From contig NZ_CP107904.1 in the NCBI RefSeq assembly GCF_036013975.1, forward strand, positions 4,093,001 through 4,157,000: a stretch of DNA of 64,000 nt. The letters are read 5' to 3'. The position numbers and the translations under genes were made by a program. Below are positions 1 through 64,000 of this stretch, piece by piece; positions within the stretch are counted from its first letter, which is position 1; each line of letters begins with the position of its first letter. This stretch comes from Kitasatospora sp. NBC_00458 (lineage in GTDB: Bacteria; Actinomycetota; Actinomycetes; Streptomycetales; Streptomycetaceae). A model generated the notes under the pieces. It was not told the origin of the DNA, ran no database searches, and saw only the letters and a program-made list of their open reading frames with translations.

Positions 1-1
1 C

Positions 2-691
2 AAGACCGACAAGAGCGAACAGACCCGGGCCCTGATCCTGGAAACGGCCATGCGGCTGTTCCAGGAGCGCGGCTACGAGAAGACCACGATGCGCGCGATC
101 GCCACCGAGGCGGGCGTGTCGGTCGGCAACGCCTACTACTACTTCTCGGCGAAGGAATTCCTGATCCAGGGGTTCTACGACCGCATGACGTACGACCACG
201 CGGCGGACGCCAGGAACCGCATGGCCCACACCCGGGAGTTCTCGGAGCGGCTGGAGATCGCGCTGGTCTCGTGGCTCGACACGGCCGCCCCGTACCACGA
301 GTTCGCCGCGCAGTTCTTCCGCACCGCCGCCGACCCGACCAGCTCGCTGAGCCCGTTCTCCAACGAGTCCCACCCGGCCCGGGCCACCGCCGTGGCGCTG
401 TTCCGCGAGGTGCTGGAGGGCTCCGACCTGGCGCCCAAGCTGGACACCGAACTGGTGGAACTGCTGCCCGACGTCCTGTGGCTGCACCTGATGGTCGTGG
501 TCCTCTACTGGGTGTTCGACCGCACGCCGGACACCGAGCGCACCCGCGAGTTCGTCCGGCGGTCGACACCCATGGCCGCGCGGGTCATCAACCTCTCCCG
601 CTACCGGGTGTTCCGCCCGATCGTCCGCGACGCCAAGGGCCTGATCCAGGACTTCATCCTGCCCACCATCGGCAAGACCGCGGTCAAGTAG
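2..691 (+). CDS. TetR/AcrR family transcriptional regulator (5' truncated by window edge)
   Basis: The reading frame is open from the first bases of the window, so the true start lies upstream; an internal ATG at 50 is inside the DNA-binding domain and is not the start. Residues just after the edge form the TetR helix-turn-helix: FQERGYEKTTMRAIA followed by the recognition helix around VGNAYYYF. The remainder is a helical ligand-binding and dimerisation domain that matches no specific subgroup I can name. It is a cytoplasmic repressor of unknown target; the controlled gene is probably to the left of the window, because the right-hand neighbour is convergent and has its own promoter. Confidence 0.9.
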   Translation, partial: KTDKSEQTRALILETAMRLFQERGYEKTTMRAIATEAGVSVGNAYYYFSAKEFLIQGFYDRMTYDHAADARNRMAHTREFSERLEIALVSWLDTAAPYHEFAAQFFRTAADPTSSLSPFSNESHPARATAVALFREVLEGSDLAPKLDTELVELLPDVLWLHLMVVVLYWVFDRTPDTERTREFVRRSTPMAARVINLSRYRVFRPIVRDAKGLIQDFILPTIGKTAVK

Positions 692-851
692 CCGCCGGCG
701 GGGCTTCCGTCGACGGGGCCAAGGCCGGGGCCTGCGCCGCCGGGCCGGGCCCGCACGGACGGAACCGGCACAGACGGAACCGGCCGGACCGCACGAGGCG
801 GACCGGCCGGTCGGGGAGGCCGGAGCGTCGGGCGGACCTCCGGCGGACCGG

Positions 852-2171
852 TCAGAAGCCGTCGATGTTCCACGACAGCAGCGGCGTGCGGAGCAGCAGG
901 TCGGCGTCGGCCACCGCGCCCTCGCGCAGCTCGGTGACCAGGCCGGCCGCGGCCAGCCGGGGCACGGTCTCGCCGCTCAGGTAGATCGAGCCCAGCGCCG
1001 AGGCGTCCAGTGCCAGATCGGCCGCGTCCGTGGTCCGGGTGCAGCGGCCGGTGCCGTCCGCACCGGCCTCGATCGCCCAACGCCCGGCCGCGTAGCCCTC
1101 GCGGTCCTCGACCTCCAGCACCAGCCGCCCCGGTGCGCCGTACGTCCGGGCGTTGAAGGCCGCCTCGACGTCCAGCACCCGCAGCCACATGAAGTCGGCG
1201 TTGTCCGCGTACGGGGTGGCCGCGCGCGGGTCGTTCAGCAGGAGCGGCAGCGGGTCGTCCGGGCCGATGTTCTCCACCACGACCTTGCGCACCCAGTCGA
1301 CCGAGAGGACGAACCGCCAGAGCTCGGCGGCGGCGCCCCGGTCGAGGGCGATGAAGTCGAGCACGGTGAGGGTGCAGTTGGGGTAGGAGCCGTCCCAGGT
1401 GTCGTCGACCTTGTAGACCGCCAGGCCGGTGGGGGTGCCCGAGGCGTCCCGGTGGACGGCCGCGAAGGGCTCCTTCCACTCGAAGCCCGGCACCTCGATC
1501 TCGCCGGTGGAGCGCCTCCACACCACCTCGTCGCGGGCGATCGCGCCGGGCTGGGTGAGCCGCCAGCGGTCGTGCAGCTCCGGGCCCAGCTTGCGCAGCT
1601 CCGCCATGGTGACCAGGTCGATCCGGCCGCCGGGCACGGTGGGCAGGTCGGTCCGCAGGCCGCCCGCGCGGAGCAGGTCGATGTTCCAGCCGTGGCCGCG
1701 GGTGGCCGGGCCGAACCCGAAGCGGCCGTAGATGTTGTACTCGGCGGCGATCAGGATGGCGACCTCCGCGCCGCGCTCCCGGGCGGCCGCGAGGTCACGG
1801 GACATCATGCCGCGGAGCAGCCCGCGACGGCGGTGGGTGGCGGTCACGGTGACGGCGGTCAGCGCGTTGGCCGTGACGACGGCGCCGCCCGGGACGGTCA
1901 GTTCGGTGTCGAAGCTGCGGAAGGTGGCGACGAACCTGCCCTCGTCCACGGCCGTGAGCAGTCGGTCCGGCTCCCACTGCAGGCGGCGGTAGTCGGCCGC
2001 GCTGGCGACGTGCGGGCGCAGGAAGCCGACGACGAGCGCCCGGTCCCACGCCCCGATCTCGTCCTCGGCGATCGCCCGGATCTCGATCCCGTCGGCGACG
2101 CCGGTCTGCTTCTGCTCAGTCGGCCGGCCGTTGCCCGGATCACGGGTCGTGCCGCGTGCTTCGTTGCCCAT
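852..2171 (-). CDS. Eis-like GNAT N-acetyltransferase
   Basis: This 439-aa protein has the layout of the Eis family (about 400-420 aa): an N-terminal GNAT domain, a second degenerate GNAT fold and a C-terminal sterol-carrier-like domain. The acetyl-CoA loop is visible as THRRRGLLRGMM, followed by an AAEYNIYGRFGFG segment typical of Eis relatives. Family members acetylate amines of aminoglycosides or protein lysines; the substrate here cannot be read from sequence. I chose the ATG at 2171 because a TACGGT hexamer lies 6 nt upstream, suggesting a leaderless start; an in-frame GTG at 2222 would add 17 residues. It is convergent with the TetR gene to the left. Confidence 0.85.
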   Translation of the reverse strand: MGNEARGTTRDPGNGRPTEQKQTGVADGIEIRAIAEDEIGAWDRALVVGFLRPHVASAADYRRLQWEPDRLLTAVDEGRFVATFRSFDTELTVPGGAVVTANALTAVTVTATHRRRGLLRGMMSRDLAAARERGAEVAILIAAEYNIYGRFGFGPATRGHGWNIDLLRAGGLRTDLPTVPGGRIDLVTMAELRKLGPELHDRWRLTQPGAIARDEVVWRRSTGEIEVPGFEWKEPFAAVHRDASGTPTGLAVYKVDDTWDGSYPNCTLTVLDFIALDRGAAAELWRFVLSVDWVRKVVVENIGPDDPLPLLLNDPRAATPYADNADFMWLRVLDVEAAFNARTYGAPGRLVLEVEDREGYAAGRWAIEAGADGTGRCTRTTDAADLALDASALGSIYLSGETVPRLAAAGLVTELREGAVADADLLLRTPLLSWNIDGF

Positions 2172-2177
2172 TCGACC

Positions 2178-2183
2178 ACCGTA
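2178..2183 (-). promoter_or_regulatory. -10 element for leaderless Eis-like gene
   Basis: TACGGT on the minus strand ends 6 nt before the ATG at 2171. This is the TAnnnT spacing of actinobacterial leaderless promoters. No good -35 was seen. Confidence 0.4.
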
Positions 2184-2281
2184 CGACTGGATTTCGGCGA
2201 TGGCATCCGATTTATTCCCCACCCCCGGCGGCCCCGCCGGGCGGCCGCTCGGTCACGGCGGGACGAACCGTCAGGGCGGCC

Positions 2282-2319
2282 GGGCGAAGCGGGGCGCGGC
2301 GGGCGAAGCAGGGCGCGGC
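2282..2319. repeat. 19-bp tandem direct repeat
   Basis: GGGCGAAGCGGGGCGCGGC at 2282-2300 is repeated at 2301-2319 with one change. It lies downstream of the NlpC/P60 gene, beside its terminator hairpin, and has no assigned function. Confidence 0.7.
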
Positions 2320-2337
2320 CGCCCCCGCCGGGGGCGG
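2319..2337 (-). terminator. Hairpin after NlpC/P60 gene
   Basis: CCGCCCCC, loop gcc, GGGGGCGG form an 8-bp stem that abuts the stop codon of the minus-strand hydrolase gene. Confidence 0.5.
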
Positions 2338-3834
2338 TCAGGGGCGGGCGTAGAAGTCGGGGGTGCCCATGATCCAGAGGCTGGCCTGCTTGATCCGCGT
2401 GCCCGGGCGGGGGGCCTCGATCATCTGGTCGTTGCCGATGTAGAGGCCGACGTGGTGGATGTCGGCGGCCCGGCCGCTGGAGCTCCAGAAGACCAGGTCA
2501 CCCGGGCGGAGCTGACGGTAGGTGATCGGCGTGGACTGCGCGTACTGGTCGGCGGCGAAGTGGTTGAGCGGCCTGCCGCCCTGCCGCCAGGCCATCATGG
2601 TCAGCCCCGAGCAGTCGTAGCCGGCCGGGCCCTCGCCGCCCCAGACGTAGGGCAGGCCGATCCTGGACCGGGCGAAGGCCACCGCGGCGGCCGCGCCCTC
2701 GGCGGACCAGACCCGGCCGGGCGGCGGTGGCGCGGGGGTCCCGGCGGCGGGCGCGGCGGGAGCCTTCGCCGCGGCCGCGGCCTCCGCGGCGGCCTTGTCT
2801 GCGGCCGTCCTGTCGGCGGCGGCCTTCTCCGCCGCGGCCTGCTCGGCGGCGGCCCGTTCCGCCGCCGCCCGTTCCGCCGCGGCCTGCTCGGCGGCCGCCC
2901 GCTCGGCGGCCTCGCGTTCCGCCGCGGCCTTCTCGGCGGCGGCGCGGGCGGCGGCCTCGGCCTCCCGGGCGGCGATGGCCTCCAGCGCCTCGCGCCGCTG
3001 CCGCTCCAGTTCGACGGTGGTGTGGCGGGCGGCGGCCAGGTCGGCGAGCAGCTGCTCCCGGCGGCGGCCGACCGCGACGACCTGGTCCTGCTGGGCCGTC
3101 AGCCGGGCCTCGGCGCGCTCCCGGGCCGCGCCGACCTCGGTCGCGGCCCGGGCGGCGGCCTCGGCGGCGGCGCGCGCGGCGGCGGAGGCCCGGCCCGCGG
3201 CGGCGGCGGTCGATACGGCGGTGTCCAGGATCTGCCGGGTCCGGTCGCTGGCGACGCCGACCACGGCGGCCTGGTCCCCGGCCTCGCGCGGTCCGCGCGC
3301 GCCGAGCAGGGCGTTGATGGCGGAGAGCTGGGCGCTGGTGCCCTGCCGGTACGTTTCGGCGGCCAGCTGCGCGGCGCTCTCGGCGGCCTCGGCCCGGGCG
3401 GCCTCGGCGGCCGCGGAGCGGTCGGCGGCGGCGGACTCCTCCGTGCGGGCCCGGGTGAGGGCGAGTTGGGCGCCGTTGTAGGCCTCCACGGCCTGCTCGG
3501 CGACGCGGCCGGCCTGGTCCAGTTCGGTCCTGGCCGCGGTGAGGCCGGCCTCGATGGCGGCGACCGAGCCGGCCCGGCGCTCGGCCTCGGCCCGGGACTC
3601 GTCGATGTCCTCGGCGGACGGATAGGGCCCCTCACCCGGGCCCGCACCGGCCGGAGCCGCCGGGCCCGGAGCCGCCGGGCCCGGTTCCGCGGGGGCGCCG
3701 GAGGCGGGCTGGCCGGGGGCGGGTTCGGCGGGGGCGGCCGGGAGCGGCTCCACGGGGGCGGCCGTGGCGGCGGGAAGCAGCCCGAGCAGGGCGGTGAGGG
3801 CAATCAGGAGGGTCGGCAGGATCCTGCGCGCCAC
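2338..3834 (-). CDS. Secreted NlpC/P60 peptidoglycan endopeptidase
   Basis: The 498-aa protein starts at GTG behind AAGGGG and has a signal peptide: MARR, a hydrophobic core, and an ATAAP cleavage region near residue 26. A long Ala/Glu/Arg-rich coiled coil with AAAE repeats follows (about 75-360) and probably spaces the enzyme away from the membrane. The C-terminal NlpC/P60 domain (about 380-498) carries Cys408 in GYDCSGL, His461 in HVGLYIG and Glu473 twelve residues later, the Cys-His-Glu triad of RipA-type enzymes. It should cut the peptide stems of peptidoglycan during growth or division. It is a single gene followed by a hairpin. No c-di-AMP riboswitch was recognised upstream. Confidence 0.9.
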   Translation of the reverse strand: MARRILPTLLIALTALLGLLPAATAAPVEPLPAAPAEPAPGQPASGAPAEPGPAAPGPAAPAGAGPGEGPYPSAEDIDESRAEAERRAGSVAAIEAGLTAARTELDQAGRVAEQAVEAYNGAQLALTRARTEESAAADRSAAAEAARAEAAESAAQLAAETYRQGTSAQLSAINALLGARGPREAGDQAAVVGVASDRTRQILDTAVSTAAAAGRASAAARAAAEAAARAATEVGAARERAEARLTAQQDQVVAVGRRREQLLADLAAARHTTVELERQRREALEAIAAREAEAAARAAAEKAAAEREAAERAAAEQAAAERAAAERAAAEQAAAEKAAADRTAADKAAAEAAAAAKAPAAPAAGTPAPPPPGRVWSAEGAAAAVAFARSRIGLPYVWGGEGPAGYDCSGLTMMAWRQGGRPLNHFAADQYAQSTPITYRQLRPGDLVFWSSSGRAADIHHVGLYIGNDQMIEAPRPGTRIKQASLWIMGTPDFYARP

Positions 3835-4206
3835 GGGTCACCCCTTCGAACGGTCACGAGGGAGGGCCGGGCCGACCGGCCGCACCCGGCGCCGACGCCG
3901 CCGGTTCGGCGGGCGCACGGTGCCGGGCCCGCACCGGACCGGCGAGGGTCCGGCCGCCACTGCCCGGCGCTCGATCGACGACGACCCGACGACGGTCGAC
4001 GACGGACAGGTGGCCCCGCTCACCGGCGGTCCGGCGAAACATCCCATTGCGTGACAAGACGGTCACTGCCCGCCATGTTCTCAAGTCGGACCGCTTTCAC
4101 ACCTCAAGCCCGCGCCCGCCGGCCGGGTGACTATCAGATGATCCGACTGTTGTTCGGTCCCGGCCCCGTAAGGGACTCCCCCCTCCCCCGCCGCAAGGTA
4201 CACGAA
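3835..4206. other. Intergenic region upstream of NlpC/P60 gene
   Basis: These 372 bases separate two minus-strand genes and should hold the NlpC/P60 promoter. GTGAC/GTCAC arms with a 6-nt spacer occur at 4051-4066. I see no convincing -10/-35 pair, no small gene with codon bias and no recognisable ydaO-type riboswitch core. Confidence 0.5.
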
Positions 4207-5286
4207 CTACCGGCGGATCCGCGGCGTGTGCGTCCGCAACCGGCGCTGGCGGTCCGGCCTGGGCTCCAGACCGGTCGGGCGGACCGCGTACGTCCGGCTG
4301 CGGCCGGCCCGGACGGTGCGGCGGCGCTGCCGCGCGCTGCCCTCCCGGCCCGGCTGGTCCTCCGGGGTGCCGTACCCGCCGGTGCCGCGGCCCCCCGCGC
4401 CCTGGTCCGCCGTGCCCGCCGCCGAGCGCCGGTCGGCCAGCCGCGCGGACCGGCGGGCCAGCGCCCGGGCGGTGTGCGCGTCGAGGTGGGCACTGGCCCG
4501 GGCGGCCATCCGCTCGGCCACCCGGTGGGCGGCGGGGTGGTTGGCCGGCACCTTGTCGGGGGCGCCCGCGATCAGGTCGAAAAGCCAGGTACGGGCGATG
4601 TCCGCACGCCGGTGGAGTCGGCGCTCGCGCCGGAGCGCACGTGCCCGCCGGCGCGGGCGCGTGGCGTAGCGCCAGCGCGCCCAGGGGCTGCTCGGCCGAC
4701 CCAGCCGGATCGCGCCGATCCAGGAGAGGCCGGGCACCATGATGCCGAGCAGACCCGTCCACACCTTTCCCTTGAGCAGGGTGACGATCGAGGCCAGCGC
4801 GTTGATCGAGATCACGGTGACCAGCCCCCACCTGGTCTCCTCGCCGGGCACCACGCCGAGCGGCACGTACCCGATGAGCAGCAGTCCGGTGAAGAGGATC
4901 CCGAAGATCACCGCGTCCACCGACTTGCGGCCCTGCTCGCTCCAGTAGACGTCGTCGAGGTGCAGGATCAGCGCGAACTCGTCCAGCACCAGGCCGCAGC
5001 CGATGCCGAAGAGCAGGCCGAAGACGTCGATCCACGGGTGCCCGCCGTAGGTGGCGAACACCCCGATACCGCCGACCAGGAGGAAGCCCAGGCCGAAGAC
5101 CATGTGGTGGATGTGGAGTCCGCCGGGGGTCACGTTGCCGGGCCACCAGCGCACCTGGGCCCTGATCATCCGCACGCTGAACCGGATGAAGACGAAGGAG
5201 GTGATGAACCCGACCAGCAGCAGGAGCAGCGGTTGCTTGTGCGCGGCGAGGATGTGCTCGCGGTAGCCGTCCAGCAGTGTGGTCAT
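4207..5286 (-). CDS. Conserved polytopic membrane protein
   Basis: The 359-aa protein is not assigned to a named enzyme family. From the ATG at 5286 (AAGG upstream) it has about six hydrophobic segments in the first 210 residues, including LLLLLVGFITSFVFIRF near the N-terminus, and conserved polar patches GGLHIHHMVFG and LDEFALILHLDDVYW that resemble a buried His/Asp site. The last 140 residues are basic and Arg/Ala-rich and should be cytoplasmic. It lies 141 bp downstream of the ThrE-type exporter on the same strand, so co-transcription is possible. A transport or lipid role is plausible but not shown. Confidence 0.75.
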   Translation of the reverse strand: MTTLLDGYREHILAAHKQPLLLLLVGFITSFVFIRFSVRMIRAQVRWWPGNVTPGGLHIHHMVFGLGFLLVGGIGVFATYGGHPWIDVFGLLFGIGCGLVLDEFALILHLDDVYWSEQGRKSVDAVIFGILFTGLLLIGYVPLGVVPGEETRWGLVTVISINALASIVTLLKGKVWTGLLGIMVPGLSWIGAIRLGRPSSPWARWRYATRPRRRARALRRERRLHRRADIARTWLFDLIAGAPDKVPANHPAAHRVAERMAARASAHLDAHTARALARRSARLADRRSAAGTADQGAGGRGTGGYGTPEDQPGREGSARQRRRTVRAGRSRTYAVRPTGLEPRPDRQRRLRTHTPRIRR

Positions 5287-5427
5287 GCGTCTTACCTTCG
5301 TTCCTGGTACTGCGTCCTGTCTGACGCGACATGGCCCGGGGGCCAACGGTGTCCGAACCCGTGCTCCGCCCCGCCGTCCGGGCCCGCGCTCGGGAGCCGG
5401 GCGGCCCCGGCACCACCGCAACGAGCG

Positions 5428-7239
5428 TCAGAAGCCCCGGGTGCGCTTGGCCGCCCGCCGGGGGACGACCGGGGCGAGCGACGGGCGCTCGACGCCGACC
5501 GGCAGCTTCATGAAGAGACGCGCGATCTCGCCCCCCAGGTTCACCCCGATCGCCAGCGCCAGGGCGATCGCCGCGGCCCGGGTGACCTGGACCAGGCCCG
5601 CGCTCGCGTGGCTCTGGGTGAAGGAGAGCATGCCGAGGTAGAGCGCCGAACCCGGCATCAGCGGTCCGATCGCGGCGGTCACGTACGGCAGTGCGGAGCC
5701 GTTCCGGTAGCGGGCCATCAGCTGGCCGAAGAGGCCGACCAGTCCGGCCGCCACCCCGGTCGCGACGATCGGCGAGACGTCGGCGTTGTAGACCAGCACC
5801 CCGTAGCTCGCCCAGCCGACGCCGCTGTTCAGGGTGACCAGGGCGAGCGAGCGGCGGTCGGTCTGCAGCAGCATCGCGAAGGCCAGTGTCAGCACCAGCG
5901 CGGCGATCATCTGGACCGGCGGGTAGTTGACCCCGACCAGTGACTCGTCCGGCCGGAGCTTGGCGTCGAAGCCGACCCCGAGGTAGAGGATCAGCATCAC
6001 GCCGATGACGATGCCCGCCACCAGGTAGATGACCTCCAGCAGCCGGGCCGCGGCGGTGATGTAGAACCCGGTCAGGCCGTCCTGGACGGCGGCGACCAGC
6101 GCCCGCCCGGGCAGCAGGGCGAACAGCCCGCCGGTGATCACCACGGAGCCCCGCAGGCCCAGGTCGTTGAAGGAGAGGATGATGCCCGAGGCGGCCGCGG
6201 GCATCGCGGCCAGGACGAACTGGTAGAACTCCGGCAGCCCGCGGCGGGCGATCAGCGAGGCCAGCCGGTCGCCGAGCACGGCGGCGACGAAGGCGCTGAC
6301 GAAGACCAGCCAGGCCTTGTCGTCGATCCGCCCGCCGACCAGGAAGGTCGCCGCACCGGCCAGCAGTCCGGTGTTCAGCGCGAGCACCCAGGCCGGGTAC
6401 GGGTGCCGGTTGCGGCGGATCAGCGCGAGCCGGCGGTACGCGTCGTTGACGCTCACCTTCTCCGCGGTGATGTCGGCGACCAGCTCGTACACCGCGTTGA
6501 GCCGGGTGTAGTCGGAGGTGCGGCGGCGGACCACGCGGTCGGCGGTGATCGGCGGCTCGACCAGTGAGGGCTGGTGCGAGATGCCGATCAGGGTGAAGGT
6601 GACCTGCGGCTCGCAGCGGTCCAGCCGGTAGGCGTGCGCGATGCCGAGCATGGCCGCCTCGACGTCCTCGGCGGCCTCGCCGCTGGCGAGCAGCAGCTCG
6701 CCGATGCGGAGCGTCAGGTCGAGGATGCGCGGGACGTTGCGGCCCGCGGACGGGTGCAGCTCACGCGCCGTCCGCTCGAAGGACGGGCGCTCGGACATCG
6801 GGATGCGCAGCAGGGTGCGCATCCGGTCCGGCCAGGGCGCCTCGCCGGGGGCTCCGGGCATGAGGGTGGGGACGGCGACGCCGGTGGGCGGGGTGTAGCC
6901 CGCGGCGCGCCACTCCTCGGGGGTGAGGGTGTCCTCGGCGGCCGGCCGGCGGGGCAGCGGCGGCACCGGCGGCTCGGGAGCGGGCTCCGGCTCCGATTCG
7001 GGTTCGGGTTCGGGTTCGGGCGCCAGCAGGCCCTTGGTCTCGGGGGCCGGAAGGACGAGCGGGACCGTCACGGTGGTCTCGGCGACGGGGGCGGGGTGCC
7101 CGAGCAGGCCTTCCGTGGGCGGTGCCTCGGAGGGGTGGACCGGGCCGGCCCCGGGTGCCGGGCGGGCCTGCCGCTGGGGCCTGCTCCCGCGGCCGCCCCT
7201 GGCTCTCTTGCCGCCGCCCGACCGGCCCCGCTTAGGCAC
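5428..7239 (-). CDS. ThrE-type threonine/serine exporter family protein
   Basis: The 603-aa protein joins both ThrE parts in one chain: after a low-complexity Glu/Pro-rich N-terminus (about 1-170) comes the soluble ThrE_1 region with the first membrane helices (about 180-440), then the ThrE_2 membrane bundle (about 450-590). Around ten hydrophobic segments are visible. Family members export L-threonine and L-serine by proton-motive force. I chose the GTG at 7239 because AAGGAG sits 8 nt upstream; the frame stays open to 7458, but that extension is out of character and crosses repeat DNA. Upstream is a 28-bp tandem repeat array. Confidence 0.88.
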   Translation of the reverse strand: MPKRGRSGGGKRARGGRGSRPQRQARPAPGAGPVHPSEAPPTEGLLGHPAPVAETTVTVPLVLPAPETKGLLAPEPEPEPESEPEPAPEPPVPPLPRRPAAEDTLTPEEWRAAGYTPPTGVAVPTLMPGAPGEAPWPDRMRTLLRIPMSERPSFERTARELHPSAGRNVPRILDLTLRIGELLLASGEAAEDVEAAMLGIAHAYRLDRCEPQVTFTLIGISHQPSLVEPPITADRVVRRRTSDYTRLNAVYELVADITAEKVSVNDAYRRLALIRRNRHPYPAWVLALNTGLLAGAATFLVGGRIDDKAWLVFVSAFVAAVLGDRLASLIARRGLPEFYQFVLAAMPAAASGIILSFNDLGLRGSVVITGGLFALLPGRALVAAVQDGLTGFYITAAARLLEVIYLVAGIVIGVMLILYLGVGFDAKLRPDESLVGVNYPPVQMIAALVLTLAFAMLLQTDRRSLALVTLNSGVGWASYGVLVYNADVSPIVATGVAAGLVGLFGQLMARYRNGSALPYVTAAIGPLMPGSALYLGMLSFTQSHASAGLVQVTRAAAIALALAIGVNLGGEIARLFMKLPVGVERPSLAPVVPRRAAKRTRGF

Positions 7240-7543
7240 TTCCGCTCCTTGCCGCCCCTGGCGGGCGCCGGGCCGTCCCGGGCCGCCGTTCGATCTCGGG
7301 ATACACCTTGCCTGATCGAACTGCCCGACGCACATGTACGCGGCGGCGGGCGCGACCCCGCGCGGGTGCCTCCCCGGCGGGATCGCGGTGCGGCGGCACG
7401 GTGCGGCGTGCCCGCCGGGCGTGGCGGTGCGCGGTGGAGCGGTGTGACGGTGCGGCACGCGGTGGAGCGGTGTGACGGAGCGGCACGCGGTGGAGCGGTG
7501 TGACGGAGCGGCACGCGGTGGAGCGGCGCGGCGGGTACGGGGA
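7240..7543. other. Intergenic region with repeat array, ThrE promoter side
   Basis: These 304 bases lie between the ThrE-type start and the DedA stop, both on the minus strand. They hold the 28-bp tandem array and otherwise only GC-rich sequence. No coding signal was seen. Confidence 0.6.
7431..7531. repeat. 28-bp tandem repeat array, three and a half copies
   Basis: Units begin with GCGGTGGAGCGGTGTGACGG and end with GCGGCAC. They lie at 7431-7458, 7459-7486 and 7487-7514, followed by a partial unit to 7531; units 2 and 3 are identical and unit 1 differs at one base. There are no spacers, so it is not CRISPR. The 28-base length is not a multiple of three, so it does not encode a peptide repeat. 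Confidence 0.95.
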
Positions 7544-8260
7544 CTACCGGGCGCGGTGCCGACCGCCGGACGGCACCGGCGGGGTCTGCCGCTCGTCGGC
7601 CCCGGCGGCGCCCACCGGCTCGGCGGACCGGGCGGCCGCCCCGGACCGGCGGGCGCGGAGCAGCTCGACGGCCACCGGGATCACCGAGAGCAGCACGATG
7701 CCGACCAGGATCGCCTCGATGTTCTCCCGGACGAACGGGATCTGTCCGAGGAAGTACCCGAGCACGGTGACGCCGCCGCCCCAGAGCACGCCGCCGATGA
7801 CGTTGTAGAGGACGAAGGTGCGGTAGTTCATCCTGCTCACCCCGGCCACGATCGGGGTGAAGGTGCGGACGATCGGCACGAACCGGGCCAACACGATCGC
7901 CTTGGGCCCGTGCCGGTCGAAGAAGGCGGCCGCCTTCTCGACGTTCTCCTGCTTGAACACCCGGGAGTCCGGCCGCCGGAACAGGCTCGGCCCGACCTTC
8001 CGTCCGAACAGGTAGCCGACCTGGTCCCCGACCACGGCGGCGAGCACGATCAGGGTGCAGACCAGCCAGAGCGGCTGGTGCAGGTAGGTGCCGTCGGCCA
8101 CCAGCAGGCCGGTGGTGAAGAGCAGGGAGTCACCAGGGAGGAAGAAGCCGATCAGCAGACCGGACTCGGCGAAGACGATGGCCAGGATGCCGACCAGGTT
8201 GAAGGTGGAGATCAGGTAGGTCGGATCGAGCCAGGACGGGCCGAGGGCGAGACTGGTCAC
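7544..8260 (-). CDS. DedA/SNARE-associated family membrane protein
   Basis: The 238-aa protein has the DedA pattern: ESGLLIGFFLPGDSLLF near residue 35, GDQVGYLFGRKVG near 80, and FVPIVRTFTPIVAG near 125 with the family Arg, plus several membrane segments. DedA proteins are thought to act as proton-dependent lipid scramblases or transporters. The GTG at 8260 has AGGAG nine nt upstream and starts a normal-length protein; the frame continues further upstream only as an out-of-frame shadow of the next gene. It appears to be a single-gene unit. Confidence 0.92.
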   Translation of the reverse strand: MTSLALGPSWLDPTYLISTFNLVGILAIVFAESGLLIGFFLPGDSLLFTTGLLVADGTYLHQPLWLVCTLIVLAAVVGDQVGYLFGRKVGPSLFRRPDSRVFKQENVEKAAAFFDRHGPKAIVLARFVPIVRTFTPIVAGVSRMNYRTFVLYNVIGGVLWGGGVTVLGYFLGQIPFVRENIEAILVGIVLLSVIPVAVELLRARRSGAAARSAEPVGAAGADERQTPPVPSGGRHRAR

Positions 8261-8400
8261 GGGGCGGACTCCTGAAGGGTCGACTCTTGGCAATGAAACA
8301 GTAAAGCATTCACCAAGAACTCCCCGAACCCGCAGGTCCGCCCCGTGGCCCGCGCGGGCCGGGCGCCCATGCCCCGTGGGCGCCCGGGACCCGCAGCCGC

Positions 8401-10758
8401 CTACAACCCGTACCGCTGGATCACGTCCCGGTGCCGGTCGGTGTCGACGCCCGCCTCCTCGGCCAGCTCCAGCCACGACACCGGGTGGGGCCAGGAGGAG
8501 GTGAGGCGGTGGAGCAGGGCGTCGGCGTCGGCCGCGCGCGCCGCCGGCGGCACCGCGAGGGCCGCGTAGATCCCGGGCAGCTCGCCGTCCTCGTCGGCCG
8601 GGTCGGTGATGGCGTAGTGGTCGCCGCTGTAGGCCCAGACCCCGTACCCCTCGCCCCGCAGCCGCTCGCGCAGCTCGGCCCAGGGCCCGTCGCCCGGCCA
8701 GGCGCCGTCCACCCAGTAGGTGGTGTACCCGGCCGGGTCGAGCAGGGTGAGCTGGGCGAACACCGGGCGCCAGCGCCGCTGCTCCTCCTCCGGGGCGGAG
8801 TCGGCGGGCGGCTCCTCCAGCAGCGCGGGAGCGAAGACCACCACGTCGCCGTGGTTGAGCGCCACGTCGTCGCCGAGCACCGGGAGGATCCGGGCGGTGG
8901 CCGGGCCGGTGCGGACGGCGGGCAGGTCGACGGTGGAACCGTCCCGCCGGACGGCCCGGACGGTGACGAGCTGCCACTCCTCGTCCACCGGCCCCTCGGG
9001 CTCGTCGAACCCGATGTCGAGCAGGGCGCCCGTGGAGCGGACCACGGCCCAGTCCCGGTTGACGGTGGCGGCGGTGATCAGGTGCCAGAGGTCGGCCTGC
9101 CCGACCGCCCGGTGCCGCTCCTCCTCGGACACCGCGTCGGCGGGCAGCGCGTGGGCCAGGAGGTCCTGGTAGTAGCGCTGCGCCTCGGCGTGGTCGCCCA
9201 GCTCGGTGGCCGCGCCTGCGGCCAGCCGGCGGGTGTTGATCCGGTCCGGGTGCACGGCGAGGATCGCCTCGCACTGCTCGATCACCTCGGCCCAGCGGCC
9301 CTCGGCGGCGGCCCAGCGGGCCCGGACCCAGTGGCCGTCGGCCGGGCTGGTCCCGGACAGCCGGTCGGCGAGCCGGCGCACCCCGTCGGCGTCGCCCGCG
9401 TGGATCAGGGCGGCACCCAGCTGGGCGGGCAGCTCCGCCCCGGTCGGGTCGGCGTCCAGCTGCCGCCAGAGCAGGTCGGCGGCGGCCCGGGGGTGGCCGA
9501 GGTCACCGATCACGCCGGCCAGCAGGAGGACCAGCGGGGTGGCGCCGGCCCCCTCGCCCCGGTACCGGTCCAGGGCGACGGAGAGCAGGTCGGCGCCGGC
9601 CTCGAAGGGCACCCCGGCCTCGGCCAGGTGGCCGACCAGCTGCTCCGGCGGGACCGGCAGGTCCGGACGGGGCAGCGCCTCGGCGGCCGCGCGGAGCTCC
9701 GCGACCCGCTCGGCGACGCCGTCCCGCTTGCGCAGCGAGTCCAGCTTGCGCTCGCCGGTGGCGGCCAGGGTGAGCGCGACCGTCCGGGCGCCGCGGGCCA
9801 GGGCCAGCCGCCCGGCGGCGAGCAGCAGGTCCACGCAGGGGCGGTGCGATCCGGTGCCGTCGAGGTAGCCCACCCAGCCGGCCAGCGCCGCGCCCAGCTC
9901 GGCGTCGTTCTCCCGGGCGCCGGCCGCGACCAGCAGCTCGACGGTGGTGGTCCAGGCCGACCGGAGGTCCGCGTGCCGCTCGGCCTCCGCCAGGTCGGGC
10001 AGGAGGGCGGTCGCCTCGTCGGTGCGGCCGAGCGAGGCGAGGGCCCGGGCCCGCAGCAGGGCGCCCCAGCGGCGGTCGCTCTCGTCGACCTCGCGGCCGC
10101 GGGAGCGCTCGGCCTGCTCGGCGGTGTCGAGCAGGGTGAGCACCTCCTCGTGCCGGCCCAGCAGGTGCAGGGTGCCGGCCCGGGAGTGCTGGAAGTGGAG
10201 GGACAGCTGCTGGCCGCCCGCCAGCATCCGGCCCGCCGCGGCGTCCAGGTAGGTGAGCGCCTCGGCCGGGCGGCCGTCGTCCTCCAGGGCGTCCGAGTAC
10301 TCCCGGGAGAGGCAGTCGAAGCAGGCCCGGGCCGGTTCGATCCGCTCCAGCGTCTCGCTCAGCACGGCTAGCCGCTCGGGCACGTAGCCGGGACCGTCGA
10401 CCCTGGCGTGGCAGATCGCGAAGTCCTGGACCACGCAGACGGACTGCGGGCAGTCGGCGGTCTGCTCGCGGTGCGCGAACTCCAGCAGGTCGACCGCCTC
10501 GGGGAGCGCCTGCTCGCCTTGGTGGCGCTTGTTCAGCAGGTTCTGCATCCGCCAGTGCCGCAGGTAGACCTCGACCCAGGGCAGGTCGAGGCTGCGGGCG
10601 GCGGCGACCGCCTCGGGGTAGACGGCGTCGAGCTGGTCGTTGCGGCCCTCGTTGGCGTGGCCGGGGAGTTCGTAGATGGCGTCGGCCAGCCGGCGGTGGC
10701 CGGCCTCGGCCAGCTGCCGGTGGGTGTCGTGGACCCAGGCCCAGATGTCGGTGCTCAT
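8401..10758 (-). CDS. TPR-like helical protein, partner of Hsp90-like ATPase
   Basis: This 785-aa soluble protein lacks a signal peptide. Its middle (about 120-560) is built of degenerate tetratricopeptide-like helical hairpins, e.g. GRPAEALTYLDAA, GRHEEVLTLLDTAE, GDHAEAQRYYQDLL. The C-terminal 200 residues form a separate domain with Trp-rich stretches (TTYWVDGAWPGDGPWAEL) that I cannot name. It lies 161 bp downstream of an Hsp90-like gene on the same strand. TPR proteins are classic Hsp90 co-chaperones, so a functional pair is a reasonable inference. The ATG at 10758 lacks a strong ribosome-binding site. Confidence 0.8.
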   Translation of the reverse strand: MSTDIWAWVHDTHRQLAEAGHRRLADAIYELPGHANEGRNDQLDAVYPEAVAAARSLDLPWVEVYLRHWRMQNLLNKRHQGEQALPEAVDLLEFAHREQTADCPQSVCVVQDFAICHARVDGPGYVPERLAVLSETLERIEPARACFDCLSREYSDALEDDGRPAEALTYLDAAAGRMLAGGQQLSLHFQHSRAGTLHLLGRHEEVLTLLDTAEQAERSRGREVDESDRRWGALLRARALASLGRTDEATALLPDLAEAERHADLRSAWTTTVELLVAAGARENDAELGAALAGWVGYLDGTGSHRPCVDLLLAAGRLALARGARTVALTLAATGERKLDSLRKRDGVAERVAELRAAAEALPRPDLPVPPEQLVGHLAEAGVPFEAGADLLSVALDRYRGEGAGATPLVLLLAGVIGDLGHPRAAADLLWRQLDADPTGAELPAQLGAALIHAGDADGVRRLADRLSGTSPADGHWVRARWAAAEGRWAEVIEQCEAILAVHPDRINTRRLAAGAATELGDHAEAQRYYQDLLAHALPADAVSEEERHRAVGQADLWHLITAATVNRDWAVVRSTGALLDIGFDEPEGPVDEEWQLVTVRAVRRDGSTVDLPAVRTGPATARILPVLGDDVALNHGDVVVFAPALLEEPPADSAPEEEQRRWRPVFAQLTLLDPAGYTTYWVDGAWPGDGPWAELRERLRGEGYGVWAYSGDHYAITDPADEDGELPGIYAALAVPPAARAADADALLHRLTSSWPHPVSWLELAEEAGVDTDRHRDVIQRYGL

Positions 10759-10919
10759 ACCGCTTCCGTCTCCCCCTGCGGGTCGTGCGCTGTACTGGTG
10801 GGCAGTGTGGCAGGCGCCACTGACAAGTCGTTCGCCGACGACGCTTCCGCCGTCGGCGGGACGGGTGGTGCGGGTGGTGCGGGCGGCGCGGCCGCCGTCG
10901 CTCCGGACGGGGCCACCGG

Positions 10920-12920
10920 TCAGCCCTCCCCGGCGAGGTCGCCGGGGGTGTCCGGGACGGCGGGCAGACCGGGCGGGACGGCCGCCGTCAGCGCGGAGAC
11001 CGCGGTGCCGATCCCGCCGAGCGCGGCGGTGAGGTCGCCGGTCGCACCGGCCGCACCGCCGGGCGAGGCGGCCGCCATGATCACCTTGAGCGAGCGGAGC
11101 AGCCCCGCGGCCGTGGCGCTGCCGGTGTGGCCGGTCCGGTAGGCGGCCAGCAGGTCCTGGACGGCCGGGCAGGCCAGGTTGAGGTAGAGCCGGGCCCTGA
11201 CCCCGCCGTCGGTGCGGGCGGTGAACGCCCGGGCCAGCCGCAGCGCGGCGGACGGGATCCGGGCGTCGGCCTGGTCGTCCTCGATCCGGGCCTTCAGCTC
11301 GGCCTCCCGGTCCGGCACCAGGACGAGCGGCAGTCCGGCCGGGTCGAACCGGGCCGGGACGAGCTGCTCGCCCGGATCGGTGAGGGCGGCCGCCAGCCAG
11401 GCGCTCTCGTCGGCCGGCAGCGGGCGCTCCGGGTCGCGGAACAGCTCGCGGTTGCCGCTCTCGCTGCCGAGTTCGACCAGCCGGCACTCCCGCAGTGCGG
11501 CGTAGCGGCGCAGGAACGGCAGCACCGCGTACCGGTCGCCCCGCGCGATCGGCACCTGCATGGCCCGGTAGAGCATCTCCTCGAAGCCGCCGTCGGAGCC
11601 GAGCGCCACGTGCACCGCGCCCCCGCCGGCCGCCCGCAGCGCGCCCGCGGTGAGGTCCCCCTGGGAGGTGGGCACCGGGACGTCGTCGGCGAGCAGGGTG
11701 AACAGCCGGTCGTCGCAGAGCGCGGCGCCGAGCAGGTCCTGGCCGTGCCGGGCGAGGATCCGGCGCCAGACCGCGGGCCGCAGCCGGGCGGTCTCGTAGA
11801 GCCCGTCCACCACCGCGTCGGCGAGCGCCTGCCGGAGGGCGCGGTAGTGGTCGTCGCGCTGGAGGTCCTCGCGGCTGGCGGTCGGGGTGAGCCGGCTGGA
11901 CTCGACCACGCCGCCGATGAACCCGGCCCAGTCGGGCAGCAGGTCGCGGGCGTCCTCGGAGAGCAGCATGCCGCGCAGGTAGACGGCGAGGTCGCGGTTG
12001 TCGCTGCTGCCGTAGGTGCCGCCGTCCTGCACCCAGAGCAGGCCGACGGCGTCGGTGCCGGCCCCGGCCGGGCCGTCCTCGACGGGGTGGACCGGGAAGG
12101 CGGTGAGCGGTTCGAAGCGGCGGCCGAAGGCGGCGGCGAACCGCATCCGGGCGGCGTACGCGTCGCCGCCGGCGGTCCGGCCGCCGCCCGCGGCCGGGTC
12201 GCCCGCGCGGGCCCCGCCTTCGCCGTCCGGGCCGGTGCCGGCGGCGGGCTGCCGCCAGGGCACCGGGACGCCGTTCACTGGCTGCTCGTCATCGCCGACG
12301 TGGACCGGGACGGGCAGCAGGACGCAGTACCGGCCGAGCACCTCGCGGAGCACGGACTCGTCGGCGAGGTGGGCGTGTTCGGTCTTCAGGGCGAGCTCGA
12401 CCAGGGTGCCGGGGACCGGCCGGGCCGGGACCGGCTCGACGCGGTACTGCTCGCCGCCCCGGCTGCGGTAGCGGTGGCCGAGCAGCGGCTCGCGGTGCGA
12501 GGTGGTGGTGACGGTGACCTCGTCGGCCACCGAGAAGGCGGAGAGGAAGCCGAGTCCGAAGGCTCCGATCAGCTCCCGGCTGCCGGTGAGGTCGCGCAGC
12601 ATCCGGGTGTAGCCGGTGCCGACCGTGGCCAGGTAGGCGTGGATCTCCGGTTCGGTGAGCCCCGCGCCGGTGTCCTCTATGCCGACGGTGCGGCGGGCGG
12701 CGTCGGCGCGCACCCGGATCAGCGGGCGGTGCGCGCCGTCCGGGTCCTCCAGCCTGCGCCGGGTGTGCGAGTCGTGGGCGTTCTGGACGAGTTCGCGCAG
12801 GGCGACCAACGGGGTGGAGTAGAGGTGGGTGGCGAGGACGTTCACCAGTCCGCCGAGATCGACCTCGGTCGTACGCAGATCCTCGGCGGGGGCATGGTCG
12901 GGCTGGAGACCTTCAGACAT
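10920..12920 (-). CDS. Hsp90-like (HtpG-related) GHKL ATPase
   Basis: The 666-aa protein carries the Hsp90 ATPase motifs: RELVQNAHDS (N-box), EDTGAGL (G1) and GAFGLGFLSAF (G2 lid) within the first 135 residues. The middle domain keeps LYLRGMLLSEDARDLLPDW and the catalytic-arginine loop SREDLQ. A C-terminal region of about 250 residues diverges from HtpG, whose dimerisation domain I cannot recognise with confidence. It probably remodels client proteins in the cytoplasm. The ATG at 12920 was chosen over an in-frame start at 13019. A GTCAAC-N5-GTTGAC box lies 62 bp upstream. The next gene encodes a TPR protein. Confidence 0.85.
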   Translation of the reverse strand: MSEGLQPDHAPAEDLRTTEVDLGGLVNVLATHLYSTPLVALRELVQNAHDSHTRRRLEDPDGAHRPLIRVRADAARRTVGIEDTGAGLTEPEIHAYLATVGTGYTRMLRDLTGSRELIGAFGLGFLSAFSVADEVTVTTTSHREPLLGHRYRSRGGEQYRVEPVPARPVPGTLVELALKTEHAHLADESVLREVLGRYCVLLPVPVHVGDDEQPVNGVPVPWRQPAAGTGPDGEGGARAGDPAAGGGRTAGGDAYAARMRFAAAFGRRFEPLTAFPVHPVEDGPAGAGTDAVGLLWVQDGGTYGSSDNRDLAVYLRGMLLSEDARDLLPDWAGFIGGVVESSRLTPTASREDLQRDDHYRALRQALADAVVDGLYETARLRPAVWRRILARHGQDLLGAALCDDRLFTLLADDVPVPTSQGDLTAGALRAAGGGAVHVALGSDGGFEEMLYRAMQVPIARGDRYAVLPFLRRYAALRECRLVELGSESGNRELFRDPERPLPADESAWLAAALTDPGEQLVPARFDPAGLPLVLVPDREAELKARIEDDQADARIPSAALRLARAFTARTDGGVRARLYLNLACPAVQDLLAAYRTGHTGSATAAGLLRSLKVIMAAASPGGAAGATGDLTAALGGIGTAVSALTAAVPPGLPAVPDTPGDLAGEG

Positions 12921-13262
12921 GGGTCCCCAGTGTGCCAGTGCGACTATCCGGCGACCATTTCTTTCCCAAGACAGGGGCTCGGTCAACCCGGAGTTGACAG
13001 CCGAACGACCCTTCCGCACCCGGATGACATTTCAACTCCGGTGCACTGCAAGGCTTTTGAAGGAACCCCTACAAATGGGGGCCGATCCGGCGGGAACCGC
13101 GGGAAAGCCCTTCCGATGACACCATCGGGCGAATTGCCACCCATTCGGTGGAGTTCGTCCGCAGTGCTGGTGAATCCTGGTCGTGCGACGTCAGGCAACG
13201 GCGCTTCGGGGCGGCCACCCCGGAACGCGCCACCATTCGCACTCCACCATCAGGAGACCACC
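12921..13262. other. Divergent intergenic region, Hsp90-like / small secreted protein
   Basis: These 342 bases contain the GTCAAC-N5-GTTGAC inverted repeat (12982-12998) and a CCCC/GGGG-armed element around TACAAA (about 13066-13082). No further gene with codon bias was found. Confidence 0.5.
12982..12998. promoter_or_regulatory. GTCAAC-N5-GTTGAC inverted repeat before Hsp90-like gene
   Basis: The arms GTCAAC and GTTGAC are perfect and separated by CCGGA. The minus-strand reading contains TTGACC, a possible -35 for the Hsp90-like gene, though the matching -10 (AGAAAT, 18-nt spacing) is weak. The same 6-5-6 box occurs twice before the HTH-ClpN gene at 36.5 kb. Confidence 0.55.
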
Positions 13263-13577
13263 GTGTCCCGTATCCGCGCAGCCGCCGCCGTCACCGCCCT
13301 CGGGGCCTTCCTCCTCGCCGGCATCGGCACCGCCCACGCCGACAACGGCGCCGGCGCGGACCACCACTCCAACAGCAGCGTGGTGAGCAACACCGGCTCC
13401 AACAACATCATCGGCAATGTCCACGGCAACGTGGTCACCACCCAGCAGACCGCCACCGGCTCCGGCGCCAGCAACCAGAACAACGGCCTCGCCGTGGCCG
13501 GCAACTCCGGCAACGTCGGCGCGCTGCAGGGCAACGGCAACCTCGCCGCCCTGATCGCCCCGCACTTCGGCGGCTGA
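13263..13577 (+). CDS. Small secreted Asn/Gly-rich protein
   Basis: The 104-aa product has a clear Sec signal peptide (MSRIRAAAAVTALGAFLLAG, cleavage after THAxA-like GTAHA near residue 26). The mature 78 residues are rich in Asn, Gly, Ser, Val and Thr, with NIIGNVHGNVV and NNGLAVAGNSGNVG, a composition reminiscent of surface-fibre or chaplin-like proteins, but no chaplin or rodlin signature is present. It starts at GTG with AGGAG nine nt upstream, stands alone and is followed by a strong terminator. Function unknown. Confidence 0.8.
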   Translation: MSRIRAAAAVTALGAFLLAGIGTAHADNGAGADHHSNSSVVSNTGSNNIIGNVHGNVVTTQQTATGSGASNQNNGLAVAGNSGNVGALQGNGNLAALIAPHFGG

Positions 13578-13613
13578 GCGGCGCTCCGCTCCTGAGCGCA
13601 CCCGCCGATCCGC

Positions 13614-13654
13614 GGCCGGGTGCCCGCCCCCACCACCGGGGCGGGCACCCGGCC
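13614..13654. terminator. Bidirectional terminator hairpin
   Basis: A perfect 17-bp stem (13614-13630 with 13638-13654) encloses a 7-nt loop, between the convergent secreted-protein and TetR genes. Confidence 0.8.
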
Positions 13655-13726
13655 GCCGCCGTCGGGCCCCGCCGGGCTCTCCGGCCTCGCCGACCCCTTC
13701 GGCCCCTTCGGCCACGACCGGCCCGG

Positions 13727-14941
13727 TCAGGGTCCGATGCCGAGGACGGCCCGGCCGAGCCCCAGCAGGCAGTCGCCGAGGTCCGGCCGGGCCCCGTGCG
13801 GACCGTTCCGCACCCCGTCGTTGACCAGCGAGAACAACGCGTGCACCCGGATCCGCGCGGCCACCGCGTCCTCCTCCGGGCGGACCCGGCGGAGCAGGTC
13901 GACCCAGGTCCGCAGGAAGTCCCGCCGGAAGTCCACCGCCGCCCGCCGGTCCGGCGGCGCCAGCCGCCCGGTCTCGCTCAGCATCACACCCAGGTAGTCG
14001 CCGTTCTCCAGGGCGAACCCCACGTACGCGGCCAGTCCCGCCTCCAACGCCGCCCCCGGACCGCCCGGCTCAGTCGTGATCGCCCCTCCGACCCCGTGCC
14101 AGAGCCGCTCCCGGCTGCGCACCAGCGCCGCCGCCAGCAGCTGCGCCTTGCTGTCGAAGTGCCGGTACACGCTGGGGCCGGAGATGCCCGCGGCGGCGCC
14201 GAGCCGGTCGGTGCTGACGTTGTCGAACCCGTGCCGGTGGAACAGCCGCACGGCCGCCTCCAGCAACTCCTCCCGGCGCGGCCCCGCCCCCGGCCCGTCG
14301 GCGGTTCCGGCCGGTCGGGGGCCCGACGGCCCGGACCGGGGATCCGCGGACCGGGGGTCGGCCGGCCGGGGGTCGGGCACGGTCCGGTCCAGTCGGACCG
14401 CCAGCACCGCCGCGAGCAGTTCGCGGAGCAGCCGTTCGGCCCGCCGCGGCTGCGGGGCGGCCGACTGGTAGGACAGCCCAGCCCCGGCCGACAGCGCCGA
14501 CCAGCAGATCAACTCGGCGTCGCCGGGCGCGAGTCCGGGACGCTCCGCGCGGAGCACCGCGACCATCAGCGCCACGTCCGCGCGGAGTTCGCGGCGGAGC
14601 GCCGCCCGCCGGTCCGGCGGAAGCAGCCGGGCGTCCCGCTGCACCAGCGTGCCCAGTGGCCGGTGCCCGACCGCGACCGCGGCCAGCCCCGCGCCGAGGG
14701 CGGCCGTCGAGTCCGCGGCGCGGACCGCGTCGGACAGCGCGTCGAGGCCCATCCGGACGGTGCGGTCGAGCAGTTCGGGCTTGCCGCGGAAGTGCCGGTA
14801 GAGCGCGGGCGCGGTGATGCCGACCCCGGCGGCGACCTCGGTCATCGAGACCCGGTGGTAGCCGTCGCGGTGGAAGCGCTCGGCGGCCACGGCCAGGATC
14901 TGCGCCTGCCGGGCGCGTGCCGGCGGTCGTCTCACCACCAC
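13727..14941 (-). CDS. TetR family regulator with two HTH/TetR units fused
   Basis: The 404-aa protein is a head-to-tail fusion of two TetR units. The first HTH lies at about residues 10-55 (FHRDGYHRVSMTEVAAGVGI, then PALYRHFRGK). The second lies at about 215-260 (FHRHGFDNVSTDRLGAAAGI, then PSVYRHFDSK), after a Pro/Asp/Arg-rich linker; each is followed by its own helical region. TetR proteins are normally about 200 aa homodimers, so one chain may act as an internal dimer or bridge two operators. It is divergent from an acyl-CoA dehydrogenase gene that it probably controls. GTG at 14941 has AGGGGA upstream; GTG at 14959 is an alternative. Confidence 0.88.
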   Translation of the reverse strand: MVVRRPPARARQAQILAVAAERFHRDGYHRVSMTEVAAGVGITAPALYRHFRGKPELLDRTVRMGLDALSDAVRAADSTAALGAGLAAVAVGHRPLGTLVQRDARLLPPDRRAALRRELRADVALMVAVLRAERPGLAPGDAELICWSALSAGAGLSYQSAAPQPRRAERLLRELLAAVLAVRLDRTVPDPRPADPRSADPRSGPSGPRPAGTADGPGAGPRREELLEAAVRLFHRHGFDNVSTDRLGAAAGISGPSVYRHFDSKAQLLAAALVRSRERLWHGVGGAITTEPGGPGAALEAGLAAYVGFALENGDYLGVMLSETGRLAPPDRRAAVDFRRDFLRTWVDLLRRVRPEEDAVAARIRVHALFSLVNDGVRNGPHGARPDLGDCLLGLGRAVLGIGP

Positions 14942-15011
14942 GGCGCCCACTCCCCTCACCCACGCCCCCGCCGACCGGCCGGACGGCCCCGTCCCACCGG
15001 CGTCCGGCCCT

Positions 15012-15044
15012 CGTCCGGAACGCCGTCCGGAACGCCGTCCGACG
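15012..15044. repeat. 12-bp tandem repeat in divergent promoter
   Basis: CGTCCGGAACGC occurs at 15012-15023 and 15024-15035, followed by the partial copy CGTCCGACG at 15036-15044. Confidence 0.8.
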
Positions 15045-15148
15045 TCGACCGGCGAGGCTAGCAGGGATTCACTTCACGGCCCTGGGACACCCGTCCGCCG
15101 GGCTCCGGCAGCGGCGCGGACGGGGGCGTTCCGGCCCCGCTCCGACCC

Positions 15149-15176
15149 TGGACAGTCGAAGCTACCGGGGATTAAC
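15149..15176 (+). promoter_or_regulatory. Possible promoter of acyl-CoA dehydrogenase gene
   Basis: TGGACA (15149-15154), a 16-nt spacer and ATTAAC (15171-15176) resemble a housekeeping promoter about 80 bp upstream of the GTG start. Confidence 0.35.
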
Positions 15177-15256
15177 TTGTGGGGCGATCACCCGGCCGGC
15201 CGGCCGACCACCGGCGTCCGGTCCACCGCGTCCGGCCCACCGAAGGGAGCGCCGTC

Positions 15257-16414
15257 GTGCGCCGCACCGTGTTCACCGAGGACCACGAGGCCTTCCGGGA
15301 GACCATCCGGGACTTCATCGCCAACGAGGTCGTCCCCGTCTACGAGAGCTGGGAGGCCGAGGGCCACCCGCCGCGCGACTTCTACCGCAAGCTCGGCGAC
15401 CTCGGCGTCTACGGCATCGAGGTGCCCGAGGAGTACGGCGGCGCGGGCGAGAGCGGGTTCAAGTACCAGGCGGTGGTCGCCGAGGAGACCGCACGGGCGG
15501 GCGTGAGCTTCGGCTCCTCCGGCGTGCACACCGGCCTGGTCCTCCCCTACCTGCTGGAGTACGCGACCGAGGAGCAGAAGGGCCGCTGGCTGCCCGGCTT
15601 CGTCTCCGGCGACATCATGACCGCCATCGCGATGACCGAACCGGGGGCCGGCTCCGACCTCGCCGGGATCACCACCACCGCCCGGCTCTCCGAGGACGGC
15701 ACCCACTACGTCCTCAACGGCGCCAAGACCTTCATCACCGGCGGCGTCCTCGCCGACCTCGTCCTGGTGGTCTGCCGCACCTCGCCGTACGACCCGGAGA
15801 ACCGCCGGGCCGGCCTCTCCATCCTCTGCGTGGACACCGCCTCCCCCGGCTACAGCGTCGGCCGCAAGCTGCAGAAGATCGGCCTGCGCACCTCGGACAC
15901 CGCCGAGCTCGCGTTCGCCGACGTCAAGGTGCCGGTCGAGAACCTGCTCGGCGAGGAGGGCCGGGCGTTCGCCTACCTGACCCACAACCTGGTCCAGGAG
16001 CGGCTGGCGATCGCGGTCGGCGCGTACGCGGCCGCCGCCGCGGCGGTGCGCTTCGCCGTGCAGTACGTCAAGGACCGGAAGGTGTTCGGCAAGGCGGTCG
16101 CCGAGTTCCAGAACACCAAGTTCACGCTGGCCGACTGCGAGGCGCAGGTGGTCGCCCAGCAGTCGATGGTCGACCGTGCGCTGGAGCTGTACCAGAACGG
16201 TCGGCTGACCGTCGCGGACGCGGCGGCGGCCAAGCTGTTCTGCACCGAGTCGGCGTCCGGCGTGATCGACAAGTGCCTCCAGCTGCACGGCGGTTACGGG
16301 TACATCCTGGAGTACCCGATCGCCCGGCTCTACACCGACAACCGGGTCTTCCGGATCTACGGCGGCACCAGCGAGGTCATGCGCAGCATCGTCGCCAAGT
16401 CGCTCGGGCTGTAG
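15257..16414 (+). CDS. Acyl-CoA dehydrogenase
   Basis: The 385-aa protein has normal family length and all three domains: N-terminal helices, a beta domain with the FAD/substrate loop MTAIAMTEPGAGSDLAGI, and a C-terminal helical domain with RKVFGKAVAEFQNTKF, QLHGGYGY and the final RIYGGTSEVM. It should catalyse FAD-dependent alpha,beta-dehydrogenation of an acyl-CoA in the cytoplasm; chain specificity is not evident. A GTG at 15257 with GAAGGGAG upstream was chosen, since longer in-frame extension is outside the family fold. It is divergent from the double TetR regulator and followed by a hairpin. Confidence 0.93.
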   Translation: MRRTVFTEDHEAFRETIRDFIANEVVPVYESWEAEGHPPRDFYRKLGDLGVYGIEVPEEYGGAGESGFKYQAVVAEETARAGVSFGSSGVHTGLVLPYLLEYATEEQKGRWLPGFVSGDIMTAIAMTEPGAGSDLAGITTTARLSEDGTHYVLNGAKTFITGGVLADLVLVVCRTSPYDPENRRAGLSILCVDTASPGYSVGRKLQKIGLRTSDTAELAFADVKVPVENLLGEEGRAFAYLTHNLVQERLAIAVGAYAAAAAAVRFAVQYVKDRKVFGKAVAEFQNTKFTLADCEAQVVAQQSMVDRALELYQNGRLTVADAAAAKLFCTESASGVIDKCLQLHGGYGYILEYPIARLYTDNRVFRIYGGTSEVMRSIVAKSLGL

Positions 16415-16529
16415 CCGGCCGGCGGCCTGCGACGGGACCGGTGGCCCGCGACGGGGCCGGTACCGCGAACGCGCCCGTGAGCGGCGGCCGTCCGCGGGCC
16501 GGGGACCGGCGGGCGGGCCCGGCGCCGCC

Positions 16530-16562
16530 GCGGCCGCCCCTCCGCGCGGATGGGGCGGCCGC
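16530..16562. terminator. Bidirectional terminator hairpin
   Basis: GCGGCCGCCCC (16530-16540) pairs with GGGGCGGCCGC (16552-16562); the TCCGCGCGGA between them is itself self-complementary, extending the stem. It separates two convergent genes. Confidence 0.65.
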
Positions 16563-16615
16563 ACGCCGGGCCCGGACCGTCCGGCCGTCCGGACCGCCCG
16601 ACCGGCTCCGGTCGC

Positions 16616-16882
16616 TCAGTTGGGCGAGTGGTGCTCGGTGCGCCACGCCTCCCAGCCGGCCGCCGAGGCCACCTTGGCCTCGCGCAGCGCCCGTTGGGCC
16701 AGCTCGGTCGGCGGGGTGTCGAGACCCCGCACCCAGGTGCGGCCGGCCGTGGCCAGGGCCGCGCACACCATCACCGCGCCGGCCGCCCCGAGCAGCGCGC
16801 CGATGCCCGTGAGCACCGCGCCGCCGGCCAGCAGCGAGCGGTTGACCTGGAATCCGCTGAGAAAACGCTCGTTGGTCGCCAT
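16616..16882 (-). CDS. Small two-segment membrane protein
   Basis: The 88-aa protein of unknown function has one long or two short hydrophobic segments (NRSLLAGGAVLTGIGALLG and GAVMVCAALATAG), then a basic/acidic C-terminal tail ending in TELAQRALREAKVA. GGAGG precedes the ATG at very short spacing. It is convergent with the acyl-CoA dehydrogenase and divergent from a cupin gene. Small proteins of this type are common in streptomycetes, but I do not recognise a named family. Confidence 0.65.
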   Translation of the reverse strand: MATNERFLSGFQVNRSLLAGGAVLTGIGALLGAAGAVMVCAALATAGRTWVRGLDTPPTELAQRALREAKVASAAGWEAWRTEHHSPN

Positions 16883-17065
16883 GCCTCCACCATGGGTGCA
16901 GCCGGCCGCCTCCGCACGCCGAGTGGTCCCGCACGGTGACGGGCGCGCACCGCGCTCCGGGTGCGGGCGTGCGGCGCGTCCGCGACGCTGGGCCGGAGGA
17001 GACGGCCCGGCCGGATCCCCGGCAAGCCCGCCGGACCCGGACCGCCCGCCGCAGGAGGACGCGTG

Positions 17066-17383
17066 ATGGTCGATCTCGAACAGCTCGTCGCGGAACACGC
17101 GGCGAAGGCCGCCGAGAGCCCGCACGGCCGCAGCGCCCACCTGGTGCTGCACGACGGCGTCCTGCGGCAGACCGTGATCGCGCTGACCGCCGGCACCTCG
17201 CTGGACGAGCACAACGCACCGGCCGCCGCCAGCCTCCAGGTGCTCCGCGGCCGGGTCTCGCTGACCATCGCCGGGCGGCGGGTGGAGCTGTCGGCGGGCC
17301 GGCTCCACCCCGTACCGCAGGAACGGCACGGTCTGCTGGCCCACGTCGACTCGGTGGTGCTGCTGACGACGGTCACGGTCTGA
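17066..17383 (+). CDS. Small cupin-domain protein
   Basis: The 105-aa protein is one cupin barrel: LTAGTSLDEHNAPAAASLQVLRGRVSLTIAGRRVELSAG... read as separate strands, with the conserved Gly after the first motif and HPVPQERHGLLA in place of the second motif. Metal-binding His residues are only partly kept (His in DEHNAP, His in ERHGL). AGGAGG lies 7 nt before the ATG. It could be a small-molecule sensor or isomerase; no substrate can be inferred. It ends 16 bp before a convergent TetR gene. Confidence 0.75.
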   Translation: MVDLEQLVAEHAAKAAESPHGRSAHLVLHDGVLRQTVIALTAGTSLDEHNAPAAASLQVLRGRVSLTIAGRRVELSAGRLHPVPQERHGLLAHVDSVVLLTTVTV

Positions 17384-17398
17384 GCGCCGGACCGCCCG

Positions 17399-18034
17399 TC
17401 AGCCGGCGGGACCGGGCCGGTCCGCGGCGGGGCCGTGCCAGTCCGCGCCGGCGGCACCCTTGAGCACCGATCCGCCGACCAGCTCCAGGCCCCGCAGGAA
17501 GTCCCGGCCGCCGGGTGCGAGCTCGGGCGCGGCCAGCCACTGCCCGGCCATGCCCACCAGCAGCGCCTGGTAGAAGATGCCGCGGGACATCTCCTCCTCG
17601 GTGTCCCGGACCTCGGGCAGCCCCTGGAACAGCGCGGCGAGGCCGAGCCGTCCGCCCTTCTGCGCCTCGGCGAGCGCGTTCCGCAGCTCCGGCACCCGCT
17701 CCACCTGGACCATCGCCTCGAACTGCGCGGCCCAGAGGCCGCGGTGCTCGGCGATGGTCTCCTTCACGCCGTCCCAGACGGCGACGAACCGCTCCTCCGG
17801 ATCGTCCGACGCCTCCCCGGCCCGCGCCACCACGGCGGCCAGCCGGGCGCCCCACTCCCCCGTCGCCTCGATCAGCGCGGCGTTGAGCAGGGCGTCCTTG
17901 GAGCCGAAGTGGTAGCCGATGGCCGCCAGGCTGACGCCGGAGGCGGTGGCGATGTCCCGGGCGGTGGTGCGCCCGTAGCCCTTCTCGTACAGGCAGCGCT
18001 TGGCGCCGGCCATCAGGTCCTCGCGATTTCCCAT
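17399..18034 (-). CDS. TetR family repressor of the adjacent MFS pump
   Basis: The 211-aa regulator has the TetR HTH at residues about 8-55 (CLYEKGYGRTTARDIATASG, recognition helix LAAIGYHFGSK) and a C-terminal ligand domain with GIFYQALLVGMAGQWL. It is divergent from a DHA2-type MFS exporter, with an inverted repeat between them, the usual repressor-efflux arrangement; drug binding would derepress both genes. The ATG at 18034 has TAGCAT exactly 7 nt upstream, so the message is probably leaderless; an in-frame GTG/ATG extension to 18073 is less likely. Confidence 0.88.
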   Translation of the reverse strand: MGNREDLMAGAKRCLYEKGYGRTTARDIATASGVSLAAIGYHFGSKDALLNAALIEATGEWGARLAAVVARAGEASDDPEERFVAVWDGVKETIAEHRGLWAAQFEAMVQVERVPELRNALAEAQKGGRLGLAALFQGLPEVRDTEEEMSRGIFYQALLVGMAGQWLAAPELAPGGRDFLRGLELVGGSVLKGAAGADWHGPAADRPGPAG

Positions 18035-18041
18035 GCTCCGA

Positions 18042-18047
18042 ATGCTA
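18042..18047 (-). promoter_or_regulatory. -10 element of leaderless TetR gene
   Basis: TAGCAT on the minus strand ends 7 nt before the ATG at 18034. No ribosome-binding site is present. Confidence 0.5.
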
Positions 18048-18064
18048 CGTCCATCCGGACGGAC

Positions 18065-18103
18065 GTCTGGCACGGTCGTCTCGCACGGTCGTCTCGCACG
18101 GAT
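18065..18103. repeat. Three tandem 13-bp repeats between tetR and MFS genes
   Basis: GTCTGGCACGGTC, GTCTCGCACGGTC and GTCTCGCACGGAT follow each other at 18065-18077, 18078-18090 and 18091-18103. Their position upstream of both promoters suggests extra regulator sites. Confidence 0.8.
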
Positions 18104-18106
18104 GAT

Positions 18107-18149
18107 TCAGACGCTCGTACTAGACAAGCGTCTGACACGACCGTACTGT
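18107..18149 (+). promoter_or_regulatory. TetR-type operator overlapping MFS promoter
   Basis: TCAGACGCT (18107-18115) and AGCGTCTGA (18127-18135) form a perfect 9-bp inverted repeat with an 11-nt spacer. TAGACA (18121-18126) and TACTGT (18144-18149) form a -35/-10 pair with 17-nt spacing, so the operator covers the -35. The -10 ends 7 nt before the ATG at 18157. Confidence 0.75.
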
Positions 18150-18156
18150 TTCCCCC

Positions 18157-19680
18157 ATGACCGCAACCACCGGCCGCGCAGGCCGTCGCGAATGGATCGG
18201 ACTCGTCGTCCTCCTGCTCCCGACCCTCGTCCTCACCATGGACATGGGCGTGCTCTTCTTCGCCGTCCCCTACATCTCCACCACGCTGGCGCCGAGCGGC
18301 ACCGAGCAGCTGTGGATCATGGACATGTACTCGTTCCTGCTCGCCGGACTGCTCATCACGATGGGCGCGCTGGGCGACCGGATCGGCCGCCGCCGGCTGC
18401 TGATGATCGGCGCCACCGGATTCATCGGCGCCTCGGTGCTCGCCGCCTACGCGGACGGCGCCGGCCAGCTGATCGCCGCCCGCGCCCTGCTCGGCGCCGC
18501 CGGCGCCACCGTGATGCCGTCGACCCTCGCGCTGATCCGGAACATGTTCCACGACCCCAAGCAGCGCCAGATCGCCCTCGGGGCCTGGGGCGGCGTCCTC
18601 ACCACCGGCGCCACCCTCGGTCCGGTCGCCGGCGGCCTGTTGCTGGACCACTTCTGGTGGGGCTCGGCCTTCCTGCTCGCCGTCCCGGTGATGGCCCTGG
18701 TCCTGCTCGCCGCCCCCGCCCTGCTGCCCGAGTACCGCTCCCCGCAGCACGGCCGCTTCGACCTGTCCGGCGCGGCGCTCTCCCTCGCCGCCGTCCTCCC
18801 GCTGGTCTACGGCGTCAAGACCCTCGCGGTGGACGGCTGGAGCCTGCTCCCCGCCCTCGCCGTCCCGGTCGGCCTGCTCCTCGCCGGCGCCTTCTACTGG
18901 CGCCAGCGCACCGCCGCCCAGCCGCTGCTCGACCTGAGCCTCTTCCGGATCCGCGCCTTCAGCGGGGCGATCAGCGTCAACACCGTCGCGATGTTCGCGA
19001 TGATGGGCTTCACCCTCTTCACCTCGCAGTACCTGCAGCTGGTCAAGGGCATGAGCCCGCTGACCGCCTCGCTCTGGTCGCTCGTCCCCAGCGTGGGCGT
19101 CGGCGCGGCCGTCGGCGTGAGCTCGGCGCTCGCCGGGAAGGTCCGCCCGGCGGTCCTGATGGCCGGCGGCTTCCTGGTCGGCGCGGCCGGCTTCGGGATG
19201 ATGACGCAGGTCGGCGCGGACTCCCCGCTCGCCCTCATCCTCACCGCGGCGGGCGTGCTGGCCGCCGGCACCGTCGGCACCATGACCCTCACTGCCGAGA
19301 TGGTGGTCTCCGCCGCACCCGTCGAGCAGGCCGGAGCCGCCTCCGCGACCTCCGAGACCGCGGTCGAGCTCGGCAGCTCCCTCGGCATCGCGCTCCTCGG
19401 CGCGGCCGGTGCCGCCGTCTACCGCTCCCGGCTGGACGGCGCCCTCCCGGCCGGACTGGACGACACGGCCGCCCACACCGCGCAGGACACCCTGGGCGGC
19501 GCGGTCACCGTCGCCGCCCACCTGCCCGGCCGGATCGGCACCGACCTCCTCGACACCGCCCGCGCCGCCTTCACCGACGGCCTGCACGTCGCCGCCGTGG
19601 TCGGCCTGCTGTTCGCGGTCGCCGCCTCCCTCCTCGCCTACCGCCTGATGCGCCACCTCCCGGCGCGCCCCGCCGTCTGA
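18157..19680 (+). CDS. MFS drug efflux transporter, DHA2 (14-helix) family
   Basis: The 507-aa protein has about 14 hydrophobic segments. Motif A is GALGDRIGRRRLLM after helix 2 and motif C-like GGVLTTGATLGPVAGG lies in helix 5, which mark an H+ antiporter of the QacA/SmvA type; TM1 carries the acidic LVLTMDMGVLFFAVP. It likely exports hydrophobic or cationic compounds across the membrane. It is divergent from a TetR gene, sits behind a good promoter with an operator, and has no ribosome-binding site, fitting a leaderless transcript starting at or next to the ATG. A strong terminator follows. Confidence 0.93.
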   Translation: MTATTGRAGRREWIGLVVLLLPTLVLTMDMGVLFFAVPYISTTLAPSGTEQLWIMDMYSFLLAGLLITMGALGDRIGRRRLLMIGATGFIGASVLAAYADGAGQLIAARALLGAAGATVMPSTLALIRNMFHDPKQRQIALGAWGGVLTTGATLGPVAGGLLLDHFWWGSAFLLAVPVMALVLLAAPALLPEYRSPQHGRFDLSGAALSLAAVLPLVYGVKTLAVDGWSLLPALAVPVGLLLAGAFYWRQRTAAQPLLDLSLFRIRAFSGAISVNTVAMFAMMGFTLFTSQYLQLVKGMSPLTASLWSLVPSVGVGAAVGVSSALAGKVRPAVLMAGGFLVGAAGFGMMTQVGADSPLALILTAAGVLAAGTVGTMTLTAEMVVSAAPVEQAGAASATSETAVELGSSLGIALLGAAGAAVYRSRLDGALPAGLDDTAAHTAQDTLGGAVTVAAHLPGRIGTDLLDTARAAFTDGLHVAAVVGLLFAVAASLLAYRLMRHLPARPAV

Positions 19681-19744
19681 ACCCACCGCCTGCGCGCGCC
19701 GTCCGAACCCGCCGCAGGCCCCGATCCCGCACGCGCGTCATCAG

Positions 19745-19777
19745 GAGCCCCCGCCCGGTCACCCCGGGCGGGGGCTC
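19745..19777 (+). terminator. Intrinsic terminator after MFS gene
   Basis: GAGCCCCCGCCCGG pairs perfectly with CCGGGCGGGGGCTC (14 bp) around a 5-nt loop. Confidence 0.8.
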
Positions 19778-19880
19778 TCGCCTTCCCCGCCCCGTCGCCC
19801 TCGGCCGGCGCTGCCCCGCCCCGACCGGCCCGGGGGATATCCGGGTGCACCGGACCGAACGGACGTGCCAGGCTTCCCGT

Positions 19881-20519
19881 ATGTCGGACGAGGCGAACCA
19901 CGGTCGGGTGCGGGCGAGTTACGACGCCGTCGCGGAGGAGTACCGGGAGCGGCTCGGGGGCGAGCTCGCCCACAAGCCGGTAGACCGGGCCCTGCTCGCG
20001 GCGGTGGCCGAGGAGGCCGCCGGCGGCACGGTGGCGGACCTGGGGTGCGGCCCCGGGCACGTGGCCGGGTGGCTGGCCGGGCAGGGGGTGACGGCGGTGG
20101 GGGTGGACCTCTCGCCGGCCATGGTGACGGTCGCGCGGCGGGACCACCCGGGGGTGGAGTTCAGGGTCGGCGACCTGCTGCGGCTTCCCGCGTCCGACGG
20201 GGAGTTCGCCGCCGGGGTGGCGCTCTACTCCGTGATCCACCTGGAGGCGGACGAGCTGCGGCCCGCCTTCGAGGAGATGCGGCGGGTGCTGCGGCCGTCC
20301 GGGGTGCTGCTGGTCGCGTTCCACCTGGGCAGCGAGGTGCGGCGGCTGGACGAGTGGTGGGGACACCCGGTCGACGTGGACTTCCACTTCCTGGATCCCG
20401 AGGCGGTCGCCGGGCTGCTGCACGAGGCCGGGTTCACGGTGACGGCCCGGCTGGAGCGCGGCCCCTACCCGCAGGAGGCGGAGACCCGCCGCGGCTACCT
20501 GCTGGCCCGCCGGGACTGA
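19881..20519 (+). CDS. Class I SAM-dependent methyltransferase
   Basis: The 212-aa protein has the Rossmann methyltransferase fold: motif I VADLGCGPGHVAGWL (about 50-65), the acidic VGVDLSPAMV, motif II-like FRVGDLLRLP, then LRPSGVLLVAFHLGSEV. It starts YDAVAEEYRERL, typical of small ubiE/methyltransf_11-type enzymes. The methyl acceptor is unknown. It is a single gene in the same direction as the MFS gene but beyond its terminator. Confidence 0.85.
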   Translation: MSDEANHGRVRASYDAVAEEYRERLGGELAHKPVDRALLAAVAEEAAGGTVADLGCGPGHVAGWLAGQGVTAVGVDLSPAMVTVARRDHPGVEFRVGDLLRLPASDGEFAAGVALYSVIHLEADELRPAFEEMRRVLRPSGVLLVAFHLGSEVRRLDEWWGHPVDVDFHFLDPEAVAGLLHEAGFTVTARLERGPYPQEAETRRGYLLARRD

Positions 20520-20701
20520 CCGGTCGCCGGGGCGGCGCGGGGCGACCGGCCACCGGGACCGAGCGCCGCGACCGGCCGCCGGGGCCGCCCGCCTCCCGAG
20601 CTGCGGGGAACCGGGCCCCGTCCTAGGGTCGGCGGGGAGCGCCCGCCGCAGACCCGCACCGTCCGGATCCGGCCGAAGGTCCGGCGCCGAACGGAGGCCC
20701 G

Positions 20702-21157
20702 ATGCCGCAGCCGGAGGAGGAACCGGCCCGACCACCGGCCCGGCCCGCGGGCGAACCGGACGACGGACCGCGCAGAGGACCGGACGACGACCCGGACGAC
20801 GGGCCCGCCGGCGTCCCCGGGGTCGGCCAGGAGCCCGACTACCGGTTCACCCTGGCCAACGAGCGGACCTTCCTGGCCTGGATCCGCACCGCGCTCGGCC
20901 TGCTGGCCGGCGGCATCGCCGTGGACCAGCTCACCCCCGACGTCGCGCCCGCGCCCCTGCGGGTCACGCTGGCCGTGGTCTGCGCGCTGGGCGGGGCGGT
21001 GCTCGGGGCGACCGCGTACCGGCGGTGGACGAAGGTGGAGACGGCGATGCGGACCGGTGCCCCGCTGCCCCGGACGCCGACGCTGCTCGTCCTCTCGGTC
21101 GGGGTGGCCCTGATCGCGGCGGTGTTCTGCGGACTGATCATCGGGTACGGGGGCTGA
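20702..21157 (+). CDS. YidH/DUF202 family membrane protein
   Basis: The 151-aa protein has a 45-residue Pro/Asp/Arg-rich cytoplasmic N-terminus, then the DUF202 signature YRFTLANERTFLAWIRTALGL and three membrane helices. DUF202 proteins are inner-membrane proteins of unknown function. TAGGGT about 75 bp upstream may be its -10. It precedes tatA but is separated from it by a promoter. Confidence 0.82.
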   Translation: MPQPEEEPARPPARPAGEPDDGPRRGPDDDPDDGPAGVPGVGQEPDYRFTLANERTFLAWIRTALGLLAGGIAVDQLTPDVAPAPLRVTLAVVCALGGAVLGATAYRRWTKVETAMRTGAPLPRTPTLLVLSVGVALIAAVFCGLIIGYGG

Positions 21158-21221
21158 CCCGGCCCGGCCCGTCGTTCCGGGCTGAGCACTGCCCCTCGGC
21201 CGCTCCCCCAACATCTGGTTT

Positions 21222-21251
21222 TTGACCAGCGTTTCCCGGCCGGTGTATACG
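21222..21251 (+). promoter_or_regulatory. Promoter of tatA
   Basis: TTGACC (21222-21227), an 18-nt spacer and TATACG (21246-21251) give a good housekeeping promoter about 90 bp upstream of the tatA start. Confidence 0.6.
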
Positions 21252-21342
21252 TTCGCCGGTACAGGCAGGCATACTGGCCAGGTCGGGCGCTTTGCCCAAC
21301 TGTGACGGACGCCTCTACACAAGAAGGGACCGGTGGCCAGGG

Positions 21343-21666
21343 ATGCTGCGGAACGGTCTTGAGCCCTGGCACGTGCTCGTGGTGCTGGCTGTCGTAATCC
21401 TGCTGTTCGGATCGAAGAAGCTGCCGGAGATGGCCCGCGGCCTCGGCAAGTCGATGCGGATCCTCAAGGCGGAGACCAAGGCGATGCGCGAGGACGACAC
21501 CCCCGCCGCCGATGCCGCCGCGGGCACCGCGCAGAGCACCGCCGCCCCGGCCCAGCCGGCCGCCGCCCAGCCCGCGCAGCCGGCCGCCGAGCAGGCCCGC
21601 CCCGCGGTCACGCCGACCAACGTGACCAAGGCCACCGAGGCCCCCCGGTCCACCACCACCGCCTGA
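21343..21666 (+). CDS. tatA: Sec-independent protein translocase subunit TatA
   Basis: The 107-aa protein has the TatA plan: short periplasmic N-terminus, one membrane helix ([17 protein letters not shown]), the conserved FG hinge, an amphipathic helix ([18 protein letters not shown]) and a disordered Ala/Pro/Gln/Thr tail. TatA oligomers form the path for folded twin-arginine substrates. The helix sequence is TatA-like rather than TatB-like. tatC is not adjacent. It is monocistronic, with its own promoter and a strong terminator. Confidence 0.9.
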
Positions 21667-21702
21667 GACCGGCCCCGTACGCGGGCCGTCCGAGCGTCGT
21701 CC

Positions 21703-21733
21703 GAAGCCCCCGCCACCACGGCGGGGGCTTCGT
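21703..21733 (+). terminator. Intrinsic terminator after tatA
   Basis: CGAAGCCCCCGCC pairs perfectly with GGCGGGGGCTTCG (13 bp) around loop accac. Confidence 0.8.
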
Positions 21734-21910
21734 CGTGTCCGGGCTCCGCCGCGCCTGACACCGTCCGCCACCCCCGCACCCGCTCACCGGACCTCTCACC
21801 GGGCCGTGACCCGCCACCCGGCCACCCGGCCTGAGTGGCCGTCCCGACTGGCCGTCCCCCTTGATCCGTTATCTCCTGTTATGTACCAACCGGAGGAACG
21901 GAGTTGAGGC

Positions 21911-23350
21911 ATGCCGACGAACGAGCCGGCCGACGGCCCCGGAGACCAGCCCGACCGGCCGACCCCTCGGCAACCCGCTCAGCAGCCCGCGCAGGACCCC
22001 GCCCGGCAGCCCGCTCAGCCACCCGTCGACCCGCCCGCCCCGCCGCCCGGCGACCGGAGCTCCGACGAGCTGGCCGAGCTGCGTGCCCGCCTCAGCGCCG
22101 TCGAGGACCACGACGCGCGGCTCACGGCCCAGCTCAAGGCCCAGGCCTCCCACCGGCACCACCGCGTCCGGTCCTCCTTCGCCGTCTTCCTGGTGCTGCT
22201 GGCCTGCGTCCTGACGCCGCTGAGCCTGGCCGCCGCCTGGACCAAGTCCCAGATCACCGACACCGACCGGTACGTGGCCACGATGGCGCCGCTCGCCCGG
22301 GACCCGGCGATCCAGGCGGCGGTGACCAACCGGGCCACCACCGAGATCATGAAGCACATCCCGGTCGAGTCCCTGCTGGAGTCGGCCGCCCCCGACGACC
22401 GCCCCCGGCTGAACGCGCTGATCGCCCCCCTCAGCCAGGCGCTCACCAGCGGGCTCACCGGTTTCGTCCACGACCGGGTCCAGCAACTGGTGGAGAGCGA
22501 CGCCTTCGCCACCGTCTGGACCGAGGTCAATCGGAACGCCCACGCGGCCATCGAGAAGATGCTGACCGGCCACGGCGGCGGCGCGATCGAGATCAAGAAC
22601 GACACCGTGGTGCTCGACCTCGCGCCACTGATCGACCGGGCGAAGACCCGTCTGATCGCCGACGGCCTGTCGGTCGCCTCGAAGATCCCCGAGGTGCACA
22701 CCGACTTCACGCTGGTCCAGTCGGACTCCATTCCCAAGGTCCGGACCGCCTTCCGGCTGCTGGACCTGGCCGGATTCTGGCTGCCGGTGCTGACGGTGGC
22801 CTGCGCGGTCGGCGGCGTGCTGCTGGCCGTCCGGCGGCGCCGGGCCGCCGTCACCGCCGCGCTGCTCGTGGCCGGCGGCGCGCTGGTGCTGGGCATCGGG
22901 CTCACCGTCTTCCGGGCCGTCTACCTCGACAAACTGCCGGCCGGCGTCGACCAGGCGGCCGCCGGGGCGGTGTACGACACGCTGATCCGGTACCTGCGGT
23001 CGGCCGTCCGGGTGGTGATCGCGCTCGGCCTGCTGGTCGCCCTGGGCGCCTGGCTCAGCGGCGCCGGCCGGTGGGCCGTCGCCGCCCGGGGCATGTGGGG
23101 GTCCGGGCTCGGCGCCGTCCGGAACAGCGCCGAGCGGGCCGGGCTGCGGTTCGGGCCGGTCGGCCGGTTCGTGCACCGGTGGAAGGCGTGGCTCGGCTGG
23201 GCCGCGGTGGCCGGCGCGGTGCTGGCGTTCGTGCTCTGGAGCTACCCGACCGCCCTGGTGACGCTCTCCCTGGCGCTCGGACTGCTGGCGGTGCTGGCGG
23301 TGCTGGAGTTCCTGGACGAGCCGGGCGGCGGCGCGGGGCACCCGGCCTGA
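21911..23350 (+). CDS. Conserved membrane protein with large extracytoplasmic domain
   Basis: The 479-aa protein begins with about 45 Pro/Gln-rich residues and a coiled coil (ELRARLSAVEDHDARLTAQL), then a membrane helix near residue 95-120. About 165 residues with no hydrophobic stretch follow (probably outside the cell), then four or five C-terminal membrane segments. No enzymatic motif is visible; similar proteins are annotated only as integral membrane proteins. A GGAGG-type site lies upstream of the ATG, and TTGATC-N17-TACCAA (21861-21889) may be its promoter. Function unknown. Confidence 0.8.
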   Translation: MPTNEPADGPGDQPDRPTPRQPAQQPAQDPARQPAQPPVDPPAPPPGDRSSDELAELRARLSAVEDHDARLTAQLKAQASHRHHRVRSSFAVFLVLLACVLTPLSLAAAWTKSQITDTDRYVATMAPLARDPAIQAAVTNRATTEIMKHIPVESLLESAAPDDRPRLNALIAPLSQALTSGLTGFVHDRVQQLVESDAFATVWTEVNRNAHAAIEKMLTGHGGGAIEIKNDTVVLDLAPLIDRAKTRLIADGLSVASKIPEVHTDFTLVQSDSIPKVRTAFRLLDLAGFWLPVLTVACAVGGVLLAVRRRRAAVTAALLVAGGALVLGIGLTVFRAVYLDKLPAGVDQAAAGAVYDTLIRYLRSAVRVVIALGLLVALGAWLSGAGRWAVAARGMWGSGLGAVRNSAERAGLRFGPVGRFVHRWKAWLGWAAVAGAVLAFVLWSYPTALVTLSLALGLLAVLAVLEFLDEPGGGAGHPA

Positions 23351-23468
23351 GCGGCCGCGGCGCGCGGTCCGGGGGCGCGCGGGCCCGGGCCCGGCCCACC
23401 CGCCACCGGCCTGAAGGAGGAGGCCCGGGATCGGCCTGAGGGACGATCAGCCCGGCCGCCCGCCGCCC

Positions 23469-23474
23469 TACGCT
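23469..23474 (+). promoter_or_regulatory. -10 element of leaderless histidine kinase gene
   Basis: TACGCT ends exactly 7 nt before the GTG at 23482, and no ribosome-binding site is present. Confidence 0.5.
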
Positions 23475-23481
23475 CGACAGC

Positions 23482-24753
23482 GTGTGGGGAACGCGAGGGA
23501 TCGGACTGAGGTTGCTGCGGCCCGCGCTGGTGCTGTCCGGGCTCGGCTACCTGCTGCTGGCGGACGGCCCGGGCGGACCCGGCCGGCTGGGCGCCGCCGA
23601 CTGGGCGGTGGGCGTGGGCGCGCTGCTGCTGGCGGCCGTCGGCGGGCGGTGGCCGTTCGCCGTGGCGGTCGGCCAGTGCGCGCTGGCGGTGCCGCTGGTC
23701 GCGCACACCGTGCAGGTCGAGGTGAAGGTCGGTACCGCCGCGGCCTTCTTCGACCTCGCCGTCCGCCACTGGGGCCCGCGGGTCCGGTGGGCGGGCGGCG
23801 CCCTGCTCGCCGTCCAGCTCGCCCACGCGGCCGGCGGGCTGCCCGGCAGCCTGGCGGGCGCGCTCTACCGGGCGGCGGTGGTCGGCGGCGTCCCGGTGCT
23901 GCTGGCCGGCTACATCCGTTCGGCCCAGCAGGCCACCCGGACGGCCCAGGCCCGGGCCCGCGAGGCCGAGCGGAACCGGGACCTCGCCGAGTGGGGCGCC
24001 CGGATGGGCGAACGCGCCGCCATCGCGCGCGAACTGCACGACATGGTGGCCCACCACCTGGCCTCCACGGTGCTGCGGGTCGGGGTCGCCCGGCACGTCC
24101 TGCCCGCCACCGACCCGCGGATCACCGCCGTCCTCGACGACGTGCACGCCTCCGCCACCACCGCGCTGGCCGACCTGCGGCGGCTGCTCACCGCGCTGCG
24201 CGAGCCCGACGCCGTCCGGCTGGCCCCGCTGCTCGCCGACACCGCCGACCTCCCGGCCGCCGTGCACGGCGTGGTGGAACGCTCCCGGCAGGCCGGGCTG
24301 CGGATCGACGCGGACATCGGCGGGCGGCTCGCCGAGCTCGACGCGCTCGGCGGCCTGACGGTGCTGCGGCTGGTGCAGGAGGGGCTGGCGAACGTCACCA
24401 AGCACGCCGGACCCGCCGCCCGGGTCCGGCTGCGGGCCACCACGGAGGACGCCCGGGTACGGCTGGAGCTGGAGAACGAACTGCCGGAAGGCACCGCGGG
24501 AGAGGGACGGACGGACATGGACGGCGGGCACGGACTGCTCGGCATGCGCGAACGGGTGGCCCTGGTGGGCGGGACGATCGAGACCGGCCCGGTGCCGGGC
24601 GGCTGGCGGCTGGCGGCCTCCTGGCCGTTCCCCCAGGCGCCCCTGACGGCACCCCCGACCGGGTCGGTGCCGGCTCCCGCACCGTCATCACCCGCGCCGG
24701 CTCCCGCACCGCCACCCGCGCCCTCGTCCCGGGTCCTCGGCGGTGCCGCGTGA
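23482..24753 (+). CDS. Sensor histidine kinase, NarL/DesK-like (HisKA_3)
   Basis: The 423-aa protein has four to five membrane helices in the first 150 residues, a short coiled linker, the HisKA_3 phosphorylation box ARELHDMVAHHLA, and a HATPase_c domain with LVQEGLANVTKHAG (N-box) and DGGHGLLGMRERV (G-box). It ends in an Ala/Pro-rich tail of about 35 residues. It should autophosphorylate on the H-box His and pass phosphate to the next gene product, whose GTG start overlaps its TGA. The input signal is unknown; sensing is probably within the membrane since no periplasmic domain is visible. Confidence 0.9.
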   Translation: MWGTRGIGLRLLRPALVLSGLGYLLLADGPGGPGRLGAADWAVGVGALLLAAVGGRWPFAVAVGQCALAVPLVAHTVQVEVKVGTAAAFFDLAVRHWGPRVRWAGGALLAVQLAHAAGGLPGSLAGALYRAAVVGGVPVLLAGYIRSAQQATRTAQARAREAERNRDLAEWGARMGERAAIARELHDMVAHHLASTVLRVGVARHVLPATDPRITAVLDDVHASATTALADLRRLLTALREPDAVRLAPLLADTADLPAAVHGVVERSRQAGLRIDADIGGRLAELDALGGLTVLRLVQEGLANVTKHAGPAARVRLRATTEDARVRLELENELPEGTAGEGRTDMDGGHGLLGMRERVALVGGTIETGPVPGGWRLAASWPFPQAPLTAPPTGSVPAPAPSSPAPAPAPPPAPSSRVLGGAA

Positions 24754-25487
24754 CCGCCGCCCCGGCCGGCCGTGCCGCGCCGGACGGCGCCCGGACCGAC
24801 GGCGCCCGGAGCGACGGCACCCCGCCCGGCGGCACCCCCGCCGTCAGCGTCCTGATCGTCGACGACCAGCAGCTCGTCCGGGCGGGCGTCCGGATGCTCT
24901 GCGAGTCCGCCCCCGACCTCACCGTGGCCGGGGAGGCCGCCGACGGCGCCCGCGCCGTCGACCTGGCCCTGCTGCTCCGCCCGGACGTGGTGCTGATGGA
25001 CCTGCACATGCCCGGCACCGACGGCATCACGGCCACCCGTGAACTCCACCGGCTGCTGCCCTCGACCCGGACCGTCGTCCTCACCACCTTCGACGACGAC
25101 GACCGCCTCTACCCGGCACTCGCCGCCGGAGCCTGCGGCTTCCTCGCCAAGGACGTCGATCCGGCCGGTGTCCTGGACGCGGTCCGCCGGGCCGCGGCGG
25201 GCGAGAGCCCGTACAGCCCCGACGTGCTGCGCCGGGTGGTGGCCCGGGCCGCCTCGGACTGGACCGGCGAGGACGGCCGGCGGCAGCCGGTGGCCCGGTT
25301 CACCGGGCGTGAGCACGAGGTGCTCCGGCACATCGCGGACGGACTGTCGAACATCGAGATCGCCGAACGGATGCACCTCGGGGTGACCACGGTGAAGACG
25401 CACGTCTCCAACCTGATGGCCAAGACCGGAAGCCCGAACCGGGTCCGGCTGGCGGTGCTGGCGATCCGGCAGGGACTGGCGGGCTGA
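24750..25487 (+). CDS. NarL/FixJ-family response regulator
   Basis: The 245-aa protein has a 30-residue disordered N-terminus, a receiver domain (SVLIVDDQQLVRAGV; phospho-acceptor Asp in VVLMDLHMPG; switch Thr in VVLTTF; Lys in LAKDVDP), and a LuxR-type HTH at the end (FTGREHEVLRHIADGLSNIE, then VTTVKTHVSNLM). GTG at 24750 overlaps the kinase stop by the GTGA arrangement, showing translational coupling. It is the transcriptional output of the two-component system. Confidence 0.93.
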   Translation: MTAAPAGRAAPDGARTDGARSDGTPPGGTPAVSVLIVDDQQLVRAGVRMLCESAPDLTVAGEAADGARAVDLALLLRPDVVLMDLHMPGTDGITATRELHRLLPSTRTVVLTTFDDDDRLYPALAAGACGFLAKDVDPAGVLDAVRRAAAGESPYSPDVLRRVVARAASDWTGEDGRRQPVARFTGREHEVLRHIADGLSNIEIAERMHLGVTTVKTHVSNLMAKTGSPNRVRLAVLAIRQGLAG

Positions 25488-25576
25488 ACCCGGCCCGCCC
25501 GTCCTCCCGGGCCCGCGTCCCCGGACGGAGCAGTCCGGCGGGCGGACGCAGGGCGGCGTACCGCAGGCTGGCGGGG

Positions 25577-26182
25577 ATGTCCGCCGACCAGCAGCCGCCT
25601 CCGCCCCCCGAGCAGCCGCCGCAGCGCCCGGCACGGCAACCGCCCGAGCCACTGCCCGAGCCGCTGCCCCCGGACCGCGTCGACCTGCGGGCCTGGGGCC
25701 TGCTCCTGGGCTCGTTCACCCTGCTGATGCTCGGCTACTTCACCCTGCCGCTGCGCACCCTCGGCGACGACCGCCCGGTGCTCAGCTGGCTGGTCTTCGC
25801 GGCCGCGCTCGTCCTGCTCTCCGCCCTCCTGCTCGCCCGGATCGCCGACATGCTGCGCGGCACCGGCCACCACCCGGGCGTCTGGCTGGTGTTCCTGATC
25901 TGCCTCGCGCTGACCGTCTTCGCCGGCAGCTACTACGTCCTCGCCGCCCATCCCGGCGAGTTCGACGGCCTGGAGACCCGGCTCGACGCGCTCTACTTCA
26001 CGATCGTCACCATGGCGACGGTCGGGTACGGGGACATCACCGCGGAGGGCCAGGGACCGCGCATGGTGGTGATCCTGCAGATCGTCTACAACTTCGTCTT
26101 CCTGGCGGCCGCCGCCGGGGTGCTGAGCCGGCAGGTCCGCACCGGCGTCGAACAGCGGGTGCGGCGGCACGGCCCCGGTTGA
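25577..26182 (+). CDS. Two-pore-helix potassium channel family protein
   Basis: The 201-aa protein starts with about 35 Pro/Gln-rich residues, followed by three to four membrane segments. The last pair encloses the K+ pore: FDGLETRLDALYFTIVTMA, then the selectivity filter TVGYGD, and an inner helix VVILQIVYNFVFLAAAA. It belongs to the Ion_trans_2 type, probably a tetrameric K+ channel in the cytoplasmic membrane. No cytoplasmic RCK domain is present. It follows the response-regulator gene by 89 bp but no functional link is evident. Confidence 0.88.
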   Translation: MSADQQPPPPPEQPPQRPARQPPEPLPEPLPPDRVDLRAWGLLLGSFTLLMLGYFTLPLRTLGDDRPVLSWLVFAAALVLLSALLLARIADMLRGTGHHPGVWLVFLICLALTVFAGSYYVLAAHPGEFDGLETRLDALYFTIVTMATVGYGDITAEGQGPRMVVILQIVYNFVFLAAAAGVLSRQVRTGVEQRVRRHGPG

Positions 26183-26227
26183 CCCCCGGCCCGCCACCGC
26201 CCCGCCCCGCCTCCGCCCCGCCCGGCC

Positions 26228-26602
26228 TCAGCGGCTCGTGTCGATGACGCAGAACCTGTTGCCGTCGGGATCCGCCAGCACCACGAAGTCCGGGTCCTCC
26301 GGGTAGAGGTCCCAGTCGACCCGCCGCGCGCCGAGGCCCACCAGCCGCTCGACCTCGGCCGCCTGCTCCGCCGCGTCGTCGGCGTACAGGTCCAGGTGGA
26401 CCCGGGGGTGCTCCTGGACCGGCGACTCGCTGCGCCCGAGCGCCACCTGGACCCCGGCCCGTCCCGGCGGCGGGACCAGCACCACCCAGCGGTCCCCGGC
26501 CTCCTCGCCGTCCCGCGGCGCGAACCCCAGGGCCGCGCCCCAGAACTCCGCCGCGCGTCGCACGTCCGCCACCCCGAGCACCACCGAACCGATCTTCAGC
26601 AT
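26228..26602 (-). CDS. VOC (glyoxalase/bleomycin-resistance fold) protein
   Basis: The 124-aa protein contains two beta-alpha-beta-beta-beta units of a VOC half-barrel: MLKIGSVVLGVADVRRAAEFW at the start and VHLDLYADDAAEQAAEV in the second unit, ending FVVLADPDGNRFCVID. Its family includes glyoxalases, dioxygenases and drug-binding proteins; the substrate is unknown. The ATG at 26602 has CAAAAT 7 nt upstream, so the message may be leaderless; the longer in-frame extension lacks VOC character. It is divergent from a cupin gene. Confidence 0.85.
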   Translation of the reverse strand: MLKIGSVVLGVADVRRAAEFWGAALGFAPRDGEEAGDRWVVLVPPPGRAGVQVALGRSESPVQEHPRVHLDLYADDAAEQAAEVERLVGLGARRVDWDLYPEDPDFVVLADPDGNRFCVIDTSR

Positions 26603-26706
26603 GCGCGTGATTTTGCCAAACGGTCGACCGATCGGGGGCCGGACCCGGATAGCGTCGGGACATCCACCGACCCGAAGCGCGAGCTTCCACCGGAAAGAGG
26701 CATGCC

Positions 26707-27012
26707 ATGAGCCAGGTCGACCTGTTCCGCACCGCCGGCGCACTGCCGCAGGCCTGGAGTTCGCACGCGCTGGGCGACGTGGGCACGGCCCGGGTCAAGG
26801 TGCTGCGGATGGACGGGACCCCGGTCCCGGAGGAGGCGCACGGCGGCGCGGAGGCGCTCGTGGTCCTCGACGGCCGGCTGGAACTGACCGTGGAGGGCGC
26901 GGACCTGTCGGTGGGTCCGGGCGAGCTGTACCTCGTACCGGCGGGCGCCCGCCACACCGTCCGGGAGGGCAGCCGGGGCACGCTCCTCATCGTGGAACCG
27001 GCAGCGGGGTGA
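26707..27012 (+). CDS. Small cupin-domain protein
   Basis: The 101-aa protein is one cupin_2 barrel. Motif 1 includes EEAHGGAEALVVLDGRLEL and motif 2 PGELYLVPAGARHTV, with His and Glu residues in metal-ligand positions. GAAAGAGG precedes the ATG. Such proteins may be sensors, isomerases or dioxygenases. It is divergent from the VOC gene across a 104-bp region, so they may share regulation. Confidence 0.8.
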   Translation: MSQVDLFRTAGALPQAWSSHALGDVGTARVKVLRMDGTPVPEEAHGGAEALVVLDGRLELTVEGADLSVGPGELYLVPAGARHTVREGSRGTLLIVEPAAG

Positions 27013-27110
27013 CGGCGGGCCGTGGGCCCCCGGCGAACGACCGCGACACTCCGGTGCCCCGGCGCGGCAGGGCGGTGAGCCCACCCCGGGAGGCCGGACC
27101 CGGCCGGACC

Positions 27111-28661
27111 TCAGTCCTCCTCGGCGTCGACCGTGGCGTTGAGGGAGGTGATCAGGGAGGTGAGCCGGGAGTTCCAGTTCTGGTAGGTCTGGCCGTCGAT
27201 GGCGCGCTTGCGGGCGAGGTCGCGGACGGTCTTCTGGGCGCCCTTCAACTCGCGGACGGCGCCGTCGGTCTGGCCCTCGTTGAGGCGGGCGGTGGCGTCG
27301 TCCAGGGTGTGGAGCAGGTCGACCTGGCGGTTGCGGTCCTTCTCCACCTGGGTCTGGGCGATGCTCTGGCGCAGCGCGTTGATCTGGACCAGCGGGGCCG
27401 GATCGTGCGGCGCGGGGGTGGTGGGGCGGGCGCTGGTGGGCGTGGCGGTGGGCGTCGGGCTCTGGGTCGGCGTCGGTGCCACGGTCGGGGTGGTCGCGGT
27501 CGGCGTCGGCGTGGCGGTGGCGGACGCGCTGGTGGCGGGCTTGGGAGAGGCGGCCGGAGCACCCGGGTCGTCGAAGGCGGTGAGGCCGATCATCGCGGCT
27601 CCCGCGATGCCGACCAGGCCGAGGGCGCCGAAGACCAGCGGCTTGCGCCGGTCCTCCCGGACGGGCCCGGGCACCGGCTGCGGAGCCGGCACCGGCACCG
27701 GCGCCATTACCGAGGTCGCGGCGGGCGGGCGGGGCGCCGGCGGCTGGGGCGGCAGGAGGGTGGTGTGCTGCTGGTCGGCGCCCGGGAAGGCCGGCGGCAG
27801 GGGGACGGCGGCGAGGAGTTCGGTGGTCGGGTCGGCGACCACCAGCCCCGGTATGCAGGAGAGCAGTTCGGCGCGCGCGGCGGCCGCGTCGGCCGGGCGG
27901 TCGGCCGGGTTCTTGGCGAGCAGCCGCAGCACGACGGCGTCCAGGGCGGGCGGCAGGCCGGGGCGCCGGGCCGAGGGCGGCAGGGGCTGTTCGCCGACGT
28001 GCCGGTAGGCGATGGCGACCGGCGTCTCCGCGGTGAACGGCGGTGCACCGGTGAGCATCTCGGTCAGCACGCAGCCGACCGCGTACAGGTCGGTGCGGCC
28101 GTCCAGCGGACTGGCGGTGGCCTGTTCGGGCGAGAGGTAGGCGGCGGTGCCGAGCACGGACGCGGTCTGGGTGAGGTTGTGGGAGGAACCGGCCCGGGCG
28201 ATGCCGAAGTCGACGACCTTCACCCCGCCGTCGTCCGTGATCATGATGTTCCCGGGCTTGATGTCCCGGTGCACCAGGCCCGCGCCGTGGGCGACGGCCA
28301 GGCCCTCACAGACCGCGGCCGCGATCCCGACCGCCTGCTCGACCGGCAGTCCGGGCCGCTGGGCCAGCAGGGCGGCCAGCGAGCGGCCCTGCACCAGCTC
28401 CATCACGATGTACGGCGAGCCGTGGTCGACGCCCGAGTCGAAGACCATGACGATCCTCGGGTGGACCAGCATGGCGGCGTGCTGCGCCTCCCGGCCGAAC
28501 CGCTCGGCGAACCGCGGGTCGTCGGCGAGGCCCCCGTTGAGGACCTTGACGGCCACCTGGCGGCCCAGCACGTGGTCCACCCCGCGCCAGACGGTGGCCA
28601 TGCCGCCGACGCCGAGGACCTCGACGAGTTCGTAACGCCCGTTCAGCGCCCGTCCGATCAC
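27111..28661 (-). CDS. Membrane-anchored Ser/Thr protein kinase (PknB type)
   Basis: The 516-aa protein has a complete Hanks-type kinase domain (about 8-270): GVGGMATVWRG loop, VAVKVL lysine, catalytic HRDIKPGNIM, DFGIA, and the activation segment GTAAYLSPEQA. A Pro-rich juxtamembrane stretch leads to one membrane helix (PLVFGALGLVGIAGAAMIGL, about 345-365). Outside are a Thr/Pro/Ala-rich stalk and a helical domain of about 110 residues with ARLNEGQTDGAVRELKGA, not PASTA repeats. It starts at GTG with GAGGGGA upstream. It should phosphorylate cytoplasmic proteins in response to an envelope signal. It is a single gene. Confidence 0.93.
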   Translation of the reverse strand: MIGRALNGRYELVEVLGVGGMATVWRGVDHVLGRQVAVKVLNGGLADDPRFAERFGREAQHAAMLVHPRIVMVFDSGVDHGSPYIVMELVQGRSLAALLAQRPGLPVEQAVGIAAAVCEGLAVAHGAGLVHRDIKPGNIMITDDGGVKVVDFGIARAGSSHNLTQTASVLGTAAYLSPEQATASPLDGRTDLYAVGCVLTEMLTGAPPFTAETPVAIAYRHVGEQPLPPSARRPGLPPALDAVVLRLLAKNPADRPADAAAARAELLSCIPGLVVADPTTELLAAVPLPPAFPGADQQHTTLLPPQPPAPRPPAATSVMAPVPVPAPQPVPGPVREDRRKPLVFGALGLVGIAGAAMIGLTAFDDPGAPAASPKPATSASATATPTPTATTPTVAPTPTQSPTPTATPTSARPTTPAPHDPAPLVQINALRQSIAQTQVEKDRNRQVDLLHTLDDATARLNEGQTDGAVRELKGAQKTVRDLARKRAIDGQTYQNWNSRLTSLITSLNATVDAEED

Positions 28662-29247
28662 CTGGAACTCCCCTCACGTGCCCTGTCCGGGGCCCCGGAC
28701 CGCCTCGTGCACGTGTGCACGATAGCCCCCGGTGACGGCGGGCCCGGGCGGCGGCGGCCGGAGGACTCCGCGGGCACCGGGGCGGCGGCGGTCCCGAGGG
28801 TCCTCGGGGAGGGGGGAGACGGCCGGGGAACCGGGCAGCGGATCCCCGGCCGCCGGCTCGTGGTCGTACCGGGTCACGGTCACGGTCGGGTCCAGGTGTG
28901 GAGCGGTGGAGCTGGTCGTGCGCGGAGGTGCCGGCCCGCCCTGACTGCGGGCGGGCGGGCCGGCTGGGTCCGGCCCGGCCGGGCCGGCGGCGCGTCCGGG
29001 AAGTGCGCCTGCCGGTCCGGCCGGGGCCGGCCGGGCGGTCGGTGGGCACGGGGGAGCCGACCGGCCACCCGGAGTCTTCGGGTGGAGCGGGGTACTGCGG
29101 TGGAGCCGGGTCACGCGGGCGTGCGGGGTACTGCGGTGGAGCCGGGTCCTGCGGTGGCGCCGGGTCGTGCGGGTCGTGCCGGGTGGGACGGTCCGGATGG
29201 GCGGCGAGCCCGGGGGGAATCGCTCACCGCCCACCCGGAGTTCTGGG
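28662..29247. other. Long intergenic region with direct repeats
   Basis: These 586 bases separate two minus-strand genes. They contain the 26-bp repeat pair (29087-29148), a small hairpin CCACCCG/CGGGTGG (29065-29085) that may terminate upstream transcription, and otherwise GC-rich sequence without codon bias. Kinase promoter signals should lie at the left end; none is clear. Confidence 0.55.
29087..29166. repeat. 26-bp direct repeats with a degenerate third copy
   Basis: The unit begins GCGGGGTACTGCGGTGGAGC and ends CGGGTC. Identical copies lie at 29087-29112 and 29123-29148 (36-bp period); a shortened copy CTGCGGTGGCGCCGGGTC follows at 29149-29166. The core GCGGTGGAGC also occurs in the 7.4-kb array. 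Confidence 0.9.
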
Positions 29248-30585
29248 TCACCTCCTGGGCGAGGCGCTGTCGGGCCTGCCGCCGCGGTCGGGGGCGGGCC
29301 GGGTGGAGGAGGACGGGCCGGGGGGCGCGGTCCCGGTCGCGGACGGGCCGGACGCACCGGTCGCACCGGGCGGGCCGTCCGCGGTCGGCGGGACCGGCGC
29401 GGTCACGGACGGGAGGGCGGTACCCGTGGTCGTCCTGCCGGGGTCGCTCCCCCCGCTGCTCCCACCGCTGCCCGCCCCGCTGTAGCCGCCGCCGTCGCGG
29501 CCGTCCCCGGAACCGCCCGGGCCGCCGGAGCCGCCCGAGGTGTCGGAGGTGCCGGACCCGCCCAGGGTGCCGTAGCCGCCGTAGCCGTCGCGGTCACCGC
29601 GGTCGTCACCGGACCCCCTGCCGGATCCGCTCCCGCCCGGCCGCGGCCGCGTCGAGGAGCCGCCCCGGCGGTCGTCGTCCGCCCTGCGGAGCACGTCCGC
29701 GCAGAAGGCCTCCACCTTCTCGGGGCCGCCGGCCGCCACGACCAGCGCCCCGTACTGCGGCTCCTTGGCCAGCAGGCGCGGCCGCTCGCCCTTGCCCGCA
29801 CGGTCGGCGAACCCCTTGCAGAGCGCGGCCGACACCCCCGTCCCGGGCAGGCCACGGCCCTCCGCGGAGGGCCCGGCCGACGCGCCCGGTGCCGACGGGT
29901 GGCCCGCCCCGGTGGACGGACCGGAGGCGGCAGGGCCGTCGGACGCGGCGCCGGACGGACTGCCGGACGCGCCCGCGGACGGCGCGGCGGCCGATCCGGC
30001 GGGCGGCCCGGTCGACGGGGCCGGGGCGGACGGCCCCGCGGACGGGGCACCGGCCGGGGCTTCGGACCGCACCGCCGCCGGGGCGGACGAGGGGCCCGAC
30101 GCGGCCGGTGCGACCGGACTGCGGTGCGGCTCGTCGGAGCCGCCGCCGAGCGCGGACGGCAGGTTGCCCGTCCCGGCCGCGACCGCGACCCCGCCGAGCG
30201 CCGTGGCGCCGAGCACGACGGCGACGGCCTTCGTGCTGAAGGCCCTCGTCAGTGCGGCGGTCGCCATCGTCAGTCTCCGGACGGGTGCGGGTGCGGGTGC
30301 GGCGGGTACTGCTGGGACAGCTGCGAGACGGGCCTCCCGGAACGCGGCGAGGGCCGCTTCCTCCCCGGCCAGCTCGCCCCGCGCCGCCGGAGCCGCCGCG
30401 GCTGCGAGCACCCGGGCGACCTGCTCCGCCTGCCCGCCCACGGGCGGTCGCGGCCCAGGATGCACGGTGCTGCCGTCCGGTCCGGTGAGCGAGGCGCCCT
30501 GCCCGGCCGACGGGCCTCCCACGGCACCGGCGAGCAGCTGCTCGGCGGTGTCACGGTCGATCCGACGGGGTCGGTTGGTGCTCAT
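29248..30585 (-). CDS. Probable membrane-anchored partner (candidate anti-sigma factor) of ECF sigma
   Basis: The 445-aa protein starts at ATG 30585 overlapping the upstream sigma-factor stop (ATGA), so the two are translationally coupled. About 100 cytoplasmic residues with RIDRDTAEQLLAG and LAGEEAALAAFREAR precede a membrane helix (KAVAVVLGATALGGVAVAAG, about 118-137). The rest is outside: a Ser/Pro/Ala/Gly-rich stretch, a short ordered segment (SAALCKGFADRAGKGERPRLLAKE and VEAFCADVL, two cysteines) and a Gly/Ser-rich tail. The operon logic fits an anti-sigma factor, but no zinc-binding HxxxCxxC motif is present. Confidence 0.7.
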   Translation of the reverse strand: MSTNRPRRIDRDTAEQLLAGAVGGPSAGQGASLTGPDGSTVHPGPRPPVGGQAEQVARVLAAAAAPAARGELAGEEAALAAFREARLAAVPAVPAAPAPAPVRRLTMATAALTRAFSTKAVAVVLGATALGGVAVAAGTGNLPSALGGGSDEPHRSPVAPAASGPSSAPAAVRSEAPAGAPSAGPSAPAPSTGPPAGSAAAPSAGASGSPSGAASDGPAASGPSTGAGHPSAPGASAGPSAEGRGLPGTGVSAALCKGFADRAGKGERPRLLAKEPQYGALVVAAGGPEKVEAFCADVLRRADDDRRGGSSTRPRPGGSGSGRGSGDDRGDRDGYGGYGTLGGSGTSDTSGGSGGPGGSGDGRDGGGYSGAGSGGSSGGSDPGRTTTGTALPSVTAPVPPTADGPPGATGASGPSATGTAPPGPSSSTRPAPDRGGRPDSASPRR

Positions 30586-31409
30586 CTCATGTCCTTCAGC
30601 GTCGCGGCCCGGCGTTCTGTCACACCCTGTGGAGAATCTTTTTCGACCGGCTTTCCGACTCCCTCCCGAACGGCCCTGCCGACGGCCCCGCCCGCCCGCG
30701 CGGCGGGGATCCCCGGTCCGGCGGCGCCCGCCGCGAAGGGCTGGTCCATCAGCTTGGCGAGCCGGCGCAGCCCGCGGTGCGCGGCCATCCGGACGCTGCC
30801 CGACCGCTTGCCGAGCACCCGGGCGGCGCTCTCGGCGTCCAGTTCCATCACCACCCGGAGCAGCACCGCCTCGGCCTGGTCCGGCGGCAGCCGGGAGATC
30901 AGCGCCAGCGCGTCCGAGGTGCCGACCGAGGTGAGCGCCGCGCCGGCGGTGTCGTCCCCCGCGGCCAGCTCGGCCAGGTACTCGAACGGCAGGTCCGCGA
31001 CGGGCCTGCGGCGACGGGCGCGCAGGTGGTCCAGCGCCCGGTTGCGCGCGATGGTGGCGGCCCAGCCCCGGAAGGCGTCCCCGTCGCCGGAGAAGGAGCG
31101 CAGGTCCCGGGCGATCTGCAGCCAGGCCTCGGAGGCGATGTCCTCGGCGTCCTGGACGCCCTCGGGCCGACCGCCGACCAGCACCCTCAGGTAGCGGAGC
31201 AGGCCCGGTTGAACACTCCGGAACAGCAGCCGGTAGGCCTCCTCGTCCCCGTCCTGCGCGGCCCGCACGGCCGCGGTCAGGTCGGCGGGGGCGGCGGCGC
31301 CCGGGGGCGGGCCGGGCGGCGGGCCTGACGTCGTCACCGGTACGGACCGGCCGACGGGGCTGTCGGTGCCCGCTCCGGGGCGTTCTGCACTCTGCACCTG
31401 CCACATCAT
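30582..31409 (-). CDS. ECF-type RNA polymerase sigma factor
   Basis: The 275-aa protein has sigma region 2 at about 45-130 (YRLLFRSVQPGLLRYLRVLV, DAEDIASEAWLQIARDL, FRGWAATIARNRALDHLR) and region 4 at about 175-225 (ISRLPPDQAEAVLLRVVMEL, then SAARVLGKRSGSVRMAAHRGLRRL). Disordered N- and C-terminal extensions flank these. It directs RNA polymerase to an unknown regulon. The start is uncertain; GTG or ATG codons between 31409 and 31330 are possible. It is coupled by ATGA overlap to the downstream membrane protein, which may hold it inactive. Confidence 0.88.
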   Translation of the reverse strand: MMWQVQSAERPGAGTDSPVGRSVPVTTSGPPPGPPPGAAAPADLTAAVRAAQDGDEEAYRLLFRSVQPGLLRYLRVLVGGRPEGVQDAEDIASEAWLQIARDLRSFSGDGDAFRGWAATIARNRALDHLRARRRRPVADLPFEYLAELAAGDDTAGAALTSVGTSDALALISRLPPDQAEAVLLRVVMELDAESAARVLGKRSGSVRMAAHRGLRRLAKLMDQPFAAGAAGPGIPAARAGGAVGRAVREGVGKPVEKDSPQGVTERRAATLKDMR

Positions 31410-31800
31410 GCGCCATCCGGGCCGACAGCCCGCCCCGGCGAAGTCGGACCGTTACGCGCGGCCGGAGGCGGGCGGGCACGGGTGCACCGGCCGGTCCCCG
31501 GGGGCGGCCGGGAGGACCGTCACGGCCGGACCAAGGGCAACCTGCCTTCGGGTCGAAGGTCCTGTCGACCGCTGGCCTTCGCCTACTGCCCCGTAACCGG
31601 CCATCTGCCTACGTTGTAGGTGAACGATCCATCCGCGCGTACCGCGTCGCCGCTCCCCGGCCGACGCCCGCGCCCGCAGCCCCGCCGCACCCCGTCTCCG
31701 CGCTGCGCCACCCGGCCCGGCCCGCCCTCGCCGCCGCCTGCCCACCGCTCCCTCCGCCCACCGCTCTCCGCCGCCCGCCACGACCGTTCGGGAACCCGCC
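31410..31800. other. Divergent intergenic region
   Basis: These 391 bases lie between the ECF sigma gene and a hypothetical gene. They contain small inverted repeats CCTTC-ggGtc-GAAGG (about 31541-31560) and CCTAC-gtt-GTAGG (31608-31620), which may be operators. No coding sequence was recognised. Confidence 0.45.
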
Positions 31801-32580
31801 ATGACGACCGCCCACGAGCTCTACGAGCGCGGCCTGCGCGACCACCTCGCGCCCGCGCTCCGCCTCCTGGGCCTCACCGGGTGGCGCCGGACCTTCAGCC
31901 TCCCCGACGAGACCCACTGGGCCCTGCTCGGCCTGGTCGAGCAGCGCGCCGGGGACCGGATCCGGTACACCTTCGACCTCAGCCTGGTCCGCCGGTCCGA
32001 CTGGGCAGAGGCCGCCCTCCCCGGCCCGCGCCCGGACCCGCGCGCCGTCTACGGCATCGAGTCCTGGCGGGCCCGCATCGGCGAACTGCTGCCGGTCGGC
32101 GAGGACGTCTGGTGGGAGGTGCTGCCCGGACCGCGCTGGCAGGTGGCGCTGGACGACTCGGTGGCCGCCGTCCGCCACTACGGCCTGCCCGAACTGCGCC
32201 GCCGGGCCCGGGGCGACCGGGGCGCCGGGACCGGCGAGACCTACCTCTCCCCCGCCGAGCTGGAGCAGGTCAACGCACCGCTGGCGGCGGTCGCGGTGGC
32301 CCGGATCCAGCGCGCCGAGCTGGTCGACGGGGCGCTCGTCCTCACCGGCGCCTGGACCAGGGCCGACGCGGCCGCGCGGACCGTCCTGCGCGGGGTCGCC
32401 CGGGGCTTCCTGTCGGCGGACGACGAACGCTTCCGCACCGTCCGCTGCCTGGACTCGCTCGGCCGCCCGCTCTGGGACTTCGACGACTCCGGCCGGGACA
32501 CCGGCCGCGAGGCCGACCGGGACAGCGACCGGGACAGCGACCGCGACGCCGGGCCCGGTGCCGGCCGCCCGGAGCGGTGA
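31801..32580 (+). CDS. Hypothetical soluble protein, possible DUF4304-like
   Basis: The 259-aa protein has no signal peptide or membrane segment. The N-terminal 130 residues contain LAPALRLLGLTGWRRTFSLP and WALLGLVEQRAGDRIRYTFDLS, a pattern resembling DUF4304-type proteins ("full-length uptake of phage-like" annotations are not supported here). The C-terminal 20 residues are an Asp/Arg/Ser repeat (DRDSDRDSDRDAG) from repeated 12-bp DNA. The start ATG at 31801 is preceded by no clear ribosome-binding site. Function unknown. Confidence 0.6.
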   Translation: MTTAHELYERGLRDHLAPALRLLGLTGWRRTFSLPDETHWALLGLVEQRAGDRIRYTFDLSLVRRSDWAEAALPGPRPDPRAVYGIESWRARIGELLPVGEDVWWEVLPGPRWQVALDDSVAAVRHYGLPELRRRARGDRGAGTGETYLSPAELEQVNAPLAAVAVARIQRAELVDGALVLTGAWTRADAAARTVLRGVARGFLSADDERFRTVRCLDSLGRPLWDFDDSGRDTGREADRDSDRDSDRDAGPGAGRPER

Positions 32581-32673
32581 GCCCCCGCCCAGCCGGACGA
32601 TCCCCCGCCAGGGCGGCCCCGAGCGGGCCCCGGAGAGCCCCCGCCGCCACGGATCCGAGCAGCTCAGCGGCCC

Positions 32674-32695
32674 TGTCACGGCCCGGGCCGTGACA
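32674..32695. promoter_or_regulatory. 22-bp perfect palindrome, candidate operator
   Basis: TGTCACGGCCC is followed immediately by its exact reverse complement GGGCCGTGACA. It lies 120 bp upstream of the VC0807-like gene and downstream of the hypothetical gene stop. TGTCAC arms suit a dimeric regulator. Confidence 0.55.
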
Positions 32696-32814
32696 ACCGT
32701 CATGCCGATCCCGCAACGGACGGCACTGCCTCGCGACCGGCCCCGCTCGGAAGACTGGAGGCACGACGCGGGCACCGCCCGCGGACCGCGCAGCCAGTCC
32801 GGGGAGGACCCACC

Positions 32815-33546
32815 GTGAGCCAGACCGCCGCCGTCGCCGCACCCGCGAGCACCGCCACCGCCGACGTCGCCGTCGGCCGCGCCCACGCCCGCGCCGAGAA
32901 CCCCGGCCCGTCGGCCGCGGCCCTCCGCCCGCTCCTCATCGACATCGCGGCACCGCTGGCCGGCTTCTACCTGCTCCACTCGATCGTCGGCCTGAGCGAG
33001 TTCGCCGCCCTCGCCTGGAGCGGTGCCGTCCCGGCGGCCCGGACCGTCCTCGGCCTGGTCCGCGAGCGGACGCTCAACCGCTTCGCCGCGCTGATGCTCG
33101 GCGTGAACCTGGTCGGCCTGGCGCTCACCACCGTCACCGGCGACGCCCGGCTGATGGTGGCCAAGGACGGCGTGCTCACCGGCGCCCTCGCCCTGGCGGT
33201 CCTGGGCTCCGCGCTCACCACCGGGCCGCTGATGTCCGCCGCCCTGCGCCCCTTCCTCACCAAGGGCGACCGGGCGCGCGACGCCGCCTGGGAGCGGCTG
33301 GCCGGGGGCCGGGCCGCCGGCTCGCGCGCCTTCCGCCGCCACGAGCGGCTGTTCTCCGTGGTCTGGGGCACCGCGCTGCTGGCCGAGTGCGTCGCGCGGG
33401 TGGTCGGCGCCTTCACCCTGCCGGTGGCGACGATGGCCTGGCTCTCCACCGTGCTGCTGGTCGCCGCGATCGTCGCCGGGTCGGTGCTCGGCCAGGCCGC
33501 GGCGCAGCCGATGGAGAAGCTGGTCCGCGCGGAGGCCGCCGTCTGA
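32815..33546 (+). CDS. VC0807-like integral membrane protein
   Basis: The 243-aa protein has an Ala-rich N-terminus of about 35 residues and five to six membrane helices, beginning LLIDIAAPLAGFYLLHSIVGLSEFAALAWSG... The segment RPFLTKGDRARDAAWERLAGG between helices is typical of the VC0807 group, a family of unknown function. GTG at 32815 has GGGGAGGA about 7 nt upstream. A 22-bp palindrome upstream suggests regulated expression. Confidence 0.8.
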   Translation: MSQTAAVAAPASTATADVAVGRAHARAENPGPSAAALRPLLIDIAAPLAGFYLLHSIVGLSEFAALAWSGAVPAARTVLGLVRERTLNRFAALMLGVNLVGLALTTVTGDARLMVAKDGVLTGALALAVLGSALTTGPLMSAALRPFLTKGDRARDAAWERLAGGRAAGSRAFRRHERLFSVVWGTALLAECVARVVGAFTLPVATMAWLSTVLLVAAIVAGSVLGQAAAQPMEKLVRAEAAV

Positions 33547-33626
33547 ACCCCGGGCCGCCCGGCTCCCCGCCCGCCCTTCCACTCCTCCCGCCGTTCCCAA
33601 CCCATCTGACATCCCATCAGGCATAC

Positions 33627-33656
33627 GATCATCCGAACATCGATCGTCCGAACATC
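33627..33656. repeat. 15-bp tandem direct repeat upstream of phosphatase gene
   Basis: GATCATCCGAACATC (33627-33641) and GATCGTCCGAACATC (33642-33656) are adjacent and differ by one base, about 75 bp upstream of the phosphatase start. They may be activator half-sites. Confidence 0.75.
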
Positions 33657-33732
33657 AGAGGAACCATCCGGATCCCCCGGGAGTCCACATAACGAGGGGG
33701 TAACGGACCTCCGATCAGGAAACGGGGAGCCA

Positions 33733-34467
33733 ATGAGCCGGGCACACGAGCAGACCACCACCGAGGACCGCAGCCTGGTCTGGGACGGCTGCCTCAACGT
33801 CCGCGACCTGGGCGGCCTCCGCACCACCACCGGCGCCCGCACCACCACCCGCTCGATCGTCCGGGCCGACAACCTGGACCGGCTCACCGCCGAGGGGTGG
33901 GACGCCCTCCTCGACCACGGCGTCCGCACCGTCGTCGACCTGCGCAACATCGAGGAGTACAAGCCGCTCCTCCCCCTCCCGGACGACGTCGAGCTGATCC
34001 GGGTGCCGCTGGACGAACTCGCCGGCCCCGCCTGGTGGAAGACGTACGGACACCTCGACGGGACCCCGCTGGCGCTCCGCCCCTACCTGGACCACTGCCC
34101 GCACGCCGCGGCCGAGTTGATCACCACGATCGCCGGCGCCCGCCCCGGCGGACTGGTCGTGCACTGCGGCGCCGGCCGCGACCGGACCGGCCTGGCCGCC
34201 CTGCTGCTGCTCGCCCTGGCCGGCGTCGAACCCGCCGAGATCGTCGCCGACTACCTGCTGAGCGCGCCCAACGTCCGTCCGCTGTACGGCATGCTCGGCC
34301 TGCCCGACCAGTACCGCCGGATCGACGCCGTCCTCACCGAGGCCGGGACCACCGCCGAGGAGGCCCTGCACGCCGCCCTCGACGGCTTCGAACCGACCGG
34401 CTACCTACTGGCCGCCGGCGTCGACCGGGCCGACCTCGCCGCGACCCGGGCCCGCCTGATCGCCTGA
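33733..34467 (+). CDS. Tyrosine-protein phosphatase (Tyr_phos_3 type)
   Basis: The 244-aa protein begins with the family signature LNVRDLGGLRTTTGARTTTR, then VRTVVDLRNIEE. The catalytic P-loop HCGAGRDRTG (C-x5-R) lies at about residue 140. Members remove phosphate from Tyr or act on phosphoinositide-like substrates. It is cytoplasmic, with GGGGAG before the ATG. Tandem 15-bp repeats upstream may control it. It is convergent with a GNAT gene. Confidence 0.88.
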   Translation: MSRAHEQTTTEDRSLVWDGCLNVRDLGGLRTTTGARTTTRSIVRADNLDRLTAEGWDALLDHGVRTVVDLRNIEEYKPLLPLPDDVELIRVPLDELAGPAWWKTYGHLDGTPLALRPYLDHCPHAAAELITTIAGARPGGLVVHCGAGRDRTGLAALLLLALAGVEPAEIVADYLLSAPNVRPLYGMLGLPDQYRRIDAVLTEAGTTAEEALHAALDGFEPTGYLLAAGVDRADLAATRARLIA

Positions 34468-34473
34468 TCTCCT

Positions 34474-34493
34474 CCCGGGCACCCCCGCCCGGG
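34474..34493. terminator. Short hairpin between convergent genes
   Basis: CCCGGGC pairs with GCCCGGG (7 bp) over a 6-nt loop, between the phosphatase and GNAT genes. Confidence 0.4.
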
Positions 34494-34538
34494 CGGCCTC
34501 GTCCGCCGCGGTCCGACCCGGCGTCACCTCCGCCACGG

Positions 34539-35111
34539 CTACCAGAGCCTGTCGACCTCCCCCGGGTACAGCCCGATCCGGGCGCCGGCGAACTCCGCGC
34601 GGTGCCGCCGGGCGAAGCCGGTCAGGAACGCCGCCATGGTCAGCTTGTCGAAGCCGTCCTGATCGCTCGGGAACGGCCTCCCGACCGTCCCGCCGACCAG
34701 CACCGCGCCCGGCAACGGCTCCCAGCCCGCGCCCTCGTAGAAGCCCCGGAGCTCCCGGTCGCAGGTGAAGATCCCGAGGTCCGCGCCGCCCTCCTCGATC
34801 GCGGCGCGGGCCGCCGACACCAGTCGGCGCCCGTACCCGCGGCCCCGCCGCGCCGGGTCGGTGACCACCGCACTCAGCCCGCTCGCGGCATAGGTCCGCC
34901 CGGCGTGGGTCAGCGGCTTGGAGAGCACGTCGAGCGCGGCCACCACCCGGTCGCCGTCCACCAGCAGCATCGAGGACGGGCTCAGCGCCGGGTCGTGCAC
35001 CGGATCGGCCGACGGCCCGGGCGGCCTCGGCCAGACCAGGTCCTGCAACTCGGCGACCTGGAGCTTGAGTTCCGCGGGCACCTCGGCCTCCGGAAGGGTC
35101 AGTACCCGCAT
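34539..35111 (-). CDS. GNAT family N-acetyltransferase
   Basis: The 190-aa protein has the GNAT core: acetyl-CoA loop DPARRGRGYGRRLVSAAR (about 95-112) preceded by the beta4 strand ASGLSAVVT, then LGIFTCDRELRGFYEGAGWEP. GGAGGAGG lies before the ATG at 35111. Substrate unknown. It is divergent from a second GNAT gene across only 51 bp, so the two promoters probably overlap. Confidence 0.88.
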   Translation of the reverse strand: MRVLTLPEAEVPAELKLQVAELQDLVWPRPPGPSADPVHDPALSPSSMLLVDGDRVVAALDVLSKPLTHAGRTYAASGLSAVVTDPARRGRGYGRRLVSAARAAIEEGGADLGIFTCDRELRGFYEGAGWEPLPGAVLVGGTVGRPFPSDQDGFDKLTMAAFLTGFARRHRAEFAGARIGLYPGEVDRLW

Positions 35112-35162
35112 CGCCGCCTCCTCCGACCGACCGTCCCGCCGCCGCTCTGGCAGACTCCGGGC

Positions 35163-35609
35163 GTGATCCTCCGCACCGCGAGCCCTCAGGACCTGCCCGC
35201 CATCATCGCCCTCCTCACCGACGAGGACGGCGTGACGGACCCCGCCGACGTCCGGGTCGACGAAGCCTACGCCCGCGCCTTCGCGGACGTGGACGCCGAT
35301 GCCCGCAACGAGATGCTGGTCCTCGACGGGGGCGACGGCACGGTGGTCGGCTACCTCCAGCTGACCTACATCCCCGGCCTCGGCCGGGGCGGTGCGGAAC
35401 GCGCACTGATCGAGGGCGTCCGGGTCCGCGCCGACCGCCGGGGCGCCGGCCTCGGACGCGAGCTGCTGGCCCGGGCGGTCGAACGGGCCCGCGCGCGCGG
35501 CTGCACCCTCGTCCAGCTCACCAGCGACAAGCGCCGCACCGAGGCCCACCGGTTCTACGCCTCGCTCGGCTTCGCGCGCAGCCACGACGGGTTCAAGCTC
35601 GCGCTCTGA
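35163..35609 (+). CDS. GNAT family N-acetyltransferase
   Basis: The 148-aa protein is a compact GNAT domain: ERALIEGVRVRADRRGAGLG with the acetyl-CoA loop RRGAGLGRELL (about 88-98), then LTSDKRRTEAHRFYASLGF. It starts at GTG 35163 with no ribosome-binding site; CAGACT ends 6 nt upstream, so a leaderless message is possible. Unlike the divergent partner (190 aa), it lacks a C-terminal extension. Substrate unknown. Confidence 0.88.
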   Translation: MILRTASPQDLPAIIALLTDEDGVTDPADVRVDEAYARAFADVDADARNEMLVLDGGDGTVVGYLQLTYIPGLGRGGAERALIEGVRVRADRRGAGLGRELLARAVERARARGCTLVQLTSDKRRTEAHRFYASLGFARSHDGFKLAL

Positions 35610-35718
35610 CAAGCGTGCTGACGGAGCGCCGGATCGCACCCGGCCCGCGCCGCGCCGCCCCGACCCGCGTCCGATAATCGTTCGCGGCCGACCGGCGGTG
35701 CGCACGATACTTCCCGGC

Positions 35719-36426
35719 ATGGTGCACTTCTCCGACTTCGACACCCGCAACTACCCGACCGTGGACGTCAGGACCGGCTACGCCCAGTGGGTGGCCACGT
35801 ACGAGCGGACCGTCGAGGACGCGATGGACCTCGCCGTGCTCGACCGGCTCACCGTGCCCGCCTGGCCGGAGGTCGGCCGCGCGGCCGACCTGGGCTGCGG
35901 CACCGGCCGGACGGGCGCCTGGCTGCGCGACCGGGCCGCCGCGGGCCTGGTGCTCGACGGGGTGGACCTCACCCCCGAGATGCTCGCCGCGGCCCGGGCG
36001 CGGGGCGCCCACGACAGCCTCACCGAGGGCGACGTCGAGGCCACCGGGCTGACCTCCGGCGCGTACGACCTGGTGGTGTCCTCGCTGATCGACGAGCACC
36101 TCGCCGACCTCGGCCCGTACTACCGCGAGGCCTGGCGACTGGCCCGCCCGGGCGGGCGCTGCGTCCTGGTCGGCCTGCACCCGTACTTCATCATGGCGGC
36201 CGGCATGCCGACCCACTTCACCGGTGAGGACGGCGCCGACATCGCCATCACCACCCACGTCCACCTGGTCTCGGACCACCTGACCGCCGGACTGGCGGCC
36301 GGCTGGACGCTGGTCGAGATGGCGGAGGCGGTGGTGGACGACGCGTGGATCGCGCTCAAGCCGAAGTGGGAGAAGTACCGCAGCCACCCGGTCTCGGCCG
36401 CGTACGTCTGGGAGAAGCGGGGCTGA
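35719..36426 (+). CDS. SAM-dependent methyltransferase
   Basis: The 235-aa protein has motif I AADLGCGTGRTGAWL (about 55-70), the acidic VDLTPEMLAAARARG, EGDVEATGL, and LARPGGRCVLVGLHPYF, the class I methyltransferase fold. The N-terminus FDTRNYPTVDVRTGYAQWVATYE resembles small-molecule methyltransferases. ATG 35719 has GATACT 7 nt upstream and no ribosome-binding site; a GTG at 35698 would add seven residues. Substrate unknown. Confidence 0.85.
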   Translation: MVHFSDFDTRNYPTVDVRTGYAQWVATYERTVEDAMDLAVLDRLTVPAWPEVGRAADLGCGTGRTGAWLRDRAAAGLVLDGVDLTPEMLAAARARGAHDSLTEGDVEATGLTSGAYDLVVSSLIDEHLADLGPYYREAWRLARPGGRCVLVGLHPYFIMAAGMPTHFTGEDGADIAITTHVHLVSDHLTAGLAAGWTLVEMAEAVVDDAWIALKPKWEKYRSHPVSAAYVWEKRG

Positions 36427-36460
36427 GACCCCGGCGCGGAGCGGGCCGGGCAACTCGAAT

Positions 36461-36515
36461 CCCAGGATCGTCAACCATCGGTTGACGATCCTGGGGTCGA
36501 CAACCTACGGTTGAC
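36461..36515 (+). promoter_or_regulatory. Two GTCAAC-N5-GTTGAC-type operators over a leaderless promoter
   Basis: Box 1 is the centre of a perfect 16-bp inverted repeat (36461-36476 with 36480-36495); its core GTCAAC-CATCG-GTTGAC is 36470-36486. Box 2, GACAAC-CTACG-GTTGAC, is 36499-36515, 29 bp away. TTGACG (36482-36487), an 18-nt spacer and TACGGT (36506-36511) form the promoter, one element in each box; TACGGT ends 7 nt before ATG 36519. Confidence 0.8.
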
Positions 36516-36518
36516 GCT

Positions 36519-37271
36519 ATGGAGAATCCGATCGTTCCCAAGACCACCCCGCTGCGTCTCGACGACCTGATCGAGGCCATCAAGAAGATCCACACCGACG
36601 CGCTCGACCAGCTGGCCGACGCGGTCATCGCCGGCGACCACCTCGGTGAGCTGGCCGACCACCTCATCGGCCACTTCGTCGACCAGGCGCGCCGCTCCGG
36701 CGCCTCCTGGACCGACATCGGCCGCAGCATGGGCGTCAGCAAGCAGGCCGCGCAGAAGCGGTTCGTCCCCAAGGACCCGGCCACCCCGAACGACCTCGAC
36801 CCGAGCCAGGGCTTCGGCCGTTTCACCGACCGCGCCCGCAACGTCGTGATGTCCTCCCAGGAGGAGGCCCGCCGGGCCGGCAACGCCGAGATCGGCGCCG
36901 AACACCTGCTGCTCGGCCTGCTCGCCGAGCCCGACGGCCTGGCCGTCAGGGCTCTGGCCGCCCAGGGCGTGTCCTCCGAGGCGGTCCGGACCTCCGCGAC
37001 GGCGGCGCTCCCGGCCGCCGCCGCGGAGGTCCCGGCGCTCATCCCGTACGACACCCAGGGCAAGAAGGCGCTGGAACTGACCTTCCGGGAGGCGCTCAAG
37101 CTCGGCCACAACTACGTCGGCACCGAGCACATCCTGCTCGCGCTGCTGGAGCTGGAGAACGGCGCCGGCGTGCTCAGCGACCTCGGGGTGGAGAAGGCGG
37201 AGACCGAGGCCTTCGTCGCCGACATCCTCGCGGCGTTCATCGCGACGAGCACCGACGACGCCCAGGAGTGA
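36519..37271 (+). CDS. HTH and Clp N-terminal (ClpN) domain protein, probable autoregulator
   Basis: The 250-aa protein has an N-terminal helical region, a helix-turn-helix at about 61-82 (SGASWTDIGRSMGVSKQAAQKRF read as two helices), and a double ClpN repeat (about 100-245: EIGAEHLLLGLLAEPDGLAV and YVGTEHILLALLELENGAGV) as found at the front of ClpA/ClpC. No AAA+ ATPase follows. The ClpN domain may bind adaptors, arginine-phosphorylated or unfolded proteins and pass this to the DNA-binding part. Two operator boxes cover its own promoter, so autoregulation is likely; the start is probably leaderless. A terminator follows. Confidence 0.88.
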   Translation: MENPIVPKTTPLRLDDLIEAIKKIHTDALDQLADAVIAGDHLGELADHLIGHFVDQARRSGASWTDIGRSMGVSKQAAQKRFVPKDPATPNDLDPSQGFGRFTDRARNVVMSSQEEARRAGNAEIGAEHLLLGLLAEPDGLAVRALAAQGVSSEAVRTSATAALPAAAAEVPALIPYDTQGKKALELTFREALKLGHNYVGTEHILLALLELENGAGVLSDLGVEKAETEAFVADILAAFIATSTDDAQE

Positions 37272-37278
37272 CCGGACC

Positions 37279-37313
37279 GTTCCGGGGCCCCGGGACGGGC
37301 GGGGCCCCGGAAC
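37279..37313. terminator. Bidirectional terminator hairpin
   Basis: GTTCCGGGGCCCC pairs perfectly with GGGGCCCCGGAAC (13 bp) around a 9-nt loop, between convergent genes. Confidence 0.8.
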
Positions 37314-37328
37314 TCCCGCACCGCGGGC

Positions 37329-37820
37329 TCAGAACCCCGAAACGTGGGTGGTGACGATCCGCACCCGCCCGTCGACCGCCGCCTCCATCGCCGCCCGGAG
37401 CCGCAACGACCGCGCCGGACCCAGCAGTTCGAGCGCCTCCGCGTCATCGACCCAGCGGTGGTCGTCCAGTTCACCGGCCGGGACGGTCACGGGGGTGCCG
37501 TCCGGGACCGTACCGAAGTCGAACAGGAAGTGCTGGGCCGGGTGGTCGAGTTCGTCCGACGGGTGGGTCCAGGAGATGGCCAGCAGGTCGCCGGCCCGGC
37601 CGACGATCCCGGTCTCCTCCTCCAGCTCCCGGACCGCGCACTCGGCCGGCCCCTCGCCGAGGTCGATCGTCCCGCCCGGGAACTGCCAGTACTCCCGGTA
37701 GCCGGCCTTGACGATCAGGAGCCGTCCGGACTCGTCCCGCAGCACGCACCCCGCCGCCGCGTAGATCCGGGGCAGCGAGGCCAACCACTCTTCACGGGAC
37801 TTCAACGGCTCGGCCGCCAC
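37329..37820 (-). CDS. NUDIX hydrolase
   Basis: The 163-aa protein contains the Nudix box GGTIDLGEGPAECAVRELEEETGI (GX5EX7REUXEEXGU pattern, about 65-88), preceded by KAGYREYWQFP. It should hydrolyse a nucleoside diphosphate linked to another group, with Mg2+; the substrate is not predictable. GTG 37820 has GGAGGAGG upstream; the open frame reaches 37859 but without a better start. Confidence 0.9.
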   Translation of the reverse strand: MAAEPLKSREEWLASLPRIYAAAGCVLRDESGRLLIVKAGYREYWQFPGGTIDLGEGPAECAVRELEEETGIVGRAGDLLAISWTHPSDELDHPAQHFLFDFGTVPDGTPVTVPAGELDDHRWVDDAEALELLGPARSLRLRAAMEAAVDGRVRIVTTHVSGF

Positions 37821-37928
37821 GACGGACCTCCTCCGGCTCAGGGGACTGCTGCGCCCCACTCTGCCATCCCGGTCCGCCGCGGTCAGCCCGCGGCCCCGCG
37901 GGCCGACCGCCGTCGGCCGGCCGCCGGG

Positions 37929-38366
37929 TCAGCCGCGGCCCGCGAGGTGCTCCACCAGGCGGTCGAAGCTGGAGTTGAGACCGGCCTCGGCCTCCGGGCC
38001 CAGGTACATCGCCGGGACGTCCCGCTGCTGCATGACCACCCGGGTGCGGCCCCCGCCCAGGTCGACGAAGGTGAGGCTGCCCGTCATGCCGATGCCGTCC
38101 TCGACGAACTCCAGCAGCTCGCCCTCCCGGATCGCCGTGATGGTGCCCCGCACCGGGTGGCGGTCGCCCGTCCCGTCGATCACCATCGTGCTGTCGAAAC
38201 GGCCGCCGACCACCGGCTCGATGGTCACGGTGTCCAGCGGCACGTGCGTGCCGACCGGCCCCCAGAAGCGGACGAACTGCTCGGGCTCGACGTACGCGCG
38301 GAAGACGTCCGCCGGGGCGGCGGGCAGCTCGCGGGTGATGGTCAGCTCGCCGAGGATCTCGCTCAT
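37929..38366 (-). CDS. SRPBCC/AHSA1-domain protein
   Basis: The 145-aa protein has the START-like AHSA1 pattern: TITRELPAAPADVFRAYVEPEQFVRFWGP at the start, VVGGRFDSTMV, and a long C-terminal helix (LNSSFDRLVEHLAGRG). Such proteins bind hydrophobic ligands or, like Aha1, touch Hsp90; a ligand-binding role is the default. It is divergent from the STAS gene. Confidence 0.85.
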   Translation of the reverse strand: MSEILGELTITRELPAAPADVFRAYVEPEQFVRFWGPVGTHVPLDTVTIEPVVGGRFDSTMVIDGTGDRHPVRGTITAIREGELLEFVEDGIGMTGSLTFVDLGGGRTRVVMQQRDVPAMYLGPEAEAGLNSSFDRLVEHLAGRG

Positions 38367-38500
38367 GTCGTCTGTTCCCTCTGTCTCTTGTTCCCTGTCC
38401 GACCGCGTTCCCGGGCCGGTGTCGCGCTTTCAGAGGGGTAGACCGGACCGCTGCCCGAAACTCATCGCTCCCCGGAGAACTTCTTCCGGGAATCCCGGGA

Positions 38501-38522
38501 AATCCTTCCGGAATCCTTCCGC
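38501..38522. repeat. 11-bp tandem repeat before STAS gene
   Basis: AATCCTTCCGG and AATCCTTCCGC are adjacent at 38501-38511 and 38512-38522, right before the STAS start at 38529. Confidence 0.7.
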
Positions 38523-38528
38523 CGGCCG

Positions 38529-39164
38529 ATGAGCCGGGCCCGCCGCGCCGGTCTCACCTACGTGAACACCCAGCCGAAGACCGAACCGACCACCCGGGGC
38601 CCGGTGACCTGTGACCTCGGCGCCCTGGCCGCCCCCGACCTCGCCGTCGTCGACGCGCTCGCCCGACTCCGGCTCGCCGCGGCCCGGCAGGGCGTGGGCC
38701 TGGTCCTGCGGAACGCGAGCGGCCCCCTGCGGGAACTGCTCGCGTTCAGCGGGCTGGCCGCCGTCCTCCCGGTCGAGGACTCCGCGGAGGCCGCCGCCGC
38801 GGACCCGGCGGACCCGGCGGACCCGGCCGCCCTGCACGACCTCAGGCCCGACGCGTGGGCCGGGGCACGGGCCGACACGTGGCCCGAAGTGTGGCCAGGC
38901 CCGCCCGCCGACCGGGTGCCGGGCCCCCGGCCGGCCCCCTCACCCGACCTCCCGCCTGACGCGCCGTTCACTCCCCCGTCCGCTTCACCGCCTGGCGCAC
39001 CGTCCGACCTGCGGCCGGACCGGTGGCCCGCCCGCCCACCGGGCCTACCGCCCGCCCTCCGGGCCGGTCTCCCGCCCCGCCTCCAGCCGGGGCGGCAGGC
39101 CGAACAGCGGGAAGAGCGTGTCGGTGTCGAGGAAGTTGGAGAGCCCGGTGATCCGGCCCTCTGA
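38529..39164 (+). CDS. STAS-domain protein with anomalous C-terminal extension
   Basis: Residues about 20-95 resemble a STAS domain: VTCDLGALAAPDLAVVDALARLRLAAARQG, then VGLVLRNASGPLRELLAFSG. This is the anti-sigma-antagonist fold with no obvious conserved phospho-Ser. From about residue 95 the protein becomes Pro/Ala/Asp-rich and runs on to a stop at 39164, overlapping 120 bp of the convergent sigma-factor gene in antisense. The extension is probably read-through after loss of an earlier stop or a frameshift. It may regulate the neighbouring sigma system, but its partner is unknown. Confidence 0.65.
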   Translation: MSRARRAGLTYVNTQPKTEPTTRGPVTCDLGALAAPDLAVVDALARLRLAAARQGVGLVLRNASGPLRELLAFSGLAAVLPVEDSAEAAAADPADPADPAALHDLRPDAWAGARADTWPEVWPGPPADRVPGPRPAPSPDLPPDAPFTPPSASPPGAPSDLRPDRWPARPPGLPPALRAGLPPRLQPGRQAEQREERVGVEEVGEPGDPAL

Positions 39165-40049
39165 GACCTCCAGCACGATCAGGGCCCACGGCTCGTGGCC
39201 GCCCTCCGGGCTCGGCCGGTACTGCCCGAAGGCCGGGCTGCCGTTGGCCTCCACCGGCACCAGCCGGGAACCCCGGCAGCCGTGGCCCGGGCCGAGCATC
39301 CACTCGCGGATGTCCGCCCGCCCGGTCAGCCACAGCGCGAACGGCGGCATGTTGAGCGTGACGTCCTCGTGCAGCAGCGCGGCCAGCCCGTCCATGTCGT
39401 AGGCCTCGAAGGCGCTGACGTAGCGGGTCAGCAGGGCGCGGTGGTCCTCGTCCAGCACGGCGGCCGGGCGGGCGGCGGCGGTGTCGGTGGCGAGCGTGGC
39501 GCGCGCCCGCTGGAGTGCGCTGTTGACCGAGGCGACGGTGACGCCGAGCAGGTCGGCGACCTCGGCGGCCTTCCAGCCGAGCACCTCGCGCAGGATCAGC
39601 ACCGCACGCTGCCGGGGCGCCAACCGCTGGAGCACGGAGACGAAGGCGAGCCGCACCGACTCCCGCTGGGCGGCCACCTCGGCCGGGTCGCCCGTCTCGG
39701 GCAGCACCCGGCCGTCCGGCGCCGGGCCGATCCAGGTGACCTCGGGCAGCTGCGCGTCGGTCGCGGTGGCCACGGTGGACGGGCCGGCCAGGTCCATCGG
39801 GCGGGCGCGGGCGTTGCGGCCGTTCAGCGCGTCGAGGCAGACGTTGGTGGCGATCCGGTACAGCCAGGAGCGCAGCGCGGCGCGGCCCTCGAAGCCGCGG
39901 TACCCGCGCCAGGCCCGGACCATCGTCTCCTGCACCGCGTCCTCGGCCTCGAAGACGGAGCCGAGCATGCGATAGCAGTAACCGGTCAACTCCGTCCGGT
40001 ACCGCTCCAGCTGGAGCTCGACCGGCTCCTCGGTCATCAGGTCGGCCAT
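39045..40049 (-). CDS. ECF sigma factor with SnoaL-like C-terminal domain
   Basis: The 334-aa protein has sigma region 2 (YCYRMLGSVFEAEDAVQETMVRAWRGY, about 22-50), region 4 (LQRLAPRQRAVLILREVLGWKAAEV, about 140-190) and a C-terminal SnoaL/NTF2-like domain (about 205-320: LLTRYVSAFEAYDMDGLAALLHEDVTLNMPP). ECF sigma factors of the SigJ/ECF41 class carry this extension, which regulates the sigma domain directly in place of a separate anti-sigma factor. The ATG at 40049 was chosen over 40115. Its 3' end overlaps the convergent STAS gene. Confidence 0.9.
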   Translation of the reverse strand: MADLMTEEPVELQLERYRTELTGYCYRMLGSVFEAEDAVQETMVRAWRGYRGFEGRAALRSWLYRIATNVCLDALNGRNARARPMDLAGPSTVATATDAQLPEVTWIGPAPDGRVLPETGDPAEVAAQRESVRLAFVSVLQRLAPRQRAVLILREVLGWKAAEVADLLGVTVASVNSALQRARATLATDTAAARPAAVLDEDHRALLTRYVSAFEAYDMDGLAALLHEDVTLNMPPFALWLTGRADIREWMLGPGHGCRGSRLVPVEANGSPAFGQYRPSPEGGHEPWALIVLEVSEGRITGLSNFLDTDTLFPLFGLPPRLEAGRETGPEGGR

Positions 40050-40169
40050 CGTCCCGCCCCCGTCCCGCACCGTTCCGGCCCTGCCGGCGATCGGCACGAA
40101 CGTACCGCAGGCCACCGACAGCGCCGCGGCCCGCGCGCGGCCCGGGCCACCGGACGGTGGCCGCGGGGA

Positions 40170-40218
40170 CGTCCGCGGGGGCGGGAGCCTTCGGAACGGG
40201 CTCCCGCCCCCGCGGACG
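40170..40218 (-). terminator. Very strong hairpin terminator
   Basis: A perfect 20-bp stem (40170-40189 with 40199-40218) with a 9-nt loop. It lies downstream of the minus-strand small gene ending at 40262 and upstream of the sigma-factor start. Confidence 0.85.
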
Positions 40219-40261
40219 GAACGGCGCGCACCCGGCGCGCACGCGGTGCACCCGGTGCGGG

Positions 40262-40534
40262 TCAGTGCGCGGAGTGCTTCTCGGCCCCGCGGTGGCGGTG
40301 GCCCTTGAGCTCGGCGTGCATCGCGGGCGCGGAGTGCATGGACCCCGTCGGGGCGTCCCTGCCTCCGTGCCGGAAGGCCGCGCCGGCGCCGTACCCACCG
40401 GTGGCCCCCGCCGGGGCGCCGGTGCTCAGCCTGGGTGGGAGCGTCGTCGGGCTCATCTCCATGCCGCGGCGTTCCAGCAGCTCCTGGGTGCCCCTGCGGA
40501 GCTTGTGGGTGCTGCCCGGTGTTCGCTTGGTCAT
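40262..40534 (-). CDS. Small basic hypothetical protein
   Basis: The 90-aa protein is not recognised. Its N-terminal half is basic (MTKRTPGSTHKLRRGTQELL); the C-terminal half is Gly/Ala/His-rich and ends ELKGHRHRGAEKHSAH, which could bind metal. GGGAGG lies 6 nt before the ATG, a promoter is visible upstream and a strong terminator follows, so it is very likely a real gene. It may be a secreted or DNA-associated peptide, but there is no signal peptide. Confidence 0.65.
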   Translation of the reverse strand: MTKRTPGSTHKLRRGTQELLERRGMEMSPTTLPPRLSTGAPAGATGGYGAGAAFRHGGRDAPTGSMHSAPAMHAELKGHRHRGAEKHSAH

Positions 40535-40606
40535 CGTCGGCCTCCCTTCGGCGGCGGCCGGCCGGACTGGTGTCGGCCGGAAAGACCGCACGGGCGTTAT
40601 GTCCCG

Positions 40607-40636
40607 ATTATCACCGGATTACACCTCCCGTGTCCG
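40607..40636 (-). promoter_or_regulatory. Promoter of small basic gene
   Basis: On the minus strand CGGACA (-35, 40631-40636), an 18-nt spacer and GATAAT (-10, 40607-40612) precede the ATG at 40534 by about 70 bp. Confidence 0.6.
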
Positions 40637-40692
40637 CCCTCGCGCCGGGCCCGGCGGCGACCACCGTCCCGGCCGCCGCCCCGGCCCGCCGC

Positions 40693-40959
40693 TCAGCCCA
40701 TCACCTCGTGCACGTAGCACCAGCGCCAGTCCTCGCCCTGCTCGTACGAGCGGATCACCGGATGGGAGCTGTTGTGGAAGTGCGAGGTGGCGTGCCGCCG
40801 CGGCGAGAAGTCGCAGCAGCCGATGTGGCCGCAGTCCAGGCAGACCCGCAGGTGCACCCAGTCCCGGCTCCCCTCGGCCAGGCAGTCGGCGCAGCCGTCC
40901 GTGGGCGGGAGGGGCGCGATGTCCCGGGGTGCGGCGGCGAGGTCTTCGCAGGCACTCAT
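40693..40959 (-). CDS. UBP-type zinc-finger protein
   Basis: The 88-aa protein is essentially one ZnF-UBP domain: CADCLAEGSRDWVHLRVCLDCGHIGCCD, then RHATSHFHNSSHPVIRSYEQGEDWRWCYV, with the Cys/His zinc ligands in order. Bacterial stand-alone versions are common in actinobacteria and of unknown function; there is no ubiquitin to bind. A TACTCT hexamer 6 nt before the ATG suggests a leaderless start. It is divergent from the LPG-synthase-like gene. Confidence 0.85.
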   Translation of the reverse strand: MSACEDLAAAPRDIAPLPPTDGCADCLAEGSRDWVHLRVCLDCGHIGCCDFSPRRHATSHFHNSSHPVIRSYEQGEDWRWCYVHEVMG

Positions 40960-40965
40960 GGACGC

Positions 40966-40971
40966 AGAGTA
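40966..40971 (-). promoter_or_regulatory. -10 element of leaderless UBP zinc-finger gene
   Basis: TACTCT on the minus strand ends 6 nt before the ATG at 40959. Confidence 0.45.
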
Positions 40972-41123
40972 GTGAGGGCCGCCCCGCCCGGCGTCCAAGA
41001 CACGCTCCGCTCCGGACCCGCCCGGCACCGGATGCGCGCGGACCCGGGGCCGCGCGCCCCGCCGCGGGCCCACGACGGCCGCACCGGACACCCCCGGCCG
41101 CCGCCCGAACCCGGCGTGGGAGC

Positions 41124-43706
41124 ATGCAAACCGTGGCGGACGTGACGGGGAGAACGAACAGCGACACCGGTGGCACCCCCACCGCGGAGGCACCCGGCCC
41201 TGCGCCGACGGACCCCGCCGCGGGGCCGCCCCGCGGACCGGGCCCCGCCCGCACCGGCCGGGTCCGGGAGCCCGTGGCGCTGATCCGCCTCCTCGTCGGC
41301 CTCGGCGCGATCACCCTCGCCCTCCTGCTCGCCGACTACGCCCGCGCCACCACCGGCGGCATCGCCGCCGACGTCGCCCAGGCCGCCGAACTCGTGCCGC
41401 GCCCGCTGGCCGGCATCGCCGCCGGCCTCACCACCGCCGCGTTACTGCTCGTCCCCGCGTACTCGGCGACCCGCCGGCTGCTCGGCGTGGTCCCCGACCG
41501 GCGGCAGGTGCTCCAGCACCTCGCCGACGGCCTGCTGGCCGCCGTCCTCGCGTACGGCGTCTCGCTCGCCCTCGACCTCTGGGTCGACGGCGCCGCGCCC
41601 CTCTCCCTGGTCTCCGCGCTGACCCAGCTCCTGCCCGGCGACACCCTCGCCCGCACCGAGCCGGTCTACGGCTACCTCGCCCCCGTCCTCGCCTTCCTCA
41701 CCGCCTCCGGGGCCCGTGAACGACGGGTGCCGCGGAGCCTGCTGACCCTCTCCGGGCTCGCCGGGCTGGCCGGCGGGTTCGCCACCCCGACCGCCCTGCT
41801 GCTCGGCCTGCTGATCGGCTGGACGGTCGCCCACGGCACCCGCTACGCCGTCGGCACCCCGGATCCCCGGCCCCGGCCCGCGCAGATCCTGCACAGCCTG
41901 CGCGAGGCGGGCCTGCGCCCGGTCGCCGCCGCCCCCGCCGGCCCCGACCGCTACCTCGTCCACCAGGAGCCCGGCCGCCCGGACCTCGACGTCCAGCTCC
42001 TCGACCGGCAGGCGGTCACCGCCGCCCTGGTGCAACGGGCCTGGCGCCGGCTGCGGCTGCGGACCGCCCCGCACCCGCGGGCCCTCCGCTCGCTCCGCAC
42101 CGGCCTGGAGCACGAGGCCCTGGTCTCCTACGCGGCCGTCGCCGCCGGGGTCCGCACCCGCCGGATCGCCGCCACCGCCGAGCTCGGCCGGGAGACCGCG
42201 CTGGTCGCGTACGAGCGCCTGCCCGGTCGCACGCTGGACCGGCTCGCCGACGGGGAGGTCACCGACGCGCTGCTCGCCGACGCCTGGGGCCAGCTCGCAC
42301 TGCTCCAGCGGCGCGAGATCTCGCACCGGGCACTGGTCCCGTCCGCGCTGCTGGTCGACGCGGCGGGATCGGTGCACCTGGTGGACTTCGCGGACGGCGA
42401 CATCGCGGCGAGCGACCTCGTCCTGCGCAGCGACATCGCCCAGCTGCTCACCACCTTCGCCCTGCGCACCGGCGCCGAACGGTCGGTCCGGGCCGCGGTG
42501 GCGGTGCTCGGCCCCGACGCGGTCGGCGCCGCCCTCCCGCTGCTGCAGCCGATCGCCCTGGCCCGCAGCACCCGGCACGCCCTCAAGCGGTCCGCCGCGG
42601 CCGCACCCTGCTCGCCGTCGGCGACCGTGCCGCCCCAGCGCTCCGTGCCCGCTGCGGTGGACGCACCGGACACCGCCGCGCAGACGCAGACGCCGCCCGA
42701 CCTGCTCGACGCCATCCGCGCCGAGGTGCTCCGCACCCAGCCGCAGGCGCCGGTCCGCCCGGTCAGGCTGGAGCGGCTCCGACCCCGCACCCTGCTCGCC
42801 GTCGGCGGCGGGGTCGTGGCCGGCTGGCTGCTGCTGCCCCAGCTCTTCGCCACCGAACAGAACCCGGTCGCCGCCGTCATCGACGCCGACCCGCTCTGGC
42901 TCGTCCTCGCCCTGCTCGCCGCGGCCTCCAGCCACGTCATGTCGGCGATGGGCTTCGTCGGCTTCGTCCCGGAGCGGCTGGACTTCCGCAACGCGGTGCT
43001 CGCCCAGGTCGCCGGCTCGTTCGTGAAGCTGGTCTCCCCCGGCGGGGTGGGGGGCGTCGCCCTGAACATCCGCTTCCTCCAGCGGGCCGGCATCCCGACC
43101 GCGCAGGCGGTGTCCAGCGTCGGCGTGGGCCAGCTCCTCGGCCTGGTGCTGCACCTGCTGCAGCTCGGCGCCTTCGTCTACCTGCTGGGACTGGAGCCCG
43201 GCGGCTCCGAGCTGGACGCCCTGCCGGCCGTGGTCGGCGGCCTCACCGTGGCGGCCGTCCTGCTGGCCGCGGTGTCCGCCGTACCGCCGGCCCGGCGCTG
43301 GCTGACCGCCCGGCTGCGCCCGCTGACCGCCGAGGTGCTGCCCCGGCTGCTGGAACTCCTGCGCAACCCGGGGCGGCTCGCGGTCGGCGTCACCGGTCAG
43401 CTGCTGGTCTCGATCTCGCTGGTCGCCTGCCTGTACTGCTGCGCCCGGGCGGTCGGGCGGGAGCCGGCCTTCGCCTCCGTCGCGGTGGTGCTCCTGATCG
43501 GCAACGCGGCCGGCAGCGCGGCGCCGACCCCCGGCGGGGCCGGCGTCGTGGACACTGCGCTGGTGACGCTGCTGGAGCACACCGCGTCGATGGAGGAGGG
43601 CGGGGCGCTGGCCGCCGTCGCGCTCTACCGGCTGCTCACCCTCGTCCTCCCGGTGCTGCCGGGCTGGGCGGCGTTCACCTGGCTGCAGCGCCGCCGGGCG
43701 CTGTGA
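41124..43706 (+). CDS. LPG-synthase-like membrane protein fused to kinase-like domain
   Basis: The 860-aa protein has an N-terminal membrane bundle (about 50-250), a cytoplasmic kinase-like region (about 260-500, with HRALVPSALLVDAAGSVHLVDFADG resembling a degraded catalytic loop), and a C-terminal lysylphosphatidylglycerol-synthase transmembrane domain of eight helices (about 570-850, with FVKLVSPGGVGGVALNIRFLQR and NAAGSAAPTPGGAGVVD). It may flip or move a lipid. Leu107 is encoded by TTA (41442-41444), so translation should depend on the bldA tRNA and rise late in development. The catalytic acid in the kinase-like HRD is replaced. Confidence 0.88.
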   Translation: MQTVADVTGRTNSDTGGTPTAEAPGPAPTDPAAGPPRGPGPARTGRVREPVALIRLLVGLGAITLALLLADYARATTGGIAADVAQAAELVPRPLAGIAAGLTTAALLLVPAYSATRRLLGVVPDRRQVLQHLADGLLAAVLAYGVSLALDLWVDGAAPLSLVSALTQLLPGDTLARTEPVYGYLAPVLAFLTASGARERRVPRSLLTLSGLAGLAGGFATPTALLLGLLIGWTVAHGTRYAVGTPDPRPRPAQILHSLREAGLRPVAAAPAGPDRYLVHQEPGRPDLDVQLLDRQAVTAALVQRAWRRLRLRTAPHPRALRSLRTGLEHEALVSYAAVAAGVRTRRIAATAELGRETALVAYERLPGRTLDRLADGEVTDALLADAWGQLALLQRREISHRALVPSALLVDAAGSVHLVDFADGDIAASDLVLRSDIAQLLTTFALRTGAERSVRAAVAVLGPDAVGAALPLLQPIALARSTRHALKRSAAAAPCSPSATVPPQRSVPAAVDAPDTAAQTQTPPDLLDAIRAEVLRTQPQAPVRPVRLERLRPRTLLAVGGGVVAGWLLLPQLFATEQNPVAAVIDADPLWLVLALLAAASSHVMSAMGFVGFVPERLDFRNAVLAQVAGSFVKLVSPGGVGGVALNIRFLQRAGIPTAQAVSSVGVGQLLGLVLHLLQLGAFVYLLGLEPGGSELDALPAVVGGLTVAAVLLAAVSAVPPARRWLTARLRPLTAEVLPRLLELLRNPGRLAVGVTGQLLVSISLVACLYCCARAVGREPAFASVAVVLLIGNAAGSAAPTPGGAGVVDTALVTLLEHTASMEEGGALAAVALYRLLTLVLPVLPGWAAFTWLQRRRAL

Positions 43707-43738
43707 CCCCGGCGGGAGCCGTGACCCCGGTGGGAGCC
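43703..43738. repeat. 18-bp tandem repeat at 3' end of LPG-synthase-like gene
   Basis: GTGACCCCGGCGGGAGCC (43703-43720) and GTGACCCCGGTGGGAGCC (43721-43738); the first copy contains the gene's TGA stop. Confidence 0.75.
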
Positions 43739-43751
43739 GCCGGCGCCCGCG

Positions 43752-43946
43752 CTACTCCCGGTACTCGTCCTCGTCGAGCTGGACGACCCGGCTCTGCTCG
43801 GCCACGTCCGCGACGTCCGTGGCCGGGTCCGCCCCGAGCGCCCGGCGCTCGGCCAGCTCGTCGTACTCGTCGCCCTCCTCCGCCCCGTCGTCCGGCTCCG
43901 CGGATTCGTCGACCTCGTCCAGGTAGTCCTCGTGGTTCTGCGGCAT
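43752..43946 (-). CDS. Small acidic hypothetical protein
   Basis: The 64-aa protein is strongly acidic (MPQNHEDYLDEVDESAEPDD...DEYDE), with an ordered-looking ERRALGADPATDVADVAEQSR and a DEDEY C-terminus. Proteins of this kind, about 60-160 aa and acidic, are common in streptomycetes (DUF5709-like wording is possible), with no known role. It is convergent with the LPG-synthase-like gene and divergent from the AhpD-like gene. Confidence 0.6.
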   Translation of the reverse strand: MPQNHEDYLDEVDESAEPDDGAEEGDEYDELAERRALGADPATDVADVAEQSRVVQLDEDEYRE

Positions 43947-44132
43947 GGCGTCCGTCCTCGCTGCTCGGAGGCTCCCTCGGGCACGGTGGGGGTACTGGAA
44001 GTATCCGCCGTCGACCGTCCCGGCGCGACGCGCCGCCCACCGCCCGGCGTGTTGTCGGGCACCGCCCGGTCCACCGGATTGACCCGTGGAAACGTCCACC
44101 GAATGCACCCCGACCGGGGTTCACCCGGCTCC

Positions 44133-44138
44133 TAGGGT
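44133..44138 (+). promoter_or_regulatory. -10 element of leaderless AhpD-like gene
   Basis: TAGGGT ends 7 nt before the GTG at 44146; no ribosome-binding site is present. Confidence 0.5.
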
Positions 44139-44145
44139 CGTAGCC

Positions 44146-44616
44146 GTGACGACGAACGAGCACCCCGCCGGGCCTGCCGCCCGCCTCGACTACGCCCGCA
44201 CCGCGCCCAAGGTCTTCCGCGCGATGATCGCCCTGGACGCCGCCGCCCGCGAGGGCCTCGACCCGGCCATGGTCGAACTGGTGCAGGTCCGCTCCTCCCA
44301 GCTCAACGGCTGCGCCTACTGCCTGGACATGCACGTCAAGGACGCCCGGAAGGCCGGTGAGAGCGACGAGCGGATCTATCTGCTGCCGGTCTGGCGCGAG
44401 GCCCCGGCCGGGGTCTACAGCGAGCGCGAGCGCGCGGCCCTGGCGCTCGCCGAGGCGGTCACCCGCATCGGCGACGGGGTCTCCGACGAGGTGTACGGGC
44501 GGGCCGCCGCCCTGTTCGACGAGAAGGAGCTCGCCCAGCTGATCTCGCTCTGCTACACGATCAACGCCTGGAACCGGATCAACGTGGCCACCCGCAAGAC
44601 CCCCGTCGCCGCCTGA
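44146..44616 (+). CDS. AhpD/carboxymuconolactone decarboxylase-family protein
   Basis: The 156-aa protein contains the AhpD core: SSQLNGCAYCLDMHVKDARKAG, in which CxxC plus His form the redox site (C-A-Y-C-x3-H), within an all-helical fold. It could reduce alkyl hydroperoxides or act as a thiol-disulphide protein. GTG 44146 gives the standard length; the frame extends to 44086 without a ribosome-binding site. It is a single gene. Confidence 0.88.
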   Translation: MTTNEHPAGPAARLDYARTAPKVFRAMIALDAAAREGLDPAMVELVQVRSSQLNGCAYCLDMHVKDARKAGESDERIYLLPVWREAPAGVYSERERAALALAEAVTRIGDGVSDEVYGRAAALFDEKELAQLISLCYTINAWNRINVATRKTPVAA

Positions 44617-44799
44617 GGCGCCTCGCGGGAGGCCGGGCGCGGGGCTCCCGGTGCACACCCGGCCGACCGGCCCGCCGGGGCGGACGGACCGCCGGGGCGA
44701 ACGGGCCGCAGGCCACCGGGGGTACGATCGGTGCCGTACCAGCAGGGCTTACCCACACCTCCCGGTGGCCCCGAGGCCCTTACGAACGACGGGGAAATC

Positions 44800-45444
44800 A
44801 TGTCCGGCTCGCACTACTTCACCGGTGCACCCGAGGTCGCCAGCGAGCGCCGTCCGATCACGGTCACCCTGCCGGACCTCACCCTGGAACTGACCACCGA
44901 CGCGGGCGTCTTCTCCCGCACCCGGCTGGACCCGGGCACCCGGATCCTGCTGGAGCACGCGCCCCCGCCCCGGGTGCGCGGCCCGATCCTGGACATCGGC
45001 TGCGGCTACGGCCCGATCGCGCTGACCTGGGCGAGCCGGCGCAAGCGGCTGCCGGTCTGGGCGGTGGACGTCAACACCCGCGCGCTGGAGCTGGTCCGGC
45101 TGAACGCCGAGGCGCTGCGGCTGGGCAACGTGCAGGCCGCGCTGCCCGAGGAGGTCCCCGCCGACCAGCGGTTCGCGGCGATCTACTCCAACCCGCCGAT
45201 CCGGATCGGCAAGACCGAGCTGCGCCGCCTGCTGGAGCAGTGGCTCGGCCGGCTCACCCCGGACGGCTCGGCGTTCCTGGTGGTCCAGAAGCACCTGGGC
45301 TCCGACTCGCTGCAGAAGTGGCTGAACGACCAGGGTTTCCCGACCACCCGCGTCACGTCGGTGAACGGGTTCCGGATCCTGGAAGCGCGGCCCCGCCCCA
45401 CGGCGGGCGAGGGCCCCGAGAGTGGACGAGGTACGACGTCGTGA
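44800..45444 (+). CDS. RsmC-type class I rRNA methyltransferase
   Basis: The 214-aa protein has the methyltransferase motif I ILDIGCGYGPIALTWA (about 65-80), the acidic AVDVNTRALELV, and the catalytic NPPIRIGK (N-P-P-[FI], about 130) of base N-methyltransferases such as RsmC. It should methylate a guanine N2 in rRNA. The N-terminal GSHYFTGAPEVASERRPITV is typical of the streptomycete homologues. Its TGA overlaps the GTG of the following SpoU-type gene. A possible promoter -10, TACGAT, lies at 44723. Confidence 0.88.
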   Translation: MSGSHYFTGAPEVASERRPITVTLPDLTLELTTDAGVFSRTRLDPGTRILLEHAPPPRVRGPILDIGCGYGPIALTWASRRKRLPVWAVDVNTRALELVRLNAEALRLGNVQAALPEEVPADQRFAAIYSNPPIRIGKTELRRLLEQWLGRLTPDGSAFLVVQKHLGSDSLQKWLNDQGFPTTRVTSVNGFRILEARPRPTAGEGPESGRGTTS

Positions 45445-46025
45445 AGCAGCTCCGCGGGACCGAACTGAAGCGGCTGCACCGCCAGTGGCGGCGTGGCAAC
45501 GAGTTCCGGCTCGCGATGATCCTGGAGAACCTGCAGTCGCCGTTCAACGTCGGCTCGATCGTCCGGACCGCCGCCGCCATGGGCGCGGAGAAGCTCTACC
45601 TCACCGGCGACACCCCGTCGGTGCGCTCGTCGGGTGCGCAGAAGGCCGCGATGGGCACCGACAAGTACCTCAAGGTCGAGCACTTCCCGACGGTCGCCGA
45701 GGCCGTGGCCGCGGCCAAGGGCGACGGCTACAAGGTGGTCGGTCTGGAGCTGGCCGACGAGGCGGTGCCGATGTTCGCCGCCCAGCTGACCCCGGCGGTC
45801 GCCTTCGTCCTCGGCCACGAGGACCGCGGGATCACGCCGGACGCGCTGGCCCTCTGCGACCAGGTGGTGTTCGTGCCGCAGCTGGGCCGGGTCGGCTCGC
45901 TGAACGTCTCCGCCGCCGCGACGGTGGCCTGCTACGAGGCGCGCCGCCAGGGCTACGCGATCACCGGCGCCCCGGACGGCTCGGACGCCGGCGGCTTCGA
46001 CGCGGACGGCCTCGACGACGACTGA
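45441..46025 (+). CDS. TrmH/SpoU-family RNA 2'-O-methyltransferase
   Basis: The 194-aa protein has the SPOUT signature: FRLAMILENLQSPFNVGSIVRTAAAMGA (motif 1), FVLGHEDRGITPDALALCD (motif 2) and VPQLGRVGSLNVSAAATVACYE (motif 3). It transfers methyl to a ribose 2'-OH of tRNA or rRNA. GTG 45441 overlaps the preceding stop, so the two RNA methyltransferases are coupled. The last 20 residues are acidic and disordered. A 30-bp perfect palindrome terminates transcription. Confidence 0.92.
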   Translation: MKQLRGTELKRLHRQWRRGNEFRLAMILENLQSPFNVGSIVRTAAAMGAEKLYLTGDTPSVRSSGAQKAAMGTDKYLKVEHFPTVAEAVAAAKGDGYKVVGLELADEAVPMFAAQLTPAVAFVLGHEDRGITPDALALCDQVVFVPQLGRVGSLNVSAAATVACYEARRQGYAITGAPDGSDAGGFDADGLDDD

Positions 46026-46034
46026 CCGCCCGCC

Positions 46035-46064
46035 CCGGCGGGAGGGGGCGCCCCCTCCCGCCGG
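46035..46064. terminator. Bidirectional terminator, 30-bp perfect palindrome
   Basis: CCGGCGGGAGGGGGC is immediately followed by its reverse complement GCCCCCTCCCGCCGG. It separates the RNA-methyltransferase pair from the convergent tetramate operon and marks the left edge of that cluster. Confidence 0.8.
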
Positions 46065-46073
46065 CGGCCGGTG

Positions 46074-47132
46074 TCAGACCTCGACGAGGACCTTGCCCCG
46101 GTTGGCCTCCCGGTCGAGGTAGAGGCTCCGGTAGGCCTTCGGGATCTCGTCGAACCCCTTGTGCACGGTCTGGTGGTAGCGGACCTCGCCGTCCCGGACC
46201 AGCCCGCCCAGCTCCCGGTGCATCTGTGCCAGCAGCGGCTCCGTGAACCACTCCTGGGCGAAGATCCCGCGGATCGTGGTGCGCGGGAACATGATGTACG
46301 GGAGCAGCCGGGGCCCGGTGAGGTCACCGTTCACCGTGGTCGCCCACTGCCAGCAGACGGCCACCTGGCTGTCCACGTTGAGCATGGTGAACACCGCGTC
46401 GGTCACGGTGCCGCCCAGGTTGTCGAAGTACCGGTCGACCCCGTCGGGGGCGGCGAGCAGCAGCGCCTGACGGACCTTCTCGGCGTCGTCGGCCTGGTCG
46501 TAGAGGACCACCTCGTCGAACCCCAGCCCCCGCAGGTACTCGGCCTTGCCCGGCGAGGCGGTGGTGCCGACCACCCGGCCGGCGCCGGCCCGCCTGGCCA
46601 GCTGGCCGACCAGGGTGCCGATCGAACCGGACGCGCCGCTGATCACCACGGTGTCGCCGGGGCGGACGGTCATGAACCGGGTCAGCGTGCCCCAGGCCGT
46701 CATGCCGGGCGCGCCCATGATGCCGAGGGCCGTGGAGACCGGCAGCCGCTCGTCGTACCAGGCCGGGTCGAGGCGGCGGTAGGCCGGGAACACCATCGGG
46801 AAGGTGCCGGTCTTCCACAGCTCCTCGGCGCCGTTGTGCACGACGTGGCTCCGCCAGCCGCCGAAGCCCTGCACCAGGTCGCCGACCCGGAACGCCGCCT
46901 CCGGCCCCGCCTCGACCACCTCCATGATCGAGTCGGCGCCCATGTGGTGGCCGATCGGCGTCTCCAGGGCGAGCCCGTTCTGGTACGGGTCGACCGAGAC
47001 GTACCGCGTCCGGAAGAGCATCTCGTCCGGACGGAGGTCGATCTCCACCTCCTCGACGACCTTCCGGTAGATCCGGTTGACGTCGGGCACCCCGTCCAGG
47101 TGCTCCCGGACGACCCACTTCTCGATCCTCAT
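46074..47132 (-). CDS. MDR-family NADP-dependent reductase, PTM ring-closure enzyme (IkaC/Ox4-like)
   Basis: The 352-aa protein is an MDR oxidoreductase: substrate-domain RTRYVSVDPYQNGL and GWRSHVV, then the Rossmann VVISGASGSIGTLVGQLARR (about 150-170), VGTTASPGKAEYLRGLG, and DGVDRYFDNLGG. No structural zinc motif is visible. In ikarugamycin and HSAF biosynthesis the MDR enzyme performs the last, NADPH-dependent reductive ring closure of the polyene. Its ATG overlaps the stop of the FAD oxidoreductase (ATGA), so the two are coupled. It is the last gene of the operon. Confidence 0.85.
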   Translation of the reverse strand: MRIEKWVVREHLDGVPDVNRIYRKVVEEVEIDLRPDEMLFRTRYVSVDPYQNGLALETPIGHHMGADSIMEVVEAGPEAAFRVGDLVQGFGGWRSHVVHNGAEELWKTGTFPMVFPAYRRLDPAWYDERLPVSTALGIMGAPGMTAWGTLTRFMTVRPGDTVVISGASGSIGTLVGQLARRAGAGRVVGTTASPGKAEYLRGLGFDEVVLYDQADDAEKVRQALLLAAPDGVDRYFDNLGGTVTDAVFTMLNVDSQVAVCWQWATTVNGDLTGPRLLPYIMFPRTTIRGIFAQEWFTEPLLAQMHRELGGLVRDGEVRYHQTVHKGFDEIPKAYRSLYLDREANRGKVLVEV

Positions 47133-48898
47133 GCCAGGGCTCCCGTCTCCATGGTCTCGGTGTCCTCCGCGCCGTCGCGCTCCTCGGCGGTCGCCCCGCC
47201 CTGCCGGGCCTGCCGGGGCGGCCCGCCCACCGGGATGATCCGGTGCGTCGGCGGCGGCGCGCTCCGGTCGACCTCGGCGGTGAACTCCAGTCCGTCGTCA
47301 CGGCAGATGAACTGCATGACGTGCCGGCCGGCGGCGGCCGCCCGGATCAGGCCGCCGATGGTCGCCCAGACCCCGGAGAGGTAGAAGTCCGACAGCCCCG
47401 GCAGCACCGGACCGCTCTTCTTGATCTCCTCCTCGACCGTCTCCGCGCCCTCCACGAACGGGTTCCAGCCCGGGAAGGTGCCGTCGTAGACGCCGGTGTA
47501 GCGGACCTGGGTGAGCGGGGTCGAGACGTCGGCGACGGCCACCGCGTCCTTGAACCCGGGGAACCGCTCGTCCAGGAAGGCGGCGATGCCGTTGCGGACC
47601 CGCCGCTTGGCCGCCATGTACTCCCGCCCGTGCTTGACCGGCAGGGTGTGCAGCTCCTCGCCGCGGCGCACCCGGGAGGACTGCTCCGGCCCCTCGTGCA
47701 GCGCCCGCCAGGGGGCGATGTCCGAGAAGTACGTCGCGAACACCACCGTCGACTCGCTCGGTGCCAGCTCCGGGTAGTGCCGGGTGCGGAACTGCACGTT
47801 CATCGAGTGGCAGCGGATCCCGGTCAGCGCGCTCGCCTCCTGCTCGGTCAGCAGGTAGGTGGTGCACGGGTCGCCCTGCGGGAAGGGCTTGCGCAGCCCC
47901 AGGAACAGGGAGACGTAGCCGGGCGACAGCTGGCCGGGCTCGTCGATCAGCGAGGTGTAGAGCCGCCGGTAGGTGTCGTTGAGGTACCGGCCCTTGAGCA
48001 GCTTCATCACCGTGGTGTGGCCGTCGGCGGCGGAGACCACGATGTCGGCCCGGAACTCCCGGCCGTCGCTGAGCCGCACGCCGACCGCGCGGTCCTGCTC
48101 GACGAGGATCTCCTCGACCTTGGCGTTGTAGGTGATCTCGCCGCCGAGCTTGCGGTACCGCTCCTCGATCGACCGGGCGAGCCCGAGCGAACCGCCCTCG
48201 GGCACCCCGGCGGCCTGGTTGGCGTGCGAGGCCAGTTGGAAGTAGAACGGCAGCACCGGGAAGGCCGGGTGCTTCTCGTAGAGGATGAAGTTGAACGCCT
48301 CGCGCAGCAGCGGGTCGCGGAACCGCAGCGCGAAGTCGGTCATCAGCACCGTGATCGACTTGCGGATGGTGTTGAAGTACGGCACGAACGAGGCCAGCAT
48401 CCGCCACCGCTCCAGCCGGCCCATCAGCCCGACCGGTTTGAGGAACGGGTAGACCGCGAGCGCCTTCCGGAAGGTCCGGATGCCGGCGCAGAACTCCCGG
48501 ATCGGCGCCGCGTCGGCCGGCGAGAGGGCGAGCAGGTGCGCCTCCAGCCGGTCCGGGTCGGAGTAGAAGCGGACCGCCCGGCCGTCCCGGCCCCGGACGA
48601 TGTTGAACACGTCGAAGTGGCGCATCTCCTTGCCCTGGAGCGCGCCCAGTTCGAGCCAGATCTGGTACATCTCGTTGCCCGGTCCGTTGCCGAGCAGCCA
48701 GCTGATGCACCAGTCGAAGGTGAAGTCGCTGCGGTCCCAGCCGGTGCACGAGCCGCCGGGGATCTCGTGCATCTCGAAGATCTGCGTCCGGTAGCCGTTC
48801 ATCCGGGCGTAGCACCCGGTGGAGAGGCCGCCGAGGCCGCCGCCGACGATGATCATCGTCTCTCGGCGGCGCCCGGCGACCGGTTCCCGTGTCGTCAT
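47129..48898 (-). CDS. Phytoene-desaturase-like FAD oxidoreductase of PTM cluster (IkaB/FtdC-like)
   Basis: The 589-aa protein has the N-terminal FAD Rossmann motif MIIVGGGLGGLSTGCYAR (about 15-32), EMHEIPGGSCTGW, a middle region with RKLGGEITYNAKVEEILVEQ and ADIVVSAADGHTTVMKL, and the C-terminal FAD motif GLSDFYLSGVWATIGGL, the phytoene-desaturase/PTM oxidoreductase pattern. A 40-residue acidic tail follows. These enzymes form the first carbocycle(s) on the tetramate polyene. Only one copy is present here, unlike the two to three in HSAF and frontalamide clusters. Confidence 0.88.
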   Translation of the reverse strand: MTTREPVAGRRRETMIIVGGGLGGLSTGCYARMNGYRTQIFEMHEIPGGSCTGWDRSDFTFDWCISWLLGNGPGNEMYQIWLELGALQGKEMRHFDVFNIVRGRDGRAVRFYSDPDRLEAHLLALSPADAAPIREFCAGIRTFRKALAVYPFLKPVGLMGRLERWRMLASFVPYFNTIRKSITVLMTDFALRFRDPLLREAFNFILYEKHPAFPVLPFYFQLASHANQAAGVPEGGSLGLARSIEERYRKLGGEITYNAKVEEILVEQDRAVGVRLSDGREFRADIVVSAADGHTTVMKLLKGRYLNDTYRRLYTSLIDEPGQLSPGYVSLFLGLRKPFPQGDPCTTYLLTEQEASALTGIRCHSMNVQFRTRHYPELAPSESTVVFATYFSDIAPWRALHEGPEQSSRVRRGEELHTLPVKHGREYMAAKRRVRNGIAAFLDERFPGFKDAVAVADVSTPLTQVRYTGVYDGTFPGWNPFVEGAETVEEEIKKSGPVLPGLSDFYLSGVWATIGGLIRAAAAGRHVMQFICRDDGLEFTAEVDRSAPPPTHRIIPVGGPPRQARQGGATAEERDGAEDTETMETGALA

Positions 48899-48950
48899 TC
48901 CAGCCTTCCTCGTCCGTACCGTGGAGTGCGTTGCCGTTGTCGGGGGGTGC

Positions 48951-50141
48951 TCACCAGGCGACCGGGAGCGCCTGCAGGCCGTTCACCATCGCGTCCTCCT
49001 TCCAGCGCAGTTCGCGCTCGGGGACGGCCAGCCGCAGTCCGGGGAGGCGGCCCAGCACCCGCTCGATCGCCACCTGGAGCTCCAGCCGGGCCAGGTGGGC
49101 GCCGATGCAGTAGTGCACCCCGTGGCCGAAGCCGATGTGCGGGTTGCCCTGGCGGTCCAGGACCAGGCGCTCCGGCTCCTCGAACACCTCCGGGTCGCGG
49201 TTGGCGGCGGCGGTGGCGATCATCACCGCCTCGCCGGCCCGGATGGTGACCCCGCCCAGTTCGACGTCGGCGGTGGCGTACCGGGGCAGGCTGAAGCCGG
49301 TGAGCAGCGGCACGTACCGCATCAGCTCCTCGACGGCCTTGGGGATCAGCTCGGGCCGCTCCCGCAGCCGCTGCAGCTCCTCGGGGTTGACGAGCAGTTG
49401 GTGGAAGAAGTTGCCGATCTGGTTGGTGGTGGAGACGAAGCCGGCGATCAGCAGGTCGCAGGCGATCGAGAGCAGCTCCTCCTCGCTGATCAGCCGCTGC
49501 TCGCGGCAGGCCCGGACCAGCACGGTGAGCAGGTCGTCGCCGGGCTCCCGGCCGCGCAGCTCCAGCACGCCGGCCATGTAGTCGATGAACGCCCGGCCCT
49601 CGACGGCGAGCACCTCGCCGGGGGTGACGGCGGAGAGCACCGTCTCGGCCCAGCCCCAGAGCATCCGGTGGTCCTCGGCGGGGATGCCGAGCACCTCGCA
49701 GATGATGGTGGTGGGCATCGGGATGGCGAAGCCCTCGACCAGGTCGGCGGGCTGCCCGGCGGCGGTCATGCCGTCGATCAGCTCGTCGGCCAGCTCGCGG
49801 GCGCGCACCCGCAGCCGTTCGACCCGGCGGGCGCTGAACTCCCGGGCGACCAGCGAGCGGAGCCTGGTGTGCTCGGGCGGCTCGGTGGAGAAGAGGCCGG
49901 CGCCGGTGCGGGCGACCGGGCGCATCCGGGGCTGGTCCTGGTCCATCGCGGCGGCGAGGCTGAACCGCGGGTCGGCGAGCACCGTCCGGACGTCCTCGTA
50001 CCGGGTGGCCAGCCAGGCGCCGTCGCCGTACGGCAGACGGATCCGCACCAGCGGCTGGTCCCGCAACTCGGCGTAGGCGGGGTGGAGTTCGAGGCCGGGC
50101 GCCTCGAAGGGGTAGGACAGCGGCTGGTGCTGCCTGAGCAT
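48951..50141 (-). CDS. Cytochrome P450 of PTM cluster
   Basis: The 396-aa P450 has ExxR in EELMRYVP, the heme loop FGHGVHYCIGAHLAR with the ligand Cys, and the N-terminal YAELRDQPLVRIRLPYGDGAWLATRYEDV of CYP107-like enzymes. Its I-helix reads AGFVSTTNQI: Val replaces the usual Asp/Glu before the Thr pair. It probably oxidises the finished macrolactam, as IkaD and FtdF do. It lies directly downstream of the synthase. ATG 50141 gives normal length; ATG 50240 would give 429 aa and overlap the synthase stop by 11 bp, which would fit coupling. Confidence 0.87.
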   Translation of the reverse strand: MLRQHQPLSYPFEAPGLELHPAYAELRDQPLVRIRLPYGDGAWLATRYEDVRTVLADPRFSLAAAMDQDQPRMRPVARTGAGLFSTEPPEHTRLRSLVAREFSARRVERLRVRARELADELIDGMTAAGQPADLVEGFAIPMPTTIICEVLGIPAEDHRMLWGWAETVLSAVTPGEVLAVEGRAFIDYMAGVLELRGREPGDDLLTVLVRACREQRLISEEELLSIACDLLIAGFVSTTNQIGNFFHQLLVNPEELQRLRERPELIPKAVEELMRYVPLLTGFSLPRYATADVELGGVTIRAGEAVMIATAAANRDPEVFEEPERLVLDRQGNPHIGFGHGVHYCIGAHLARLELQVAIERVLGRLPGLRLAVPERELRWKEDAMVNGLQALPVAW

Positions 50142-50229
50142 GAGCGGGTCCGCCTCTCGTGCGGGGGTGCCGGTGCCGCCGGGGGCGGCTCCGCGCGACC
50201 GGCCCGGGGCGGGCAGGCCGATTCCGGTC

Positions 50230-53200
50230 TCAGGACACATGGGCGTCGGCTCCGGTGAGGATCGACCGGGCGAGCCCGGCGTTGTGGGCGATGAACTCGT
50301 GGTCGAGCATCTCGGCGTGGGTGCCGAAACCCTTGAAGACCGCCGTCCGGGTGGCCGAGCTCCCGTGCCACGCGCCGTGCCGGCCGGCCTCGTAGAGGGA
50401 GACCTTCTCGTCGTCGGAGATCACGCTGAGCGCGGCGGTGACCACTCCGAGGTTCGGCGTGCGGCTGCAGAACCGCAGGTAGTCCCTGGCCTGTTCGCGG
50501 GTCTCCTGGGCCACCACGGCCGAGCCGGTGTGCCGCTGGAGGTGTTCGGCCAGCTCGCGCTCGAAGGCCTGGACGTGCTCGTCGGCGAGGTCGAAGGACT
50601 CCGGGATCCGGTGCGAGTCCATGATCACGACGTTGGGCACCGCCCTCCCGCGCCGCTCCAGTTCCTTGGCCACCTCGAAGGCGAGGTTGCCGCCGAGGGA
50701 GTAGCCGAGCAGGGCGCACGGTCCGTCCGGCTGGAGCGACTCGACCAGGTCCGCGTACCGGTCGACCTTGTCGTCCCCGGTCACGTAGTTGAAGGCGACC
50801 ATCCGGTACTCCGGCAGGTGCGCGGCGAACTGGCGGTAGACCAGCCCGTGGCCGCCCGCGGGCGGGAAGCAGAACAGGGTCTGCTGCTGCTCCTGGTTGA
50901 ACCTGAGGTACGGCTGGGCGCCCTCGACCCGGCCGGTGACGATGGCCTCGACGGTCTTCGCCATCCCGTGCAGGGTGGTGACCTTGAAGAGCAGGCTGAC
51001 CGGGATCCTGATGTCGAACTCGGTCTGCAGGCCGTGGATCAGCTCGATCAGCCGGATCGAGGATCCGCCGGACTCGAAGAAGTCGTGCTGCAGGCCGGGC
51101 TGCTCGATGCCCAGCAGGGCCTGCCAGTGCTCGGCCATCCGGACCTCGTAGAGGGTGACCGGCGGCTCGGCGGCCCCGTCCGCGGCGTCCGCCCGGGGGG
51201 CCGGCAGCGCGGTGACGTCCACCTTGCCGTTGGCCGTGAGCGGCAGCGTGCACAGCTCGGTGAAGTGGGTCGGGATCATGAAGGTCGGCAGGTAGCCGGC
51301 CAGGTGGCGGCGGAGGGCGCGGCGGTCGAGCGTCCGCCCGGGCGCCGGCACGCAGTACGCGCAGAGCACGTGCTCGCCGCCGTGGTCGGGCCGGACGGTG
51401 ACCACCGCCCGCTCCAGTTCGGGCCACTCGGCGAGCTGGGTCTCGATCTCCCCGAGTTCGATCCGGTGGCCGCGCACCTTGATCTGCGAGTCGGCCCGGC
51501 CGAGCAGGTGCACCCCGCCCTCGGCGTCCCAGCGGGCGAGGTCCCCGGTGCGGTAGAGCCGGACCGGCTCGGTGCCGTCGGTGCCGCCGAGCGGCAGGAC
51601 GGCGAACCGGTCGGCGGTCTGCTCGTCGTCCCCGGCGTAGCCGAGCGCGACTCCGGAGCCGCCGATCCACAGCTCGCCGGTGACGCCGGGCGGGACCGGC
51701 CGCCCGTGCCCGTCGAGGAGGTAGAACGCGCTGTTCGGGAACGGCCGTCCGATCGGGACCATCCGGCTGGGCTCCAGCGTGTCCGCCGGTCCCTCGAAGT
51801 AGGCGCTGTCGATGGTGGCCTCGGTGAGGCCGTAGGAGTTGACCAGCCTGGTCTCCGGCCCGCAGAGGGCCCGCAGCCGCTCGAACTCCTCGACCTTCCA
51901 GACGTCCGAGCCGACCACCAGCAGCCGCATGAACTCCAGGTCGAGGCCGGTCCGTTCGCAGTGGCCGACGACCGTCCGGACCACCGCGGGGACGAACTCG
52001 GCGGCGTCCACCCGCTCGGTGCGCATCACCTCGTGGAGCCGGGCGGTGTCGAACAGCAGGTCCCGGCCGACCAGCACCAGGGCGCCGCCCGAGCAGAGCG
52101 CGCGGACCACGTCCCCGGTGAAGACGTCGAAGGACGGACCGGCCATCTGGAGGTGCACCCTGACGTCGGTGTCCAGCCGGTACTCGGCGCGCCACGCCTG
52201 GTAGGCCGAGGCCAGGTTGCCGTGGCCGACCCGGACGGCCTTGGGCCGGCCGGTGGAACCGGAGGTGTAGATCACGTACGCCGGGTCCTCGGGGGACACC
52301 GCGGCGACGGTGAACCCCCCGTCCCCGCCGTCCCCGTCGTCCCCCTCGTCCAGTTCGGCCGTGGTCACCAGCCGGCCGGGCAGCCCGCCGAGCCGCTCCC
52401 CCGTCCCCGGGCGGTCGTCGCCGACCAGCAGCCCGGCACCGGCGCGCTCGACCATGTAGGCCAGCCGGTCGGCCGGGTGGCCGGGGTCGAGCGGCAGGTA
52501 CGCGGCACCGGTGCGGAGCACCGCGAGCAGGGCGACGATCAGCTCCGGCGACTTCTCCAGGGCGAGCGCCACCACGGTGCCGGGACCGGCGCCCAGCGCG
52601 CGCAGCCGGGCGGCGGCCCGGCCGGAGCGCTCGGCCAGCTCGCCGTAGCTCAGCCGCACGGCCGGACCGGACCCGTCCGGCGCCACCACCGCGAGCGCCG
52701 CCGGATCGGCCGCGGCCGCGCGCAGGACCAGCTCGTGCACCGGCTCCCGGTGGGCCACCCGGCGTTCGGCACCGCTCCACCGGCGGAGCACCAGGGCGCG
52801 CTCCTCACGGCCGAGCAGCTCCAGACCGGTGGCCGCCCGCCCGGGGCCGGCCGTGGTCAGGCCCTCCAACAGGTTGACGTAGTGCCCGGCCAGCCGGGCC
52901 ATCGTCCCGGGGAGGAAGAGGTCGGTGTTGTACTTGAGGACGCAGTGGAAGCGGCGCTCCGCCTCGTCCTCGTAGGCGGACAGGGTGAGGTCGAACTGCC
53001 CCTCCTCCTCCGGGAGTTCGATGTACTCCAGGTGGTAGCCGTACTTCTCGGTGGCCACCTTGTGGTGGAGCAGGATGAACATCGCCTGGAAGACCGCGGA
53101 ACGGCTCGGGTCGTGCTGCAGCCCGAGCTTCTCCACCAGCAGCACGAACGGGTACTCCTGGTGGTCCAGCCCGCCCAGCACCGTGGTCCGCACCCGGTCC

Positions 53201-56200
53201 AGCAGCTCGGCCACGGTCGGCTCGCCGGCCAGCGAGACGTGCAGCGGCAGCGGGTTGACGAAGTAGCCGTAGACGCCGGCGAACTCCTCGTCGGTGCGGC
53301 CGGTCACCGGGCTGCCGACGATGATGTCGTCCTGGCCCGCGTAGGCGTGCAGCAGCAGGTAGTAGGCGCTGAGCAGCACCATGAAGACGGTGACGTTGTG
53401 CTCGCGGGCCAGCGCGTGCACCCGCGCGCTGAGCTCCTCGTCGAGGACGAAGAACTCGGAGGCGCCGTTGTGGGTCTGCACCGCCGGACGCGGCTTGTCG
53501 GTGGGCAGGCTGAGGATCGGCACCTCGGCCGGCAGGTGCGAGCGCCAGTAGTCGAGCATCCTCGGCGCCTCGCGACCCGCCAGGAACGCGTTCTGCCGGT
53601 TGAGGAAGTCCAGGTAGCGCGCGGTGACCGGCGGCAGCTCGGGCGCCCGGCCCTGTCGCAGCCCCTCGTAGACGGCGAGCAGTTCCTCGATGAAGGTGAA
53701 GGTGGAGATCGCGTCCGAGATGATGTGGTGGACGGCCTTCATGATCACCCAGCGGTCCGGGCCGCGCCGGAACAGCCGGAACCGCACCAGTGGATCCCGC
53801 TCCAGGTCGTACGGCCTGCGGTACTCGCGGACGATCAGCGCGTGGATGTCCTCCCAGGCCAGCCGCTCCACGTCGAACACCCCGAAGTCCGGCTCCGCGG
53901 CGGCCGAGATCCGCTGCACGGCACGGCCGCCGTCGAGCACGAAGTTGGCCCGCAGGCTGGGGTGCCGCTCGACCATGGCCCGGAAGGCCGCGGCCATGAG
54001 CTCCGGCTCCAGCTCCACCCGGACCTCCACCGCCCCGCCGATGTTGTAGGCGAAGCCGTCGGGGTTGAGCTGCTTGAGGAACCAGAGCGCCTTCTGGTTC
54101 TGCGTCAGCGGGTACGCGGTCGCGTCCTCGTGCCGCTCGACCCCGGCGGTGCCGGTGCCCGCCGGGTCCTCGTCGAGCAGCTCGGCCAGCGACTCGCCCA
54201 GCCGGGCGACCAGCTCGCCCACCGGGGCGTTGCTCAGCAGCGCCACCACCGGGAGGGTGGTGCCGAGTTCGGTGTTGAGCCGGGCGCGGAGCTCCATCGC
54301 GAGCAGCGAGTCCAGGCCGAGGGCGCCGAGGCCGGTGGTGGGCTCGATCTGCTCGACCGGCGCCCGGAGCACCGTGGCGGCCAGCAGGGTGAACCGTTCG
54401 GCGAGCAGTGCCGCCCGCTCCGCCTCGCCGGCCGCCCGCAGCGCGTCCAGCAGCCCGGCCCGCTCCGCCACCGGGGCGGCCTCCCGGGCGCTCGCGGCGA
54501 GGTCCGCGACCAGCGGCGGCGGGGCCGGGTACCAGGAGAGGAAGACCGGCCAGTCGACCACGGTGGCGACCAGCAGCTGGGCCCGGTCCTGGCCCAGCAC
54601 CCGCTCCAGGACGGCCATTCCGGTCTCCGGGGCCAGCGAGCTCATGCCGCGGCTGTTCCGGTAGTGGTCGATCAGGCCCAGCTCCTCGATCATGCCGGTG
54701 GCCCAGGGCCCCCAGTCGAGGCTCAGCGCGGGCAGGCCGAGGGAGCGGCGGTGATGGGCCAGGGCGTCCAGGAAGGCGTTCCCCGCGGCGTAGTTGGTCT
54801 GGCCCGCGGTGGTCAGCAGCGAGGCGATGGACGCGAACAGCACGAAGTGGTCGAGCGGTTCGCCGGCCAGCTGCCGGTGCAGGGCGAAGGCCCCGAGGAC
54901 CTTGGGCGCGTGGACGGCGTCGAAGGTCCCGCGGTCGAGTTCGCCCACCAGGGTGTCCCGGACCTGCCCGGCCAGGTGGAAGACCCCGCGGATCGGCGGC
55001 CGGTCCAGCCGCCGGTACTCGGCCAGCCAGGCGGCCAGCGCGGACTCGTCGGTGACGTCCAGCGGCGCCGGGACCGGCTCCGCGCCCAGCGACTCCAGCT
55101 CGCGCAGGAAGGCCGTGCGCCGGCCCTCCGGGCTCGCCGGGTCGAGGTCGCGCCACTGCTCGCGCGGCGGCAGCGGGCTGCGGCCGACCAGGATCAGCCG
55201 GCGGGCGCCGCGCCGGACCAGGGTGCGGCAGAGCAGCCGGCCGAGCGCCCCGAACGCGCCGGTCACCAGGTAGGCGGCGTCCGGACGGAGGCCGGGCGGG
55301 AGCGGCCGGGTCAGTCCGGCGGCCGGGCGGAGCCGGCTGGTCAGCCGCCGGCCCGGGCGGAGCGCGATCTCGTCCTCGTCGGCGAGCGCGAACTCGCGCA
55401 GCAGCGCGGCCGCCTCGGCGTCGGCGGCGGTGGGGGTGAGGGTGGGATCGGCGGGATCAGCGGGAGGGACGGGATCGGCGGGTGCGGTGGCCGGCCCGAG
55501 GTCGACCAGCTTGCCCGGATGGCCCGGCAGCTCCTGGTGGCGCAGCACCCGGCCGATCCCCCAGGCGGGCGCACCGAGCGGTTCGACCGGCTCACCGGGC
55601 ACGGTGGCCTGCGCCGAGCGGGTGACGACGTGCAGTCTGCTGTCCGAGAGTTCGGCGGACAGCAGGGCGGCGAGCGTGACCAGGCTGTACGCGCCGGCAG
55701 CGGTGTGGGCCGCCACGGCGGCCTGGTCGGCGGTGCCCAGCTCCGGCCGGTCGAGGTTCCAGAGGTGGACGACGGCGGCCGGGTCGGGTGCGCCGGAGGC
55801 CCGCCGGTCGGCCAGCAGCCGGGCGAGGTCGGCGGCGGAGCCGGGCTCGACGGCGGCCGGGCGGCCGTCGGCCGCGGGCCGGTAGCCGTCGGCCGGGAGG
55901 ACCAGCTGGCAGCTGCCGCCGCGCGCGGCGATCCGCCCGGCCAGCGCCTCGGCGACGCCCTGCCGGTCGGCGAACAGCAGCCAGTGGTCGGGGTGTTCGG
56001 CCAGCAGGTCGGGGGTTGCGGCGGCCTCCGGCAGCTCCGTCCAGACCGGTTCGGCGAGCCAGCCGTCGATGGTGGACAGGCCGACCGCGGTGGCCGCCTG
56101 TTCGACGTCGGCGGCCCGGAACCCGGTGATCCCGCCGAGCGCGGTGCCGCGCTCGTCGTGCACCGCGATGTCGCCGACCAGTTCGGCACCGGCGTCCCGG

Positions 56201-59200
56201 GTGACGGTCGCGTGCACCCAGAGCGGGCGTTCACCGACCGCGTCCAGCCGGACCTCCTCGATGGCGACCGGCAGCCGGATCCCGGTGGCCGGCGCGGTGC
56301 CCGCGCCGTCGGGGACCTCCGCCAGCAGCTGGGGGGTGAGCAGGGTCTGGAAGAAGGCGTCCATCACCACCGGGTGCACCTGGTGGCCGGCGCCCTGACC
56401 GGCGACCGCCGCCGTCGGCCGGACCCGTGCCAGCGCCTCGCCGGGGCCGATCCAGACCTCGTCGATGCCCTGGAACGCCGGACCGTAGTGGTAGCCGAGC
56501 GCGGCCAGCGCGGCGTAGCAGTCCGGCCCGGTCAGGTGCCGGACGGAACGGTCGCGGATCGCCGCGACGTCCAGCGGCCGCGCCGGGCGGCTGCGCTGGC
56601 CGGGCCGTACGGTGCCGACGGCGTGCACGGTGCGCTCGGGGCCGCCCCCGGCTCCGCCCTCCGCCGGGCCGGCGTCCCCGCCGGGGACCGCGGGGCCGGT
56701 CGCGATGGTGAAGCCGCCGAGCTCGGCGGAGAGGGTGAGCCGGACGGCGCGGCTCCCGTCGTCGGGGAGGAAGAGGGCCTTGCGCAGCTCGATGCCGGCC
56801 AGGGCGACGTCGGTGCCGCCGGTCAGCGCGCGGACCGCCTGGACGGCCATCTCCAGGTACCCGGCGGCGGGGAAGAGCACGTCGCCCTGGATCCGGTGGT
56901 CCTCCAGGTAGGGCAGCGCCTCGGCGTCCAGCCGGGCCTCCCAGGCCGGCTCGGCACCGGCCAGCCGGCGGCCGAGCAGGGGGTGGTCCAGCCGGCCCTG
57001 CCGGACCGCCTCGACCGGCCGGGGCTCGACCCAGTGCCGGTCCCGCCGGAACGGGTAGCGCGGCAGCGGCACCGTCCGACCGGCGGGCTGGAGCACCGAC
57101 CAGTCGACCTCCACCCCGAGGTTGTGCAGGGCGGCCAACGAGGCGGTGAAGGTGCCCTGCTCGTCCTCCTGGCGGCGGATCGAGGGCAGGGTGCGGACCT
57201 CGGGCCGGTCGGCACCCCCCGCGCGGGCCTCCACGGTCTCCTGGATCGAACGGCCGAGCACCGGGTGCGGGCCGATCTCCAGGAAGAGGGTGTACCCGTC
57301 GTCCGACAGCCGCTCGACCGCCTGCTGGAAGCGGACGCTGTCGCGGACGTTGTGCCACCAGTAGCCCGCGTCCAGTTCGGTGCCGTGCGCGGTGCCCGTG
57401 CGCCCGGTGAGGTGGAGCGGCACCTGGGCCGGACGGGCCTTGAGGTCGGCGAGCGACTCCAGCAGCTCGTCCTTGATCAGCTCCATCCGGGCACTGTGGT
57501 AGGGCACTTCGACCGTCAGCGGGCGGGCGAAGACCTGCTCGGCGGTGAGTGCGGCGGCCAGTTCGGCCAGCACCGTCTCGTCCCCGGCGAGGGTGAGCGA
57601 GGCCGGGCTGTTGATCGCGGCCACCGAGACCGCGTCGCCGTACGGGCGGAGCCGGCGGACCGCCTCCGCCTCGGTGAGCGCGACGGCCAGCATGCCGCCC
57701 GTCCCGGCCAGCTTCTGCTGGAGCCGGCTGCGGTGGACCACCACCTTGACGGCGTCGGCGAGGTCGTAGACGCCGGCCTCGTGGAAGGCGGCGACCTCCC
57801 CGGTGGAGTGGCCGACGACGGCGTCCGGGCGGACGCCGCGGCTGCGCCAGAGCGCGGCCAGCCCGACCTGCACGGCGAAGTTGGCGGGCTGGGCGAGCCA
57901 GGTCTCGGACATCCGGGAGCGCGCCTCGTCGGCGGCCAGCTCCTCGGTCAGGCACCAGCCGGTGAGCTCGGCCAGGTGCTCCGCGCAGCGCTCGACCGCC
58001 TCCCGGTAGACGGGTTCGGTGGCGAAGAGCCGGCGGCCCATCGCCCACCACTGCGGGCCCATCCCGGTGAAGACCCAGGCCAGTCGGCGGTTCCGGGGCT
58101 CGCGGCGCTGCCCGGTGACCACCCGGGGGTGCGGCTCGCCCCGCAGGTAGGCGCCGAACGCCTCGTCCAGCGAGGCGCGGGCGGCGTGCTCGCGGGAGTC
58201 GTAGACCACCGAGAGCCGGGCGTCGTGGTGCTGGCGGCGGTGGGCCAGGGTGTGGCCGAGGTCGGCCGGGCGGGCCGGGGTGCCGCCGCGGACGCCGGCC
58301 AGCTCGGCCTGCACGCCGGCGGCCAGCTCGGGCAGCGCGGCGGGCTCCCGGGCGGTGAGCGGCAGCACCGTCCAGACGGGCTCCCCGCCCGGCTCCTCCG
58401 CCGCCTGCGCGCGGTCCGGCTCCGGGTGCGGGTGCGGCTCCGGCTGCGACACCGGGTGGGGCACCGGGGCGGCCTCCAGCAGGACGTGCGCGTTGGTGCC
58501 GCCGAACCCGAAGGAGTTGACCCCGGCCCTGGCCGGCCCCTCGTGCGCCGGCCAGGCCGTCGGCTCGGTGGGGATCTCGTACGGCAGGGTGGCCGGGTCG
58601 ATCGCCGGGTTGAGCCGCTCCAGGTTGATGTGCGGCGGGATGAGCCGGTGCTTGAGCGCCAGCGCGGACTTGATCAGCCCGGCCAGGCCGGAGGCCGACT
58701 CGGTGTGCCCGATGTTGGTCTTCACCGAGCCGACGTAGCACCGGTCGCCGGGGCGGCGGCCGACGGCCAGCGCCCGGGCCAGGGCGTTCGCCTCGATCGG
58801 GTCGCCGACCGGGGTGGAGGTGCCGTGCGCCTCGACGTACTGGAGGCTGCCCGGGACGATCCCGGCCTCGGCGCAGACCCGCTCGATCAGCGCGACCTGC
58901 GCGTCCGGGTTGGGCACGGTGATGCCGTTGGTGCGGCCGTCCTGGTTGACGCCGCTGCCGATGATGACGGCGTGCACCGGGTCGCCGTCGCGGACCGCGT
59001 CGGAGAGCCGTTTGAGCGCGACCACCGCGACGCCCTCGGCCCGGACGTAGCCGTCGGCCGCCGCGTCGAAGGTGCGCGAACGGCCCTGCGGGGAGAGGAA
59101 CCCGCCCTTGGTCTCGGCGATCGTGTACTGCGGCGCGAGGTGCAGCAGGGTGCCGCCGGCCAGCGCGAGGTCGGTCTCGCCGCGCAGCAGGCTCTGCGCG

Positions 59201-59964
59201 GCGAGGTGGACGGCGACCAGGGAGGAGGAGCAGGCGGTGTCGAGCGAGACGCTGGGGCCGCGGAAGTCGAAGCAGTGCGAGATGCGGTTCGACACCATCG
59301 TCATCATGGTGCCGGTGGCGGTGTGCGCGGCCAGGGTCTCGAAGGAGAGGTCCGAGAACTGGAGGATCTTGTAGTCCAGGGTGAACGCGCCGACGTAGAC
59401 GCCGACCTCACGGCCCGCCAGCTCGGCCGGCTTCTGGCCGCCGTCCTCCAGCGCCTCCCAGGCCACTTCCAGCAGCTTCCGCTGCTGCGGGTCCATGTGG
59501 TCGGCCTCGCGGCCGCTGATGCCGAAGAACGCCGGGTCGAACTCGTCGAACCCGTCGATGTAGCCGCCCCGGCCGCCGACCAGCCGGCCCGGCTTGGCCT
59601 TGTCCCGGCTGCCCAGGGTCGCCACGTCGTACCTGCTGCGCGGGGTCGGCGTGATGCAGTCCTTGCCGTCGACCAGGTTCTGCCAGAACGACCGGTGGTC
59701 GCAGGCCCCGCCGGGCAGGCGGCAGCCGATCCCGATGATCGCGATCTTCTCCCGGTCGCCGTCGGCCGGGGAGGGGGCGGCGGCGACGTGCGGACGGGTG
59801 GCCGGTCCGGCGGCGGCACCGGAGCCCGTGCCGTCGGCAAGGGCTCCGGCGTCCGTACGGGCGGCGGAGCCGGCGAGGGTGGCGGTGTCGGCGGTGTCGG
59901 CGGTGTCGGCGGTGTCGGCGGTATCAGGGAAGTCGGGGGATGCGGCGAAGCATGAATCCGTCAT
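50230..59964 (-). CDS. Hybrid iterative PKS-NRPS, polycyclic tetramate macrolactam synthase
   Basis: The 3244-aa synthase reads KS (about 72-500; Cys245, His380, His420), AT (630-910; GHSTGE Ser720, VPYHS motif at 821), DH (993-1290; His1023, Asp1202), KR (1565-1760; TGAFGALG, Tyr1725), ACP (Ser1886), C (1950-2390; HHIISDA at 2079), A (2405-2920), PCP (Ser2969) and TE (3025-3240; Ser3089, His3216). There is no ER or methyltransferase domain, so polyenes are expected. The A-domain pocket is D2613, V2614, G2617, E2656, L2682, V2684, S2710, I2718, D2719, K2914, close to ornithine. AAGGA precedes the ATG at 59964. By homology one chain builds two polyenes, both attached to ornithine, and TE makes the tetramate. 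Confidence 0.95.
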   Translation of the reverse strand: MTDSCFAASPDFPDTADTADTADTADTATLAGSAARTDAGALADGTGSGAAAGPATRPHVAAAPSPADGDREKIAIIGIGCRLPGGACDHRSFWQNLVDGKDCITPTPRSRYDVATLGSRDKAKPGRLVGGRGGYIDGFDEFDPAFFGISGREADHMDPQQRKLLEVAWEALEDGGQKPAELAGREVGVYVGAFTLDYKILQFSDLSFETLAAHTATGTMMTMVSNRISHCFDFRGPSVSLDTACSSSLVAVHLAAQSLLRGETDLALAGGTLLHLAPQYTIAETKGGFLSPQGRSRTFDAAADGYVRAEGVAVVALKRLSDAVRDGDPVHAVIIGSGVNQDGRTNGITVPNPDAQVALIERVCAEAGIVPGSLQYVEAHGTSTPVGDPIEANALARALAVGRRPGDRCYVGSVKTNIGHTESASGLAGLIKSALALKHRLIPPHINLERLNPAIDPATLPYEIPTEPTAWPAHEGPARAGVNSFGFGGTNAHVLLEAAPVPHPVSQPEPHPHPEPDRAQAAEEPGGEPVWTVLPLTAREPAALPELAAGVQAELAGVRGGTPARPADLGHTLAHRRQHHDARLSVVYDSREHAARASLDEAFGAYLRGEPHPRVVTGQRREPRNRRLAWVFTGMGPQWWAMGRRLFATEPVYREAVERCAEHLAELTGWCLTEELAADEARSRMSETWLAQPANFAVQVGLAALWRSRGVRPDAVVGHSTGEVAAFHEAGVYDLADAVKVVVHRSRLQQKLAGTGGMLAVALTEAEAVRRLRPYGDAVSVAAINSPASLTLAGDETVLAELAAALTAEQVFARPLTVEVPYHSARMELIKDELLESLADLKARPAQVPLHLTGRTGTAHGTELDAGYWWHNVRDSVRFQQAVERLSDDGYTLFLEIGPHPVLGRSIQETVEARAGGADRPEVRTLPSIRRQEDEQGTFTASLAALHNLGVEVDWSVLQPAGRTVPLPRYPFRRDRHWVEPRPVEAVRQGRLDHPLLGRRLAGAEPAWEARLDAEALPYLEDHRIQGDVLFPAAGYLEMAVQAVRALTGGTDVALAGIELRKALFLPDDGSRAVRLTLSAELGGFTIATGPAVPGGDAGPAEGGAGGGPERTVHAVGTVRPGQRSRPARPLDVAAIRDRSVRHLTGPDCYAALAALGYHYGPAFQGIDEVWIGPGEALARVRPTAAVAGQGAGHQVHPVVMDAFFQTLLTPQLLAEVPDGAGTAPATGIRLPVAIEEVRLDAVGERPLWVHATVTRDAGAELVGDIAVHDERGTALGGITGFRAADVEQAATAVGLSTIDGWLAEPVWTELPEAAATPDLLAEHPDHWLLFADRQGVAEALAGRIAARGGSCQLVLPADGYRPAADGRPAAVEPGSAADLARLLADRRASGAPDPAAVVHLWNLDRPELGTADQAAVAAHTAAGAYSLVTLAALLSAELSDSRLHVVTRSAQATVPGEPVEPLGAPAWGIGRVLRHQELPGHPGKLVDLGPATAPADPVPPADPADPTLTPTAADAEAAALLREFALADEDEIALRPGRRLTSRLRPAAGLTRPLPPGLRPDAAYLVTGAFGALGRLLCRTLVRRGARRLILVGRSPLPPREQWRDLDPASPEGRRTAFLRELESLGAEPVPAPLDVTDESALAAWLAEYRRLDRPPIRGVFHLAGQVRDTLVGELDRGTFDAVHAPKVLGAFALHRQLAGEPLDHFVLFASIASLLTTAGQTNYAAGNAFLDALAHHRRSLGLPALSLDWGPWATGMIEELGLIDHYRNSRGMSSLAPETGMAVLERVLGQDRAQLLVATVVDWPVFLSWYPAPPPLVADLAASAREAAPVAERAGLLDALRAAGEAERAALLAERFTLLAATVLRAPVEQIEPTTGLGALGLDSLLAMELRARLNTELGTTLPVVALLSNAPVGELVARLGESLAELLDEDPAGTGTAGVERHEDATAYPLTQNQKALWFLKQLNPDGFAYNIGGAVEVRVELEPELMAAAFRAMVERHPSLRANFVLDGGRAVQRISAAAEPDFGVFDVERLAWEDIHALIVREYRRPYDLERDPLVRFRLFRRGPDRWVIMKAVHHIISDAISTFTFIEELLAVYEGLRQGRAPELPPVTARYLDFLNRQNAFLAGREAPRMLDYWRSHLPAEVPILSLPTDKPRPAVQTHNGASEFFVLDEELSARVHALAREHNVTVFMVLLSAYYLLLHAYAGQDDIIVGSPVTGRTDEEFAGVYGYFVNPLPLHVSLAGEPTVAELLDRVRTTVLGGLDHQEYPFVLLVEKLGLQHDPSRSAVFQAMFILLHHKVATEKYGYHLEYIELPEEEGQFDLTLSAYEDEAERRFHCVLKYNTDLFLPGTMARLAGHYVNLLEGLTTAGPGRAATGLELLGREERALVLRRWSGAERRVAHREPVHELVLRAAAADPAALAVVAPDGSGPAVRLSYGELAERSGRAAARLRALGAGPGTVVALALEKSPELIVALLAVLRTGAAYLPLDPGHPADRLAYMVERAGAGLLVGDDRPGTGERLGGLPGRLVTTAELDEGDDGDGGDGGFTVAAVSPEDPAYVIYTSGSTGRPKAVRVGHGNLASAYQAWRAEYRLDTDVRVHLQMAGPSFDVFTGDVVRALCSGGALVLVGRDLLFDTARLHEVMRTERVDAAEFVPAVVRTVVGHCERTGLDLEFMRLLVVGSDVWKVEEFERLRALCGPETRLVNSYGLTEATIDSAYFEGPADTLEPSRMVPIGRPFPNSAFYLLDGHGRPVPPGVTGELWIGGSGVALGYAGDDEQTADRFAVLPLGGTDGTEPVRLYRTGDLARWDAEGGVHLLGRADSQIKVRGHRIELGEIETQLAEWPELERAVVTVRPDHGGEHVLCAYCVPAPGRTLDRRALRRHLAGYLPTFMIPTHFTELCTLPLTANGKVDVTALPAPRADAADGAAEPPVTLYEVRMAEHWQALLGIEQPGLQHDFFESGGSSIRLIELIHGLQTEFDIRIPVSLLFKVTTLHGMAKTVEAIVTGRVEGAQPYLRFNQEQQQTLFCFPPAGGHGLVYRQFAAHLPEYRMVAFNYVTGDDKVDRYADLVESLQPDGPCALLGYSLGGNLAFEVAKELERRGRAVPNVVIMDSHRIPESFDLADEHVQAFERELAEHLQRHTGSAVVAQETREQARDYLRFCSRTPNLGVVTAALSVISDDEKVSLYEAGRHGAWHGSSATRTAVFKGFGTHAEMLDHEFIAHNAGLARSILTGADAHVS
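59881..59925. repeat. 9-bp coding minisatellite in synthase N-terminus
   Basis: GGCGGTGTC occurs four times in tandem, followed by GGCGGTATC. On the minus strand it encodes Asp-Thr-Ala repeats (about residues 14-28) before the KS domain. Confidence 0.9.
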
Positions 59965-60197
59965 GGTCGAGTCCTTGAGTCGCTGCGTTCGCGCGCGGCA
60001 CGGGTGTGGGAGGGCCGCACGGACATGGGGACAGCGGCCGCGGCCCGACTCCGGGCAGGCCGGGAGCCGGGGCGGCCGGGGAGGTGGGCCAGGGGAAGCG
60101 AGCCGGAGGGCCTGGTCGGCGCGGACGGTGGGACGGTCTTGCGGGGCCGGTCGGCCCGGTCGGACGGCCTGGCTCGGGCCGTCCTGGCCGGTCCGTC

Positions 60198-61088
60198 CTA
60201 GCCGGCCGGTCTGGTGGAGCCGGTTGGGGAGTCGTCGGCACGCACCGGTCGGCGCCAGGCCTGGAGGTGACTGGCGATCACCTCCCCGGTGGCGGGGAAG
60301 TCGGCCGGGTCCTGCAGCCCCACCGCGACCGGCCGCCGACCGGGCCGCCAGGTGAAGCTGCCGAAGGCGTGGTCCCAGACGGAGAGGTCCGAACCGTAGT
60401 GGCCGGCCTCCGCCAGGTCGACGCTGTGGTGCAGCCGGTGCTGTTCGGGGCCGGCGAGGACGTGGTTGAGCAGCCCGATCCGGACGTCGATGTTGGCGTG
60501 CACGAAGTAGCCCTGGGCGAGCACGAACAGGCCCACCGCGAACACCGCCTGCCCGGAGAACCCGGCCAGCGCCAGCGAGACCTGGACCGCGGCCTGGGTG
60601 AGCAGCACGTCCAGCAGGTGGTTGACCCCGTTGTTGGCGACGTTCACCTTGTCGGGCACGTGGTGCACGCCGTGCAACCGCCAGAGCCGGGGGCTGGTGT
60701 GGCACCACCGGTGGACCAGGTAGTTGGCCAGCGAGCCGAGCAGCAGCGCCGCCGGGACCTCCACCCAGAGCGACAGGGCCGGCTGCGGCGGCGCCAGCCA
60801 GCCGACGAGGGCCGCCACGGGCACCTGGGCCAGGGCTCCGCCGATCATCGTCAGCACGAAGTAGACCCCGTACCAGCCCCACTCGCGCACGCTGGGAGTC
60901 CATTCCGGTTCGTACGGAATCAACCATTCCAGCAGCGCCAGATAGGCGATGGTGCCGACCAGGAAGAGCTGGCTCACGCGGCCGAGATCCCAGCGCAGGC
61001 GCAGGGCCGCGACCGCTATCGCCACCACCGCGACCAGCAGGGACGGGTACGCGACGTGGCGCAGCACGGTTCGAAGCTGCCCGCCCAT
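60198..61088 (-). CDS. Sterol-desaturase/fatty-acid-hydroxylase family enzyme of PTM cluster (FtdA-like)
   Basis: The 296-aa membrane protein has about five hydrophobic segments and the three His clusters of the di-iron hydroxylase family: HRWCH (near residue 135), HGVHH (near 150) and HRLHHS (near 225), plus HANIDVR. In HSAF and frontalamide clusters the homologue hydroxylates the ornithine-derived C-3 position. ATG 61088 has GAAGGGGG upstream. It is the first gene of the operon, preceded by an AT-richer promoter region. 233 bp of GC-rich DNA separate it from the synthase. Confidence 0.87.
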   Translation of the reverse strand: MGGQLRTVLRHVAYPSLLVAVVAIAVAALRLRWDLGRVSQLFLVGTIAYLALLEWLIPYEPEWTPSVREWGWYGVYFVLTMIGGALAQVPVAALVGWLAPPQPALSLWVEVPAALLLGSLANYLVHRWCHTSPRLWRLHGVHHVPDKVNVANNGVNHLLDVLLTQAAVQVSLALAGFSGQAVFAVGLFVLAQGYFVHANIDVRIGLLNHVLAGPEQHRLHHSVDLAEAGHYGSDLSVWDHAFGSFTWRPGRRPVAVGLQDPADFPATGEVIASHLQAWRRPVRADDSPTGSTRPAG

Positions 61089-61276
61089 GACGACCCCCTT
61101 CGCAGTCCACCGTCGAACGGTCACCGAAAGTGTTCGTTCAGATACTAAGGGCGCCCAGAAGGCGATGCGAGGGATTTTTGGAAAGAATCACAGGGCATTC
61201 AATTTGTCCGATGATAAGCAAACAAACTATCCGCCAGAAAACGAGAAGAATCGGCCAGGGATCCCCGACCATTCGA
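61089..61276 (-). promoter_or_regulatory. AT-rich promoter region of PTM operon with AdpA-like site
   Basis: This region is visibly richer in A and T than its surroundings. On the minus strand TGGCCGATTC (61248-61257) matches 9 of 10 positions of the AdpA consensus TGGCSNGWWY, and TAGTAT (in CCCTTAGTATCTG, around 61141) could be a -10 about 50 bp before the start. No exact promoter can be fixed. Confidence 0.45.
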
Positions 61277-62317
61277 TTAGCGGATGATCATTCCAGCGCG
61301 CTTCACGCTCCGGATCACCGGAGCCGTCTCCAGCGCCCCCACCCCCTCCAACGCCCCCAGCCGGTCGGTCAGGTAGGCGTAGAACGCCTCGACGTCCCGG
61401 CAGACCAGCCCGGCCACGAGGTTGGTCGGGCCGGTCGTCGCGGCCACGAACCCCGCCTCCGGGTGCTCCGCCATCGCGCGGCCGACCGCCGCCAGCTTCC
61501 CCGGCGCCACGGTCAGCCAGCAGAACGCCTCGATCCCGAAGCCGAGCAGCCTGGTCTCCACGTCCACGTCGAAGAAGAGCAGGCCGGAGCCGGTCAGCGC
61601 GGCCAGCCGGCGGCGCACCGTCGCCTCCGGGGCGCCGGTCCGGGCCGCCAGCTCGGCCAGCGGCACCCGGCCGTCCACCGCGAGCTCCGCCAGCAGCGCA
61701 CGGTCCAGCCCGTCCGGCACCACCGGACCGGCCGCCGCCCGAACGGCCGCCGCCCGAACGCCCGCCGACTCGGGCGTGCCCGCCGCCCCGCCACCGCCGG
61801 CGTCGGCCCGCCCCGCCGCTCCCCCGCGCAGCCGGGCCACCTGGTCCGCGTCCAGCGCCGAGGTCCGCCCGCTCCACGCGACCGTCCCGCCGACGAACGT
61901 CCGCAGCAGGTAGTGCGCGCCGACCGAGAGCACCCGGGGCGTCCGGGGCAGCTTCCCGAGCAGCAGCTCCTCGCGGTCCGGCCGGGCCTTCGAACGGGTG
62001 TTGCAGACGATCTCACCACCCGACAGCAGGCTGACCCAGGACGTGTCCGGCCGCCGGGCCAGCGCCTCCGCGATCGCCGACGCGGCGTCCGGCACGCACC
62101 GGATCCGGGTCATCCAGTCGACCTCGCCGAGCAGCCGGGCACTGGTCCGCCCGATCACCCGCACCACCCCGGCGGCCCGCAGCCGCTGGTAGCGGCGGGC
62201 CACCGTCTGGTCGGAGACCCCGAGCACCTCGGCGATCCGCCGGAACGGCGCCCGGCCGTCCACCTGCAGGGCGTGCAGCAGCGCCCGGTCCAGCTCGTCC
62301 AGCGTCACGGTTTCCAC
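61277..62317 (-). CDS. Lrp/AsnC family regulator with two HTH units
   Basis: The 346-aa protein has one AsnC HTH at about 7-50 (LDELDRALLHALQVDGRAPFRRIAEVLGVSD... read as helices), a sensor-like region, a Gly/Ala-rich linker (about 150-185), a second HTH at about 190-235 (LDRALLAELAVDGRVPLAELAARTGA), and a C-terminal RAM/AsnC ligand domain (about 245-340). Most Lrp proteins are about 150 aa, so this is a tandem form. It probably senses an amino acid or related metabolite. It is divergent from an MFS transporter and adjoins the tetramate operon, but control of that operon is only inferred. GTG 62317 has TACCAT 7 nt upstream. Confidence 0.88.
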   Translation of the reverse strand: METVTLDELDRALLHALQVDGRAPFRRIAEVLGVSDQTVARRYQRLRAAGVVRVIGRTSARLLGEVDWMTRIRCVPDAASAIAEALARRPDTSWVSLLSGGEIVCNTRSKARPDREELLLGKLPRTPRVLSVGAHYLLRTFVGGTVAWSGRTSALDADQVARLRGGAAGRADAGGGGAAGTPESAGVRAAAVRAAAGPVVPDGLDRALLAELAVDGRVPLAELAARTGAPEATVRRRLAALTGSGLLFFDVDVETRLLGFGIEAFCWLTVAPGKLAAVGRAMAEHPEAGFVAATTGPTNLVAGLVCRDVEAFYAYLTDRLGALEGVGALETAPVIRSVKRAGMIIR

Positions 62318-62324
62318 CGTGCCG

Positions 62325-62353
62325 ATGGTAGGAGACGTCGAGATCCGCCGGAA
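62325..62353 (-). promoter_or_regulatory. Leaderless promoter of Lrp/AsnC gene
   Basis: Minus strand: TTCCGG (62348-62353), a 17-nt spacer, TACCAT (62325-62330), then 7 nt to GTG 62317. The -35 is weak. Confidence 0.5.
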
Positions 62354-62452
62354 CGGCCCCGCCGAGCGGCGCGGGACCGGGCTCCGGACCGAGGGTGACG
62401 GTGCGTCGGGCCGCCCGGCCCGGCGCGGCGCGGCGGACGAAGGAGCACGGGG

Positions 62453-64000
62453 ATGCGGAAGTGGTGGCCGCTGGTCGCGGTCAGCCTGGGGGTGTTCATG
62501 CTGCTGACCGACGTCAGCATCGTGATCGTGGCGCTGCCGGACATCGGCGCGGGGCTGGGCATGGACTTCGACGGCCTGCAGTGGGTGATGGACGGCTACG
62601 CGCTGGCCCTGGCCGCCCTGCTCCTCGGTCTCGGTGCGGTCGCCGACCGGGCCGGCCGGCGGCGGGTGTACACGGTCGGCCTGGTGGTCTTCGCCGCCGC
62701 CTCGCTCGCCTGCGGTCTCGCACCGAACGGCGGGGTGCTGGTCGCGGCACGGATCGTCCAGGCCGGCGGCGGGGCGGCGATGTTCGCCACCGCGATGGCC
62801 CTGCTCAACCTCGCCTACCGGGGCCGCGACCGGGCGGTGGCGTTCGGCGTCTGGGGCGCCGTCAGCGGCGCCGCGGCGGCCACCGGTCCGGTCGCCGGCG
62901 GACTGCTCACCGAGTTCCTGGGCTGGCGGTCGGTCTTCCTGGTCAACCTGCCGGTCGCGGTCGCCGGCGTCGTCCTCACCCGCAGGACGCTGCCGGAGTC
63001 CCGGAACCCCGCGGCGCACCGGATCGACCTGCCCGGCGCCGCCGCCTTCACCGTCGCGGCCGGCTCGGCCGTCCTGGTGCTGATCCGCGGCGGTGCCGAC
63101 GGCTGGACCTCGCCGTCCGTGCTCGGCGCGGCCGGGGCGGCCGTCGCGGCGCTCGCCGTCTTCCTCCTGGTCGAGCGCCGCAGCCCGCACCCGCTGCTCG
63201 ACCTCGGGCTGTTCCGCAGCCCGGTCTTCACCGGGGTGATGGTCTGCGGCCTGGTCTACTCCGCCGCCGCGTTCTCCTACCTCCCGTACACCTCGCTCTG
63301 GCTGCAGTCGGTGCTCGGCCGGGGTCCGATGGCCGCCGGTCTCACGCTGCTCCCGATGAGCGTCGTCGCCTTCGCGGTCTCCGCCCTGGCCGGCCGCAGG
63401 CTCGCCGTCCTCCCCGCGGCGCTGCCGCTCGCCGGCGGACTGGCCGTGATCGGTGCCGGCGCCCTCCTCCAGTGCACCCTCGACGCCTCGTCCAGCTGGA
63501 CCGCCCTGCTGCCCGGCCTCGCCCTGACCGGCCTCGGTGTGGGCGCGGTCAGCCCGGTCCTGGCGGCCTGCGCGATGGCCGCCGTCCCGCCGGAGCGCGG
63601 CGGCATGGCGGGCGGCGCCGTCAACACCTTCCGCCAGCTGGGCCAGGCCCTCGGGATCGCGGTCCTCGGCCTCGTGCTCCACCAGGGGCTGCGGGCCTCG
63701 CTGGCCGGCCACCCCGCGGCGGTCCCCGACGCGGACGCCGCCGCCCGCGTCCTGAGCGCCGGGCAGCCGGTGGCGGGGCTCCCGGACGGCCTGGTCCGTG
63801 CCGCGTTCGCCACCGCCCTCGACCGCACCATGCTGGTCGCCGCCCTCACCGCGCTGGCCGGTGCCGCACTCGTCGCGGTCCTCCTCCGGGGCCGGCCGGC
63901 CCCGGTCCGGCCGACGGCGGGCGGTCCGCCGCCGGGTGGCCGGAGCGCGGAGAGCCCCGGCGCGGAAGGCCGAGTCGCGGCGGACCGGACGGCGGAAGGC
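62453..64000 (+). CDS. MFS drug efflux transporter, DHA2 family (3' end beyond window)
   Basis: At least 516 codons are open without a stop to the window edge. The protein begins MRKWWPLVAVSLGVFMLLTD with the acidic TM1 (VSIVIVALPDIG) and QWVMDGYALALAALLL, has motif A GAVADRAGRRRVYTVG and motif C-like WGAVSGAAAATGPVAGG, and about 14 hydrophobic segments, so it is a QacA/EmrB-type antiporter. The last 40 residues seen are a Pro/Gly-rich tail, so the true end is near. AAGGAG lies 8 nt before the ATG at 62453. It is divergent from the Lrp/AsnC gene, which likely controls it; it may export the tetramate. Confidence 0.9.
   Translation, partial: MRKWWPLVAVSLGVFMLLTDVSIVIVALPDIGAGLGMDFDGLQWVMDGYALALAALLLGLGAVADRAGRRRVYTVGLVVFAAASLACGLAPNGGVLVAARIVQAGGGAAMFATAMALLNLAYRGRDRAVAFGVWGAVSGAAAATGPVAGGLLTEFLGWRSVFLVNLPVAVAGVVLTRRTLPESRNPAAHRIDLPGAAAFTVAAGSAVLVLIRGGADGWTSPSVLGAAGAAVAALAVFLLVERRSPHPLLDLGLFRSPVFTGVMVCGLVYSAAAFSYLPYTSLWLQSVLGRGPMAAGLTLLPMSVVAFAVSALAGRRLAVLPAALPLAGGLAVIGAGALLQCTLDASSSWTALLPGLALTGLGVGAVSPVLAACAMAAVPPERGGMAGGAVNTFRQLGQALGIAVLGLVLHQGLRASLAGHPAAVPDADAAARVLSAGQPVAGLPDGLVRAAFATALDRTMLVAALTALAGAALVAVLLRGRPAPVRPTAGGPPPGGRSAESPGAEGRVAADRTAEG

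Follow-up and report, generated by a model that had tools for sequence, protein, structure and literature searches.

The window analysed here, a 64,000-nt stretch of Kitasatospora DNA, carries on its forward strand (36519–37271) a gene for a 250-aa protein that is, by sequence homology, an orthologue of mycobacterial ClpC2 (Rv2667). The ORFs flanking it were read by eye as a methyltransferase and a Nudix-type protein. Two operator boxes lie directly upstream of the start codon. Box 1 (GTCAACCATCGGTTGAC, 36470–36486) is a perfect 6-5-6 palindrome, and box 2 (GACAACCTACGGTTGAC, 36499–36515) is a 6-5-6 palindrome with one mismatch. The boxes are thus unequal in quality, a point on which the earlier note on this DNA was silent. 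Measured start-to-start, they are 29 bp apart. The features of the locus are:

36461–36495, no strand: perfect inverted repeat with 16-bp arms (36461–36476 and 36480–36495) and loop ATC, centred on box 1 (sequence; RNA fold)
36470–36486, forward strand: putative operator box 1, a perfect GTCAAC-N5-GTTGAC, with TTGAC of the -35 element in the right half (sequence; conserved before orthologues)
36482–36487, forward strand: predicted -35 element TTGACG (sequence and position relative to the -10 element and ATG; missed by a consensus scan)
36499–36515, forward strand: putative operator box 2, GACAAC-N5-GTTGAC, one mismatch, including the -10 element TACGGT (sequence; TA at the box-2 centre in orthologues)
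36506–36511, forward strand: predicted -10 element TACGGT (sequence; TANNGT in 140/149 loci)
36519–37271, forward strand: clpC2 orthologue of the mycobacterial Rv2667 type, 250 aa, with a start codon that fits a leaderless transcript (homology, Pfam, structure match)
36708–36764, forward strand: codons 64–82, two predicted HTH helices (64–71 and 75–82), with Lys80 on the second (AlphaFold2 models; conservation; residue 80 against base 6)
36801–37265, forward strand: codons 95–249, ClpC-type N domain, ligand-binding in the mycobacterial orthologue (Pfam Clp_N; 8ad9 match)

The hexamers TTGACG and TACGGT are separated by 18 bp, and this spacing and the position of the ATG are consistent with a predicted leaderless transcript. 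A sigma-70 consensus scan detected no promoter in the 36461–36519 region, because TACGGT is far from TATAAT. The reading of the two hexamers as a promoter rests on the conservation of TANNGT as the -10 element and on what has been published for mycobacteria. The box pair departs from the pattern at one of 20 fixed bases and is the sole pair with four or fewer mismatches in the 64-kb window (spacing 28 or 29 bp), while no pair with fewer than four mismatches arose in any of 100 dinucleotide shuffles. Two boxes 29 bp apart over a TTGACG/TACGGT promoter, and a perfect inverted repeat with 16-bp arms centred on box 1, had both been described in the earlier note; both were confirmed from the sequence, with box 2 one base off.

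Relationship of the protein to ClpC2 and other known systems

Pfam predicted a Clp_N domain in the protein (E 1.3e-26) and no ATPase family. The NCBIfam full-length Clp models matched it in their N-terminal part alone, far below cut-off. No Pfam HTH family scored above cut-off. In AlphaFold2 models (68 sequences, pLDDT 89.5), helices are predicted at residues 44–59, 64–71 and 75–82, followed by a low-confidence linker (86–93) and a Clp-N fold. The protein had been described beforehand as an HTH joined to a ClpC-type N domain without ATPase; this description holds, with Pfam supplying the Clp_N domain and the absence of an ATPase, and AlphaFold2 predicting the HTH.

Residues 6–73 match the crystallised N-domain chain of Rv2667 (8ada; E 2.5e-30, or 1.7e-35 by profile), and residues 97–242 match its C-domain (8ad9; E 1e-37). 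The AlphaFold2 model superposes on the latter with a Z of 23.8 and an rmsd of 1.6 over 148 residues. A structure search with the full-length model returned Clp-N type structures alone and was uninformative on the N-domain. With the N-domain model, Foldseek listed mostly HTH proteins after 8ada, all with E values of at least 0.5, and VIA-align gave Z values of at most 5.1. The weak fold match to Fis (6m10; Z 5.1, rmsd 3.8 over 76 residues) shares with it a small domain that ends in an HTH, but the identity is 7%, and such a low Z between helical domains may reflect no more than a common arrangement. Full-length relatives are found in Mycobacterium, Mycolicibacterium, Nocardia, Rhodococcus, Micromonospora, Streptomyces and Kitasatospora, those of Kitasatospora being the closest among the named loci.

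The mycobacterial ClpC2 operator has been described as CGTCAAC-n5-GTTGACG, located 1–2 nt before the ORF, with a second copy upstream in many species that overlaps the -35 and -10 elements; the legend of the promoter alignment names species of Mycobacterium, Modestobacter, Saccharopolyspora, Rhodococcus, Gordonia and Nocardia (Taylor et al., 2023; PMC10030653). The window system resembles that of mycobacterial ClpC2 (Rv2667 and its M. smegmatis orthologue; 8ADA, 8AD9) in domain order, length and the homology of both the N- and C-domains. It also shares the operator sequence, the two copies over the -35 and -10 elements, and a start codon right after box 2. The mycobacterial D46–R57 pair corresponds to Asp47 and Arg58, which lie in the N-terminal, predicted dimerisation domain and are found in 100% and 96%, respectively, of 149 loci. 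The window protein differs from Rv2667 in having Tyr177 for Phe172 and Lys194 for Arg189. The locus also differs in the GACAAC half-site of box 2 and in the longer palindrome that contains box 1.

Two other identities were considered and rejected. The Streptomyces protein that is also called ClpC2 is a Clp-ATPase working with ClpP2 (PMC9765437). The window protein shares its name and Clp family membership, but the 250-aa product has no AAA+ modules (no Pfam ATPase family), and the shared name is misleading. No work on an Rv2667-type gene in Streptomyces was found among titles and abstract openings of an open-licence library, in which work on the Streptomyces Clp-ATPases was present. The second candidate is the RelI antitoxin (Rv2664; 9SDC), an 85-aa protein encoded with the RelS toxin, for whose complex the authors report no evidence of DNA binding (PMC13284704). 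It resembles residues 14–90 of the window protein (E 1e-4, or 3.8e-9 by profile), HTH-like helices included. A 250-aa protein with Clp_N and the flanking ORFs described above do not fit such an antitoxin.

Elsewhere in the genome that contains the window (L064; G000:C1:6039900-6041900), a short HTH-like ORF precedes a Clp_N-like ORF that stands on its own. This arrangement, which has no scored twin boxes, is a possible split version of the HTH-ClpN architecture. Similar, stop-interrupted matches are found in several relatives.

Conservation of the twin operator and its surroundings

Conservation of the boxes before orthologues had been set beforehand as a refutation test; it was run, and the boxes are conserved. 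Twin boxes are found in 149 of 160 HTH-bearing loci, with a spacing of 28 bp in 97 and 29 bp in 52, and in these 149 loci the start codon lies 2–3 nt downstream of box 2. These counts leave out L096, which duplicates the window, as well as L064 and L207, so that the 160 exclude L207, a 161st HTH locus without boxes. The first HTH pattern also missed L192, L199, L200, L208 and L210, of which L192 was recovered later. The box centre is TA in 141/149 loci for box 2 and in 1/149 for box 1, and a central TA fits the need of the -10 element. In a second set, of named genomes, for which 80 matches were listed, all 67 HTH-pattern loci carry the pair (spacing 28–30 bp, at most three mismatches), including two at 30 bp; the other 13 of the 80 listed have no HTH by pattern. 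The exact pair pattern occurs in 37 of 61 relatives, at one place in each and in 37/37 cases at the clpC2 orthologue (control 0), these places having been assigned to the gene by comparing coordinates by eye with the orthologue list. In the sister genus, 375 of 392 genomes have some N-domain match, and 326 of 392 have one at E ≤1e-25 (hand count). The proposal of the earlier note, that the gene is autorepressed by way of twin operators within a leaderless promoter, is supported by this deep conservation, and such autorepression has been shown experimentally in the mycobacterial orthologue (PMC10030653).

A subfamily comprising L060, L061, L199 and L200 has HTH helices of the type LG(I/M)SRQAAQQRY and boxes that by eye look one base longer (18 bp); the dimer geometry may therefore differ in this subfamily.

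Single sites were also found outside the clpC2 locus. The 8.01-Mb genome contains three perfect copies of GTCAAC-N5-GTTGAC, box 1 included. The extended form GTCAACC-N3-GGTTGAC has four sites at one mismatch or fewer and 22 at two or fewer, compared with 20 for the reversed control, which is no excess. One perfect site (window positions 12982–12998; L031) lies ~60 bp upstream of an HSP90-family gene on the minus strand. Among 29 HSP90 loci (30 less L084, which was not readable and was excluded), the 260 bp upstream contain a site at one mismatch or fewer in 13 and at two mismatches in five more, mostly GTCAAT-N5-GTTGAC; in background windows of these loci, no site comes within one mismatch, and a few have two. 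The third perfect site (G000:C1:7291903-7291919; L033) is just upstream of a CopG-like/PIN toxin-antitoxin pair, read by eye.

Such sites could potentially be explained by another regulator that uses GTCAAC-N5-GTTGAC and has the clpC2 gene as one of several targets, given the two further perfect single sites and the partial conservation of the one upstream of HSP90. The box pair is nevertheless confined to the clpC2 gene in the 61 relatives, and the HSP90-upstream site does not track clpC2, being present in a genome (G024) in which the HTH-ClpN orthologue was not found. Another regulator is accordingly regarded as very improbable. Because of that same genome, the HSP90 site was not assigned to the window protein, and a regulon of this protein extending beyond clpC2 to the HSP90-upstream and 7,291,903 sites was rejected.

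The inverted repeat around box 1 adds nine contiguous pairs to the 17-bp box, and the RNA fold of 36420–36519 has a z of -6.3. Box 1 is extended by at least four pairs in 18/149 loci, compared with ~3.6 expected from re-paired flanks, and box 2 in 6/149. A minority of orthologues (L025, L021, L023, L097, L169 and L239) likewise have long box-1 extensions, of differing sequence. The repeat might mainly be a terminator or insulator of the gene ending at 36426, covering box 1 incidentally. This would agree with the codirectional upstream ORF, whose stop lies 34 bp before the repeat, with the strong predicted hairpin and with the excess of box-1 extensions. The repeat at 36461–36495 is, however, without a T-run, and a codirectional upstream gene (strand judged by GC3) is no commoner with an extension (11 of 19 scorable loci) than without one (76 of 120). 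Wide conservation, moreover, belongs to the 17-bp core and not to the hairpin. Termination as the main role of the repeat is thus not supported, and we consider this reading quite unlikely.

The domain that reads the operator

Taylor et al. placed the DNA-binding site of mycobacterial ClpC2 in the Clp-N domain on the basis of a C-domain double mutant, R185A/R189A, that binds DNA less efficiently and is expressed at a twofold higher level (PMC10030653). According to this proposal, the autorepressor reads its operator through two arginines of the C-terminal Clp-N domain and the N-domain only dimerises; a ligand would displace the DNA either by overlapping with it or by shifting the C-domains. 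The EMSA and expression data of the mutant favour it, and the window protein retains the first arginine (R190), with Lys194 at the second.

Several observations on the orthologues argue against it. In a 92-row tree, Arg81 of the HTH is kept in 92/92 (as is Gln76, but that residue belonged to the selection pattern), and the Arg185 equivalent changed at least five times and the Arg189 equivalent, for which either Arg or Lys was scored as kept, at least twice. The boxes are perfect despite lost arginines in three loci with Asp at both positions (L053, L056, L058), in L188 (Ala/Arg; perfect twin boxes), and in L195 and L197 (Asp/Ala and Glu/Ala; perfect twin boxes), which have no recognisable Clp_N. 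The first five half-site bases are also kept in L198, whose twin boxes have one base-6 change, and in L057 (Gly/Glu), where two of four half-sites are changed at base 6. In ClpC1, DNA binding by the corresponding region shows little sequence specificity (PMC10030653). Furthermore, the deposited 8ada chain stops at GV, in the turn that leads into the second HTH helix, so that the crystallised N-domain fragment is without this helix and the structure is unable to show an HTH. Reading of the operator by the Clp-N domain is therefore considered unlikely. From the sequence comparisons and models, recognition of the operator is probably the task of the HTH, and ligand sensing that of the Clp-N domain. 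The R185A/R189A data stand, and the mutations could conceivably act indirectly.

L195, L197 and L198 encode proteins of 186–199 aa with an HTH. Pfam found no Clp_N above cut-off in these three; MarR, sigma-70 region 4 and other HTH families were matched at residues ~51–84, with E values of 0.003–0.05 that are below cut-offs. They are possibly ClpC2 offshoots that sense something else.

Within the HTH, residue 80 varies together with base 6 of the half-site. This base is C in 903/912 half-sites of Lys80 loci, whereas the 76 half-sites of Gln80 loci have C in 36, G in 23 and T in 17. The count covers 247 of 267 loci examined. Of the 20 dropped, six have no HTH by pattern (L064, L208, L210, L280, L281, L282), 12 have no scored twin (L059, L060, L061, L063, L065, L140, L199, L200, L207, L209, L211, L212) and two have a spacing of 30, which was disallowed in this count (L243, L255); among them, the Gln80 loci L060, L061, L199 and L200 have boxes that by eye seem one base longer. 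Column 80 has the highest F among the 250 residue columns, and column 106 explains more of the variance (0.81 vs 0.64) with more residue classes, in a ranking that ignores shared descent.

The fewest changes that account for residue 80 and base 6 are six, with three independent pairs on supported branches, which is not significant (median p 0.25, in a test that cannot reach 0.05); one pair ran opposite in 5 of 200 random pairings. A first, narrower tree had two residue-80 changes, and a wider HTH pattern and added loci gave the six; for the trees, Lys80 rows were thinned (92 and 139 rows). Three Gln80 loci, L174, L192 and L228, each sit alone within Lys80 clades. Three of four half-sites are changed in L228 (Streptomyces sp. 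GC420), compared with 1 of 120 in the 30 best-matching Lys80 loci of the sister-genus search, and L192 and L174 have two and one of four changed, respectively. As exceptions, the Gln80 loci L195, L197 and L206 have no deviating half-site, and eight Lys80 loci have one or two. It is likely, on balance, that residue 80 of the HTH sets the outer core base, with Lys demanding C and Gln allowing C, G or T, and that the published placement in Clp-N is wrong or secondary. The Clp-N domain would then be an exchangeable sensor, and twin operators at 28/29 bp would mark a one-gene circuit widespread in Actinomycetes and be usable to find ClpC2-like sensors whose Clp-N has diverged beyond recognition.

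Proposed circuit and ligands

Sequence comparison and analogy with mycobacteria together make it very probable that the window gene encodes a ClpC2 autorepressor on twin operators, read by the HTH and relieved by a ligand through the Clp-N domain. A ClpC2 homodimer, joined via its N-terminal domain, would sit on each of the two palindromes, with box 1 covering the -35 element and box 2 the -10 element and start point of the leaderless promoter. With these boxes occupied, RNA polymerase would be excluded and the protein would repress its own gene. The N-terminal HTH (codons 64–82), and not the C-terminal domain, would read the operator, with Lys80 specifying C:G at base 6. A ligand docking in the C-terminal ClpC-type N domain would take the dimer off the DNA. 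This ligand is cyclomarin A in mycobacteria, and here would probably be a ClpC1-directed peptide antibiotic, or an unfolded or tagged protein. The derepressed protein may then accumulate and soak up the ligand, so protecting ClpC1.

The core of this mechanism is already known, since Taylor et al. (2023) described the doubled operator, the way it overlaps the promoter, a leaderless start and an autorepression that cyclomarin A relieves. In mycobacteria, the protein has been shown to bind DNA, to repress its own gene until cyclomarin A is present, and to give protection (PMC10030653). For the window, sequence support consists of orthology, the conserved twin operator and its occurrence just once in each searched relative that has it. 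The window locus is a further case of the described system; what is new is this Kitasatospora-like member and the comparative evidence on the DNA-reading domain. Which domain reads the DNA decides how ligands could lift repression, by direct overlap with the DNA or by a change in the dimer.

ClpC1 is a drug target, and streptomycetes include producers of ClpC1-directed peptides. Since streptomycetes carry the same circuit, it may serve self-protection or competition. In mycobacteria, ClpC2 is a sponge that blunts cyclomarin, and the clpC2 operator offers a ready reporter for ClpC1-directed compounds.

The earlier note had suggested that the protein senses Clp substrates or adaptors. This stands as a possibility that the 2023 authors also raised for ClpC2 ligands, but the inducer shown for mycobacterial clpC2 is the antibiotic cyclomarin A, and heat gives ~twofold induction (PMC10030653). 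Ecumicin and ilamycin are reported to bind mycobacterial ClpC2 without inducing it in M. tuberculosis, a cyclomarin analogue alone of three binding peptides being an inducer (PMC12913811). Cyclomarin contacts Gln94, Phe96, Phe172 and Glu181 of Rv2667, which correspond to Q97, F99, Y177 and E186 of the window protein, with three of the four identical. At the Phe172 column, Phe is found in 90 and Tyr in 58 of the 160 loci. A ClpC1 F80Y mutant has been crystallised with cyclomarin, according to the title of entry 3wde. ClpC1 of the same genome has Phe at the place matching Tyr177 of the window protein; the ClpC2 pocket is thus not an exact copy of that of ClpC1, and its inducer could differ.
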